From the NCBI RefSeq assembly GCF_000003815.2, contig NC_049992.1, positions 20,330,112-20,394,111 on the forward strand: a stretch of DNA of 64,000 nucleotides, written 5' to 3'. The DNA is from Branchiostoma floridae (Eukaryota; Chordata; Leptocardii; Amphioxiformes; Branchiostomatidae). The position numbers were made by a program, and so were the translations under genes. This document shows, in pieces, positions 1-64,000 of the stretch (position 1 is its first letter; every line of letters begins with the position of its first letter). Under the pieces are notes generated by a model. It saw only the letters and a program-made list of their open reading frames with translations, was not told where the DNA came from and made no database searches.

Positions 1-239
1 TGTATATGCATGTGTTTCTGTCTGTATATACGGCATTGGAAGCCAGCTTATGGATATTAATTAGCATTCGTTTTCCTCGGCGCTGATTGGCTGGCTCTTT
101 AAATTCAATTAGCTATGGCGAAAGCCCAGGCTGCGCAGGTGTGTGGGGTCACTGCAGTTCACGGCAGGAGGCCGAAAGAAAACCAATTTCCCTTCAGAAA
201 AGTGCTGAAATTAAGCATTTTAAAGTGTTTAATGCCAAA

Positions 240-576
240 AATTTTACTTGGATCATTTTACCAACTATCTAATACCTATCTACACCAAATTTTAGGCCAT
301 TACATTGTAAGACCAGGGTACAGTGGGGCAAAATACACCGTTTTGGTCAAAACATGACATTTTAACCTCAATAAAATCATTTTAAAGGCAGATATGAAAA
401 AAATGAGAAAAACACCTAAGGGTATTGACCCACTCTACTCTTGTGCCAAATTTCAGATCATTCGGTCCAGGAACGGCGGAGATGAATCACTTTAAAGATT
501 TGACAGGAGAAAGAAAGAAAGAAAGAAACATTACGAATATAATATATTTCACCATACTATGTATGGCTGAAATATA
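240..576. repeat. interspersed repeat with GAAA tail and terminal hairpin
   Basis: The stretch resembles 31560-32140: both share a 'caaatttcaggtcattcgg'-type core, a GAAA microsatellite, and an end in which TATTTCACCATAC pairs with GTATGGCTGAAATA. Its end coincides with the left edge of the 1.73-kb duplicated block at 577. Positions 1-239 hold nothing I can name. Confidence 0.6.
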
Positions 577-593
577 ATTATTATTTACAATTA

Positions 594-1085
594 GGCCACA
601 GCAAGTAATTTATGATGATGAAGTTATTTCTGGGTAACATCCTATTCAAAGTGCAAAAATAATGAGATGGGTATAAAAAAAACAAGATGGCTGAATTTAA
701 CAAAAGACACCATGAACATCGTAACAAGATTCCAAGGGATAAAATGTGGCATCACAAGTAACAAGACATTCATTCCTGTATTAAAGAAGAGAACTAGTGT
801 AGTAAAGGTGATACAAGTGTGGTACACTGAACAGTATCACTTGCTAAACTGGCACCTACACTCATGACTTCCATATTGGTGGCACTTTTACAACTATCCA
901 ACAAGTTTCATTTCTGCAACTATAGTCATGGCTACCTCCCTAGTGTCACTTCTAAAAGTATGATTATTAGGCTTTATCACAATACATTTGCGTATTTTGG
1001 TCTATCTGACCATCCCCGAAGAGGTTTTTTTTTCTAAAAACCTGGGGACATGCGCGCGCGTCCATAAAATTTACTTACAGTGGCC
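594..1085. mobile_element. Harbinger-like non-autonomous TIR element (copy 1)
   Basis: The left end reads TTA then GGCCACAGCAAGTAA. The right end is its approximate inverse, TTTACTTACAGTGGCC then TAA. The ends and interior resemble the longer elements at 7880-9031 and 49006-51141. A 3-bp TWA target duplication is typical of PIF/Harbinger; here the right flank is TAA rather than TTA. No transposase is present. Confidence 0.65.
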
Positions 1086-1619
1086 TAAGCTTAAGTGCAC
1101 AATAGTTTCTTCGAAAAGACATAAATAAGGATACTGTTTATATTTTGATAATTATCATTGCCCTATTCACTGGTTACGTAATATAGATAATGAATTAAGA
1201 AATGAGTACATCTTTGGTTCCGTACCCACCGGCATGGATTAACATTGAAGACTGGTCGAGACGACCGATTGGTCAGCTAAACCACACTGGCAGAGGGCGA
1301 TCAGAGGTGAAACTTTCCGTTGAAAGTTATATTGTCACTAAGGCGGATCAGGAATCGCAACCATAAGTTTAAATGAGCTGAAATCATTTAGAAATAGTTG
1401 CCATAGCTCAACAGGAAATGTAATAGACTGAAAAGCCATACGTCGGCATTTAGTTCAAGACTCAGTTATAAATTTTCACAACATTTTTTTTTGGGGGGGG
1501 AGGTGTTATTATCTCAGAAATGTTTAACAGGTCTCATAATTTTGAACGATTTAGGGAATCATTCTTATTGTTAGTGTTTAAATTATAATTGTCATGAAGT
1601 GCACAAGCCTTTTCTAACG

Positions 1620-2307
1620 AACATCCTGTCAAAGCTGCCCACACAATGCCATGTTGATTTGATTGTATATGGATAACAGCAACAATAGACTATTCAAAAT
1701 CACCCATGTGCAAAAATTGAACACTTTTTTTTCAAAGTCACTTCCACTAATGACACTTAATGACACCCAAAAATGAATCTTCCTAGTGCAAGAATGGGCT
1801 CTTCCAGTGCACCCCATGTGAATTTGCACAATAGACCAGTTCAGAAATACTCCCACTGAAAACATGGCCTTTTGATTAAGCAACCCAGTCCAAGGTTAAA
1901 CAAAGCAAAAAAGGCATGAAAAGGTAAAATAGACCAGTCCAAAAACAATTCCACTAAATATTGAATATTGAATCATCACCTTTCTAAAACTAAATTTGAA
2001 AACATCCCCATGCAAGAATGGATTCTTGCGATGCCCCTATTTAAAGTGGTGCAGTCCAAAAATACATCCGCTAAAATTGGACTTGGACGTAATCACCGAA
2101 GTCCCAACAATAGATTTTAAAAATCCCACCATGTAAGGATGGACTCTTCCAGCGCAACCTATGTAACATTGCAAAGTAGACCAGTCAAACAATAACCACA
2201 CTGAAACACTTTGACATATCAAATCACCAAAGTCCATAAACAATTTTTTAAATGCCCCCCTCCATGCAAGAATGGACTCTTCCATTACACCCCATGTAAA
2301 ATTGCAA
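1620..2307. repeat. degenerate tandem array, about 110-135 bp units (copy 1)
   Basis: The phrases 'caagaatggactcttcca', 'cccatgtaaaattgca' and 'agaccagtccaaaaata' recur with 110-135 bp spacing (a larger gap after the first). Copy 1 is cut at 2307, whereas the second copy continues to about 31303. Confidence 0.7.
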
Positions 2308-2439
2308 TTTTGTCAAAAATTTGCTGCAAATCAAGTCGCAAAAGCAGGCGACAGCATTTTTACATTTAAATGAGAACGAGACATTTGCGAAGAGGCCAGA
2401 AGAGACTCGCGATCGGGAGCTATAATATAGCTGGATACC

Positions 2440-3055
2440 AGGCTACACTACGTGACGAAATTAAGAAGAATTCTGATTAAACTTCTGGTCAAATGTACAT
2501 CTTTGTATTCTTAATTTTCTTTCTTCGAATAAATGCTTGTCGAGTTTCGGGTCATGACAATTAGTCACATGGTTGTCCCTGAAGCCAGGTCACCTTATGT
2601 GCTCGACAAAAATTGTGAATTTTAGCGCATTATAGAACATAGCTGAATTTAAAACTACATCTTAGGCCACACCAATTAACTCTGCTCTGCAAGCATTCAT
2701 TTAATCCATAGATGTACATTTGACTAGAAGTTAAATAAGAATCGTGGTTTACTTCGTCACGTAGCGTACGTTGAACATGGCTAAGAGTCACAATTTTCGT
2801 CAAATGCAAAAAATGGCCTACTTTGAGGGACAACCACGTGACTAAACGTCAAGACCCGAAACTCTACAAGCATTTTTTTGCTAGACAATACATAGATGTA
2901 CATTTGATCAGAAGTTGAATAAGAACCCTTGTTTACTTCGTCACGTAGCGTGCGTTGAACATGGCTAAAGTTCACAATTTTCGCCAAACACAAAAAGTGG
3001 CCTACTTTAGGGGACAGTCACTTGACAACCAAACAAGACTCCAAACTTTGCAACA
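2440..3055. repeat. inverted and direct repeat cluster
   Basis: Two direct units (about 2705-2875 and 2893-3050) share 'agatgtacatttga', 'ttacttcgtcacgtagcg' and 'gttgaacatggctaa'. A third, inverted copy lies at about 2450-2560 (tacgtgacgaaattaag... facing the other way). It resembles a rearranged transposon. No coding function is seen. Confidence 0.6.
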
Positions 3056-5359
3056 ATGCATTTGATTGATATTCTAAGGATCTATATATGGTACAAATTT
3101 CAAGCCAAAAAAATTACCAGCTTGGCACTTATAGCGTTACAAAGTTGGGCCAAAAATCAAATTTTTTTGAAGCTTGAAACATTGCACTGTTTTCAGGCTG
3201 CCCAAGAACGAAAATGTACGACTTTGGAAATTTCACAACAATTTTTAAAAAGCCAAAATGTTGGTCTATTCAGATCTTGTTTTGTTTTGATGATAGGTTT
3301 AAAGGTGTTGCCGAGACAGTGCCGTAAAATATGCTGAGTTCTGTGTTTTTGAGATGCGAAAATTGGGAAAAATGGCCAGAAAACTTTGTTGGCCCGTTAC
3401 CATGGCAACAAGGAGTTTTGATCTAAAAGAAAGCTATTTTGAGGGGTTGTGGACCAAGTACTATCACTGTGCAAAATATGAGCCAAATCTATTTTTTTAC
3501 CTTTGCCACCATTGTTTGATCCTTACAGACATTTGCTCTTAAATGTCCCTAGCTTCGTCCTTTTATACCTTAATGATTTAGCCAATAATTTTAGATAGGC
3601 GATGGGTTAAAAGAATAAGTTTCCATCTTTGTTCTGTGAAAGATCAATTTTACCAATCAGGTAGTTTTGACTGAAAAATGAACTGATTCATTTTTGAACC
3701 AAAAATCGCTATTTTGTACATTTCAATGAGAAAGACTGAAAATCGACTGCCCCACACCCTCCCTACATAATTTGCTACTCTCCTGTTGCTGCACGCAGAC
3801 GATCGCGACGTTGCAGTGTTCTTAGAATCTGAAACAGGATTACAATGCAAAAATGATAAGTTTAATGCCTTCTGAACAAAATGTAAGATCCAAGTAAATT
3901 TTATTATAACTTATGTAACTGTTAATGGTTTTCAACGAATCAGGAAGACCTGGGAAGGGCATCAAATTTTCCCTTTGGCCTTGGCATGACGTAGAATATA
4001 TCCAAATCACAAACTTATACACTTATCTAATAAACTTGATTTTGTAAGCCCTAATTCGTACTTTACTGTCCACAATGACCCTACTGAAACTCTACGATTG
4101 TATCAACTCTATAATTTTATATGTCTGTTAGATGTAGGATTCCTCAATTGTCAAATTGATAAAAACAACCTTGCTGTGCCCAGGAATTCACGTAACCAAG
4201 CATGCAGGACAGGACTTGGTATGTCCCCAACATATATAGACATATCAATCCGTGTAACAAAATGCTGGATAAGACTAAAAACAAGTAGACAGCTCCGCAC
4301 TCCCCTTACAGGTGGACACACTTCTAAAATATTTTTAAAACTTTCTGCACCATATTAAAGAAATAACATAAATTACAGGCTATTCTTTCTTATCGAACAC
4401 GAACTACCCTACATTAGACAATAAGAATTTATGTACACGTAGATTAAGCTAAGATTTTACAAAAATGTCAAATCCTAATAGCCGATTGAAAATCATCGTG
4501 ATTATAATGCGTTTAATGAAAGACAAAATAAGAACAAGCGCACATCCTTTAGAGATAGAAAGGGTCGTAATATTGTGTACATACTGCTCAATGAATGCAG
4601 TGAAAAATGAAATACTTTTTATTAGTCATTGTACACACTATATTTCAAACAGTTGATACAATTTTACTAACATTTTACTACAGGAAATACCCAAAATACT
4701 ATATTTCTACTAAAAGTCAAAATCTAATCATTACACCAAACGTGGGACAGTTCATTCACCACTGCCTTCAAAGAAGAAGTCAAACCAGACAATATCATAC
4801 ATTGTATCATATCAGACCCTAAAATTAAGTATCACTCTATTTTTTACTCTTATTCTTTTAGAATGTATTTGCAATTAGCCTTCGGGCATGATTTTGCAAC
4901 AAAAAACATTGATAATAATGGCACCGTCAATATTAAGGTAGACGGACAAAGTTTTGTTTCTGTCATGCGCATAAACAAAATAATTAGACATTTCACACTC
5001 ACCAGATGACTTCTATGGCAGTGACTCACAGTCCTTCTCGCTTTATCAGGACTTAAACATTAACGACACGACATCGATATTTGGTTCTCAGTAGACAGAG
5101 TTGCTTTGTTCCTGGTGTCGGTTAACAGTAATACTTTATTCAAGACACAGGGCGAACCATTTTTCAAGTGTTTATAATCAATTGTAGATACATAGATATG
5201 TCATCGCACAATGGTATTCCTGGAGTATAGTAAATAAAGTGCTTAACTGAACAAATATGTCTGTCCTTATCATGGTGTAAAATGATATATAATGCCCTAA
5301 ACATGTTTACACGAATACATACAAATAGTCTATATCCCGAAACGGAACGAAGCGGTTAC
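3056..5359. other. non-coding stretch with one X-box-like palindrome
   Basis: No exon or RNA gene was recognised. GTTACCATGGCAAC at 3396-3409 is one base off the perfect RFX palindrome seen in the TTAA elements elsewhere. From about 4880 the sequence ('ttcgggcatgattttg', later 'ttcaagacacagggcgaac') resembles 13030-13300 and 26280-26460, marking it as a duplicated flank of the receptor locus. Confidence 0.5.
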
Positions 5360-5472
5360 CTTTTGAAAGTCCCAAACATTGTTGTTGAAATAAATCCAGG
5401 TTCCAAAACCAACCGATGCCGCCGACAAGGTAGTCACTATCACGGCAAAGCTAAACCATCTGTAAGTGCACT
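5360..5472 (-). pseudogene. orphan transmembrane exon, paralogue of receptor exon 2
   Basis: On the minus strand a CAG acceptor (ATTCTCAG) is followed by 113 bp and a GTAACC donor. The exon translates from phase 1 as CTYRWFSFAVIVTTLSAAS and on to DFQK, a single hydrophobic helix ending in aromatic residues. Length, entry phase and exit phase are identical to exon 2 of the receptor at 21621-21733, and the peptides align along their whole length (C-Y-W near the start, QK at the end). The open frame and intact splice sites suggest it was recently functional. The only matching tail exon upstream (10569-10825) is frameshifted, and no stalk or cysteine exon was found downstream, so I read it as part of a dead paralogue. 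It could still be used by an unseen gene. Confidence 0.7.
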
Positions 5473-5570
5473 CTGAGAATACATGCAATGTAAACGTCAA
5501 GTTGTTACCTTTGCCAGAATGGCTAAGGTTATGTTTTTGGCGTGTTTGTGTGTCTGTCTGTGTGCGTGCG

Positions 5571-5626
<56 letters not shown>

Positions 5627-5632
5627 TGTGTT
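5571..5632 (+). repeat. (TG)n microsatellite
   Basis: A nearly pure TG run, inside the terminal part of copy A. The inverted copy B has an ACAG-type run at the matching place (about 10307-10340). Confidence 0.97.
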
Positions 5633-6180
5633 AACAGCATAACTCAAGAAGCCTTGGATGGATCCTGATGATATTTGGTAGGTAGGTGAGGGTCAGGAAA
5701 ACGAAGGTCAAGTTCGATAATTGGCACCCTAGTGGCTTGCTAAGGTACTGCAGCGGAAACACAATTTTTTTCATATCTCATGTTCTGGACATGAAGTGGT
5801 TATGATTTTTGAGTTGTGGATAGCCCTCGTGGCAGAGAGTAAGTGCTGTGAGTTTTGGTCCACTAGTTGCTTTTTTTGGAACTGCAGGCGCCGGTTTCCT
5901 TTCAAACTTTGGACGAGAATAACTCTATAACGTGATGACAGTTCTTCATGATTTTTGGTATGTAGATAGAATGAGTGTTGACTTACCAAATAGAATACTA
6001 ATTATGCAAATCAACAGCTAATTTGCATAATTAATGGGAAAATATGAAATTGTTGTCGGATCATCATGTGTTTTGGTATGTATTTATCGTAAGTGAAGAC
6101 CTAATGAGACATAATGAGATACGAATTATGCAATCAACAGGTAATTTGCATAACTAATGAGGACATTTTAATAATCCACT

Positions 6181-7114
6181 CAGGGTTCCAATTAACCATT
6201 TGCGCACCCCATCTGCGCAAGTAGTTTTCTCCGTGCGCAAGTTGTTCAGAAAGTCAGGTTGCGCGCGGCGCAACTAGATTTTTGGGGTAAACAAAACGAT
6301 CTTTAAGTTACAGGCCCTTTACTTAAAATATCAGAAAATGTACGCCCTGTTTTGGGAATGTACGCCTTTGGTTAGCCCTAATTTTCCTAAGAAACTTCGC
6401 TCAAAGTTCAAAAATCGCCGATTTCGGAGCCGCCATTTTTAATGTTCAAGTCTTCAAGTCTCGCGCAATCTCGCACTAACTCACATCTTGCGAATCGCGA
6501 GAGTCGCACGGACTCGCACCCCATTGGCCATTTTGACGTGACGTGTGGCCTGGGCGCTACTATCCGTTTAATTTCTGATGTCTCCACGCTGTGTTCGCGG
6601 GGAAAATCACGCAGCAACTTGGACAATGTTTACGAAAACTCATCGAATGCCTAACGTCCTTGCTGATAAGTACATGTATAGGCTTATTTTGGTGTTTTTT
6701 TTTTTTTTGCTTGTTGGGGACAATACTGTCGATAGAATGCGGGAAAAAACCGCTAATGTGACGATAACTAACGTTATACTGGGGAAGGGGGCGCTGTCGG
6801 CACTGAAATCGTAGAAAATGTTCAACGGAGATCGCTAATTGTTCTCGGTTCTTTGAGATATAACTTTTGTTGCAGTCTTTATTTTCAAAAGATCGAAAAA
6901 TATATGTTGTTTATTGAGAAAAGTGCGCTGTGAACGCACCTTTTTTTGCTATATTTCTTCAACTGAAATAAACTGTTTTCTACAGATAATGGCTAAGTAG
7001 CTAATTTGGAGAAAGTAACAACGTGGCGCAACCTTAAAAGTTGATGGCGCAGGTTGGTTTTTGATTCAGGTTGCCACCTGCGCAACCTGGCTGAAAAAAT
7101 TATTTTGAACCCTG
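6181..7114. mobile_element. TIR element nested in copy A, with visible empty site
   Basis: The ends are CAGGGTTCCAATTAA and the inverse of CAGGGTTCAAAATAATT. A 5-bp direct repeat CCACT flanks it (6176-6180 and 7115-7119). Removing the insert and one CCACT restores 'aatccact' joined to 'acattccatgat', which matches the uninterrupted sequence in copy B near 9880. CAGGGTT-type ends are common in hAT elements, but a 5-bp duplication is unusual for hAT, so the superfamily is open. The interior is rich in 'tgcgcaa' and holds AAAATGGCGGC on the minus strand at about 6428-6438. Confidence 0.8.
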
Positions 7115-7879
7115 CCACTACATTCCATGATATGACTTTAAAACCTGTCACATATGTAGCTGAGAAAGAGAGAAATGTCAATATATATTTATCATTCAAA
7201 TGACCTCATTTGCACAATTAATGAGGAAATATGAACGTGTTGATGGATCGTCATGATTTTTGGCATGTAAATAGCCTAAGTGAAGACTTATATAATGTGA
7301 TATTTATTATGCTAATCAACAGCTAATTTGCATAATTAATTAGGAAAAGTTTATAAATCCACTGCATTACATTATAGTACCAAGTTTTTGACTTTTCAAA
7401 GACTTTGAAAGATGATTTTTGGTATGCTGATAGCTTAAGTAAAAATGCTTGATACAATTTGACATCAATTAATTGTAACTTGAGATCTAATTTGCATAAT
7501 CAATGCCGAAATTTTATAAACCAACTCCAAGCATATGATTATAAAATAAAATGACATGAGTAACGCATTTGTCTACAAACATCATTTTACATAACAAACC
7601 TGGTTTATTTGGCATTTGTACGCTATCAAAATAGTTCTTTGATAATAACTTAATGAAATTCATAAAACTGAAGTCAAAACGTTTACACTTTCTACAAGAA
7701 CAAAATTAAATCTAACTATGAGAGACTTACGGCAACGTGCTTGTTGCAGTACGTTTGGCATGTACATCAGATTCTTGTTCATGGCGTGTCACTTGTGGCT
7801 CGGATCTGTACTCGGATCTGTCTGGTTTGAGATAAGTCAATACAATTATTACTTTTTGTCTTTATTGTATTTTCAATTA

Positions 7880-9031
7880 GGCCACAGCAAGTAAATTTTA
7901 TGAATGACATCAGCGCGCGCATTAATTTTCGCCTGATTTCAGAAAAAAAACAAGAAATTTTTTTGCCCTCTGACTGTGCTCAACATGTCGAAAATGGGCA
8001 AATATGACAACATGATGCTCTAATAGTTTGCAAAATGTAGGTAGAGTATATGTTGGATTCATCGGAATGCGCACATTGAGTCCATACTGGTTCATGAGGC
8101 AGATAATGTACGGTATCCTAGAGTTTAAAAATCAGTTAGTTATGGTTTCCAGACAGTTCAGGTTATGAGTCACTGTGTCATTGACTTAACCCTGTACATG
8201 TGTTCTAGATCTGGTAGGCAGTCATTAAACTTTTTGCCAAGCGTTGACTGGGTTTCATCGCATATGAATAACCAATATGGTTACTATAATAGGTGCCCCC
8301 TCCTTAACATGTTAGCTAACATGTTGAGCGCTGAAGCTGAGATGCGTTACAGGGGAGGTCTTGGAAAATTTGAAATCTTGACCCTCTGAAACGCAATTTC
8401 CCGCATGTTGAGAAGAAAGTTTTGCTGGTAGGCTAAAAGTTTAATGATATATCTATCATTTATTTGTTACAAAATTGCCAGAACTTTCGACGGTATGTTT
8501 TTTTTTATGTCCCTCCCCCCGCTAAATAAACTGCAATGGTCTCCTCAGGCAAAAAAAAATCAATGGCCTTCTCGATCCCCTCCAGTGCACGAGCCCTCCT
8601 CTCTCGTCAATTCCACGCAGTCACTTACTCCCGATACCTTAGGCTGCTTTCTGCATTTGTTCTACTTATTTGAGCTGTATACAAATCTTTAAGGGCAGTT
8701 GAGAATTGACTTGTATACTGAATTAAGTCTGAATAAAGTCAAAATTAAGCATTGACTGTTATACTGTGTTCAATAGTATAGAAGCTGCACATATGACCTG
8801 CTCTTTTCTACATCTACAAGGGCAGGTAATACTCTTAATATAGGAATAGAAGATCTATCAATTGCGATACTGTGTTTTGTCGCTTTCATTCTTGTTTGAT
8901 AAGGTTTTGGTATCAAAAAATGAAAATATAGGAATCTTGATTTTTTTTCCTGCCTTGTTTTTTTCCCGCGCTATCTCATCAAATTTGGAGTCTGTGGAGG
9001 ATGTCATCCATAAAATGTACTTGCTGTGGTC
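7880..9031. mobile_element. Harbinger-like non-autonomous element, 1,152 bp
   Basis: GGCCACAGCAAGTAAATTTT at the left is mirrored by AAAATGTACTTGCTGTGGTC at the right. TTA flanks both sides (7877-7879, 9032-9034). The subterminal 'cgcgcgcattaattttcgcc' matches the inverse of the right end of 49006-51141. No transposase frame was found. It sits between the two inverted octamer-rich arms. Confidence 0.8.
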
Positions 9032-9057
9032 TTATAAGTTATAACAGTCGCAAAGAG

Positions 9058-10383
9058 AACTAGAGTTCCACGAACACATACCTTTGCCAAATAAACCAGG
9101 TTTGTTATGTAGACAGATGCGTTACTCATTTCATTTTCTTTATAATTATATGCTTGGAGTTGGTTTATAAAATTTTGGCATTGATTATGCAAATTAGATC
9201 CCAAGTTACAATTGATTGATATCAAATTGTATCAAGCATTACTTAAGCTATCAGCATACCAAAAATCATGATGATCCTTTGATCCATTCTTGATTTTTTC
9301 TCTTTCAAAGTCTTTAAATACACCTCTTACTGTTTTCCCTCTTTCTCAGTTACATATGTGACAACTTTGAAAGTACTATAATGGAATGCAGTGTATTTAT
9401 GAACTTTTCCTAATCAATGATGAAACTTAGCTGTTAACTTGCATAATAAGTATCACATTATATAAGTCTTCACTTAGGCTATCTACATGCCAAAAATCAT
9501 GACGATCCGTCAACACGTTCACATTTGCTCATTAATCATGCAAATGAGATCATCATTTGCATGAAAAATATGTATTGACATTTCTCTCTTTCCCAGCTAC
9601 ATATGTGACAAGTTTTAAAGTCCTATCATGGAATGTAGTGAATTTATAAAATATCCTCATTAATTATGCAAATTAGTTGTTGATTTGCATAATTGGTATC
9701 TCATTATGTAGGCCTTCACTTACGCTACGTACATACCAAAAAACATGATGATCCGTCAACATTTTTATATTTTCTCATTAATTATGTAAATGAGGCCATC
9801 ATTTGCATAATTGATATCTATCGACATTTCTCTCCTTCCCACCTACATATGTGACAAGTTTTAAAGTCCTATCATGGAATGCAGTGGATTTATAAATTTT
9901 CCTCATTAATTATGCAAATTAGCTGTTGATTTGCATAATTAGTATACCATTATGTAAGTCATCACTCATTCTGTCTACATACCAAAAATCATGACGATCC
10001 GTCAACACGTTGCAGAGTTATTCTCGTCCAAAGTTTGAAAGGAAACCGGCGCCTGCAGTTCCATAAAAGACGCTAGGGGGCCCAAACTCACAGCACTTAC
10101 TCTCTGCCTCGAGGGCTATCTACCGCTTAAAAATTATGATCACAGCATGTCCAGAACACGAGATATCAAAAATTGATGTTCTGCTGCAGTACCTTAGCAA
10201 GCCGCTAGGGGGCCCATTATCGAACTTGACCTTCGTTTTCCCGACCCCTACCCACCTACCAAATATTATCGGGATCCATCCAAGACTTCTTGAGTTATGC
10301 TGTTAACAGACAGACACACAGACACACAGACACACAGACTCACAAGCCCAAAACATAACCTTAGCCATTCTGGCAAAGGTAAA
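9058..10383 (-). mobile_element. octamer-rich element, copy B (inverted arm)
   Basis: It starts at ACTAGAGTTCCACGAACACA and ends with CATTCTGGCAAAGGTA, the exact inverse of the start of copy A. It shows the uninterrupted version of the site where copy A carries its 934-bp insertion. It contains several ATGCAAAT/ATTTGCAT pairs. Confidence 0.75.
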
Positions 10384-10568
10384 AAGGATGGCCTCCCCTA
10401 AATATCAACCTATCAATGTTTGCCAGCCACATTGTATACTTAACAGATAATATCAACTATTCTTGTTATTCATTTTAGTTATGAAATCATTACATCATAT
10501 CATTTTATCATCATATAGTAAGACATTATATTATGAGACCATGCCATTTTAATGTAATTATTTCCAGG

Positions 10569-10825
10569 TACCATATTATCCAATTCTTGTTCAGTGGAGT
10601 TGCATTCTGAAGTTTGGTTTGGTAATACATATGCGACAGCACATGGCATATAAAAGATATGAAGTATAAAGATCCAAGTCGTCATTATCATCATTGGCAT
10701 TGGTTGGCTCTTGAATCTCATTTTTGTCATTTTGGGAGATTACGTTTGTGTCATAGTCGTTGTCCGTTGTTATAGTTGTATTTTTTGCATATATGCTGTT
10801 GCTGTAATCGCGGCAGAATCGGGGT
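10569..10825 (-). pseudogene. decayed paralogue of receptor tail exon 1
   Basis: The minus-strand translation NTTITTDNDYDTNVISQND lines up with TTTTEKDDQGENVNPQND of the intact tail exon. After a frame change CAVAYVLPNQTSECN lines up with YAVAYECTSDKSEH. DNA-level similarity continues upstream (CAACAACAT / CAACAGCAT). The frame change between the two blocks and the lost donor make it a pseudo-exon. With the orphan membrane exon at 5360-5472 it marks a second, broken receptor copy whose intron took up the inverted element pair. Confidence 0.6.
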
Positions 10826-11170
10826 GTGCACCGTTAAAAAATTATCAAGAAAGGTTTTTATATATTTTGATAAGCCACCAATAAAGATGAAATACATATT
10901 TCTATGTTAATTATTACTTAAAAATACCTTATGCCAAATACAATACAAACTTCATTCCTGGCCGATGAATTCCTATCGTAAGATAACAATTCATAAGTCC
11001 ACTGCAGTATAAAACTAATTTCCACAATATTACCCTATTCACTACTAGCCATGATGCCCTAACCATGTACTCAAAGATCTTTAAAAGATACAGCATATAC
11101 ATTATCATATAGCCAGGCGCCGCAGACCAATCAGAATGCCCCGTTCCACGTTGGTTATGACGCCGTAGAA

Positions 11171-11250
11171 TGAATCGACACCGGGTCCGATTTGCATCGA
11201 CACCGGCACCAGTGTCGATGCAAATCGCCACAAGTGCCGGTGTCGATTCA
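11171..11250. repeat. 80-bp two-stem palindrome
   Basis: TGAATCGACACCGG (11171-11184) pairs perfectly with CCGGTGTCGATTCA (11237-11250). Inside it, GATTTGCATCGACAC (11189-11203) pairs with GTGTCGATGCAAATC (11212-11226). The inner stem carries the octamer ATTTGCAT. It could be a minimal foldback element or a transcribed hairpin; no flanking duplication was identified. Confidence 0.85.
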
Positions 11251-11627
11251 TTTTGACCAATCAAAAGGAGAGATACACACAAGACAGTAAGGTATATGCA
11301 GGCATTGGCCAATCAAAAGGAGCGAAACATGCCGGAGCAGAGGGAATAAATACAGACTTCAAGGGGGAATGGCTCATTCTATCAACATTGATAATGAGTT
11401 TTGTTGTTCTAAAAAGCCAAAGACTGCAATGCTTGGAATATTTTCTGTGGAAATTTTGCTTTCAAAATGCAATCTGTAATCTCTTTACAAATGTATTAAA
11501 GAACAAATGTGAATTTTCAGAAATTCGACAAAGGAATTCACACGTATAGTACCAAGGGATCTTTGCATCATACAGGAGTTTGCAAGTTTGGGAAGGCTAT
11601 ATGATAACGTGAATGGCCCTCCTGTTA

Positions 11628-11770
11628 CTCGGTGTACATGGTGTCATAACGCCTGGTCCTTTGCTAGAACCACCTCATAAAGCAACATTATTCGGTTCGC
11701 TCACTCGGTGATTTTATTCGGGTGTTCATAGCACAGGACCAGGCGTTATGACACCGTATACACCTCGGGG
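11628..11770. repeat. foldback (about 33-bp arms)
   Basis: GTGTCATAACGCCTGGTCCT at 11641-11660 is matched inversely by AGGACCAGGCGTTATGACAC at 11736-11755. Similarity extends outward through 'ggtgtacat' / 'gtatacacc'. The loop is about 75 bp. A related 'ggttatgacgcc' lies at 11153-11164. Confidence 0.85.
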
Positions 11771-11789
11771 CGGGTCAATAACCCAATTG

Positions 11790-12502
11790 ATTTTTTTCAT
11801 AAAACGGGAAATCCCATGATACCTAAATATTCCTCATGAAAAGTTAACAATAAAGGTTTCTTATCAATATATAAGTCCTAAAAGACTTCTGTTGCCAAAA
11901 GCCGACGCAACGACGTCAAAAATGACGTCATCAAATAAAGTAGTCTGTAGTTTAGCTATCCACCATCTGGGATAATCAACCTTAAATATCTTATGATACA
12001 TATTTTTCAACATCTAACGCTAAGATCCCATGACAACGGATTGAAAACTTGTACAATAATGTTTTGTGCAAGAAAATATCAAGTAGTAATTAAATCCGAG
12101 TTAAAATAAGCTGGTTACACTTTTCATCATGATATTGTCGGCCATCTTGGATTTCGACCAATTACGCAATCCCATTAGCATATTGTATAGATATACAATT
12201 ATAAAAAAAACATGTCACACAAAGAAGTGTTTGATATCAATGCTATATTGAAAAGAAGTATAGTTATCAAGAAAATCTTTAAATCCAAATCCAAAGTTTA
12301 AACCAAAATTAGTGATTTTCTTAAACATGCCTGTCAGAAACCCGTTGCCATGGCAATACGAAAAATTATAAACTTACTCTATTTGTTTGTCAATTGTTGC
12401 CAACAAAATTTAAGGACAAGTCACAAGCCGTTTGGGAGCTATACGACGTCAAAGTTGGCGTGGTCACTTTTAGCCCCCCACCCCCAGTCTGGATAAGGTT
12501 AA
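11790..12502 (+). mobile_element. TTAA element, one end truncated
   Basis: It is colinear with the complete element at 28225-28957 from the 'aaacggg' segment to its right end CCCAGTCTGGATAAGG plus TTAA (12499-12502). It carries ATGACGTCATC, an AAGATGGCC site (minus strand, about 12145) and a one-mismatch X-box GTTGCCATGGCAAT (about 12347). The opposite end is missing. Confidence 0.7.
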
Positions 12503-15500
12503 CTGATATCGTAGAGAAATGACAAAAACAGTGCCTTATGTTAAGATAGCTCAGATATGCAAGCATATTAATATGACAATATCAGTTATTTAATGGAATG
12601 GTTTTAGCGGAATTAATCAAGTAAACGATGAGACAGACTATACTTACCAGCCTCGATGGTGGTCCCTCACTGTAGCTTTATCAGGACCGCTACAAAAATG
12701 TATAAAATAATACGATATTTTCTCCTGGGTAGACAGATTTCATTCCTAGTGCCAGTTGTCCGAAATGAATTATTCAAGAATTAGGGCATACCATTTCGAA
12801 GATGCCTAACATCGAATATATATATATATATATATATGCTGATATTTGTCGGTATACATGGAATTAGGTAAATAAAGTTGTCGTCTTACCAAAATGTGTA
12901 ATTAATTACCAGGCACTTTGATTGTGTCACCAAAGGTGTGTACAAAATGTTAACATGGCCTTTTATGCAACATACCTTAAATGACTTTGCCCGAGCATTT
13001 AATACACATCTATTATGTATCATAGAATTAGCCTTCGGGCATGATTTTGAAATATATGAAATATTAATTATATAATTATAACATGGTTGATATTAAGATG
13101 ACAGTACATAGTTTGGTTTCTGCCATGCGTATAAGTAAAATTATTTGACATCTCATACTCAACAGAGGACTTCTATGGCAGTGTCTCACAGACCTTGTTG
13201 CATTATTAGGACTTTTATTTGGTTCTCGGTAGCCTGACGTCGTCCTTGGTGTCGGTTGAAAATAATGAATTATTCAAGAAACAGAACGTACCATTTTGGC
13301 AGATGCATTGAAATGTCAACCCTTAATTGTTTACTCGAGTATAGTAGACCAAGTGTAAAACCAAGTGTAAAACCAAGTGAACGAAAATGTACCTTATTAT
13401 GACACAGTTTTCATTGTTTTATAATCAAAGTGAATCTGTGTGGCATGCATTTTTTAATCTAAAACATTAACTTGACGTGTAGGTTTGTCATCAACATCAG
13501 ATAAATTAAACGTCAGGTTCCTGAAAAACATCAATACACCTGCGCGTCACGTGAGGTAAAGTCTCTTTGTCGCCATTGTGGTTTCAGAAATTGGCACAAA
13601 TATTGGGATGCATTTATTTAATATTCTTAGCCGTTCCCTGGTAATAAGTCATTTAAGTTTTCAACACCTAAACCTTTTTGATTGTCATCAGGTAAGTACG
13701 AGTATGACAATGCTTTATCTTCCAAGTCCAGTAGCATCTCCACAAAATTTGTCTATTTTTAGAAAAAGAAGCAATGTTGCTAAACGTCATCAAACTCTTA
13801 CATAAAAGTAAAGCCAGGTATACCCGAGACTCATCATGATATTTCTTTATATCTTTCCCTCCGAAAATGAGGTAGTTTTTGCTTGTGCGGTACAAAAATG
13901 TTTAGAATGAAGGTGTGCAAACAATTTAAAATGTACATCATTAATGAGTAACTAAAAGAAGGGAAAAGTACAAAAGAGAACAATCTTCTCGTTGTCATAA
14001 CGATGGGCTTGTTTACTAATGACTACAAGTGCACAATTTGCTAGGTGACAGGCTTTTACAGTATTGACTGCACAAGAAAATATATTATACAATTCTTAGG
14101 ATACGGTTTCCACATGGCTACATAGAATTTGATAGGTTCTAACTAAATGACATTATAGTTAAGTGGAACAACACAATATATTATCCTTTGAAAATGACGC
14201 ATGATTATTTGTCTTTCACAATCACATTCGCACTAAAAAAATTAGATGTGTAAGGATTAAGAATTGTTAAGAATTAAATGTTTGCTGAGACAGAAAACAT
14301 TACGATTACACATGATGTTGGACATTTGTGAAAAACTGAAACCCCGGTTACAACAGTCCATCGATGGTCTGTTTTGGCCATCACAGTGAAAATTCTGACA
14401 TTATGAAAGGTTGACAGTAATGGATTATTCAAGACACAAGACGAACTGTGCTGTATACATTCCAATTTTTATTCAAACATGAACTTGCCCGAACACGTTT
14501 GTCTTCCACATCAGACAAATGAAAGCTTGGGTTCCTGGATAGGCAACAATGCACTATCGCGTTGCGTGAGGCAAAGACTGCTTGTCGCCGTTTTGTTTTT
14601 GAAAATGGCTCGAATCTCTGGGAAAATTCTTAAATTCAATAAAGAATTTATTCTTGACATCTATACGAAATATAAGTTGTGATCATTATTTCTGGCCGAA
14701 GCCGAGGACTTATTGATTACCCCTCGTAATTATTGATCAATCTCTAAACCTAAAAATGCATATGTTAGCAAAATAATAGGTTCGGCAAGGCGTTCGTAAT
14801 GAAGAAATGATCCTACATTTGTACACACAAGAAGTCGTCTATGGTGGTGAATCACAGTTTTTATCATGTTTGTGTTATTAACATATTTTACAAAGAAAAC
14901 GTCAGGTTTTTGAATATGTATCAGACCAACACGTTACGTAAGGTAAAGTCTTTGTCGCTATGGTGATTCAAACAGCGACGCAAACTATCTCCCAAGTCCT
15001 ATTTCTAGGTACCTACTTTTGTAAAAAAGATTGCAAAACGTCATCAAGCTTTTGCAAAAGGACAAAGGCCATCTTACTTCAGACTTATCTTAAAATTGCT
15101 TCTCATATTCATACCTTATTGTCTAGCAAAAAAGGTGGGTGGTACTTTGCTTGTAAAGTAAAACAGTGAAGAAATGGTAGTGTGTAAAACCTACACATTA
15201 GTTTCAACTGGAAAAGAGAACTAAGTAAAGCTGTGTCTCTACAGTTTACCTCTGGTTCTTCTCAAAATTATAAAAAGGCATACACACGGTGTACAATATA
15301 CATTACAGACAATTTGTATCCCTTGGTAACAATAGTATTCCAGAGATAATATGACAACACACTATATGTGACTACAAAGACAACTTCTATATTGTTGTGA
15401 AAATTGATGAGTCAACAGATTGCACATCAATGAAGCGTAATTCAACGTAAATCACAATGTTACTAAGTCAATACCTCTAAAACTATGTAATAGAATTTAA

Positions 15501-15971
15501 GATTATGAATTTACAGATCTTGAATCCTCATCCATGAAAGCATCCCTGATGTCCACGTTAAAGGTTTAATACATCCTCACAAATTGTTGCATCATGATTC
15601 TATTTTAACACGCTAGTAGAGATATCTCATGCCTGGCAGAATTGACAAGGCTACCGCACTTTCCGAATGTACACCTTCCTAGCAGAGAATAAAAACGGAG
15701 GCATGCAGACACGGCCCGTGTTTTCCCTATTCTGAAAGCGTCTCAAGGACAAAAAAACTACACTACCGTCGGTCAGTATGATAAACAACATGGCTGTGCC
15801 AGCCAATCCGTCGCAATGGCATTGTTTTTAAAGGATGTCCTTTTTTATATAGAGCTATCTTTTTCGCTATGGTGTGTATAGTTACGTACAAAGAAAGCGA
15901 CAGCGATTTCGACAAAAACTCGACGGCCTGTCGCCCATGAATGAACCTGACCTTATAACGGTCAATCCAGG
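12503..15971. repeat. locally duplicated non-coding modules
   Basis: No exon was recognised. Blocks at about 12630-12810, 13020-13300, 13440-13600, 14390-14600 and 14830-15170 are diverged copies of one another and of 4850-5250 and 26270-26700. Shared phrases include 'gacttctatggcag', 'tattcaagacacaag', 'cgtcaggttcctg' and 'gtgaggtaaagtctctttgtcgcc'. A short TA run is at about 12819-12838. I read these as remains of tandem duplication of the receptor locus. Confidence 0.55.
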
Positions 15972-16201
15972 TTAAGGAAACAATCGACATGTAATGAAAC
16001 CCAAAAAGCTTTTTTCAATGCACTTTTTTTTCTTGTAGTTGACACAGTAAATACAGTCACAGTGGATAGGCGTTTGACCGCACCATTGACTGTCGGAGCA
16101 GCATGGGATTACACCGTCAGGATCACATTCAGCAGTGTTACCATCATCTGCAAGGTAATGCTTGCCGCAACGTGAGTCGGATCGCCACTTCCTCTTAGGA
16201 C
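15972..16201 (-). CDS. receptor exon 4: eight-cysteine extracellular domain and stop
   Basis: The acceptor AATCCAATAG is followed by a phase-1 exon that joins exon 3 in frame and reads KRKWRSDSRCGKHY, then CDPDG, PCCSDSQWCG and HCDCIYCVNY. The eight cysteines follow C-x13-C-x7-CC-x5-C-x6-C-x-C-x2-C. The CCS...WCG core resembles small chitin-binding/hevein-like folds, and I recall similar 'CDPDG...PCCS...WCG' modules in lancelet and other deuterostome proteins, but no family name is claimed. After CVNY the frame continues through a lysine run to a TAA stop (15972-15974). That tail is unusual, and an unseen further exon cannot be excluded. Confidence 0.75.
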
Positions 16202-19200
16202 CTATTGGATTAGTATTATTCAGTCAACACTTACAGAATAGAAGAGCTTCGCAGACAACCTTTGCATTGGTTGTCCGAATTTAAATGTTATAACATATGG
16301 AATACGAGACCGAGTGTCCCGTGTTCTTACGTACCAGCAATGCCCCAGCGCGGCTTGAATTGCCCGAGGGCTTGTAAATAATAAGGAATACGCCGAGTCG
16401 TCTTTAAAGGGGCATTCCACACCAGACGGGACTGTTACTTTCCGATAGATATTAATTGTAGAAGTGACAAATGTATGCTACGTAACATTATACAATAGAG
16501 TAACCATTAGCCCCACGCGCATCAAAAAGCATTTAGACTTCTATAAAACTCCCCAAGTACCTTCTAATTAAATGAATCAATCTCATCCTATGGCGAAATA
16601 CAATGTGCCTAACAACTCCTGAATTAAGTTAAGTTACAAAGCTAATTTCAGGGGCGCTAAGAAAAACACGTCTTGTTATGTGTTCTTTGATATATTGTGA
16701 ACAATTCACCTTCTTGGTTTGCTAAGCGCCCCTCATTTATGCCGAAAATATTCACAATAAAGGAAGTGTCTACACGTATAGGGAATACATGGTTAGGGTC
16801 TGCATGGGTTCAGTGAGTGTCATATTATATTACAAACACACGTTGCGTATTCGACACAAGTGGAATTCCGCCAAAGGTCGGCTGATCTTGTATTAATTGA
16901 TACATTATCTACTGGAAAATAACACTCCCTTCTTGAGTGGAATGCCCCTTTAACCCTATTAATCCCTTGGGGGTCATTTTATGATGTAAATTTGATGGCA
17001 ATGGTGTTGTTATCCACAAAAGACATCACAGCAGACATTATTATTCTATATCAACTTGCTGTTACATTTTTGTCATTTTTGTTATTGAAGTTAACTTGGA
17101 ATAATCTTTTTGTCTTTCCAGCCAATACAATCACATAAATGACGTCACAATAACATTAAATTACATCATAATGCTGTCAAATATGTCACAATCATTTGTT
17201 ATTTATTTTACAAGTGCCAGCACGAAAATTTAAACCATATTACAAGTCGTTTAGGAGTTACAGGGGTTCCAAACGTGGGCTACAAAAGCAACCCAAGTCT
17301 CAGATTGACCAAAAAAGTCCAGTCGGAACAGGCTTAACCTTATCTCGAAAAAAAAGTGCCTTCGCCAACTTTGATATAAATGCCAAAAAACATGGGCAAC
17401 GACTATCAAACTTGGTGACTTTCCCTATTTTTTTTGCAACGATTTGACAATGATACTGCAAGTTTGTGATTTTTCGTTTTGCCATAGCAATACATTCTTT
17501 TTTTTTTTAGAATTTACTAATACTGCGCAAACAAAGTAAGAGATGTTAAGGTTTTTTTGTTGAACCACTATTCCTTATATCATTAACAACTTTTACGTAT
17601 ATTTTGTCAATAACGTTATATATTTTTACAAAACATATACGCATAACGTCATCTTTTGACGTGATTTTATGTCAATGCTGTTGTCATTGTCAACATAAAT
17701 CATGACAAACTGTAGTACCAGTAAGATTCCTTGCAAATTTGGTGATCGTAAACTAGGTCGTTTTGAAAGTATCAGGGGGGTTTACCTCAAAGTGGTTGAT
17801 TTGAAAGTATTCAACTAAAATTTTACTCAACCATTATTGGGAAATGGAAACTGGCATGTTATCTATTGAGACTTCTGTTCCTAAATATGTGTTATTTCAG
17901 CTTCCTACAGTATTTGTATCTTCTTTTAGAGGAACGGATCGTCTGACAAACCCCAAATGGTACAGCTATCTTAAAACTTAGGCCCACTTTTCACTAGACG
18001 AAGATCGTGATTAGCTCTCACTGCGACCTAAATGTATACCATACAGCCTGTAAATGACGGGATTTTATTGTGACTTAGAGGACAACAAAACACAATAATC
18101 GAAAAGAAATCGTTTCATTTCCATACAATTCGATGAGCGATTAAGTTATAGGTCGCAGAAAGAGCGCGGCGAGAGTGCCGTCCTAGTGTAAACACTGCCA
18201 AAATGCTTTTTTTGTTTATCTTATTTTGCTTCCTCACAAAAAAGACATCTTACAGGAATAAATATATTCCGTCCTCAATAAAATTTAGAAAAATGTGCAA
18301 ATTTTTGGTTGTTATGTTTTTGAGATTTGTTTTCTTGTATTTCCAAAAATGCTTTTTCTTGTTATGCTTCCTCACAGAAAATTTATCGTCCAGGAAGAAA
18401 AAAACAAACTTGTATTTCTTAAAAGTTGAATCCGGAAAGAAAAAAACAACAAGAATTTGTAGAATTGCCTGCGCCAAGTTCGACCTCCTATAGCTCCCAA
18501 ACGGCCTGTGCTAGAACAACCAAAGTTGGTGAGTTTTCCTAAAATATTTTTGGTAAGAATTTTAAAAAAATTGGTAAGTTTATAATTTTTCGTGTTGCCA
18601 TGGCAACGGGTTGCTGAAAGGCAAATTTTGCAAAAATCAATAATTTTGGTTTAAACAATGGGATTTTAAGATTTTCTTGCTAAACTTAACTCCTTTTCAT
18701 ATATCATTAATATCTAACACATCTTAGTTGAACATTTATAATTAAATATCCATTAATTATGCAGATGAGGTGAAGTAATTGGTCAAAATCCAAGATGGCC
18801 GACAATATTATGATGTGAAGTATAACAAGCTTATTTTCGGTCTGATTTCATCACTACTCTGTAATTTCTTACAGAAAACATTCGTGTGAACGTTTTTAAT
18901 AAATTTTCATGGGGTTTTAGCATTATATGTTGAAAAAAATGTATATTGACAAATGTAAGGTTGATAATCCAAGATGGCGGATAGCTAAACTACAGATGAC
19001 GTCGATGACGTCATTCTATGACGTCATTTTGACGTTGTTGCATCGGCTTTTGACAACAGAAGTCTTATAACACTTAAATATTAATAAGAAACCTTTATTG
19101 GTAACTTTTTGAGTGAGATATTTTGATATTATGGGAATTCCCCATTTTAGCCAAAAATTTTCAATTTATGACGTCATAATTACGTCATATTACGTCATAA

Positions 19201-22200
19201 ACATATAAAAAATTTCAGGAATTATAAAACTCGATGAGCACAACCCGCCTTGCAAATTTGGTGTACGCCATTTTGAAAATATGAAGGGGGGGTCGAATGA
19301 GCCACCCCAACACCCCCCCACCCCCCAGGCCAGGGAAGGCCCAAAAAGCACAGTCTGGATAGGGTTAAATGTCAAGAAGTTTTTTGGTGTTCCTCGTTTT
19401 TCTTGAATTTTATTCTACATATTCTTCCTGCAAGAATTTTTCTACATATAAGAATTGTCCATGGGGTAAGCAAAATAAAAATAAAAAACATTTTCGGTAG
19501 TGAATGAGGTATTAGTCACTAATAAAATGATGGAAAACAAATTTACACACTTTAGTCTCATGAGGATATATGCCTTTATCTTCGTGTCATATTTCAACTT
19601 ATTTGTAAATATTCCTGTTGTAAATTACTTCCCTTACTTTTAACTCACCATCGTAGCTGGTGCCCACAGCAGGGTGCCCACGGGTGAAGATAGTAGTGTC
19701 AACATCAGGGTGCCCACGGGTGGAGGTAGTGTCCACGGCAGGGTGTCCATGGGTGGACGTAGTGTCCACGGCCGAGGGCCCATGGGTGGATGATGTATCC
19801 ACATCAGGGTGATCATAGATATAGGTAATGTCCGAAGCATGCTGGCCAGGGACAAAGTCAGTGCTCAAAGCAGCCTGGACAGAGGAGAGTGAGCATCATC
19901 TTCTGGCGATAAGTGAGTTTTTTTAGTACATACGGCGAATGAAATTATTGCCTGTGGTAACTAAGTTGGGTTCTTACCACCACGTCACAAGATGAACAAC
20001 GCCATCCAAACGTGAAACTAGAACTGGATTACAAGCAGACGTTTCCTATACGACAGCGTCTAATAATTCACCTTTGACTTTAACGCCAGTGGACGAAAGC
20101 TGTTGCACTCATTTGCAACCCTCATTCTTGTGTCTAAGATACTATAATATAGTCGCTATGTTATTCTGAGGCATTTATTCTGAGTCCTAATTTGCCGTAT
20201 CACCGCCAACTAGTCATTTCACCCACTTGATTCATTAATACATGGTGTGGTTAATAAAATAAAATAAAATGAAATGAAATAAAATAAAATAAAATAGAAT
20301 AAAAAGAAAATTAAGATTTAAATTAAATAGAATATGAAATAAATAAAGCAAATGAAGTAAAACAAAATCAAACAAAAATAAATAATGAATAAAAACATAA
20401 CTCATAAAATAAATGAAACTAGAGTTCGGCGACCTCATACCTCCATGAAAATTTAGAGCTTTCGAAAATGTCATGCAATTGACTGACACATTAACTTAAT
20501 TTATGCATGGTGTTGTTGATCATTGACTAACGTACACGTGCCACAATTATGAAATTCCAATTATTAAGCATAAAGTGATTTTGAAATTTTTACATAAATT
20601 ATGCAAATAAGTTCCTCATTACCATATTTGGTATCTGCTTATATTCCACCTATCATAACTAACATGTGTTACATGTATTGAGGTCCAGTTATTGAAAACA
20701 ATGGAATTATATTAATTATGCAAATTAGGTCCTCATTTGCATAACATGTATATCATTATGAACATCTTTGCCCAAGCTACCTGCATGCCTAACATACAGG
20801 CAATCCGGCGTTCCTTTCTGCAGTTATCCTCTTTGGAGTGTCTTGACAAAAACGCCCCTGCAGTTCCACAATTAAATGTTAGGGGACTGAAACTTGCTCC
20901 ACTGTGTCATGACGCTTAAAGCTATCTACCACCCAAATGTCACGACCAAATGACGTCCGTGACAAGAGATACATCGAAAAAACTGCTATGATAGAACATT
21001 CTCATTAATTATGCAAATGTTTTCCTAATTTGCATAATTAGTATTTTATCCTGTACAACATTGCCTAAGGTACCAACATACTAAAAATCATGCAAATCCG
21101 TTGTTCCCTTCTTGAGTTATCTTCGTCAGAAGTTTTTGACAAAAATGCCCCTGCTATCCCAAAACTAGACGCTAGGGGGCCCAAACCTATGTCATTTCTT
21201 CCTGAGCACAAGAGCTGTCTAATACTCAAAAATCGTGACCATAGCATGTTCAGAATGCCGAAAAAGCAAAACCTGAAGTTGCGCTGCAGTACCAAGGGGA
21301 GCCGCTAGGGGGCCCAAAATCCAATCATTTCCAGCTTTCGTCACACACTACCAACACACCAAGTATGAAACCAATCCACCCAACCGTTCATGAGTTATTT
21401 TGTTTACACACACACACACAGACACACAGACAAACGCGGGGTAAAATATAACCTCCATGACATTTCATGGAGGTAAATATAACCTCCATGACATTTCATG
21501 GAGGTAATAACAAAATGAAATGAAAGAAAACAAAAGGAAACAAAAAAATATCACATGGTGAAGGCATACGGGCAGGTTGTAGCTCAAAAGGAAATAAAGA
21601 ACGCAGCGCAAAGTAATTACCTTCTGAACGTCCTGACTAGTGTTCTTGTAGTAAAGCCAGATTCCGAAAATGATCGATGCCACCAACAAGGCAGTGATTA
21701 TTACAGCAACACAAACCCAGCCATAAGAGCACTCTGAAAAATAACGGTAGCATTAGAGCGTGTTGGTAAATATGACCCACAGGCATTGAAATGTTAAGGA
21801 AAGACGGAATAAAAAAAGGTATTTTTAATGCAGCAAGACACATGCGTCTGTCATTGGCTTTGTTTGAACACGTTTAAGCCATGCAGCTTCAATTTTATTG
21901 ACTTCGTCCAAAACTATTACATCACTTACAAAAAAAAATGTAAAACCATTCTTAACAAACCGAAAATAATAAAACTAATTCACCCCTTTCATAAAGTAAG
22001 TATGGTGCGAAGTAAATTGTTATTAGCAAACATGTATGCTAGGGCTGCGAAAATTGATGACCTTTCCTGAAGTATTGTTGGCAAAAATTCTACTAAGGAA
22101 CCAAAATTAAGTTTATGATTTTTCGTGTAACCATTGCAACGGGTTTCTTGCAGGGAAAATTATTCATATGAAAGTTTATAATCTACGTCAATTAGGTTCT

Positions 22201-24468
22201 GTGGTTATATGTAGGAAAAACGTATTTTTAAGCATTCTGCCGATCCAACGGGCCCCACTCCTTGGCCCAGGAAATCCTGGTATGGGCTAGAATGATGGTT
22301 AAAGACCAACCCCGTACTATAAAACCACCCAATAAATTCGGCTAACGTAAACTACTAGAGCTCAGTCTTTTGTTCACTGTGGTGGAGTTCACATCAGGGA
22401 AGGCTGACTAAGACCGCTGACAAACACAAGTTTATTTTCAATTCAATTCTGAAATTAGGATACTACATAAGGTATTGAAGAATGATTATACATAAAGCTT
22501 TACCTACCCAGAATATAAAGTAATGAAAATGCTGGCTTGTCTTACTCTGGTACTGTGAGACATAATTGACAGTTACATGTACAGTCTACATAACCCCTTG
22601 TGGTACACCACATTATTAGCCATATTTCTAGACATGTAAATATCAGACCTAATTCAGTTATATCAAAGGAAGGTTTTCAAGTTGAAATCATATATATATA
22701 TATATGTTGTAGATACAAAAAGACACTTCGATACAAAGTTGGCAGAGCAGAGTTGAAAGTTTCAATTTGAACACAAGGTTGGTTTCCCAAAATTTGAAAG
22801 GTGCTGTTATTAGGACATCGATTATGTAACTTTGTTACAACTATCTGGATCATTCTGCAGGGTTTGACAGTGTTTCCTTGAAACCAGTAGAGAAAAATAT
22901 TTGAATTTTGACCAGTATTTTATGCTAATCTGTCCCTGCCTTTGTTTCCAGTGTGTAGACAGTCTGGGATTTTTATTAGTTTATGTATTTATAGGGGTCA
23001 ATTCACCCCTCTAGCTGCTTGGATGGTCACAGTAGGGAGTACTTCCTTAGTGCTTTGCCCAGGGTACACCTTTTTGGTCTTTAAACCAGTTATCGTTTTA
23101 AATTGAAAAAAAAAGTCACCATTCTGGGTTACCAATGAGGTCCCTAGTGCATCGTATGTTAATCACTTTGAAAACTAAAACATCCGTTGGTTACAACTGA
23201 AAAAGGAGGAAAAATTGTCAAAATAGGAAATATTATTTTCATCTTTTTTTTGAATTTGCTATGATAACTAGGTATAAATCTTTCACCAACACATTATAAA
23301 TATAATCAGTTAACAAGAAATGTAACATTTGCAAGCAAAGATATCATGTTTACCTTCACATGTCGTAGTTAAACACTGGCAACTGTTTTGGTTATTCTTA
23401 TAAAAAAACATATTCATGAATTTAGTTACCCGAGCCCCTCTAGCTCTGTGCTAAAACATTTGCTACATAAGTAACCAAACACCACAGGGTGTCGCTAATT
23501 TACTAGTAACCAAGGCGACAGATTTCTGATCCAGGTCGTTGGCATTAACTGTTTGGAGAAGACGAAGATTGAAGCTGAGGAAAAACAATATGTTTCCCGT
23601 GAACATAATAAGATAACCTTCCGTGAATGTAAACATAATAAAAAGAACACGTTGCGAGCACTAATGTCCAAAGATGTTTGTTCCTGTTTAAAGCGCATGA
23701 AGCAACAACAAATAACTTACGACAACGCTCCTTCTGCAATACGTTGGAGACGTACATCGGATTCCAATTCAGAGAATTCGGACCTGCACTTTGTTTCTTT
23801 GCATTGATATCATGTCCAGAATCCACCTTGTCAGCATCATGTTCTGACTTGTCCGATGTGCATTCATATGCGACGGCATATGGCTCCAATGCGGTTTCAT
23901 CGTCCAGGATGTCGATATGTTCATCGATCGCGGCCTCTATGTCGTTTTGTGGGTTAACGTTTTCGCCCTGATCATCTTTTTCCGTTGTTGTAGTTGGTAT
24001 TGGTCCTGGGTAAATGTTGTTGCAGGGATTCTGACATATGTTATTATTAGGATTTGGATGAACGTCAGCTGAGACGGTTTTGATTGCTTGACTTGTATCA
24101 ACTACTTGAGTTGTATAAGGCTTGTGATCACCATCATCGTGTTCATTGCACCCGGCATTAATGTAGGAATGTTCGCCCTTGTCTTCTTTACTGGAGTTCG
24201 TTAGTCTCTCCGGTGTATTACGAAAATGTTGGCTTTCAGGTGAGGTCGTGTTATCTTTGACAGGGACCGACCCGTCGGCATTAATTTCAGATGGGATGCA
24301 TCCTGTTTCGTACATCGGATTTTGAAACGTGTTTGAAACAACATAAGGCCCCAAATCTTTCTGCATTCGGTCATCTGAACGTAATTGCGTCAAATCCAGT
24401 TCCGAGGAATTGTTTGTGTTAACATATGGTACAGTTTCAGGGGTGATGACGTCTTCAGCCATGTCCAT
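15972..24468 (-). CDS. type II membrane receptor-like protein, 4-exon gene span
   Basis: Four minus-strand exons (23721-24468, 21621-21733, 19649-19874, 15972-16201) join with GT/AG sites and matching phases (1, 0, 1) into 438 codons. Order: a 249-residue cytoplasmic tail without signal peptide; a membrane helix at about residues 254-277; a Thr/Ser/His/Asp stalk of five 11-12-residue repeats (about 304-362); and a C-terminal eight-cysteine domain. Tail motifs are NPMY at 50-53 and 236-239 (NPXY class, known to recruit PTB proteins and clathrin adaptors) and PYAVAY at 196-201. With an N-terminal tail and a single helix, the stalk and cysteine domain would face outside. A role in recognition and uptake is inference; the ligand is unknown. 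Introns are filled with transposons. Broken copies of exons 1 and 2 lie at 10.6 and 5.4 kb. Confidence 0.8.
16408..16949. mobile_element. TTAA-flanked MITE with AGGGGCATTCCAC ends
   Basis: TTAA at 16404-16407 and 16950-16953 flanks AGGGGCATTCCAC and its inverse GTGGAATGCCCCT. An internal 'cacgtcttgttatgtgttct' segment recurs at about 53000, so a diverged relative exists. It lies in intron 3 of gene 1, about 200 bp from the exon 4 acceptor. TTAA target sites point to piggyBac-type mobilisation. Confidence 0.85.
17213..17795 (-). mobile_element. degenerate TTAA-family copy
   Basis: It follows the inverse order of the 28.2-kb element: a 'ggagttacag' segment, a decayed X-box (TTTTGCCATAGCAATA near 17476), a CRE-like 'cgtcatcttttgacg', then 'gatcgtaaactaggtcg' and 'agggggg'. 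Ends are not clear. It is in intron 3 of gene 1. Confidence 0.45.
18467..19368 (-). mobile_element. TTAA-family element with X-box, YY1-like and CRE sites
   Basis: It is colinear with the inverse of 28225-28957, from 'tgcctgcgcc' to CAGTCTGGATAGGG plus TTAA (19365-19368); the opposite end is cut. It contains the perfect palindrome GTTGCCATGGCAAC (18594-18607), two CCAAGATGGC sites (about 18790 and 18970), and a run of TGACGT sites around 18995-19035 and 19168-19200. The complete element at 28.2 kb lacks the segment bounded by the two CCAAGATGGC sites. Confidence 0.75.
19649..19874 (-). CDS. receptor exon 3: repeat stalk
   Basis: The acceptor CTGTCCAG and donor GTGAGT enclose 226 bp that enter in phase 0 and leave in phase 1. 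The translation has five 11-12-residue units of the form HPAVDTTSTRG (DHPDVDTSSTHG, PSAVDTTSTHG, HPAVDTTSTRG, HPDVDTTIFTRG, HPAVGTSYDG). The units are rich in Thr, Ser and Pro, as expected of an O-glycosylated spacer between membrane and head. The 33-36-bp DNA repeat suggests the stalk length can change by slippage. Confidence 0.8.
20245..20420 (+). repeat. TAAAA/TGAAA-type low-complexity run
   Basis: Degenerate AATAAAATA/AAATGA repetition in intron 2 of gene 1, ending at the edge of an octamer-rich element. Confidence 0.85.
20425..21510 (-). mobile_element. octamer-rich element, copy E
   Basis: It begins near ACTAGAGTTCGGCGACCTCA (matching ACTAGAGTTCCACGAACACA of copy B), runs through ATGCAAAT/ATTTGCAT pairs, and ends with a CACACAGA run and two direct copies of the hairpin ACCTCCATGACATTTCATGG(AGGT). 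It occupies most of intron 2 of gene 1. Confidence 0.7.
21621..21733 (-). CDS. receptor exon 2: transmembrane helix
   Basis: The acceptor TTTTTCAG and donor GTAATT bound 113 bp, entering in phase 1 and leaving in phase 0. It reads CSYGWVCVAVIITALLVASI and on through WLYYKN to DVQK: a hydrophobic helix of about 23 residues with aromatic ends. The phase joins both neighbouring exons exactly. An independent paralogue with the same length and phases lies at 5360-5472. Confidence 0.85.
21990..22280. mobile_element. fragment related to TTAA elements
   Basis: 'gtatgctagggctgcgaaa' and 'cgtgtaaccattgcaacggg' parallel 'tttatgctagggctaccaaa' and the X-box of the 33.1-34.0-kb element. The X-box is decayed here and no ends are visible. 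Confidence 0.4.
22281..23720. other. intron 1 of gene 1, remaining part
   Basis: AT-rich with a short TA run at about 22688-22705. I see no exon, RNA gene or clear transposon end in it. Confidence 0.5.
23721..24468 (-). CDS. receptor exon 1: cytoplasmic tail with NPXY motifs
   Basis: The start ATG (24466-24468) has A at -3 and G at +4. An out-of-frame ATG lies 20 bp upstream and opens a short overlapping frame, which might lower translation. The exon encodes 249 residues plus one base to a GTAAGT donor (23715-23720). It is acidic, Asn/Asp/Thr-rich and low in hydrophobic residues. Motifs: ETVPYVN (11-17), PYVVSNTFQNPMY (41-53), KPYTTQ (116-121), EPYAVAY (195-201), NWNPMYVSN (234-242). Multiple tyrosines in such contexts suggest phosphorylation and adaptor binding. 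The open frame runs past the donor, but phase agreement with exon 2 supports splicing there. Confidence 0.8.
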
Positions 24469-26199
24469 TCTTCGCCCTGTATGTGCATGGGGTTGTGAAA
24501 GAAAGTTTTATTTTCGCTAACAAGCGAGTATTATACTCACTAACAAGAAAGGCTAGCACTTGCAATCAAGCAAGGTATTACTCGCCATCAAATAGTGTTT
24601 GCCCTTGCGACCAAGCAATTATTTTTCTTTACTATAACCTTACAGGAAAAAATAAACGACTGACGCAATTTCCAGATGCGGTGGCATTCTTGGATTTTCA
24701 GGGTCATTAGGGTCATGCACCATAACGAGGCTGAATATGAATGTGTAAGAGTAATGGTAGGTAATATATCACTCTAATCATGCGATATATTTGCCCTTCA
24801 TGTGTAGAAGAATTTGTTTTAGATATTTGGCTACTTTTTTGTTCATTTTGGCAGTTAACTGGAAGGTTTGGGCAGGGGTCCACGTAGCATGGTTTCTATG
24901 TAGTTCGCTATTTTGTTAACAAACGTATCATTTTGTCACTTGCAATTGAACTACCAACGAAAAAAAAATCATATACGCACAGAAATCATGGGGATGTTTT
25001 TGGGCGCCTTAATATTTCTATAATTAATCATTTAGTAGTGAGACCCAGAAAAGAGTGATAAAACGAGAAAGACTGCCTAGCCGGCTTTGGTAATATCCTT
25101 TCTTTCTTAGCGGAAATAGAACATACGTAAGTTGCGGAAAAGATATTAGCAACTACTATCAATCTACCAACACTGCTCTCAAACAAGCTTGTACATTTTG
25201 CATAGGAAACGTACAAGTGTGAGCCAATCCCTCCTACATATATGACGAAATTATGTTTTTGTGACAATCTTATAGACCCGAGAAATCGTCAAATAACAGG
25301 ACAAAATCTGTTAAATTTTAACACACAGTGATCTACACCAAACTTTTGGACCTTTTGTGGGGGTTTTGTTTCGACAAAACTAAAAACCTTGCTACAACAG
25401 AAAGTAGACCATATCTGATACGTACCCCGCAACCCCTGAAATCATCATAATTCTCAAATAGCGTATATATTTTGCAAAAGGAACCCTGTTTTGGCATTCA
25501 GAAATTGTAAGAACAACCGCCAAATGTCTTCTAAATTTTTTACCTACAAAGATGACAGCACGAAATGTTCATGTTTTAATGACCTATTATTAGTAAAGCT
25601 ATTTCATCACAACTACTAATGTAAAGTACAGATTGATGATATGAATACTGATGCTAAAAGTCTTCAGATCACCTGTCAGATACTGAAAAAATTGAATAAG
25701 TCTTTTGCCGAAATTGAGTCCAAATGCCCAAAAGAACATGTGTTCTAGACATGACAGGCACACAATCTGCAATATTTTAAGTCGGAGGGGCAGAACTTAC
25801 CATAGAAGATGGCCTAAGTATACTCTAATACTCGGCCTCGTTTGCTGCATGACCACGGGTGACCCCGGAAATCTAAGATTATAAACACGTCTAAAAAGGC
25901 TCTATTTGAACCAAAGCATGCAACTTAGGGTAAGAAATATTTAAGGAGTTAACAGAATAAATAAATCCTGAATTAAACATTAACACAGTGTGACTTTAAG
26001 CTCAAACACTAAAGTAGGTTTCTTTCATATCCCTATAGTTATTTTCAACTAATTGAGTTTGATCTGACACAATTCCTTCCGTGGGTTTGTCGGCCAATAT
26101 CTGCTGTGTCCCCTACTACGTTTTCTTAAAGAGGGGCACCAAACTGTGGGAATGAATAGGGAAAGTCTATGTTCGGTAAAACTGGGACCCCAGCAGCGA
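24469..26199. other. upstream flank of gene 1; no feature recognised
   Basis: It should hold the promoter of gene 1, but no TATA box or other element could be assigned with confidence. No exon or transposon end was recognised. Confidence 0.4.
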
Positions 26200-26694
26200 G
26201 TGCTTAAAAGAATTAATACATACACCTAAACAGCTCATTGTGTGACTCATTAGCAAAATAATGGTTTTAGTAAGGCGTAACATACTCACCAGGTGGCTTG
26301 TATGGTAGTGAACAGTCCTCGTTTTATCAGGTCTTAAACCTCAACAATACGGCTGCGATATTTGTTTCTGGGTAGACAGAAATTGTTCCTGGTACATGTA
26401 GAATGAAATACATTATTCAAGACTCAAGACGAACCATTTTGCTGGTGCCTAATATGGAATGCAGGTGCATAGGTCTTTAAAACCTTATAATAAATGTTAG
26501 TGTTGTGCTTGTTTGAACAAATGTGTACTTGTTACTAGTACACAGCTTTCATTATTTTACAATAAGAACTGCCCGTTTATGGCGTATACACGCCCTCTAA
26601 TAAAAACAAAACTTCTAAATAAACCTGCCCGAGCCATTTTTTTTACCAACACCAGACAAATGAAACGTCAGGTTCCTGTAAAAACGTCAGGTTC
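26200..26694. repeat. duplicated module shared with 4.9-5.3 and 12.6-15 kb
   Basis: 'cagtcctcgttttatcagg', 'tattcaagactcaagacgaac' and 'cgtcaggttcctg' recur in the same order as at 5030-5170 and 14400-14540. This places the upstream flank of gene 1 in the same local duplication family as its downstream flank. Confidence 0.55.
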
Positions 26695-27110
26695 CTATTC
26701 AGACCGGGCTTTTTTGGTCATCCCTGGACCGGGGGGGGGGGTCTTTTGAGGCCCTCCACTTCTAAGTCCTCTAACTCTTGAACAACGTGCCGTAGGGCCA
26801 CCAAATGTTTAGGACATAATATCGACATAATATCTGACTAGTATTTGACGTTTGACGTTACGTTGACGTAAGATGACGTAATTATGATGTCATCAATTTG
26901 ATTATATTGACCTGACCCATGAAAAAAGGGTATTCTCAGTAAACTTCAAGTTATACTACGAAAATGTAACAACAAGTGCAGGTAACAGAATAATAATGTT
27001 TATTACGACTTTTATTGCCAATAGCAACATCGATGACGTCATAATGACGTCATAAAATGACGTCATGCACATCTAAGATACGAGTTAGGCTAAGCCATAT
27101 TATATCCACC
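26695..27110 (+). mobile_element. degenerate TTAA-family copy with CRE triplet
   Basis: 'ccgggcttttttggtcatccctgg' with a G run resembles the left end of 28225-28957. Near the other end three TGACGTCA palindromes follow one another within about 40 bp (about 27034-27068). Ends are decayed. Confidence 0.5.
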
Positions 27111-27299
27111 ACCTAGAATTTTTTAAAGTACTTTATTTCGATCATAAGCGCATTTAAAAAAATATATATATCAACTGTATGCACCGTTGTGTTTGGTGAG
27201 AATTGTCGAAAATTGTTGGATTTCAAAAGTAAGTACAGATTCATTCATTATCAATACCTATTTCCAGCTACCAACTTTTCTATAAACTAATCTGGAGCT

Positions 27300-27980
27300 G
27301 CTTGTAAAAAAAAAGATTGAAAAACGTCTTCGAACGTCGCTTTTACAGAAGGTGAAATGTCATCTTACTTTATACATATCACAAAATTGCTTCTTATATT
27401 CATGTACAGCAGAATAAGGTGGGTGGTTCCTTGCTTATATAATGATATTTCAAAACGTCAACAGTGCACCAAACTTTTCCAAAAGGTCAGAGGTAATCTT
27501 ACTTCAGACCTGTCACAAGATTGCTGCTCAAAGTCATATATCATTGTCTAGCAGAATAAGGTGGGTGGCTATTTGCCTGTGAAAAAAAACAAGATTGCAA
27601 AACGTCGTCAATCTTTTCACAGAATGAAAAAGGGCATCTTAAGATTTGTCACAAGATTGCTTCTCATATTCATAAATTATTGTCTAGCAGAAGAAGGTGG
27701 GTTGCTCTCTGCTTTTAAAAAAGAAGATTAGAAAACGTTGTCGAGCTTTAACAAAGGGAGAGAGGGCATCTTACTTCAGACTTATCACGAGATTGCTTTT
27801 TATATCGAAATATTATTGTCTAGCAGAAGCGAGTGGGTGTTTCTTTCTTTGTTAAAAAAAGGATTGCAAAACTTTGTGGAGCTTTTTACAGAATGGCAAA
27901 TGTCAGCTACTTTAGACCTATCACAAGAGTGCTTCACATATTCATCAAAAGAAGGTGGGCTGTTCTTTGCTTAAAAAAAA
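27300..27980 (+). repeat. tandem array, about five units of 120-150 bp
   Basis: Each unit has 'gattgcaaaacgtcgtc', 'catcttacttcagac', 'tcacaagattgcttct' and 'ttgtctagcagaa'. A single diverged unit at about 15010-15170 shows the array is an expansion of a segment of the duplicated module. Confidence 0.75.
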
Positions 27981-28228
27981 CAATAAAATTGGCAGTGCGT
28001 AAAAGATTCACATTAGTCTCAGCTGGACAAACGTTTTAAGGGGAACTTTGCTTCATATTTTCGTCTTCTTCTCCACAAAGTTACAAAAACCGACCTTTAC
28101 ATATGAAGATGCGCAAACGATTAAATTGACTGATGATTTGGTTTCCTTTAGACGTTGATATTCCTATAGTTTTTCTTTCATATAACAGCACACTATATTG
28201 ATATATCGATCTACAGGTCAGAGTTTAA

Positions 28229-28953
28229 CCCTATCCAGACTGGGCTTTTTGGGCATTCCCTGGCCTGGGGGGGGGGCTCATTCGACCCCCCCTTCCTATT
28301 TTCAAAACGGCTTACTGTACGATCACCAAATTTGCAGTGGGTGTGTGCATCGAATTTTATAATTCCTGAAATTTTTATATCATTATGACTTAATCTGACG
28401 TAATTATAACGTCATTAATTGATATTTTTGGCTAAAACGGGGAATTCACATAATACCTAGATATCTCACTCAAAAAGTTACCAATAAAGGTTTCTTTCTC
28501 AATATTTAAGTGTTATAAGACTTCTGTTGTTAAAAGCCGACGCAACGACGTCGAAATGACGTCATAGAATGACGTCATCTGTAGTTTAGCTAATGGATTT
28601 TGACAAATTACGTCATCTCATTAGCATAATTTATGAATATTCAATTATAAATGTTTAACTTAGATGTGTTAAATATTAAAGATATATGAAAAGAAGTTAA
28701 CTTTAGCAAGAAAATCTCAAAATCCCATTGTTTAAACCAAAATTAGTGATTTTTGTAAAATTTGCTTTTCAGAAACCCGTTGCCATGGCAACACGAAAAA
28801 TCATCAACTTACCCATTTTTATTTTAAATTGTTGGCAACAATATTTTAGGAAAACTCACTAAGTTTGGTTGTTCTAGCACAAGCCGTTTGGGAGCTATAA
28901 GAGGTCAAAGTTGGCGCAGGCACTTTAACCCCCCCTTCCCAGTCTGGGTAGGG
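28229..28953 (+). mobile_element. complete TTAA-flanked (piggyBac-type) MITE
   Basis: TTAA at 28225-28228 and 28954-28957 flanks CCCTATCCAGACTGGG and its near inverse CCCAGTCTGGGTAGGG. The 725-bp body holds GTTGCCATGGCAAC (28779-28792), two ATGACGTCAT palindromes (about 28555-28580) and no protein. It is the best-preserved member of the family also seen at 11.8, 17.2, 18.5 and 26.7 kb. Confidence 0.88.
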
Positions 28954-28957
28954 TTAA

Positions 28958-29482
28958 CTGTCATCGATAGGAAAGGCTTAGATTACCTTTTTTTACGTCA
29001 GAGGTCGTTTTTAGTGTTAGGTGACTGAAAGAATTATTTAAGAGTGATGGCGAACCATTTTGCAGGTTCCTAACATAGATTTGTAGTCACCTTTTACATA
29101 TAATACAAATGTGGGCTTCAATCTCACACAAGGAAATACACATGGTAAACGCCCTTATTAGGCCTTGTTGTTTTTATTTTTATTTTGTGAATCAAGACCT
29201 ATCATTGCAACTTTGTCAAGATATCTATCCTTAGCTACCTCATTTAAAACATTCACAGTACGGAGACAAAACAGCACACTTACACCGCTAGTAAGTTTTG
29301 TAGCGCCGCTCTCTGAACTATTCATCCACGTTGTCATCCAACATGGCGCCCACTCGTGACGTAGCGGTTTTCGAATTATTTTAATTTATGTTAGATATTG
29401 CTAAATTTATAAGTTATAGCTTACACGAAATTAACAATAGTCGGCCTTGAATTCCCGTACCGTATAACCCTAAATAGAAAAC
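28958..29482. other. short intergenic stretch
   Basis: A fragment of the duplicated module is at about 29025-29080. 'aacatggcgcccactcgtgacg' near 29340 combines an ATGGCG site with a TGACG half-site. No gene seen. Confidence 0.4.
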
Positions 29483-31213
29483 ATTATTATTTACAATTAG
29501 GCCACAGCAAGTAATTTATGATGATGAAGTTATTTCTGGGTAACATCCTATTCAAAGTGCAAAAATAATGAGATGGGTATAAAAAAAACAAGATGGCTGA
29601 ATTTAACAAAAGACACCATGAACATCGTAACAAGATTCCAAGGGATAAAATGTGGCATCACAAGTAACAAGACATTCATTCCTGTATTAAAGAAGAGAAC
29701 TAGTGTAGTAAAGGTGATACAAGTGTGGTACACTGAACAGTATCACTTGCTAAACTGGCACCTACACTCATGACTTCCATATTGGTGGCACTTTTACAAC
29801 TATCCAACAAGTTTCATTTCTGCAACTATAGTCATGGCTACCTCCCTAGTGTCACTTCTAAAAGAATGATTATTAGGCTTTATCACAATACATTTGCGTA
29901 TTTTGGTCTATCTGACCATCCCCGAAGAGGTTTTTTTTTCTAAAAACCTGGGGACATGCGCGCGCGTCCATAAAATTTACTTACAGTGGCCTAAGCTTAA
30001 GTGCACAATAGTTTCTTCGAAAAGACATAAATAAGGATACTGTTTATATTTTGATAATTATCATTGCCCTATTCACTGGTTACGTAATATAGATAATGAA
30101 TTAAGAAATGAGTACATCTTTGGTTCCGTACCCACCGGCATGGATTAACATTGAAGACTGGTCGAGACGACCGATTGGTCAGCTAAACCACACTGGCAGA
30201 GGGCGATCAGAGGTGAAACTTTCCGTTGAAAGTTATATTGTCACTAAGGCGGATCAGGAATCGCAACCATAAGTTTAAATGAGCTGAAATCATTTAGAAA
30301 TAGTTGCCATAGCTCAACAGGAAATGTAATAGACTGAAAAGCCATACGTCGGCATTTAGTTCAAGACTCAGTTATAAATTTTCACAACATTTTTTTTTTG
30401 GGGGGGAGGTGTTATTATCTCAGAAATGTTTAACAGGTCTCATAATTTTGAACGATTTAGGGAATCATTCTTATTGTTAGTGTTTAAATTATAATTGTCA
30501 TGAAGTGCACAAGCCTTTTCTAACGAACATCCTGTCAAAGCTGCCCACACAATGCCATGTTGATTTGATTGTATATGGATAACAGCAACAATAGACTATT
30601 CAAAATCACCCATGTGCAAAAATTGAACACTTTTTTTTCAAAGTCACTTCCACTAATGACACTTAATGACACCCAAAAATGAATCTTCCTAGTGCAAGAA
30701 TGGGCTCTTCCAGTGCACCCCATGTGAATTTGCACAATAGACCAGTTCAGAAATACTCCCACTGAAAACATGGCCTTTTGATTAAGCAACCCAGTCCAAG
30801 GTTAAACAAAGCAAAAAAGGCATGAAAAGGTAAAATAGACCAGTCCAAAAACAATTCCACTAAATATTGAATATTGAATCATCACCTTTCTAAAACTAAA
30901 TTTGAAAACATCCCCATGCAAGAATGGATTCTTGCGATGCCCCTATTTAAAGTGGTGCAGTCCAAAAATACATCCGCTAAAATTGGACTTGGACGTAATC
31001 ACCGAAGTCCCAACAATAGATTTTAAAAATCCCACCATGTAAGGATGGACTCTTCCAGCGCAACCTATGTAACATTGCAAAGTAGACCAGTCAAACAATA
31101 ACCACACTGAAACACTTTGACATATCAAATCACCAAAGTCCATAAACAATTTTTTAAATGCCCCCCTCCATGCAAGAATGGACTCTTCCATTACACCCCA
31201 TGTAAAATTGCAA
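29483..31213 (+). repeat. 1,731-bp duplicated block, copy 2
   Basis: It is nearly identical to 577-2307. The tandem array inside continues past the right edge, to about 31303, so copy 2 keeps its natural neighbour sequence and copy 1 is probably the derived one. Confidence 0.93.
29500..29991. mobile_element. Harbinger-like non-autonomous TIR element (copy 2)
   Basis: Same element as 594-1085, carried within the duplicated block. Confidence 0.65.
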
Positions 31214-31303
31214 AATAGTCCAGTTCAAAAATACTCAAAGAGACATTATATAATCATCAGTCAAAAGATGAATTGAAAAAAAATACCAGAATGGACTCAT
31301 CCA
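30526..31303. repeat. degenerate tandem array (copy 2, longer)
   Basis: It is the same array as 1620-2307 but extends about 90 bp further ('caaaatagtccagttcaaa', 'cagaatggactcatccag'). Confidence 0.7.
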
Positions 31304-31559
31304 GATAACACCAGGCTCACTGATTGGCTGCCAATCCCCTTCGGGATGTTGACACAGGCTACGTGATTGGTTGCCTCTTTAATCAAGTTACTAGTATGCA
31401 TAGACGTATGCACATGCTGTCTTCATGTGGGAGAGGTCGTTGACCCTCAGGCCAGTGGAAAATTACCAAAAAAGTCCCCAAATATATCATTTTGAAGTGG
31501 TTTATGCCAGAAATTATATATGGGTCATTTGAATGAATATCTAGTGCACCTATTTACCA

Positions 31560-32140
31560 AAATGTAGGTAATTTGCTTATAAGACCAGGGAACATGAGCC
31601 AAAAGCGTGCGAAAATTCCAAAATTAAGCATTTTGTTGTACCGTGTGCCAAAAGTGTTATTGAATACATGTGCGCATATAAAGACGGCACTCCTATACCA
31701 AATTTCAGGTCATTTGGTTGTAAAATGGGGGTAAAGGAAACCAAAAATGTCATTTTGGGGGCAAAAATGTCAAAAAATGTCAAAATTAAGCATTTTGCTG
31801 TACCATATGACAAAACTGTTATTAAATCTTTGTTGGCATATAATCAAGGCACCTCTGTACCAAATCTCAGGTCATTCGGCTGTAATACCAGGGTATAGGG
31901 GGGGGGGGCAAAATGTACATAAAAATTGCAAAAAAAAACATGAATAAAACCATTTAATAGGTAGATATGAAACAAAATGTAAAAAAAACAGCTAAAGGTA
32001 TTTCTCCAGTCTACCCTTGTGCCAAATTTCAAGTAATTCGGTCCAGGAATGACAGAGTTGATTCGATTTGAAGAAAGAAAGAAGAAAGAAACATTACGAA
32101 TATATTTCACCATACCTATCGTATGGCTGAAATATAACTA
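31560..32140 (+). repeat. interspersed repeat with GAAA tail and terminal hairpin
   Basis: It repeats a segment ending 'accaaatttcaggtcattcgg' about every 180 bp, then ends with AAGAAAGAAAGAAGAAAGAAAC and a hairpin-like 'tttcaccatac...gtatggctgaaa'. It is related to 240-576. Positions 32141-32390 contain nothing recognised. Confidence 0.6.
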
Positions 32141-32394
32141 TCTATATAACACGATGGTCACAATCGGTTGTGTTTTTCACCACTTATATGTAATAAAATT
32201 TAAAGAGATAATTGATGCCAATTACTAATAAACCAAAACCGTTTCCGACAAAACCACCCCTCCATCCACCAACGATGTTTGACCTTTGGACCTTCGGACT
32301 GCGCGTGAGGAATCCCTGTCGGCCATGCCCACGACAAGTCCTCCTGATTCAACCGTTTCCTGTGATACTGTTCGCGTCTGCGCCACGAACAGAG

Positions 32395-32526
32395 TAATAA
32401 GTTTCCTGGACATGCTTTGGTCGTGATTTTTGAGTGGTAGATAAACCTTGGAGCAGAGAGTAAGTGCGGTGAGTTTGCGCCCCCTATCAGCTTTTTGCGT
32501 TTCGTCGCCCTGCGGCGACGAAACGC
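32395..32526 (+). mobile_element. fragment of octamer-rich element with perfect hairpin end
   Basis: 'ggacatgctttggtcgtgat' and 'gcagagagtaagtgcggtgag' match 5787-5850 of copy A. It ends in GCGTTTCGTCGCC (32497-32509), a CTGC loop and GGCGACGAAACGC (32514-32526), a perfect 13-bp stem. Confidence 0.6.
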
Positions 32527-32741
32527 CATGTATTGGGTTTTACCTTCAGTCCTTCCTTCAATGATGCTTCGATGGATCGATGCATGCATGCATGCCTGAA
32601 TGGTACTTGGTTCAACACTGTGTAGCATAGGATGAAGACCCTCCATGTTTGTTGTTCACCATTGCCTTATATCATCATCATCATGGGTTACCCCCATATA
32701 ACCCCGCAAGGGGCAAAGTAGGGGGGAGCTGAGGTCCCGGG

Positions 32742-33059
32742 TTAGGGCGGGCAGCCCTCCTGCCTGGCGCGGAAGCTCTCAACTGTGGGAGCACTTACTA
32801 CCGCACCAGGCAGGGAATTCCACTCCGGAATTGTTCTAGGAAAATATGAGTACTTGTATGTGTCTGTTCTTGCAAAGATTGGTTTGAACTTATGTTGATG
32901 GCTGCCTCGGGTTCGCCCTTGGGTCGGAATCAGTAGGTTCTGTGTGTCTATGTTAATCTGAGCGTCAGAAGGCTTGCTGATAGTTCGATAAATCAAGCAA
33001 TCGTCAGCAAACAGCCGAACATGTGAGTCTACGGAATCGGGTAGGTCATTAACCCTCAA
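32742..33059 (-). pseudogene. RT C-terminal part with FADD box, internally deleted
   Basis: It reads DLPDSVDSHVRLFADDCLIY, so it carries the catalytic Asp pair, then SKPSDAQINIDTQ joined directly to a GRTRGSHQHKFKPIFARTD segment and PRTIPEWNSLPG. In relatives about 200 residues separate these two parts, so the join is an internal deletion. The frame continues from the RT fragment at 33986-34810 once the insertion at 33063-34016 is disregarded. Confidence 0.85.
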
Positions 33060-33062
33060 ACC

Positions 33063-34016
33063 ACCGTAGCTTTTTTGTGACGTAGATTACCGTATGGGGT
33101 CAAAACTGACCCCAAAACGTTTTGTACAAATACAGTTTTTTTGTGTGACTCTTTTTGTGATTTGTATATATGTATAGTTTCATTAATCTACGTGGGACAA
33201 TTTGACATGATTAGGTGAGAATACGTCTAGCTTATTATCATAATGTATGCAAAAGATCATGAGGACCACATTTTGCACCAACGCTATTCAGACCGGGAAG
33301 GAGGTTTTTGATGCCTGTACCAACTGCAATGCCGTATAGCGCCTGAATGGTTTATGCTAGGGCTACCAAACTTGGTAACCTTTTAGAAAATGTTGATAGC
33401 AAACATTTTCAGTGAACAAAGTATGTTCATAATTTTTCATGTTGCCATGGCAACGGAATTCTGACATACATATTTATTACGAAATTTTCTAATTTTGTAT
33501 TAAACATTTAAGTTTTAAGGTTTTATTGACAAAAAACAGTTGTTTATCACATCTTATTAAATTCAACGTAAATTTCATGACTCAATATTCATAATTTATG
33601 CTAATTTGATGACGTCATTAGTCAAAATCCAAGATGGCGGCCGATATTACCTAGATGACGTCATAATGTCGTCATATAACATGACAATGGCATCAAAGTT
33701 AATACAATAATTTTGACTTACATGTACATCATTCTCTGAAAATTTGGTGATCCTACGATAAGTAGTTTAGGTGTAGGTCGCAAAAGTTTGTTCAAAAAAA
33801 TGCTGGGGTCAGTTTTGACCCCACTGGACCATGAATAAACTTTCTATGATAACTTAATCAACAATAAGCCAATCTCGGTAAAAAATTAAGATAAGTTATA
33901 GGACATATATACAAACAAACTCCTGGAAGAAAATTTGTTTTCGACTAGAAATGACATAATGACACACATTGATAGACGCCTGGGGTCAGTTTTGACCCCA
34001 TACGGTGGTTTGAGGG
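33063..34016. mobile_element. piggyBac-like MITE inserted in the RT gene
   Basis: TTAA duplications (33059-33062, 34017-34020) flank CCCTCAAACCACCGTA and its exact inverse TACGGTGGTTTGAGGG. Taking out the element and one TTAA rejoins the RT frame as LLFLLYIN + DLPDS. The body has no transposase. It contains GTTGCCATGGCAAC (33441-33454), AAGATGGCGGCC (about 33631-33642), ATGACGTCAT twice, and a 'ggggtcagttttgacccca' palindrome close to both ends. It is younger than the retrotransposon. Confidence 0.95.
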
Positions 34017-34810
34017 TTAATGTAGAGCAGGAAGAGCAGAGGGCCTAAAACGGTACCCTGCGGAACTCCAGAGGTGACCTTAACAGCTTTAGATGTTCCA
34101 CCGTCAAAGACGACCCTCTGGGTTCTCTCCGTAAGGAAGGCCCTAAGCCAAGACTGAAGTAGGCCAGAAATGCCATAGTGCTCGAGCTTGCTCAGCAGAC
34201 GTTCGTGAGGCACTGTATCGAATGCCTTGCTAAAGTCAAGCACCGCGGCATCGACCTGTTTGCTCTGGTCCATGTTTTTGGCCAGGTCTTGGAGGGTTAG
34301 CACCAGCTGGCTCTCGCAGGACAGACCCTTCCTGAAGCCGTGTTGCGCTGGGGACAGAATGCCATGAGTGTCTAGATGTTTCATCATGTGGCTGTGCACG
34401 ATATGTTCGAGCACTTTACCACAGACCGATGTCAGAGACACCGGCCTATAGTTTGCAGGCAAGGTTCTGTCCCCCTTTTTGAAGATTGGAGCGATGTTAG
34501 CTGTTCTCCAATCTTCAGGAACATCTCCCGTGGATATTGACTGGGAGAATATGACCTGTAATATTGGCGCAATTTGTTCGGCTACAGTCTTCAGGAGGCG
34601 AGGTGGTATTCCGTCTGGTCCTGTGGCCTTGTTGGGGTTAAGACAGGAGAGCTGTTTGGCTACCCCCTCCACTGTGATGTTAAGGGAGGGGATAGTTGGA
34701 GCTTTGGGTTCACCAAGGGTAGGAACGGTGGTCTTATCCTCCCTGGTAAACAATGACTCAAACTGGGCCCCTAGTGCATCGGCTTTTTCTTTGGGGTCAG
34801 ATGTTAGCAC
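33986..34810 (-). pseudogene. RT fingers and palm, 5' part
   Basis: Motifs in order: [71 protein letters not shown] (catalytic Asp of RT motif A), and [18 protein letters not shown]. The last 10 or so residues of this frame come from the inserted element. The true frame begins upstream in the endonuclease-RT linker (to about 34895), where a single base loss puts it out of phase with the endonuclease. Confidence 0.9.
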
Positions 34811-34821
34811 CCCCTGATGTC

Positions 34822-35709
34822 TTAGGGCCGACGCACCAGTAGAGTCTTGTCTGATGGATTTGACATAGCTCCAAAAGGCCTTGGGATTTCCTCGATGTTA
34901 GACTCCAGATAGTTGGAGACGTAATCCCTGTGGGCCTTCCTAACTCTCTGCTTAACTCCCTTCCTACACCTCTTGAACTTTGCCCAGGCTTCACTGGAGT
35001 TGGACCTCCTAGCCTTGGAAAAAAGTTCAGACCGCTTACGCATAGCTTTGCGAATCTGGGATGTTATCCAGGGTTTGCTGGATTGTGGCCTCACTTTTTT
35101 CCTGGGGACATGCTTATTGGCAGCACCACTAACGGCTGCCTTAAACAGCTCCCAGTTTTCTGAGGCAGTATTGTGCTGAGCCTGGTCTGCGAACTCTCGG
35201 CTGTATGTTACCATATCCTGTTGGAGTGCATCGATGTTAGCTTTCCTCCACAGGTATATGAGCCGATCTTTTGTGTTTGATGTTTGGGGCTTTACTTGAA
35301 CATCAATCAGCGGGATGTCATGATCGCTGAGACCTGGCAAGATTTTGACTCTCTCCACTAAGGTGGAATTTGTGGTGAGAAACAAATCCAGGGTGTTCGA
35401 AGTTTGCCCCACTGTATGTGTTGGTTCGCAGACCATTTGTTCCAGACCACAGTCGTTGGCAAGGCTGATGTAATTGCTAGTGAGAGTGGATGGATTCGAA
35501 GCGGTGGTATTAGCTTCAGGGTTCCAGGTCGCATCCGGCAGGTTGAAGTCACCTGCTAGCCAGATGTGGGCATTGTTGTTATTAGCCCGCATTTGCAGCA
35601 CTGATCTTTCTAGCGCTACAAAATCATCATGACCAGCTGAGGGGGGGCGATAGTAGGCCCCTATGTAGATGGACTTACTGTTAGCCAGGTGGACCCGGAC
35701 CCAAGTCAA
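34822..35709 (-). pseudogene. AP-type endonuclease of the retrotransposon, N-truncated
   Basis: Residues 18-23 AYYRPP, 51-62 LAGDFNLPDATW, 104-112 SNTLDLFLT and 128-131 SDHD are the later motifs of EEP/apurinic endonucleases (Asp-His pair in SDHD). The N-terminal motifs are missing because the element is 5'-truncated, so it cannot be active. The frame is open upstream to about 35770. It is followed by a basic linker (RKAMRKRSELFSKARR) leading to RT. Confidence 0.88.
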
Positions 35710-35770
35710 CTCGCAGGGACAGTCCGGGTCTGGGTGGTGGGTTGCTATGATATGGCAAGACCTTCACGAT

Positions 35771-36777
35771 TGTTGCGTCAGCCTGAATTGTACGTGACAT
35801 ATGCAACCGCATGTAGCCGCTACGGAAATGTGAATTTTCTGATGGAAAAAGCTGAAGACACATTAGACTTTCATAGGTAGATTTCTAATATATTTCATAA
35901 TGTAATCTAATCTTAGGCTATTATTTTTATTCAACGATATAAAGGGATTGTAAGCTTATCTATTTCATTTGGCGCTATTTCAATTGGTTATTCGCGATTG
36001 GTGACCTCTACAGAAGGCGACCATTCACTCCATTCACATCCACCCTTTTGGAACGAACGCTGTGAGGTAGGACATACTTTTTTAGTAAATATTTAATCTT
36101 ATATGCCTTATAGTTGCGTATAGGTAACACTAGTCCATCTGTATGTATCTTCAAGAAAATGTAGATCGAGAATTATTTACCCTGGACGTCGGTGGTATTA
36201 CAAAAACAACTCGTTCGTGCATTAGGAGGTTAAACCTCCTTGGTTCGAGTTACCGTACAAATCATATTCATAGTCAGTGCATATAAACCCTGGCATGTAG
36301 AGCAGTTGTACCGACCCGCGCTCCTAGCTTTGCCCCCGGGCCTACCCTCCCGCTGGCCCGACAATCTACCCTGCGGTACCTGCCCCTCTCTCCGCTAGCC
36401 CACAAGGTCCGCTCGCCGGGCTAGCGACGTTCGAAGTGGGGCGGGGTAGTTTGTCGAGGCCAATGGGAGGGTAAGCCCGGGGGCCGGTACAAATGCTCTC
36501 AGTCTGGGTATATAATTGGCGAAACGGAGTAAACTTGCGTCATAAATTACTTTAGCCTGTTGAATGACCTCTGTGGTTTGTAAACAAATTACTGGGGGAG
36601 GGGGGCGTATTGTTGTTTCTTCATCCCAGATCCCTTCTGAATCATTCCTTTCTTCCTTTAGTTTAGTAAAGTAGATCCATTCAGACAGGTTGGAACTTCT
36701 TTTCCCCATGTGTACAGTAATTTATCAAACCACTACTGAACTGCTGAAAGCATTTATTTATATTTAAGGAATTGTAA
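35771..36777. other. intergenic stretch with GC-rich inverted repeat
   Basis: No gene seen. Two ATTGG boxes lie at about 35980-36003. At about 36230 'gaggttaaacctcc' with 'ggttcgag' recalls a tRNA B-box but no cloverleaf fits. Confidence 0.5.
36307..36494. mobile_element. GC-rich foldback element
   Basis: 'gtaccgaccc', 'cccccgggcctaccctcccgc' and 'tggcccgacaatctaccc' on the left are matched inversely by 'gggtagtttgtcgaggcca', 'gggagggtaagcccggggg' and 'ccggtac' on the right. The arms are about 75 bp with mismatches. It stands out by base composition from its AT-rich surroundings. Confidence 0.7.
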
Positions 36778-38130
36778 GTGATACTGCTATGCTGGTTATA
36801 TAGAATATATTTCTCGGGTAAAACAAAAGAGACATATGACATTGTGGCGAAGACAATACAAACGACAGTTGAAAACATAAACCAATCGGCTATAAGAAAC
36901 GAGTACAAACTCAGGGTCTACATGGAATACGCTTTTCCGTCATGGAGGTACCTCCTAATGGTGCATGACTTGGCCGACACTCAACTACAAAAACTTGATG
37001 CAATTCATACTAAAGCAATTAAGTCATGGCTCAAAGTGCAGGCTAGTGCCACTAACGCTATCCTGTACAACACAGTAGGACTAAACTACAAAACCATCTC
37101 AGATCTGTATCTTGAGGCCCATACATTAGCCTACAGCAGATCCGTTCTCAAGGCTGACGACAAGGTGAAACATGCTCTTCAGGCCAAACTAGATAGAGAA
37201 TCACAGTGGACACGAAAGATGAAGAGATGGGGCCTTGGAAAATGCCACTCAATCCACCAACAAGCCATGAACGCGACAACAGACACAGGTTGGTCTTCGG
37301 TCCGAAAACAAATCAAACATCAAGTTACAAATATGCGTCACGAAACTTGGTCTGAACATCAAAAGAACCTACAACAACAAGGACACATGCTACAGCTTAT
37401 CGAAGAAGAGAAATGTGATCTCACCTGGAAGTCAGTGATGTATGACCTCCCAAAGGGTATTCTCAGCTTCGCGGTACGTGCATCGATAGACGCTCTGCCG
37501 ACATTCTGTAATCTAGCCACTTGGGGCAAGCGTACCAATGACAAATGCAAACTATGTGGTAACAGAGAAACTCTCCATCACGTTCTTAATAACTGCGGCG
37601 TCTCCCTTCAACAAGGACGATATACGTTCCGGCACAATTCCATACTTAAACACATAGTGGATACCCTTCAGGAGAACATAGATCACTCGCAGATAGACGC
37701 CCGTGTCTACGCAGACTTGCAAGGCTATACAACCAACGGCGGCACTATTCCTGTTCAAACCATACCTACAGCACAGAAGCCGGACTTAGTCATATTCCTG
37801 CCAAGAGAAAACACCATCCATATACAAGAACTAACTGTACCTTTTGAACAGAACATTAAAGCCAGCCATGAGCGTAAGGTCAACAAATACACTCCCCTTG
37901 TGTCAGACTTGAGAAATGCAGGCATTTCAGTCACTCTTACATGTTTTGAGGTAGGGTCAAGGGGACTCATCACCCCAGACAACAAGGATAGAATCAGAAC
38001 ACTGTTCAGGTCTGTTAAGGCAAAAGCACCAAAGAAGCTCTTCAGGGACATTAGCCGAATGTCATTATTGTCCTCCTACGCTATATGGAAAGCTCGACAT
38101 GAGCCAGACTGGGACTGTGCAATAGAATGA
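36778..38130 (+). CDS. C-terminal RLE-type non-LTR retrotransposon protein, intact 450-aa frame
   Basis: An uninterrupted frame whose homologous part starts near residue 12 (FSGKTKETYDI), so the first ATG is probably not a natural start. It matches the post-RT half of R2/NeSL/HERO-like elements: a helical 'YMEYAFPSWRYLLMVHDL' region, a zinc-binding C257-x2-C260...H268...C273, then RYTFRHN, and a restriction-like endonuclease with PD at 335-336 and ELTVPFE at 351-357 (PD-(D/E)xK core), followed by K367/K370. No RT precedes it: the copy is 5'-truncated near 36805, as target-primed insertion often leaves it. The absence of stops or frameshifts suggests a young insertion. The clade is inferred from motifs. 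Confidence 0.85.
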   Translation: MILLCWLYRIYFSGKTKETYDIVAKTIQTTVENINQSAIRNEYKLRVYMEYAFPSWRYLLMVHDLADTQLQKLDAIHTKAIKSWLKVQASATNAILYNTVGLNYKTISDLYLEAHTLAYSRSVLKADDKVKHALQAKLDRESQWTRKMKRWGLGKCHSIHQQAMNATTDTGWSSVRKQIKHQVTNMRHETWSEHQKNLQQQGHMLQLIEEEKCDLTWKSVMYDLPKGILSFAVRASIDALPTFCNLATWGKRTNDKCKLCGNRETLHHVLNNCGVSLQQGRYTFRHNSILKHIVDTLQENIDHSQIDARVYADLQGYTTNGGTIPVQTIPTAQKPDLVIFLPRENTIHIQELTVPFEQNIKASHERKVNKYTPLVSDLRNAGISVTLTCFEVGSRGLITPDNKDRIRTLFRSVKAKAPKKLFRDISRMSLLSSYAIWKARHEPDWDCAIE

Positions 38131-38335
38131 TTTTAAGACGATACTAAAATGAACTAGAATGTGTGATATTTCTGTTGTAATGTCATATATCAATTGCCTA
38201 TGTCTCCCTGCATGTTTGGTCTGTAAAGACCAACATGACCTGGGCTAAATGTCACTTTCTTTTGTTTTCTGAATAAAGAATGATTTTATATATGTGTATA
38301 TGTAGTAGTAGTAGTTGTAGTTGTAGTAGTATCCA
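38131..38335 (+). mobile_element. 3' untranslated end of the RLE retrotransposon
   Basis: It follows the stop codon, has 'aataaa' near 38270, and ends in a TAGTAGTAGTTGTAG microsatellite. After it 'ccagtatgcggggttccctg' begins different sequence. Confidence 0.65.
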
Positions 38336-39122
38336 GTATGCGGGGTTCCCTGACGCAGGGGTTGGCAGCAGTCGGCCAGTCCTCACACAGCGCCTCCAAG
38401 CGGCTCTGTCCAGCAGGTCCAGTCAGTGAGGCCGCACTCTTTAATGTCCTTTTATTCCAATATAGTAGAGGAATTTATACAAATTGTGTTGACATATTGT
38501 ATGTGAACTTAAGTTCTCATTCTTTTATTTATTTTTAGCCTCAGGGCTGTAGATCAAGAATATGAGCGCTGGATGTAGCTAGTATTACTTTTTAGAAAAA
38601 CATTAATCATAACATACGGTGGATTAAAAAAAAAATGGCACAGCCTGCCAAGAAGTACCGGGGATAGGTATGCTTTGAGATAGATTGCAGAACATTTGTG
38701 TTACAGTTGGGATCAGGGTTTGTGACGCAAGTTTGACTCCGTTTCATTTCACCAGATTAGCCTGTTTGGAAGTCAGCAACACACATTAATCAGCATGATA
38801 GTGTATCATTGTGGAAATTTGCATCTCTAATCAAGTAGCTTCCCCCTCTGTATTTTTAACCTCCTTGCTCCTATCAATTCAGGCCAATTTTGAAATATTG
38901 AATATATTCAGTTGGCATCAGATGTCTAACATTTTCTTTCTTTTCTTTCAGTAGTGACTGCTGCAGTCCTCAGCTGCCACAGAATTGAACCAAAGCCTAC
39001 TGAAAATCAAACTTTACAGTCAATTAGAAAAATAAACTTCTACTACTGCTTTCACTTCTACATTGTACACACACTAAACCAAATTAAACCTTGCCAAATA
39101 TTGGTCATATAATTTTCAAAAA
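38336..39122. other. intergenic, nothing recognised
   Basis: No exon, RNA gene or element end seen. Confidence 0.4.
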
Positions 39123-39385
39123 CCCGTGCATGCGGTACCCACTCAACTGACTGCAGTTCATCGAAATCCACCCGTGCATGCGGTACCCACTCAGCTGACC
39201 GCAGTATCCGGACCCCACCCGTGCATGCGGTACCCACTCAGCTGACTGCAGTTCATCGAAATCCACCCGTGCATGCGGTACCCACGCAGCTGACCGCAGT
39301 ATCCGGGCCCCACCCGTGCATGCGGTACCCACTCAGCTGACCGCAGTATCCGGACCCCACCCGTGCATGCGGTACCCACTCACCC
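39123..39385 (+). repeat. 47/48-bp minisatellite with two unit types
   Basis: About 5.6 units start with CCCGTGCATGCGGTACCCAC at 39123, 39171, 39218, 39266, 39313 and 39360. Type A ends 'tgcagttcatcgaaatcc' (48 bp), type B ends 'cgcagtatccggacccc' (47 bp). The order is A-B-A-B-B, so the A-B pair behaves as a higher-order unit. Confidence 0.95.
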
Positions 39386-40654
39386 ACTCAACATTACACA
39401 CTCTAGTCACCACATTACCTCACATTTTACTTAAATATCTCAAAATTATAATGTCTTAAACTTTAAGACATACATGACCGGGCTATGTCATGAAACACAT
39501 GTCAGCCATTTACAGAACTCCAACACATTATGTCCACCTAATCTCCCTAACATCAATCAGTTATACCTGAATATGCCCTTGGAGTTTACTTCCTAATGTA
39601 CATGTAGTGTCTGCTAGCACATAGCACAGCAATTTCACTTAATGTCTTTGTACCAATGGTGTATTTCCACCTCAAGAACGTCTGATTACCTTAAGTACTA
39701 GAGTAGAGTGGGGTAGAGTATCTATCTCACACAAACTTTTAATATGTCAAATCCCTTGCTCGTTTTCACATCAACCATATCTGTCTTTAACGTTATATAT
39801 ACAACACAGTAGAGAATCATATTGTATTGAGCAATTTCTAACTTACACCATTTGTGGACTACTCAATGATAGTTGTGCTGAAAATGAGATCATGTGTATC
39901 GCAACTTCACAATTTTTGCCCTGCAACGTAGAACTAAGTTCCCCTTTTCATGCTAGACAATGTGAAGGCCATGTTTCTCACTTCATAAAATTTGATCAAA
40001 ATAAAAGCATACATGTACAATCACACACTGTCCTTTGTCCCATTAATTTATGTGTAACTTTAATATATGGTCACTGCAACTCCTGACTTACAAGAGCATA
40101 GTCTTTTCTCAAGATTCACATGATATTGAATACATTCAAGTTGTACATATACAATACATGTTGAATATATTTGTTTCACTCACTCTCTGCCATTAGTTTC
40201 CATAGTTTGCATCCATAGTAGTCTTATTTGCATACTCGGCACAATTCCCTGGTTCGAAACCGAGAGTGGATGTTTTTTTCTTTTTAAATATTGAAGATAA
40301 TATATAAATATTCTATTTATTTATTGATATTATATTTTTATATATCATTTTTTTATTATTTTAGTATTCATTTCACATATGCAAGGCCTTTGTCTTATGA
40401 ACAGAACTTCATGAGGACTACCTGAGTATATTGATAGATTTTATAATGAACTTAGTGTACATTTTAAAATAAAGTTGTAAGCCAAGACCCGCTATTAAAC
40501 AGTACTCCTTTCCAAAATAACAATTTTTCTTATAGACGCAACAGCCCTTGAGTGACTTTTTCTAACAGATTTTACTTCAAGAAAAAGACAGGTCACACTC
40601 ATAAACGTAGACGAAACGCCAGCTTTTTTTAAAAGCACTTGTTTTGTTTCCTTT
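39386..40654. other. AT-rich intergenic stretch
   Basis: Nothing coding. A TTTATATAT-rich run is at about 40290-40370, and a B-box-like GGTTCGAAACC at about 40252 has no tRNA fold around it. Confidence 0.4.
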
Positions 40655-41610
40655 CAAACTTTGCACTAGAATAACTTCAGAAAGTGTTGACGGATCGTCA
40701 TGATTTTTTGGTATGTAGATGGCCTAAGTGATTACTTACATCGTGTAATGCTATTTATCCAAATCAACAGCTAATTTTTGCATAATAAATGAGAAAAGTT
40801 TATAAATCTACTGCATTCCATGACGAGGCTTTCAAACTTGTCACATATGTAGCTCAGAAAGAGATAATTTTTGATACATGTCAATTATGCAAATGACGAC
40901 CTCATTTGCATAATTAATGGGAAATATAGATTTGTTGACGGATCGTCATGATTTTTGGTATGCAGATAGCCTTAGTGAAGAACTACATGATGGAATAATA
41001 ATTATGCAAATTAACAGCTAATTTACATAATTAATTAGGAAAGTTTATAAATCCACTGCAATCCATGATGGGACTGCCACACTTGTCACTTTTGTAGCTG
41101 AGAAAGAGAGAATACATATTAAGCATGCAAATGAGGTCATCATTTGCATAATTAATTAGAAAATAAGAAGGTGTTGACGGATCGTCATGATTTTTGGTAT
41201 GTAGATAGCCTAAGTGAAGACTTACAAAATGAGATACTAATTATGCAAATTGACAACTAATTTGCATATTTACCGAGGAAACTTTATAAATGACTGCATT
41301 CCACGGCAAGACTTTCAAAGTTGTCACAAACTAGTATGTAACTGAGAAAGAGGGCAGAAAGTAAGTGGTGTATGTTTGGGTCCCCTAGCGTCTATTTTGG
41401 AACTGCAGGAGCCGGTATGCTTGAGACAATTTGATGTTAATTATGTAAATCTGGATCCAATATGAATAATTATAGCCAAATTTTATGAACCAACTCCATA
41501 CATATGAAATAAAATGTAATGAGTAATATGTTTATGTCTACAGAGATCATTGTATTTAACAAATCTGGTTTATTTGGCAAAGATATGTGTTCGTGGAATT
41601 CTAGTTTTTA
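40655..41610 (+). mobile_element. octamer-rich element, copy C
   Basis: Three tandem modules of 'gacggatcgtcatgattttt', 'ttatgcaaat', 'atttgcataatta' and 'tttataaatccactgca'. It ends at 'ttatttggcaaagatatgtg' / 'tcgtggaattctagtt', the same end as copies B and D. Confidence 0.75.
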
Positions 41611-42113
41611 GTGCTTTGGAAATGTTTCCAGCACAAGATAGAAAATACTGTGGCAAATTAAAAACATATAGCTTACTTACTCCGTACCATAGATGGTGTT
41701 GATTAATACGTTCGCGATAGCGCTGTCTTTTTATGCCACCTCAGCTGCAAAAAAAGTGTCTTTTCATTTCAATGGCTCGTTTGCACCTAACTGTATATTA
41801 TCGACAATCGAGGTATAACATCTTCAGGTAATAAGGTGTTATTTAGGTGCCAGGTAACACACCATATACGTTACTCCTAAGGCGCAGTATTGTACCAGGT
41901 AGCGAGCCTAATATGTAGTAACCAGTTGCTCTTGAGAACCCTCCGAGAAGCAATATTTAGGGCCTCGGACGAAAACACTGAAAAGAAACAGAAATTCCAC
42001 AGACAAATAAAATTTACGTCCTTTATTAAGTTTATTTGAAACAGTTTTGAATGTTAATTTACCACAAGTATAGTTAATCTTAAAAAAATAGCGAAAGTAT
42101 TCCAGTACATTAC

Positions 42114-42156
<43 letters not shown>

Positions 42157-42838
42157 TATTTATTTATATGTATATATATATAGAGAGAGAGGGGCAATTT
42201 TTAATTTTTATGTCATCCAAATAATAAAATCAACAAGGCCTTGGGTGAAAGTCAATTTATTAAATCAAGGTTATTTCGTATTTTTATCTTACGTCATCTA
42301 ATAATGGATAGTTCCATTCGTTGTTAGCAAAAAAATCAAGCAAGAGATTTAACATGCATTGTTAATGGTAATATACTAACAATAAGTCTATATGGAAACG
42401 ATGGGAATTTAAGTGTGCCACTTAAAGCTAAGTAAGGATGAACACGATACGGTATAACCATGCACAATGAGGCATAATTAACATATTGTCAGGAAGTGCT
42501 ACACAACCAAGCTTTGTTCCTTAATACTTCCATAATTAGTATGATAATGATAACTTTGTAGTCACTCCAATTTACATAAACAAAAGCTATACCATTTGAC
42601 CAAAGCAGTCTGGTTTTTAAACACATACTTAATCAGAAAAAAAGCAAAAAGTTTTGATATTTTCAAAACTCATGCACGATTTATCTGAAGGGAACATGTG
42701 GATACGCTGAGGTTAAGATGATAATGTAGTTAAGATTCAAAATACAATAGCGATAACGGTAGTAAAAAATGCTTATGCAATAATGGATCCAGATTGTTTC
42801 AGGTTTACCTCGTTTCTAAATAGATGGCGTTCTTTATA
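41611..42838. other. 3' flank of gene 2
   Basis: It contains the TA run and otherwise nothing recognised. A polyadenylation signal for gene 2 should lie in the minus-strand part next to 42839, but no single site stands out. Confidence 0.4.
42117..42190 (+). repeat. (TA)n microsatellite with short AG run
   Basis: About 30 bp of pure TA, an interrupted TA region, then 'agagagaga'. Confidence 0.95.
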
Positions 42839-43051
42839 CTACGGCGTCACTACACTATAGATCAGCGCCAGGCAAGTGGCCATCACTGGAACTGCATACA
42901 CACCAGGGCGCCAGGCGCCGGAGCCCGCCCAATCCTCCACGGTAGGACCAGGGTTTGCCGGAGTAGTTTCCTGTGCAGTCCTCCCGCTGCATACGTCCTC
43001 GGGAGTCACTCTGAGTCCGCGTGGTAAGGGCAGATCTTCGTCAAAAAGGCG
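42839..43051 (-). CDS. monooxygenase last exon with hydrophobic C-terminus
   Basis: The acceptor TTTTTTTCAG and a phase-0 start give RLFDEDLPLPRGLRVTPEDV, a Thr/Pro/Gly spacer, then GVYAVPVMATCLALIYSVVTP and TAG (42839-42841). The 213-bp exon is open throughout. The C-terminal hydrophobic segment with a small-residue GSGA just before it suggests a GPI-anchor signal or a single membrane anchor. Confidence 0.75.
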   Translation of the reverse strand, partial: RLFDEDLPLPRGLRVTPEDVCSGRTAQETTPANPGPTVEDWAGSGAWRPGVYAVPVMATCLALIYSVVTP

Positions 43052-46000
43052 CTGAAAAAAACGGTAAAATATGAAAAATATTACAGTTTTTTTTAGTCAA
43101 TTTGAGCTACGTGTTCCTTGATTTTGTTCACGACATAGTTTCATTTCTACTTTGGGGACAGTAGAGATGTTTTCACGGTCCACAATTCCCTGCTGCATTA
43201 CGTTTACAGGATACAGATTTGAGAATCTAAGGATGCCTTCGCCGTATTTCATAAGATACAAACGTATTTCTATTAGATCCCAATATCTCGAAGATTGAAT
43301 TGATAACTCTAATGGTACGTTGAGAATAAAAAGCTGCAATGATTCTAATGTGTTAAAGTACTTGAATATAAGAAATTGTTGCTTCCGTCTGCAAGCAGAT
43401 GTTTGGCTGTTACAAAGGCCAACGAATAAGTGACAAAATATAGCCGGATTCAAAGGCATAGAAGAAGTCCTTAGACCCCAGACCTAACCTCTACTTGAGT
43501 ATGTTAATCAGTGTAATGGCTTAATAAATTATTTATTTATTGTATTGAGGCCAAGCCTAGGGAAAACGATATGTTGCAGGTTACAATTCTGGAAAAAAAG
43601 AAATTTTGGCCGACAAAAGCATTTAAGTAAAGTAAAGCAAAAATGCAATGGGATGTTCTATACTTTATTGTAATTTCACATATGTTCATTGCACAAGCAT
43701 ATTGTATTGCTAAATTAAACAAAGAATAACAGTGCAAAAAATGATTTTTTTTAAACTAAGATTTTACATATGAAAATTTAATGTCCCTTCCAGCAAAAGA
43801 AAAAGAACACTAGGGTGGGCGATTTTTGCTAAGGTCGAACCTGTAACCAAAAACCTATGTTTTCCTAGGTTTTAGGATTCTTACAATATCAACGGCAGAC
43901 TCGGGATTGGCCAGGCAGCGGGTGTGGAAGATCCCATTCAGCAGCATGTCAGAGAAGGTTTGTGCTTTCTCCTCTGTCCACGGGACAGCTTTGATGGCAT
44001 CCTCGTAAGTCATGCCTACCATGGCTGCTGGCGCAGTGATGTTCAATTCCAAAGTGTCATAGTCACTATAAATGCAACATTGAGGAAGGTAATGTTGAAA
44101 AGAACTGCCACAAGAAGATCAAACTTCTAAGATCACAATAGTGACCACATGCCAAGTAGAGCAACAGCAGTGACCGCATGTTATTTTAAAAGGGAAAAAC
44201 CTTGAATATTTCTGAATAAATAATTTTTTTTCACACATTTGCGAACCAGATGAAATTAGTATTTTCTTGAAATAATCTTCTTAATGTATGAAGATTATGA
44301 AGTTTTGAGCATCGATGACGATGGTATTGTTAAGGTCCCATATTCAACATAGTGTACACTTAAGTAGCCTCCTTCACCGGTCTCTCTGTAGGCATTGGGA
44401 TACGTTGTAGGGGGTGGCTGGGGTACCGTGGTGGTGTCAAGAGACCGGGTCGATTCGCTATTTGTAACAAGGAATGCGCCGGGAAAGGTGTATACTAACG
44501 AAAAGTTTTAGTGGGCCGTATGCGTGTATCCGTTTGGTTGAGGACAGCATAACTCGAGACGCCTTGAATTGATCCAGATGAGATTTGGAAGGTGGGTAAG
44601 GGTCAGGGAAGTAAAGGTCAAGTGCGATAATGGGCCCCCCGGCGGCTTCCTAAGGAACTGAAGCAATTCTATTGTTGACATCTCATGTTCTAGACATGCT
44701 GTGGTCGTGATGTTTGTGTGGTAGATAGCCCTTGGGGAAGAGAGTAAAAACTGTGAGTTTAAACCCCCGAGCGGCTTTGCAGCTGAACTGCAGACACCCG
44801 TTTCTTGTCAAACTTTGGACGAGAATAACTTGAGAACGTGTTGAAAAATCATCAAACTTATCACACATGTAAGTGAGAAAAAGAGAAATGTCAACACATA
44901 TCAATTACAGAAATAACCAAATAGTTTGCATAATTAATGAGATAATATGAACGTGTTGACAGATCATTATGATTTTTTGAATACGTATGTAGATAGCCTA
45001 GGTGAATAATTACATAACGGGATACTATTCATGCAAATTAACAGCTAGTTTTCATAAAGGAAAGCTTATAAATCCACTGCAGTCCATGATGGGACTTTCA
45101 AACTTGTCACGTAAGTAATTGACGACCACATTTGCATAGATAATGGAGAAATATATAATAATTCCATTGTGGTAAATGATGGGAATTTTATACAACAGAA
45201 CGAAGCTGAGTGAGCATCATTATACACAAACCATGCAAATTAGTTTCATATTTACATAATTAATCAGGAAACAATAAAATTGCCTTCTCTGCTATAATAG
45301 GACTTATAATTTCGACTTGTGATAGAGAAGGTGGTCAACCGAGACAAATTTTGCAAATCGTGACCTTATTTGAATCAAACGGAAAAATATAAATACACTC
45401 GAAAATATTCAAACCATTTGGCGAAGGTATGAGGTCGTGGAACTCTAGTTGTGTAAAATATGTATTCTAAATGCTTACAAGTCAGCATCCTGGATTCCAG
45501 CGAAGCCGGACGTGGTATAGAGACTTGGGGTACTCACACAGTCAGTCAGGTTGAACTTTGGGTAGTATTGGAAACCGGCCAGGCACAATTCATCCTTTAT
45601 ATCGAGTCCACCCTGCACAGAGGACCAAATTTGTACTGTTCAAGGACGACCTAATGAAGAGGTCAAATTTTCATGAAGTATTTCCTGCTATTGGAGAAAG
45701 CTAAGATGCAAATCGCCTGGGTTGAATGATCTGGAAGTTTAATTAAGGATCATGTATATGTATTTTTATGAAATCCTTTTGCGGATTAACTGATGCAATA
45801 AGCTTGAAAAAGGCAGTTTACCACTTACAAACGTAACGTGTTCCTTGTGCGTCGAATCGTAGGTACATTCTATAATCAGACTGTCACCCTGGAAAAGATT
45901 TGAAAAAAAAGATGTTAGAGAAAATTACGACTAAGGTTTGTGTACACTATGTTCTGGCTTTAGTACTTTCCAAATGAAAATCGTTTTGGGGGGAGGTTAC

Positions 46001-49000
46001 AATTTCCTAATAAAATTTGTAGCATTACGTCAATTTGACACAATATTGTTACCCAGCGAGAAAAGAAGCAACTGGTAGTGGATGAAGTGAAGAGAATGAT
46101 GGAAGAGAGGAAAGTAAAGGTTGTTGGTCAACACCAGCAGGGAGCCTGGATTAACTGGGAGAGCACAGTGGACAGAAAGTTAACGTGGAAAAACATGTGG
46201 GGAAAACCAGACTAGAGATTAAGTTTCCTAATAAGGGCAGCCTATGACATCATCCCATGTCCAAGAAACCTAAGCAGATGGTATTCAAAGAAGAATCTTG
46301 TGAGTTGTGTGGGGCAAAAAAAGGCCAACCTAAAGCATATCCTTTCTGCCTGCACTACCTCTTTAAAACAGGGAAGATACACCTGGCGTCACAACCAAGC
46401 TCTGAGGATCCTGGCTGCAACCTTAGACGAGGGAAGGAGAAAGGCAAGCAGCAATAGAGTTCAGAACCAGTCCTTCATCCCGTTCGTCAAGGAACTGCAG
46501 AAAGCGGCTCCAGCCAGCAGAAGGAGAGGTGAAGGTCTGTTGAGCAAAGGACGGTGGGAGATACAGTCGACCTGGACAACCGCTTAGTCTTCCCAAGAGC
46601 CATCTGCGAAACGACTCTGCGCCCGGACATAGTGCTTTGGTCACCAGCACAGAGAACAGTCGTCATAGTCGAGTTAACCGTCCCTTGGGAAGAAAATGTC
46701 CATGCAGCGTTCGAGAGGAAAAAGCTCAAGTACCAAGACCTAGTACAACAGTGTGCAGAGAACAGTTGGAGGGCGTTGCTATACCCAGTAGAGGTAGGAT
46801 GCAGGGGATTCGTAGGAACATCCATCACACGCCTCTGTAGAGAACTCTCAATCAGTCACAAGCAGCTAGTGAAAGCGTTATTTGAAGAAGTGGAGCGATG
46901 CAGCTTTTGGCTGTGGGTTAAGAGGAAAGATCTGCGGATGGGAACCAATGAGTAGTAGTCAGAAGAGTTGCAGAAAAGCAGAGTGAAGACGTACGCCCTG
47001 CTGTCTCCCCACCTAGAGGCCGTCTCAGATTAGGGGACGAAACGACCGATGAGAGTTGGATCTGACTGATGATTTCTGTAACTCAAGGCGCTGGAAAGTG
47101 CGACAAGTAGCAAGCCTACTAGGCAGGTGAGTTTCAGACTCATGCTGTATACGTTCAAAACCTTTCAACAACAACATAGACAGTTATTTTTACCTCGGTA
47201 GCCACTTGTACGGGGACGGTCGCTATAGCTTTCCAGTCTGAACATATGGGACCGCCGCTGTCGCAAACTCAGCATGTGTGACTAATTACTAAAGTACATT
47301 GTCTTCTCGCGCGATCTCGGTTTCCGTGCCATTATGGATCACCCGGGCGCTTATCTTCACCCCCAGCGGTCGGGTGGCAAGGTTTACGCCGACGATGTGT
47401 ATGGGCTGTCCGAGCTCCTCAAGGAACTGAAACCAAACGAATATATAATATATACATCCTTAGCAGGTGGCAAGGTTTACGCCGACGATGTGTATGGGCT
47501 GTCCGAGCTCCTCGAGGAACTGAAACCAAACGTATCCTAGTAATATTTAGAGACTTACATAAGCAATGAAACATTGTTTCGCAAACAAGACTTAATAAAT
47601 AAATTTTTATTGCAAATTCATGCCCGAGTGCAAATTGCAGACAAAGTCAAGTAGTGTTATACATAATCGTATACTTAACAGAGAAGTTAATGGGAACTAT
47701 AGGTAAATCAAACGAGAAATAACGTCTGATCTAAACGTAATTCTACTTAAGCTATTTGATGGGTTTGATTTCTTTTCCGTATGCAGTGGGAGATGATTTG
47801 TCCAACAGTTTCATTTATAATGGGGTTGGACGAAGTAAAAGAAGACTATTTATTGTTGGTCGGTAAGGTGAGAATAGCTTGGGAAAGATTTGCAGGTTTT
47901 CAGGAAAAGTTTGTTTCTTTCGGAATAATATAGTGACATTTTCTTGATAATACAGTGACACTGGTTTTAACATTGACAATCTTCAATGTAATAAGATGGG
48001 GATTTCAATAACAACGTAAAACTAATTATACTAGGGCACATCCTCACTTATCGCTACCAAAACTATCATATATAAAACGGATTGGAATGCGAAAGTTTAC
48101 TTTTATTTATTGATGGAAACCAAACGCCCAAGGCATCGATGGCGGTCCCAGATAACACTTTTTCAAAGGTTGTGACATTAATTGTTAGCAGTGGAAAGGC
48201 ATTCATATAGCCTAACACAGCAAGCTTCCATTGCCTGTAGCTAGTTCATATTGCATACCAGACGGCATGGCATTAATAGCCAACCTTACTCTCTCTCCCA
48301 CTCTCTCTTTCAAACAGTGTTTGATATTTTTCGTTGGAAGTTAACATAATCTCTTTTTTTTCAAATCAGGTGAAAATCAATGCAAACTTATGCCATCGAT
48401 GAAGTAGATATGATGTGGCATTTTATATACCATATCATTTCAATTTGACACTCTCTACAACAAAATCCATGATGCACCGAGGAAGAGATGTTCGCTACAT
48501 CACTATCAACGGTTGTTGACCACCCTACAAGATTCATAAATAGGAAAAAAAAACAATTAGCAATCTCCTTTGTTTTCTTTTCTTTGACACTTAGATCCTT
48601 CTTAATATTTGAATTTTCCATGGCGCAAAGAAGCAAATAAGTACTACCTACCGCGCTTAGGCATCTTGAATTGCAAAATCCCGCTGACACGAACGCCTCA
48701 GCGTGAGGCGGCACAACGTGGTATTTATTCACCCCCACTCCAACCAGCAGGACACCCATATCGTTATCCCTCAGCTCGGGCGTGTATGTCAGCCTCAGCC
48801 CCGAACTGTCATGTATACCTATATATGAAACGGCAGGCGGATAGATTTCAACTTGGGCGGGCCGACTCTCTTCGCAGCGAGGAGCTTACAATAGGTGGGG
48901 CTAAATCACTTGGGTCTGGAGCGGCTAAGCTGCTCTGGCGTTATGTGACATAAAAGTTAGCGCAGGCCTAAAAAAAAATTAAAAGCCCCCGTCTGAATAG

Positions 49001-52000
49001 GGTTAGGCCACAGCAAGTAAATTTTATGGATAAAATCGTCTGCAGACTGCAAAAATAGTGCGAAAGGGCAAAAAAAAACAAGATGAATTAAAGGGACAAA
49101 ACATGCTATCTGAGCCAACAAGGCATTCATTTCTGTATTCAAGACATGTACTGGTGTGGTAAAAGTGACACTAGCGTGGGAGACCGGCATCACCAACAAA
49201 GTGGGTAACTACACTAATGGCCTCCATATTGGTGTCTCTTTTACAACAATCCCATAAACAACATACTTGCTCTTTTCGGTACTTTTTTCTTGTTTGTTTA
49301 TTTATTCGCAAAACAAAATATATAAAACAATACAGAAAAGAATTCATAAAAAACAGGTGCAGGAGGAGGGAAAAACCGTAAACACTTATACTATACCTCC
49401 TCATCTAATCTTAACAAATGTAGGGTAGTCGGTAAAGAACAAAGAAGAGTAACTCATAGGATGAGATAATGATACAAAAGGATAATCAAATAATAATAAT
49501 CTAAATTGAGATAAGATAATAACTGACAATATGAGACTACTATAGGGGGCTAGGATGGTTTATGAGATGGGTTTTAGGGGACTTTTAAAAGTAGGAAATT
49601 TTTTTTTGGTTCATTTGTCTGAAGGCTGTTTCATATTGTGACACATGTGTATTTTACGGAGGACTGCGCTAATGATGTGCGGAAGAGTTGATTAAAGCCC
49701 CGGTCACAAGAATCGTACGATTGACTGCGATGGTGGTTTTATGCGCGGCATAAGCGCAGTACGTCGTAAGTCGGGGAAGAATCGGAAGCAATGGTTAAAA
49801 TATATGAAGCCGTGGTCACAAGGATCGTAGTGCATCGTACGATGAGGTCATAAGAGCGTACCTGCGTCAATCGCAGAGAAATCATAGTAAATCGGGGAGC
49901 CTCCTATGACGAGAATAGAGCTGAAATGGATTTTGAACATGTTCAAAATTTCGCTATCGTCGTAAGATTTTATTTGCCCCCAAAGCAGACTTCATTACGG
50001 CAATTTTTGTCTACTGATGAGGTTTTAGATTTATGAATTTTTAGCATGTTGTGATGGTTTCAGTTTTCCCTGATATTGTCGATATTGACGAAAAGGGAAA
50101 ATATATCAGTCGCAACTGCCACAGTCGCAACCAGAGAACAGCGCGCCCCGCACAGGTGATGCAGACAATTGTTTGATCGCTTCATGCACGTGAGTTTATA
50201 ATTAGATCAAATCTCAGCTCTCGTCGGTCTTGGGTCAGTTTACCATAATCGTAATAACCATGGGGACAACTCAAACATAAAGGCAGGCTCTATGAGTCGG
50301 AAATATATATGATATAATGCTTATGATGTGATTTTTGTATGATGGCATCTTTTTGTTGATAGCATATCATGATACGATCTTCGAAAGAGCCTGACACGTA
50401 GAGCCGGCAAGCAGGCCGAGACAACCATACCAGTACTCACGCTTGATTTGAACTTTTGCTTGTAATACTCTTGTTGTCATGGTCTTTTTAAATTCATTTT
50501 TACAGTTAAAGATATTATAGGAAGGTATTCAGCAGCTATGTCCACATTTTGTTGGTTAAAGAAGCACAAAAACGGTCAGACGGCTATACAGAAGAGACAC
50601 AAGTGAAAAATCGTACGACGCTGGAAAAATTTTGAACATCATCCGATGCTCTGTGATGGCTGATTTTGCTTGCGATTTAGCTGCGATCCACTGTGATCAT
50701 CGTGCGATAGGCGTAATATGCCATCGCAAGGACGTCGTACGATTCTTGTGACCGGGGCTTATGTAGTTGATTTCTTTACCTGGCATGATAGTTGTGTACA
50801 CGTGAATTAGGGTTAAGAAAATTTTCAAATAGATCGAGGAGTTTGTCGGAAAGGAAGTTAAACGTGAATATACTAATTTACAACTTAATGATATCATGCA
50901 TGATTAATGGTCTTGATTCTAGAAATAAAGGAGCTGTATGTGAGAGAAAATCATAGGTAGTGGCTATTTGCGTGGATTTCTTTTGCAGGGTTATAAGAGG
51001 GTGTATGGTTGTTTTTTATTTACTTTATCGTCATATTGACCACCGCTGCAGAAGGAAAGAAATTCTTGTGTTTTTTTTCTGAAATCAGGCGAAAAGTAAT
51101 GCGCGCGCTCATGTCATCCAAAAAATTTACTTGCTGTGGCCTTAACGTGCTCGAGGAGTGGATCTCCTCAAACACGAGACTCATGTGTTAGACAATGTGC
51201 CATCAACACAGAAGAAGAACCACTGGATACATCCTGTCGGACAGGAGTGCCACAAGTTCTTAATACGAGGGGAGTTCAAGAAGTAATCCACCTGACCCAT
51301 TTCCCAAAGGAGGAGAGTAATGAAACTTGGTGCAGTTATTAGTCTTTCTCTTCATAGGAATCACCAAGAGTTATGCATTTCTACCATCGTTTGATGCAGC
51401 TCTGTACACCGTTTTTGTAGGACGCCCCAGGTTGGTCATGCAACAGATGCCTCATCAATGGCAGAAGAGGGACGACCAGGTCTGGGAGCTGTTTCCACAG
51501 ACTTCCGGCCATGTTTGAATTCACAATGCCAGCGTTTTACAAGGTCATATGATGGGGAATCATCACCATAAGTTTCTTTTATTTCATCAAAAGTCTCATT
51601 TGGTATGCGTCCTTTCAAATACAAAAACCGGATCACTGCGCGACACTCAACTGGCTCCATTTCACACCTGGTCCATTTCACACCTGACTTAGTTCAAACA
51701 CCTTTAAATCAAAAACCAAAATTAGTTCAGAGCTGTTTTTTGCAACATAACCTATAGAGATATGAATCATTACATATGCAAAATGTCATCTAGATCAGAC
51801 AACTGGAAGTGGGTCAGCTGGATTACTTCTTGAACGCCCCTCGTATGACGTTCTTTGGAGGTAGACGTAAAATCTAACATAGCATATGAGCCTGTAAAGT
51901 AAATAAGGGACATCTCAATATACAAGAACAATATCGTTATGTCTTTAAATTAAGAGTTATTACCTCCATGAAAAATGGAGGTATAGTTTTTTGGTGTGTC

Positions 52001-52795
52001 TGTGTGTCTTCCTGTCTGCCTGTCTGTCTGTATTTCCGCATATTTGTAGTCAGTATTATACTCTAGAACCTCAGGATGGATTGTAATGATTTTTTGGTAT
52101 GTGTAACAATCTGAAATACATGTGACATGTGCAATTTGTGGCAGGAGGAAGATTAGCAGATGACAATTATGCCAATAATTCCCTAAATGAATAAACAATA
52201 TGAAAGTCCACACCGGTAATTATTCTCGGTAAAAGTAGAAAGGATTGAATTGTAACCATTGTGACCTGTGTTAGTTATTAGTTAAAGGTGTACATAACTT
52301 TACATGAATTATGCAAATGTTTAGGTAATTTGCATAATCAGAATATTTCAAAATCGTATGGGGTCTCTGAAATCTTGTATTCGGCTGTTCTGATCGAGAT
52401 TTTATGTTAGGTGTCACTCTTCTACAACTGCACTCCCTATATATTGATTTGAGAACATGACGGCTACCCCACGCCATTTTGATAACAAAGGACGGCATAT
52501 AATTTGGTTGCCATCCTTTTTTTAGAAAGCGATGTAGCTTTAAAAAGCGATGAGGGGTTTTAAAAAGCAATATGCTTCCTAGAAATTGTTGCAAACGTGG
52601 ACGGAAACCGGCTAGATTGGGTACAATAAACGTGTGAGAGGTGACCTGGAGCTGCAAACTTTAAATAAGCCAAACATTTTCTACCCTCTGACCTGATGCC
52701 AGCTGAGGGTTGTCGTAGTGCATCTCCATGATCACATAACCGCTATCCTCGTCATCACCGATGGGGTAGCCAACGTGGTCTGGAGTGAGGACGGT
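42839..52795 (-). CDS. copper type II monooxygenase (DBH/MOXD1-like), 3' part of gene
   Basis: Minus-strand exons 52693-52795, 48652-48818, (47194-47237 tentative), 45829-45888, 45479-45612, 43885-44065 and 42839-43051 have GT/AG sites and agreeing phases. Together they cover the C-terminal half of the family, which hydroxylates small aromatic or peptide substrates using two copper sites, oxygen and ascorbate in the secretory pathway. Seen: YVIMEMHYDNP (its His aligns with the third CuH ligand), GIHDSSGLRLTYTPELRD, SAGFCNSRC, GDSLIIECTYDS, and GGLDIKDELCLAGFQYYP. Relatives have DEMC, where Met is the CuM ligand; here it is DELC. No exon with the CuM His-x-His pair was found. The 5' exons (DOMON domain and the CuH His-His pair) are not visible up to 64 kb. 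It is either a diverged non-enzymatic member or a decaying gene. Confidence 0.82.
43885..44065 (-). CDS. monooxygenase exon
   Basis: Acceptor TTTATAG, donor GTAAGA, 181 bp, entering in phase 2 and leaving in phase 0. Translation: DYDTLELNITAPAAMVGMTY, then KAVPWTEEKAQTFSDMLLNG and HTRCLANPESAVDI. It contains one N-glycosylation sequon (NIT). It corresponds to the region after the copper-binding core in family members, where one more cysteine is expected. Confidence 0.75.
44540..45452 (+). mobile_element. octamer-rich element, copy D
   Basis: It begins near 'gacagcataactcgagac' and ends at 'aaggtatgaggtcgtggaactctagtt', 27 bp from a donor-side exon edge of gene 2 (45479). Modules are the same as copies A-C but more diverged. 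Confidence 0.7.
45479..45612 (-). CDS. monooxygenase exon with CuM methionine position
   Basis: Acceptor TGTGCAG, donor GTAAGC, 134 bp, phase 0 to phase 2. It reads GGLDIKDELCLAGFQYYPKF, NLTDCVSTPSL and FAGIQDAD. The family signature is GG-x4-(D/E)EMC-x5-YYP; the methionine codon is TTG (Leu) here. Everything else in the motif, including Cys and YYP, is kept. Confidence 0.85.
45829..45888 (-). CDS. monooxygenase 60-bp exon
   Basis: Acceptor TTTTCCAG, donor GTAAGT, exactly 20 codons in phase 0: GDSLIIECTYDSTHKEHVTF. It matches the GDSLIIECxYDS segment of DBH/MOXD proteins and joins the next exon as HVTF-GGLD. Confidence 0.88.
46050..46955 (+). pseudogene. RLE-type non-LTR retrotransposon fragment, second family
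   Basis: A plus-strand remnant antisense to gene 2, inside an intron. The frame runs QHQQGAWINWESTVDRKLTW, a stop at about 46211, RLSFLIRAAYDIIPCPRNLS, then LKHILSACTTSLKQGRYTWRHN. The zinc CELCG pair sits in another frame next to an A7 run (about 46316-46322), so a slippage frameshift splits it. The last part (46554-46955) has RPDIVLW and IVELTVPWEENVHAAFERKK, the PD-(D/E)xK endonuclease core. It is homologous in layout to the 450-aa frame at 36778-38130 but differs in sequence, so it is another family. Confidence 0.82.
47194..47237 (-). CDS. possible small exon of the monooxygenase gene
   Basis: CAG acceptor and GTAAAA donor. It reads WKAIATVPVQVATE and leaves in phase 0, as the next exon (GDSLIIEC) needs. 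The VPVQV part fits the 'EPVTVLPGDSL' position of relatives. An alternative acceptor 20 bp further (to 47257) would give GGPICSDWKA. Tentative. Confidence 0.35.
47334..47540 (+). other. short frame with a 67-bp near-perfect duplication
   Basis: The frame MDHPGAYLHPQRSGGKVYAD continues to a second copy of GGKVYADDVYGLSELLEELK. Units 47373-47439 and 47466-47532 differ at one base seen. The spacer ends 'ccttagcag', like a splice acceptor. It may be a duplicated exon fragment of an unrecognised gene, or captured cellular sequence. Confidence 0.4.
47541..48651. other. intron of gene 2 where the CuM exon would be expected
   Basis: Both strands were read for a His-x-His exon (GTGNGTRTG on the plus strand) and for a YDFNF-like segment; neither was found. 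No element ends recognised. Confidence 0.45.
48652..48818 (-). CDS. monooxygenase exon after the CuH site
   Basis: Acceptor TATATAG, donor GTAGGT, 167 bp, phase 1 to phase 0. It reads IHDSSGLRLTYTPELRDNDM, GVLLVGVGVN and PPHAEAFVSAGFCNSRCLSA. The DSSGLRLxYTxxLR and GxC...C features match DBH/MOXD proteins. The next expected exon (CuM His-x-His) is not found. Confidence 0.85.
49006..51141. mobile_element. Harbinger-like element, 2,136 bp, with nested insertion
   Basis: GGCCACAGCAAGTAAATTTT at the left and AAATTTACTTGCTGTGGCC at the right are flanked by TTA on both sides (49003-49005, 51142-51144). The left part is homologous to 594-1085, the right part to the inverse of the left end of 7880-9031. 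It lacks a transposase and carries another TIR element at 49695-50760. It lies in an intron of gene 2. Confidence 0.85.
49695..50760. mobile_element. nested TIR element with AAGCCCCGGTCACAAGAATC ends
   Basis: The left AAGCCCCGGTCACAAGAATC and right GATTCTTGTGACCGGGGCTT are exact inverses, extending a few more bases (CGTACGA). A variant of the terminal motif (GTGGTCACAAGGATCGTA) recurs about 110 bp inside the left end. The target duplication could not be settled. No protein frame. Confidence 0.85.
51266..51843 (-). mobile_element. internally deleted mariner-type element
   Basis: TA duplications (51264-51265, 51844-51845) flank CGAGGGGAGTTCAAGAAGTA and its near inverse TACTTCTTGAACGCCCCTCG. 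At 578 bp it is about half the length of mariners and keeps only the start of the transposase. Confidence 0.9.
51436..51681 (-). pseudogene. mariner transposase N-terminal helix-turn-helix
   Basis: VECRAVIRFLYLKGRIPNET, then YGDDSPSYDLVKRWHCEFKH and GRKSVETAPRPGRPSSA match the N-terminal DNA-binding domain and linker of Mos1/SETMAR-type transposases (SYxTVxRWxxEF, GR.S.E..PR.GRP). The DDD/DDE catalytic domain is absent. Such a fragment could bind element ends but not cut. Confidence 0.88.
51957..52345 (+). mobile_element. octamer-rich family fragment, copy G
   Basis: It starts with the hairpin ACCTCCATGAAAAATGGAGGT, has a GTCTGTCTG run, and ends with ATTATGCAAATG...TAATTTGCATAATC. The remainder to the exon at 52693 has no feature. 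Confidence 0.6.
52693..52795 (-). CDS. monooxygenase exon with CuH histidine
   Basis: Acceptor TTCTGACAG, donor GTCAGA, 103 bp, phase 0 to phase 1. It reads TVLTPDHVGYPIGDDEDSGY, then VIMEMHYDNPQLAS. P-x2-VGYPIG and the HYDNP motif are diagnostic of the DBH/MOXD family; this His corresponds to the third CuH ligand. It is the most 5' exon I can find. Confidence 0.88.
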
Positions 52796-52959
52796 CTGTC
52801 AGAAAAAAAAGTGCACAACATCAGCACATTTTGCAATCAGCCTTGATAGGCAAAACATCGGAGTGCATCTATTCGGTTCTACACGATGGTAAAAAAATCC
52901 TGCAAAAGCCTGACGCGGCCAAGCTGAATATAATGTGTCTGGCAGAACTGACAGAACTT

Positions 52960-53110
52960 CATTTTGAAAACTTATTTGAGTTCCTATAAGACAGACACGT
53001 CTTGTCATGTGTTCTTGTAAACAATTTGCCTTCGTTTGGTTTTCGTTTTGTCTCTCATTATTGCCTAAAATATACACGATGATTGGATTCTCTATGCTTA
53101 TATGTAATGC
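52960..53110. mobile_element. relative of the 16.4-kb TTAA MITE
   Basis: 'cacgtcttgtcatgtgttctt', 'aacaatttgccttc' and 'attgcctaaaatatacacgatg' align in order with 16662-16755. Ends were not found. Confidence 0.5.
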
Positions 53111-53179
53111 AGGGGGCAAAGCTAAGGGTACAACCTGTCGTACTACAAAAAGTCCGTACATTTTGTTGAGAGCGCAAGG

Positions 53180-53820
53180 TGTTTTCTAAAAAAAGGAGTT
53201 GGGGAAGGAATGGAAGAGCAGGGATGCTGTACGTCTCAACGCACGTCACTCGCACGATTGTGCAAGGTATAAGTTTGTGGTCTGCACGCATGGATGTGAG
53301 CCGGTTCCGTGTATCGTTCGTTGCGCAAGTGGTAAGTGAGTTGAACGTACGATCTCTGTGTGATTGCCACGTAACATTACTCAGGCCCTGCTTACACGTG
53401 CTGCGCAATTCCACAGCACAATAGCAGAGAAAGTTCGACGTGCACGTAGAATTCTACGACGTGTCTGCGTACTCCAAAATCCGCTGTATTCCGTACGTTT
53501 TCGTAGGGAGGCGGTACTTACCACTTACGGATCCCAAAAGACTGCCCACGTTTTGGCACGTAGACAACACGCAGATGCACGTAAAGCTATGTGCACAACC
53601 GGCAGTACGTGCAATTTGTCCGTACGTTTTTTTATGGGGGGAGGCCACGTCCGCCACGTATTCTGAAAACGTGAAGAACGACTGGTAAGACGTAGTAACT
53701 GATTTCCAAGGGAGCCCTGTATATACATGTTCGCACATGTTCGCACAACGACGGGTAATACCGCCCCTTACGGAGTGACACACCCACTGCGAACCTCGAA
53801 ATGCGTCAAATGGACAATAC
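53180..53820. other. CpG- and ACGT-rich stretch
   Basis: 'tacgt', 'cacgt' and 'acgta' recur many times, unlike the surrounding AT-rich DNA. No convincing gene: both strands show overlapping short frames without family motifs. It could be an unclassified transposon or a CpG-rich regulatory stretch upstream of the visible part of gene 2. Confidence 0.4.
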
Positions 53821-53825
53821 TGCAT

Positions 53826-54000
53826 CATTTTAAATTGGTTTTGCGTCTTTTGAAAAAGACGCAGCTTAACTGCTTCATTTTTAATTGGTTTTGCGTCTTT
53901 TGAAAAAGACGCAGCTAAACTGCTTCATTTCTAATTGGTTCTGCGTCTTCTGAAAAAGGCACAGCTAACTGCGTCATTTTAAATTGGTTTTGCGTCTTCT
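53826..54000 (+). repeat. 50-bp tandem repeat with internal palindrome
   Basis: About 3.5 units, each AATTGGTTTTGCGTCTTTTG followed by AAAAAGACGCAG. AATTGGTT starts at 53833, 53883, 53933 and 53982. GCGTCTTTT/AAAAGACGC forms a hairpin in the first two units and decays in the third. Confidence 0.92.
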
Positions 54001-55170
54001 GTGGTTTATGGACTCTGGCAGCGGTTTATGGACTAAAAAGTGTGACATTTTTGCGTCATTTTTGTTTATGGACCTCCAGGCGGGATAATGGACACCGTCT
54101 GTGTGGAATCAGCCACCAATGCGTGCTGAATGACATCGGAGACTAATGACCGTTTACGGGCTATCTGGAGTTCCCTCCCCCCTGTAGTGCGCACGTGGTT
54201 TCCCCAGACTCGTCCAAACACGCTTCATTCCGCCGGCTTGCAGTTTAAATCCGACCTTCCCAAAGCATTTGCGTGAGGACGGATAATATTTTCAAAGTAC
54301 AGTACAGAGTTTGCAATGTGCCATGATTTGGATGAATGAGTTACGATAGCGAAACTCAGATTTAATATGAGCCAGACTTTTCTGACTGCACGCTTCGCAC
54401 CTACGTGCTTCAGGAAGACGGTCTGATTAAGTTATGGACCTCGTGGTGAGTTGTTTGGACACCGCCCGCCTGAAAACTGCGTCAAATGGCTGATGATTGA
54501 CATCGAGGCGGGACGTCGCAACCAAGGTCCTTGGTCGCAACTAATCATTGTTTACGGACAATCTGGAGAGTCCCCCTTGTCCAAACATGTTATACATGCT
54601 TCAATCCGCCGGGAAAACTCACCCGCTTCTTCCCAATACTGTGCGGTGCGAGGATTTAAATGTGTGTTCAATGTAATATGTCATAATTTCTGTTGTTACC
54701 GAGAGCCTACTGTTGTGCGCACGTGGTTTCCTCAAACTTGTCCAGCACGTTTCAATCCTAACTCACAATTTTCACCCGCCACCTCTTCCCAATACTGTTC
54801 AATACTGTGCACGTGTGCGCTGCTAGGATGAAATGTGGGTCCATTGTAATATGTTATCATTATTCTTGTACGAAAAAGCTATAAAGCTTACGATAACGAG
54901 ACTTGTTTACTGATCTACCATTCGATTCTCCTTACCTTACAACCCCCTGGAGTGCTCGAGTGGTTTCTGCAGTCTTTCTGTGCTGGCTGGGAATTCTTTT
55001 CACGGGGAGCTCAAATTACCCGGCGCCTGCATACTTCGCGCCAACGTGTTCGCGCCTAGCGTGTTACAGGCAGGAAGTCGGCCTGATGAAATTATGGACC
55101 TCGGGCGAGTTTTTTGGACACCGCCCGCTTGAAAACCGCGTCAAAGGGCTATTATTGTATGTGTGATAAA
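54001..55170. repeat. diverged repeated modules
   Basis: 'ttatggacctcg...tttggacaccgcccgc...tgaaaacygcgtcaaa' occurs at about 54432 and 55093. 'gtgcgcacgtggtttcc' is at 54187 and 54715. 'cttcccaatactgt' is at 54628 and 54786. No gene seen. Confidence 0.6.
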
Positions 55171-55540
55171 ATGCCAATCATTGACTGATTGAGAATGACA
55201 AGGTTTACAACGTATCAAAGCTTCCATCAACTTGCAGACGAAATTCAAAGCTCAATACATACACCAGAAAATGTCAAAACTAGGCGGGGAAGTAGCCTGA
55301 GCATCATCATAGTTGCGAGGGGGGAGTATGGGAGCGCAGGCCAGCGGGGCAGAACAAGAACTCTTGTTTTGGAAGGGACATAAAACGGGGGCCCCGTGTT
55401 CGAGGGAGTGCCTCGAGCACGTATTTGAGCCTCATTACTATAAAAAAAATTGGGTACCAGATGTATTATACACATCTCATCATACCATGTTATCACCGCA
55501 TTGTGTATCCCCCTAATAGAATGAATGAATACCTTTATTG

Positions 55541-55632
55541 TACTCTCCAAGCAGAGGTTGGTGGGGAAAATCGTGACCTTTTCCTTTCACAATTTTTTTT
55601 GACCGGCCTTCCCACCTCTGCTTGGAGAGTAC
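55541..55632. mobile_element. 92-bp hAT-like MITE with 8-bp target duplication
   Basis: CTTTATTG at 55533-55540 and 55633-55640 flanks TACTCTCCAAGCAGAGGT and its inverse ACCTCTGCTTGGAGAGTA. Eight-bp duplications are characteristic of hAT transposition. It is non-coding. Confidence 0.92.
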
Positions 55633-55640
55633 TTTATTGT

Positions 55641-57560
55641 ACATTTTTGCCCCACCGAGCTCAGTACAGGTCAGTCACAAAAAAGACAAATCGTGCATAT
55701 AAAAGTGTCGCAAATGGTAAGTCCAACAAAGATGTTCGGCTTCTTCTCGCTTCTTTCGTATAGTGAAAATGTAGGACAATGTCAACTGATTCTTAAATAA
55801 GCAATGGTAGTTCTGTGGTTCATGTTGGCCCAACATTTAGTACCTGATGTATCTAAATATTACATAAAGGAGCGCCTGCCGGCAGACTCTCAGCTGGCAC
55901 GTTAAATGTAGTTTTAGTAACATTGAATGTTTACCAAATTCCAAGTGCACAGTTTCAAATACCAAATGGACAAAATTTCGGGCTTTTGAAAATTATAGAT
56001 GCGCCCCATATTTCAGATGCATAAAGCAAAATAGGTTTCAAACAAGTGTTGAAGAGTTTGTTTTTAAGGGTCTAAGGATTTTCTAATATATATATATATA
56101 TATATAACCTCTGTGTGAAGAGTACGCAAGACTCGTGTTATTGGCACTAATATCTGCTTGGAGATTAGGCCGAGCACATACTGGTCACAAGGACACTGAC
56201 CGGATGTGGGATGCGGTAATTGGTAGCAGGTTTCCTGCAGCCTAACATAGCCGACAACGCGATTATAATTTTGGTTTTACACGTTAACTGAATAAACCTG
56301 AATTTACTACCATGGAAAAACTTTTATTCTAAGCAGTCCTATCCGTCACAATCATGACAATGATATTACCAGACTCATCTGCCTGCACGTCATTGGGTAA
56401 AAGACCGAATATTGAAGTCCGCCGCGACAGCGCCGATCGCAGCGTGATATGGCTGACCAAAATGGCCACGACAGTAGGTTTCAGAATATGTAAGTTTGGC
56501 GCGAACACACCGTCATAAGTTAGCCTGTTGTGCCCCTACCTAGCCTTTAAACAGAAATACCGTTATCGATTTAACATGTCATAGAAAACCGCTACATACA
56601 TTTTACAAAACAAACGTGAGGGGTTCGAAATAAAAAGTACTTACGGCGAAATGACTTGAATCTCCCCGAGACTATAACCTCCATGACTAGAGACAAAGTT
56701 TCCACGCACGAGTTCCCCGGGAGAAGTGGTTGAAGGGAAGTTGACTTGACCCACTTACTCGCCGAATTGGTTTCCTTTGTGTGTCCTACTGCGGTTCTGC
56801 GGCGCGCTGTAGATTCTCAGGTTGTAGACTGGACAGTAGAGTACCCTCCCCCTCTCCTGTTGTATACAAATACTCCTAGCTGGGACGTACTTTGGAATCA
56901 CTTCAAAGTTGAACAGGGCTGATCTCCCCCCGTCCTGTTTCCTCGAGTAAAAAAATCCGAACGTCCACTGTCCATTGGAATACTTCTCCGGTTGCCGAGT
57001 ATGAACTTTCTCGGCCGGCCATGCCGTCCCAGACTTGTTGCCTGATAGCCCAGATTCGCGCCAAATTTAACCAGGAACATATGCGAGCATGTTCCATTGG
57101 AAGAAACAACGACAACAAAGTGGGCGTTGGCATACGTTGTGAATACATGATTTGCAATTATATATTTCGCAAAACGCTTGTTGGAAGTTGATAACAATGC
57201 ATGGCAAATTAGTCCAAACTAGCGTTAGGAACAGGGTTACAAGTTCATGCTTCGCACTTGAACAGAGCGTAATGGTACAACCCAAGCGTTTTGAAATATC
57301 GTCTTTATTCTATTTCATTTCATATCAAAGTTATGACATTCAACTTCTAGATTTAGATACTAGCCCGGACCACACGCACAACAAATCAAGCCGCTTCGAT
57401 CATAGAGTCGGTCCATAATTTTTCTAACCGATTAAAAAAAAAAGACAAAGAGGTTAGGGGTCAATAGTCTACAGCCCCCTCTTCTTCGTCCCAAACATGT
57501 TATTATTCTTCAGTCCAGTCACGGTCTTGTATTTTATTTGGATATGTATGTGTTTGTGGG
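55641..57560. other. intergenic or far 5' intron; little recognised
   Basis: A TA run lies at 56088-56106, and 'ataacctccatga' at about 56686 resembles an octamer-element end. No exon of gene 2 and no retroelement motif identified. Confidence 0.4.
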
Positions 57561-57592
57561 AACACGACGGACAAGTCACTGTCCGTCGTGTT
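57561..57592. repeat. perfect 13-bp stem hairpin
   Basis: AACACGACGGACA (57561-57573), loop AGTCAC, TGTCCGTCGTGTT (57580-57592). No flanking duplication seen. Role unknown. Confidence 0.85.
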
Positions 57593-58584
57593 TAGCTTGA
57601 CACATTATTTTTCGGTCTTTCTTCTCGCACGTGTTTTACAATAAAAGCAGTGAAAAAAGCTCTTGTTTCTCATATCTAGTCTTCCTCCATATTTATTTAG
57701 TTATACCCCAATAACAAATGGGAATAACAATGCCCCAGCTTTTGTTTCTTTTGTACATGTGTGTCTGAAAAAATGTGTGTAAGCAGGGGAAGGGAACGCA
57801 CCTACACAACTTGGCGAAAGACAGCGGATGAAGTCTGAAAACATTTGGAGAAAATGCGCATGCAAACGGTGGGCCCTAAATCCCTATTTCACCAGTGTTC
57901 CCGCGGGCGTGATAAGACCATAAGAAGTTGCGCAGGATGCAACGCGAGATCCTATCGTGGGTACCACTAACTTGGAAATTCGATCCATCCGCCGTGATGT
58001 CACTGCACTCGGGGAGAGAAAACATATGTAACCTCCTTCGCACACTTGGGGAGCGTTGGCGTTTCGTTTTGGGGAGCGCCAATTCACATTTTTCATCACA
58101 GGCTATTATTATAAAGTTTCTCTAGGAAGGTTCTCTATAATTAGTATAAAGGCTTTCTATACGTGGCACCTCATAGAGGATGAACTGAACTGATATATAG
58201 TATAGTGATACTGTACTAACCTTTCTTCGGCATAGAAGTCTGCGAAGGAGGCTACTCCTCAGTATTTTTTTACAGATCCTTTCTTCTGGTGAATTATAAA
58301 GTGGGAGCGACCTGTGTAGTTGGATTAACTTGCTTAAACTCATTTTGGAACCATCATCATGTCTTCTCAGTCGGCATTTGTTTGTGTTTGGGAGGGGGTG
58401 CAATTCCACCTGGGGCTCGGAAAAATTACAAATGGACATATTCGGTTACAATTTTGAAAACTGTCGCAGTTTATAGTGTTCCTATCTGACACATTTCCGT
58501 TTATCAATAAAGATTATGCAGAAAGGTCAACACGGGTCATTAGTCAGCCAAGGATTCTCATATGGAAGTTATTTTGTATCCGCT

Positions 58585-58955
58585 TGTCTCAGCAAATAGA
58601 TTGAACCACGACCTTAGATTGGTGGGTGAATGGTCGGACCAGTTGCTGGTAACTTTTAATCCCCTCAAAACCGAACTCATAACATTCTCCATGACAAGGA
58701 TCAAAGTCCCTAACCCACCATTTTATTACTAGTGTCTAAGGGAATTGTGCTGAAGGAAGTTGATTTACGCAAGCATTTGGGCTTACACCTGAAAAGTGAC
58801 TTGTCCTGGCCATATCACGTGTCTACCTTTATTACCAAGGCAATGAAGCGTGTCAATCTTCTGAAGAGAATATCATATCTTATGCCCCGGGGAACATAAG
58901 AAACTCTGTATATCACTATGCTTCGTCCATTACTTGAGTAGTAGAATGGTTTATT
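58585..58955 (+). pseudogene. non-LTR RT fragment, thumb region
   Basis: Frames with stops and shifts read DLRLVGEWSDQLLVTFNPLK, TELITF, then LRKHLGLHLKSDLSWPYHVS, TKAMKRVNLLKRISYLMPR and TLYITMLRPLLE. This is the order of the post-catalytic RT region in CR1/Rex-like elements (W...FNP.KTE, .KHLG...DL.W..H). It is a dead fragment. Confidence 0.75.
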
Positions 58956-59288
58956 AAGAAGCAGTACGCAGTACGCATAACAGTCCTCCTGGCAGCCTAG
59001 GAGGTTGAATTGCGAGGACATTACAATCATGTTCCATTCTAAAGCACATCAAATAGCCAACTTTATGAGCGACGTTAAAACAATGGATCAATCATGAGAT
59101 CATAACAATAGTTTCAAGTTAAGATACAATTTCGAAGTAATACGAATTTGCTATGTTCAAAGAATTCCGCTATTTGCAGGCTTAGACTTTAGACTTTTAA
59201 AACTTCAACAAAACAAAATTGTAAAAAACGAGTTCGTAAGTCACCATAAGGAGGCAATAATAGTAATAGTGTGACTGAGGAGTAAAGT
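58956..59288. other. nothing recognised
   Basis: AT-rich stretch between two opposite-strand retroelement remnants. Confidence 0.4.
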
Positions 59289-59571
59289 TCAGCTAGAGTT
59301 CGTTAAGCGTTTCCGCAATGGCCGGGATGGCGCTTGTGTAACGCTTTGACCCAGAAGGCTGCTGGTACTGCCCAGAGTTGCGTAAGTTTCTGCCGTGCTG
59401 TTGGGCACGGGTGGGGGGCAGCCAAGAACAGAACCGTGGGGATTTCTCAACTTTGGTAACAAAGTCAACATACAGAGTCCGACGGCGGTCTGATAGGCGT
59501 TGGAGATTGAGCTGTTCTAGCGTTTCTGAGTAGGAGTTGTACCGGTGTCCAATGATCATTTCAGCAGGCAC
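59289..59571 (-). pseudogene. non-LTR retrotransposon protein C-terminus
   Basis: An open minus-strand frame: YSETLEQLNLQRLSDRRRTL, then WLPPTRAQQHGRNLRN, KRYTSAIPAIAETLNEL and stop. LxxLNLxxLSxRR, the LPP segment and the Y...S.IP...LN end are typical of the last 90 residues of CR1/RTE-like polyproteins. The rest of that element is not next to it. Confidence 0.72.
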
Positions 59572-60039
59572 GTTTATGCACTCGCTCTAGGGCTGCAGAC
59601 TGTTTACTTGAATATGCTGCCATTGTTCGGTGTGGGCTTCTTGGCACAGACTCTGATCTTCTTGAGTCTGTCCAGATGGCCGCGGCACGAGTTTGTACCA
59701 AGAATTGTGAATTACATGCATTTATAAGTTTTCGTATTCTTCACACGTGCGTGACTGAAATTACCACGCAAATTATGGGCGGAAATATACCTCTGTACCA
59801 ACTGAACCATCTATCGGGTAACCTGCTTGCTGGTATTTCTACTTTAAAGCTCCAGCACATACATTTTCATGCTAGTTTACAGAAAACTTTAAGGATAGAT
59901 TCTTAATGCAGAATAATGTGACAGAAAGTAGACTTTTCAGAGAAGTGTTGTTAGTGCATGTGCCTCCGAGGAACGGAAGAAACCAAGTTGCTAATGTAAG
60001 GTGCGAATTACTTTTTTTATTTTAGGGCAAAGCTATCCA
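59572..60039. other. nothing recognised
   Basis: No motif or element end identified. Confidence 0.4.
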
Positions 60040-60276
60040 CAGAAACAAACACAGCTTATTTTAACAGTTCACGACATAGCTGGGGTATTGAAAAGACAGG
60101 TGGATCTAGCAATACGTGATTTCAATAAAGCCTTCTTCGACAAAGTCGTCCCACATAGCAGACTTCCATCAAAACTGGAGTACTTTGGAATTCAAGGTAT
60201 TATACTAAACTGGTTAAAGGCTTTTCTGCCAAATAGAGAGCAAACGGTTTTGATAGAAGGCAAGGCCTCAGCTCCA
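60040..60276 (+). pseudogene. RT palm fragment, motif A region
   Basis: QTQLILTVHDIAGVLKRQVD, LAIRDFNKAFFDKVVPHSRL, then LEYFGIQGIILNWLKAFLPNR and QTVLIEGKASAPV. This is the A-box and following region of a CR1-like RT (DFSKAFDxVPHxRLLxKLxxYGI). The expected next motif GVPQG is replaced by the minisatellite at 60277. One extra residue (AFFDK) marks a small change. Confidence 0.8.
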
Positions 60277-60718
60277 GTTACGCCGAAGGGCGGTTATACC
60301 GGCTATATAGATACAGATACAGAAGCTGGTGTGTTACGCCAAGGGGCGGTTATACCGGCTATATAGATACAGATACAAAAGCTGGTGTGTTACGCCGAGG
60401 GGCGGTTATACCGGCTATATAGATACAGATACAGAAGCTGGTGTGTTACGCCGAAGGGCGGTTATACCGGCTATATAGATACAGATACAGAAGCTGGTGT
60501 GTTACGCCGAAGGGCGGTTATACCGGCTATATAGATACAGATACAGAAGCTGGTGTGTTACGCCGAGGGGCGGTTATACCGGCTATATAGATACAGATAC
60601 AGAAGCTGGTGTGTTGCGCCGAAGGGTGGTTATACCGGCTATATAGATACAGATACAGAAGCTGGTGTGTTACGCCGAGGGGTGGTTATATCGGCTATCT
60701 AGATACAGATACAGATAC
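60277..60718 (+). repeat. 56-bp minisatellite, about 7.9 copies
   Basis: Units start with GTTACGCCGAAGGGCGGTTA at 60277, 60333, 60389, 60445, 60501, 60557, 60613 and 60669, each with 'ggctatatagatacagatac'. Variants are single-base (AAGGG/GAGGG, CAAGG). The array begins exactly where the RT homology stops. Confidence 0.97.
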
Positions 60719-61599
60719 ATCACCTCATGCTCTCAACTCTGCTTTCTTATCGGGATGTTGAAATGTTGTAAACATATATCAAGTAAAATCTTACCTTTTT
60801 AAAAAAACAATCATAAATTATCGTTTGAAACTCTAATACAGTCCTTCGTCGGACATGTTGTTATTGCGCTATTGTTACCGGTATACCAACAATATGTAGA
60901 TAGATCATTTGCTGTTAGTGTTATATCACCTAATTTATTTTTGTTGATGTGCTTGTCTTGTTGACACATTGTCCGTACGTTATGAACCTGTCCGTTCGTT
61001 ATGAACCTGTAATACTATCCTACGCGCGCACATGCAAAAAAAAAAAACACCCAGTAAATCTATCAACCAGACGTGCGAGACGAGTTACTGGTAACGCTAC
61101 ACATACCATGTAGTCTGTGTGGTAGGTGCTGCTGGAGAGAAAATGTTGAGAACCTCTTTAGGATCAAATTCATACCTTCAAATATCTGTCAACCTATCAA
61201 CGTTACAACAACACTTATTTTTACTTGTGATCTGTGTTTATTTCAACGGTTCAACGATGTGTAGGACGCTGCCGGTCTATGAAAACACCACTCAAATCAT
61301 AGCCCAAGCTATAACACGGCTCCAATTATACCACCTGTTGGATCGGACAATTTCGACTACCGCTAATGACGCCTCAAGTACACGTTAGTAATCTGAAATT
61401 GCATCTAATTGGAGATTCGATTTTAGATATGCCAAATATTTTAATTTCTCATGAAACGCCGAGGTAAATGCTTGAAAAAATGTGCCTGGACGATGTACGA
61501 CTTTATCCCACACGACTTCAAGTAAATGTAGATTATATAACTTTGAACATTTGTAGAAGAAACTTGCTCCGGTCATTGGCATTATCAAGCACTTAAAAC
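60719..61599. other. nothing recognised
   Basis: Contains an A11 run near 61037 and a short direct repeat 'ttatgaacctgtccgt' at about 60980-61000. No gene. Confidence 0.4.
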
Positions 61600-61880
61600 C
61601 GTACCTCAACAGACAGGCACCTGGGATGCATTGATAAACTGCAAAAGCTACAAAACATGGTGGACCGGGTAATGCTAGGCTGTGACAGGTAAACCTCTAC
61701 CTCAGTCCTTCTAGACACCCTAGAATGGCCCCCAGTAGCTGAATTGCACAGAAAAGGCAAAACTACTCTCGTCTTCAAGGCCCTGAACGGTTTGACCCCT
61801 CCCTACATCACTGCAATGTTCACTCAGCTATCACATGTCCACACACACAATACCCGCCTCAGCCCAAGCGAACCTTGATC
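61600..61880 (+). pseudogene. non-LTR RT C-terminal fragment
   Basis: LDKLQKLQNMVDRVMLG, a stop, then LLDTLEWPPVAELHRKGKTT and LVFKALNGLTPPYITAMF, THNTRLSP. This matches the 'LqxxQ.r..R.i.......L.WlPv..R..yK.l...K.l.GlaPpYl' end of CR1/Jockey proteins. Confidence 0.75.
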
Positions 61881-63014
61881 TCAGGTTGGAACTATAGGTG
61901 AAGATGAGGAGCACTAGTTCCTGGAAAGTTGGAACTAGTTCCTACCTAAAGCCAAGCCTTTTGGCCCTGCCTGAGAGCTTTTTGTGTTTGTTTTAGAGGA
62001 ACTACACTTGATGTAGGGCCTCATCGCACAGCAGCCAGTATCAAGCCAATGTAGTTCCACGTAATCAATCACTCCAGGAGCAGAGCCTGGCTGGAGAGAA
62101 GCCTTCTAGCCTTATCTGTGGGGCTAATTATGTGTGACATATCAATTAGCCATGCACTAAGTGGGTGCCTGTCTGTACTTTCACAGCCCCCCTTTGACTT
62201 AAATAACAGGATACCAAAGTAAAGGTTAATTCGAAATGTGTTTTGAGAATGAAAAAAAATTCTATACAGCTGTTATGCAAGTTCTAAATATGTTACCTGT
62301 TTTCCTTACCAGGGATGAGGGGGATAAGCATCTGTCACTAGTTTACAATAACTGAGTTGTTCAGCACAGAAGGTTACCATCTTGGACCAACATACTGCCA
62401 GGTCCCCTGTGGGACCACATGCATGGGTAACAGGCCTTTGCTTACCCAATACTTCAAAATGTGGCTGAGTATATGGGAGTACTACCAGTAGTTAATTCCC
62501 TATCAAGGTACAGAAATAACAACCACATTAGTGTATTCTAGATCTATTAGCATCATATATTCTTACCTCTAATTGGTTCATATGAGATTGAACCTGCAAT
62601 TTGAAGCTGTTTTATCAAGTGACCACCCAAATACCCAGTCAGCCCAAGTCTTAGACCATGATTAGAAAGTGTATCATTTAAGATATTTACAAACATGTAA
62701 ACATAAAGTGCACCATGGGGAGTTTCCATTCACCGAATTTGAGACTCTTTTTCACAAGCTCGGAAGAGAACTGCTGTCTAAATGTAAACGAGGACAAGAA
62801 CACGAGAATAGGGTAGTGGCTACTGTCAAGCAAAGTGGCTGGCATTTGTTGTCTTCTCGGATGAAATAACAAAGCATTGAACGAGACTGGTTGACGCACG
62901 TGTATCAACAATAATAAGATAACAACCATAAGAATCTGAGATTCTGGGCATAGTAGAATATTACTGCTGTGAGTAAGGTTGAGATCAAAGGAATTCTTTT
63001 TCCATCATTTGATG
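61881..63014. other. nothing certain
   Basis: 'ggaactagttcct' around 61940 is a short palindrome. No gene motif on either strand. Confidence 0.4.
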
Positions 63015-63560
63015 ACTGAACTTAGAAGCACTTATCTTCCAGTACACAGATGACACAGAGCTGGTCCTGGGGGATAAGGCTTCAAAAAATTTAGACGTAG
63101 TTGAATATATAGTTTTCTATCTTTTCCGATTTGAATAAAGAGAAGACAGAAGCCATGTGGCTAGGCCCTTGGGTGGGTAGTTCTGAAACGATAGGCGGAC
63201 TGAAATGGACCTTTAGGGTACAATGTGTAGGTGTATATTTTCATCCACAAGCTCTGCTTCCAAAATAGTTGACAACTGGAATGACAAATTTTGTAAAATG
63301 AAAAAGATATTGTCAACTTGGTCATCTAGATACCTAAGTATCCTGGGCAAAATAATGGTTCTCAAAAGTATAGTCCTTTATATCTCAGCTTTCTTACATG
63401 TTGGGAGCATTAGTAACCCCAGACACATTTCTCAATAAGGTCAATTCTTTGTTTTCTAAATCTTTATGGGGAAAAAAGACAGCGTTAAACAGAATGTCAT
63501 TATTCAGGATTATGCGGCTGGTGGTCTAAACATATAAGAATTGTCCATCCTTCGTATCCA
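63015..63560 (+). pseudogene. L1-clade RT fragment with YTDD box
   Basis: QYTDDTELVLGDKASKN, then after frame breaks EKTEAMWLGPWVGSSETIGG, LKWTF, WNDKFCKMKKILSTWSSRYL, SILGKIMVLKSIVLY, LNKVNSLFSKSLWGKK and NVIIQDYAAGGL. This is the palm-to-thumb order of L1/Tx1-like elements (F/YxDD, KTE, W..R.LSI.GKi...K). Several stops make it dead. It is a different clade from the other fragments nearby. Confidence 0.82.
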
Positions 63561-64000
63561 GACAGTTCTAATCAAAATGTAAATCTCCAAACTTCACACT
63601 CTAGCTACAAGTACAACTCTATGGCACTAATCAAGACAGCAAGCTCACCTCAGCCCTAACAAAGTGATACTTAATAATGCATAAAAAGTAAAAAAAACAC
63701 CAGTGAAGCTCATTTCGCCCTACTTTAGTACCTACATTGCATTTCTCAATTTAGAGAAAACTCAGACAACTTATTGCTTTATAGTAAAATAGAATCTGAG
63801 TTTTTTTGGGTTGTTGTTTTAATAGATATGATAGAGATACCACTTTCCCTGGCCTTCTCTCCCCTGTAATTTGAGCATTCTCAGGAATGCATCTCTTAAG
63901 TTGAAATTTCACGGGTGGCTGCAGCCAAGGTTTCTTGGGGTTTTCAGCTGACCCCAGTGACCCAGCCCTTCTGTTTCTCTAGGAGGACCTCTGGTGGGGT
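63561..64000. other. window end, nothing certain
   Basis: Possibly the 3' remnant of the L1-like fragment. No further motif. Confidence 0.35.

Follow-up and report, generated by a model that had tools for sequence, protein, structure and literature searches.

A partial DBH/MOXD-type gene and its family

The window, a 64-kb stretch of Branchiostoma floridae NC_049992.1 without any N, carries on its minus strand the 3′ half only of a DBH/MOXD-type gene (Table 1). The joined translation matches the Pfam profile Cu2_monoox_C (PF03712) at 85.9 bits, against a cut-off of 23, and human DBH (PDB 4zel) with an E-value of 5.1e-28. This bears out a preliminary description of the locus as the 3′ exons, consistent in phase, of a copper type II monooxygenase gene, in which the CuH-ligand exon with HYDNP is kept. 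Six exons had been counted there; a recount gives seven readable coding exons (A, B, C, E, F, G, and H). The CuH-domain profile PF01082 is matched over positions 100–128 of 130 only; the score is 29.3 bits for the joined translation, against a cut-off of 30, and 35.1 bits when exon A is taken alone.

Table 1. Coordinates of the partial gene and of other elements in the window.
Feature	Position	Strand	Reading	Splice sites and ends
DBH/MOXD-type gene, 3′ half only	42839..52795	−	seven readable coding exons	
Exon A	52693..52795	−	CuH-domain exon; HYDNP, the third CuH histidine, kept (tblastn and junction reading)	acceptor ..ctgacag; donor TCAG/gtcaga, phase 1
Exon B	48652..48818	−	start of CuM domain; two conserved Cys present	acceptor phase 1; donor GCG/gtaggt, phase 0
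Partial tandem duplicate of exon C start	47466..47535	−	found by repeat search and translation	
Exon C core	47298..47426	−	homologue of the His-x-His exon	
Damaged 3′ end of exon C	47194..47297	−	in-frame TAG TAA at 47291–47286	usual donor gone
Exon E	45829..45888	−	reads GDSLIIECTYDSTHKEHVTF	good splice sites, phase 0
Exon F	45479..45612	−	DELC, with Leu (TTG) in place of the CuM Met	donor GACTT/gtaagc, phase 2
Exon G	43885..44065	−	C-terminal region; conserved Cys present	
Exon H	42839..43051	−	C-terminus; hydrophobic tail ...LALIYSVVTP	stop TAG, included
Probable mariner-like element	51254..51855		51-nt terminal inverted repeats, 86% complementary	
Tandem repeat	53819..53998		50-bp unit, 3.6 copies	
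Minisatellite	60277..60715		56-bp unit, 7.8 copies, 96% match	

The gene belongs to a large DBH/MOXD-type family. Genome-wide there are 37 Cu2_monoox_C matches among 85 candidates scored, and at least 19 other loci were read in the B. floridae genome, with adjoining pairs or groups on C5, C11, C13, C1, and C9. Places that were not fetched include C6:9567593, C1:34419760, C2:31848701, C19:13242658, C9:20227716, and C9:20234815. Six close paralogues, L024 and L025 (C13), L028 and L029 (C1), L031 (C9), and L032 (C10), have the same exon layout and phases as the broken copy on NC_049992.1 and share 60–81% amino acid identity with it in exons A–C (63–81% in exon A by tblastn). Junctions were checked against all six of these paralogues for exons A, B, C, E, and F, against three for exon G and against two for exon H. 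Splice sites and phases agree with these close relatives on other chromosomes, and intron positions, phases and cysteines are shared with intact DBH/MOXD genes, with the exon C donor as the sole exception. The exon H tail is similar to those of L028 and L032, the two compared. In trees the nearest neighbours of the broken copy are L024/L025. Different histories for exons A–C and E–G were considered; both separate trees place the copy beside the same pair.

A second locus of the family may also be incomplete. L018 (C9:9396001–9403000) carries, at 4861–5240 on the minus strand, exons E and F that are close to those of L017 (95% and 82% amino acid identity) together with exon G, and exons A, B, and C were not found in the 1.8 kb fetched upstream. 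It is perhaps another partial copy, or its remaining exons may lie outside the stretch.

The window contains three further elements. The one in the A–B intron is short and holds a reading frame matching the Mos1 transposase HTH_48 domain (E 2.4e-8); it is probably a deleted mariner-like element. The unit of the 50-bp tandem repeat has a short inverted motif, GCGTCTTTT / AAAAGACGC. The peptide encoded by the minisatellite, HTSFCICIYIAGIT.., recurs much the same in rotating frames, because a unit length of 56 is not divisible by three.

CuM ligands, exon C and the 5′ exons

The 43 codons of the exon C core give a gapless alignment with the six closest paralogues, with identities of 60–74%. Against L025 the two sequences, FLEELGQPIHIVGVNLATRPLGVKISARVIHNGTETEIAREDN here and FLEELGEPIHIIGLELHSHLLGVKMSARLIHNGTETEIARDDN there, are 74% identical, and the core also aligns with DBH across the ligand motif. 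This motif reads LATRPLG where the close paralogues have LHSHLLG or LHAHLLG; with the preceding residue it is NLATRPLG compared to NLHSHLLG in L028. At the codon level CTT GCC ACC CGA CCG stands in place of the CTT CAC TCC CAT CTA of L025. Both CuM histidines are thus substituted, the first by Ala (GCC) and the second by Arg (CGA). The change from L-H-x-H-L to L-A-T-R-P may have come about either through about five substitutions or through a few compensating single-base indels. The preliminary description had found no His-x-His exon between 48652 and 45888; the homologue lies within that interval and was overlooked because both histidines are substituted.

The second element of that description holds, as the CuM Met position in exon F reads Leu. 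The loss of the CuM site is therefore real but was understated as two elements: all three ligands are replaced, with Ala-Thr-Arg and Leu at the ligand columns. Of the six copper ligands, the assembled copy retains one, the HYDNP histidine.

Among the paralogues the site is well kept. His-x-His is present in 19 of 19 loci and the Met ligand in 18 of 18, these being fetched loci in which exon C or exon F, respectively, was found and readable, with overlapping loci counted once. L001, L019, and L026 have exon C but no exon F in the fetched stretch. Among the copies read, Leu at the Met position occurs only in the broken one. In L027 the Met ligand is kept and the next residue is Tyr rather than Cys (DEMY). 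Judged from the genome sequence, loss of the CuM site is specific to the NC_049992.1 copy among the copies read, which makes it a marked exception, since the CuM ligands are kept in all other readable copies. The six close paralogues likewise retain HSH or HAH, EMC, and an open exon C, whereas the broken copy does not.

Beyond its core, exon C is disabled relative to intact relatives. The frame continues V L TAG TAA, placing two stops two codons downstream of the core, where the paralogues extend the exon by a further 19 codons to the donor (YDFNLQ.. in five of six, YDFDLQ.. in L032). In the broken copy these last 19 codons are out of frame, the sequence is scrambled and the donor is not good. 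A donor matrix was built from 38 paralogue donors, which themselves score 4.6–12.0. The preliminary view that splice sites are preserved stands for the five other donors of the locus, which score 5.2–9.1 and fall within the paralogue range, but not for exon C, whose best candidate donor, AAT/gtactt (47298/47297), scores 2.9, lower than all 38. This cryptic donor is phase-compatible with exon E, as both are phase 0. A phase-restoring intron of 32 nt within the damaged exon was rejected, as its donor TTA/gtaatt scores −0.2 and the intron would be very short.

There is also a local duplication. A repeat search identified 70 nt that are 97% identical to 47373–47442, consisting of a copy of the exon C acceptor and the first 54 nt of the exon at an offset of 93 bp upstream. 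The duplicate translates as FLEELGQPIHIVGVNLATC and then runs into a stop. The two in-frame stops, the loss of the exon C end and donor, the duplication, and the failure to find a 5′ half had all been missed previously.

In the paralogues, the HYDNP exon is preceded by DOMON exons and by two exons that encode the CuH His pair. The distance from the second DOMON exon down to exon A is 1.5–3.5 kb in L022, L024, L025, L031, and L032, and the CuH exons fall between the two. Queries for the first DOMON exon were taken from four paralogues, for the second from four and for the third from three. Pfam confirms the identity of the L025 query exons: the three DOMON exons reach 107.3 bits (PF03351) and the two CuH exons reach 93.1 bits (PF01082). 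The search covered the whole window, of which 11.2 kb is upstream of exon A, a further 39.6 kb upstream and 9.9 kb on the far side. No credible DOMON, CuH His-His or other 5′ exon was found in any of these, including the ~51 kb upstream of exon A; the best E-values of the 5′ queries were 0.016 and 0.017, on the strand opposite to the gene. As a control, 5′ queries of the same kind were run against the fetched locus records, and each matches between 7 and 17 of them with an E-value of 1e-3 or lower, counting the locus from which the query was taken and the overlapping pair L005/L020. The control does not hold perfectly for all copies, as L018 has exons E–G without A–C in its fetched stretch. 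Hence, where the stretch was fetched, the close paralogues have 5′ exons a few kb away, while none were found for the broken copy. With the HYDNP histidine retained and the His-His exons not found in the ~51 kb searched, the CuH site is incomplete at this locus as assembled, and the DOMON queries characteristic of the DBH/MOXD branch gave no convincing match upstream.

Selection and traces of constraint

Constraint was assessed on an alignment of 249 codons (exons A, B, C core, E, F, and G) from the broken copy and seven paralogues, with exon H excluded. Exon G was trimmed of a 2-codon insert in L024 and in L025/L033, and exon C of L022 was trimmed of one codon; the alignment has no exon G for L036 and L022. 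L022 was left out of the codon models, which were fitted with purpose-written code rather than a standard program.

The branch leading to the broken copy has an ω of 0.38 compared to 0.20 in the background (2ΔlnL 4.95), and ω = 1 is rejected for the whole branch (2ΔlnL 9.64). The signal is uneven along the gene. Exons A–C have an ω of 0.21 against a background of 0.16 (2ΔlnL 17.0 against 1), and when the five motif columns (H, x, H, L, M) are removed this becomes 0.17 against 0.163, with ω = 1 again rejected (2ΔlnL 19.6). For exons E–G, ω is 0.61 against 0.26 and is not separable from 1 (2ΔlnL 2.7). By region, ω is 0.25 in A+B, where ω = 1 is rejected only at 2ΔlnL 3.8, 0.11 in C (15.0), 0.74 in E+F and 1.23 in G. 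Exons A–C therefore look to be under ordinary purifying selection outside the CuM motif, and exons E–G look relaxed.

Other traces of constraint were also found. The 249 aligned codons contain no in-frame stop, compared to 9.8 expected if the whole branch were neutral and 2.1 (P0 = 0.12) at a neutral divergence of 0.1, and all six conserved Cys columns are kept. Of 80 columns invariant among the paralogues, 13 are changed in the broken copy, including three of three CuM ligands and 10 of 77 others. Under random placement, the chance that all three ligand columns are among those changed is 0.0035. This suggests that the changes are focused on the CuM ligands more than blind decay would give; the statistic is only suggestive because ligand loss was the reason for choosing this case and the two substituted His positions are neighbours.

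Readings of the locus and known systems

The locus is probably a 5′-truncated, intron-containing DBH/MOXD-type duplicate that is now a pseudogene, which is the most likely reading because the 5′ half was not found and exon C is broken. Inactivation is most likely recent rather than old, as the open codons, ω below 1, kept cysteines, and focus on the ligands limit its age. With the N-terminal half lost, no secreted two-domain protein would be left to preserve. Selection would have ceased recently on an evolutionary scale, which would account for the open frames and good splice sites that most exons still have. Loss of the CuM motif perhaps came first, in a copy already dispensable or non-catalytic. 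The preliminary description had argued against random decay. The absence of stops, the six cysteines, and the ω of 0.17 in exons A–C agree with it, but recent inactivation fits these observations equally well, and both the ω of 0.61 in exons E–G and the raised ω of the whole branch count the other way.

It is unlikely that the copy passed through, or remains in, a functional stage without CuM. In such a stage the ligands would have been replaced while exons A–C stayed under purifying selection, giving a non-catalytic protein with the DBH fold, the stops being bypassed by the cryptic donor and the 5′ half supplied by unrecognised exons.

A non-catalytic pseudoenzyme working today, with the fold kept and CuM abandoned, is quite unlikely. 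It would splice exon C to E through AAT/gtactt and draw its N-terminal half from unfound exons or a new 5′ end. The phase compatibility of this donor speaks for it, as do the stop-free state of the other aligned exons, the background-like ω of exons A–C without the motif, and the concentration of changes at invariant columns on the CuM ligands. However, this donor is weaker than every paralogue donor and its use would shorten the CuM domain by 19 residues, the first copy of the acceptor runs to a stop, no DOMON or CuH His-His exon was found in the ~51 kb upstream, and exons E–G, which complete the CuM domain and the C-terminus, are relaxed. The non-enzymatic, perhaps substrate-binding, protein proposed in the preliminary description is hence not the best reading, given TAG TAA, the lack of a good exon C donor and the DOMON and CuH His-His exons that were not found. 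If a transcript existed, it would mean that a DBH-type protein is maintained without its oxygen-activating copper.

An artefact, in which the assembled copy is misjoined or a broken haplotype while an unbroken allele or the genuine 5′ half is located elsewhere, is quite unlikely as well: the locus was read in one assembly, highly heterozygous genomes assemble badly, and a 5′ break with a local duplication is typical of misjoin sites, but the window is free of N, and random base errors are improbable because the CuM changes comprise several base differences across two exons and GCC for the first His is common to exon C and the duplicated fragment.

Under the pseudogene reading, what had been suggested as a new pseudoenzyme would become a concrete pseudogene, and the mistaken absence of the His-x-His exon is put right. 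Among the papers listed in searches of open-licence literature, none described a lancelet DBH/MOXD protein without CuM.

Three known systems are useful for comparison. Human DBH binds CuM through His412, His414, and Met487 and CuH through His262, His263, and His333, as given in PMC4846438. Its structure (4zel) was aligned to the lancelet copy through HYDNP, the SGxRLxYT.. region, the HxH exon, and the EMC region, and its three CuM ligands correspond to Ala, Arg, and Leu in that copy. DBH also has a DOMON domain and the His262-His263 pair, whereas matching exons were not found at the lancelet locus. In PHM, CuH ligand mutants are described as inactive, and M314I at CuM as altering the conformation and lowering thermal stability (PMC6123673). 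These are single engineered changes, in contrast to the lancelet copy, in which all three CuM ligands are replaced.

MOXD2 offers a likeness in gene loss. Pseudogenes are described in human, orangutan, gibbons, and whales (PMC4125168) and loss in many birds (PMC4830563), the former account including exon deletion, stops or frame disruption as the ways in which this DBH-like gene was lost. Intact MOXD2 is described there as membrane-bound (PMC4125168), and the lancelet copy has a hydrophobic C-terminal tail. MOXD2, however, represents the loss of a vertebrate gene, while the B. floridae locus is one copy of a large family and has had its CuM ligands replaced.
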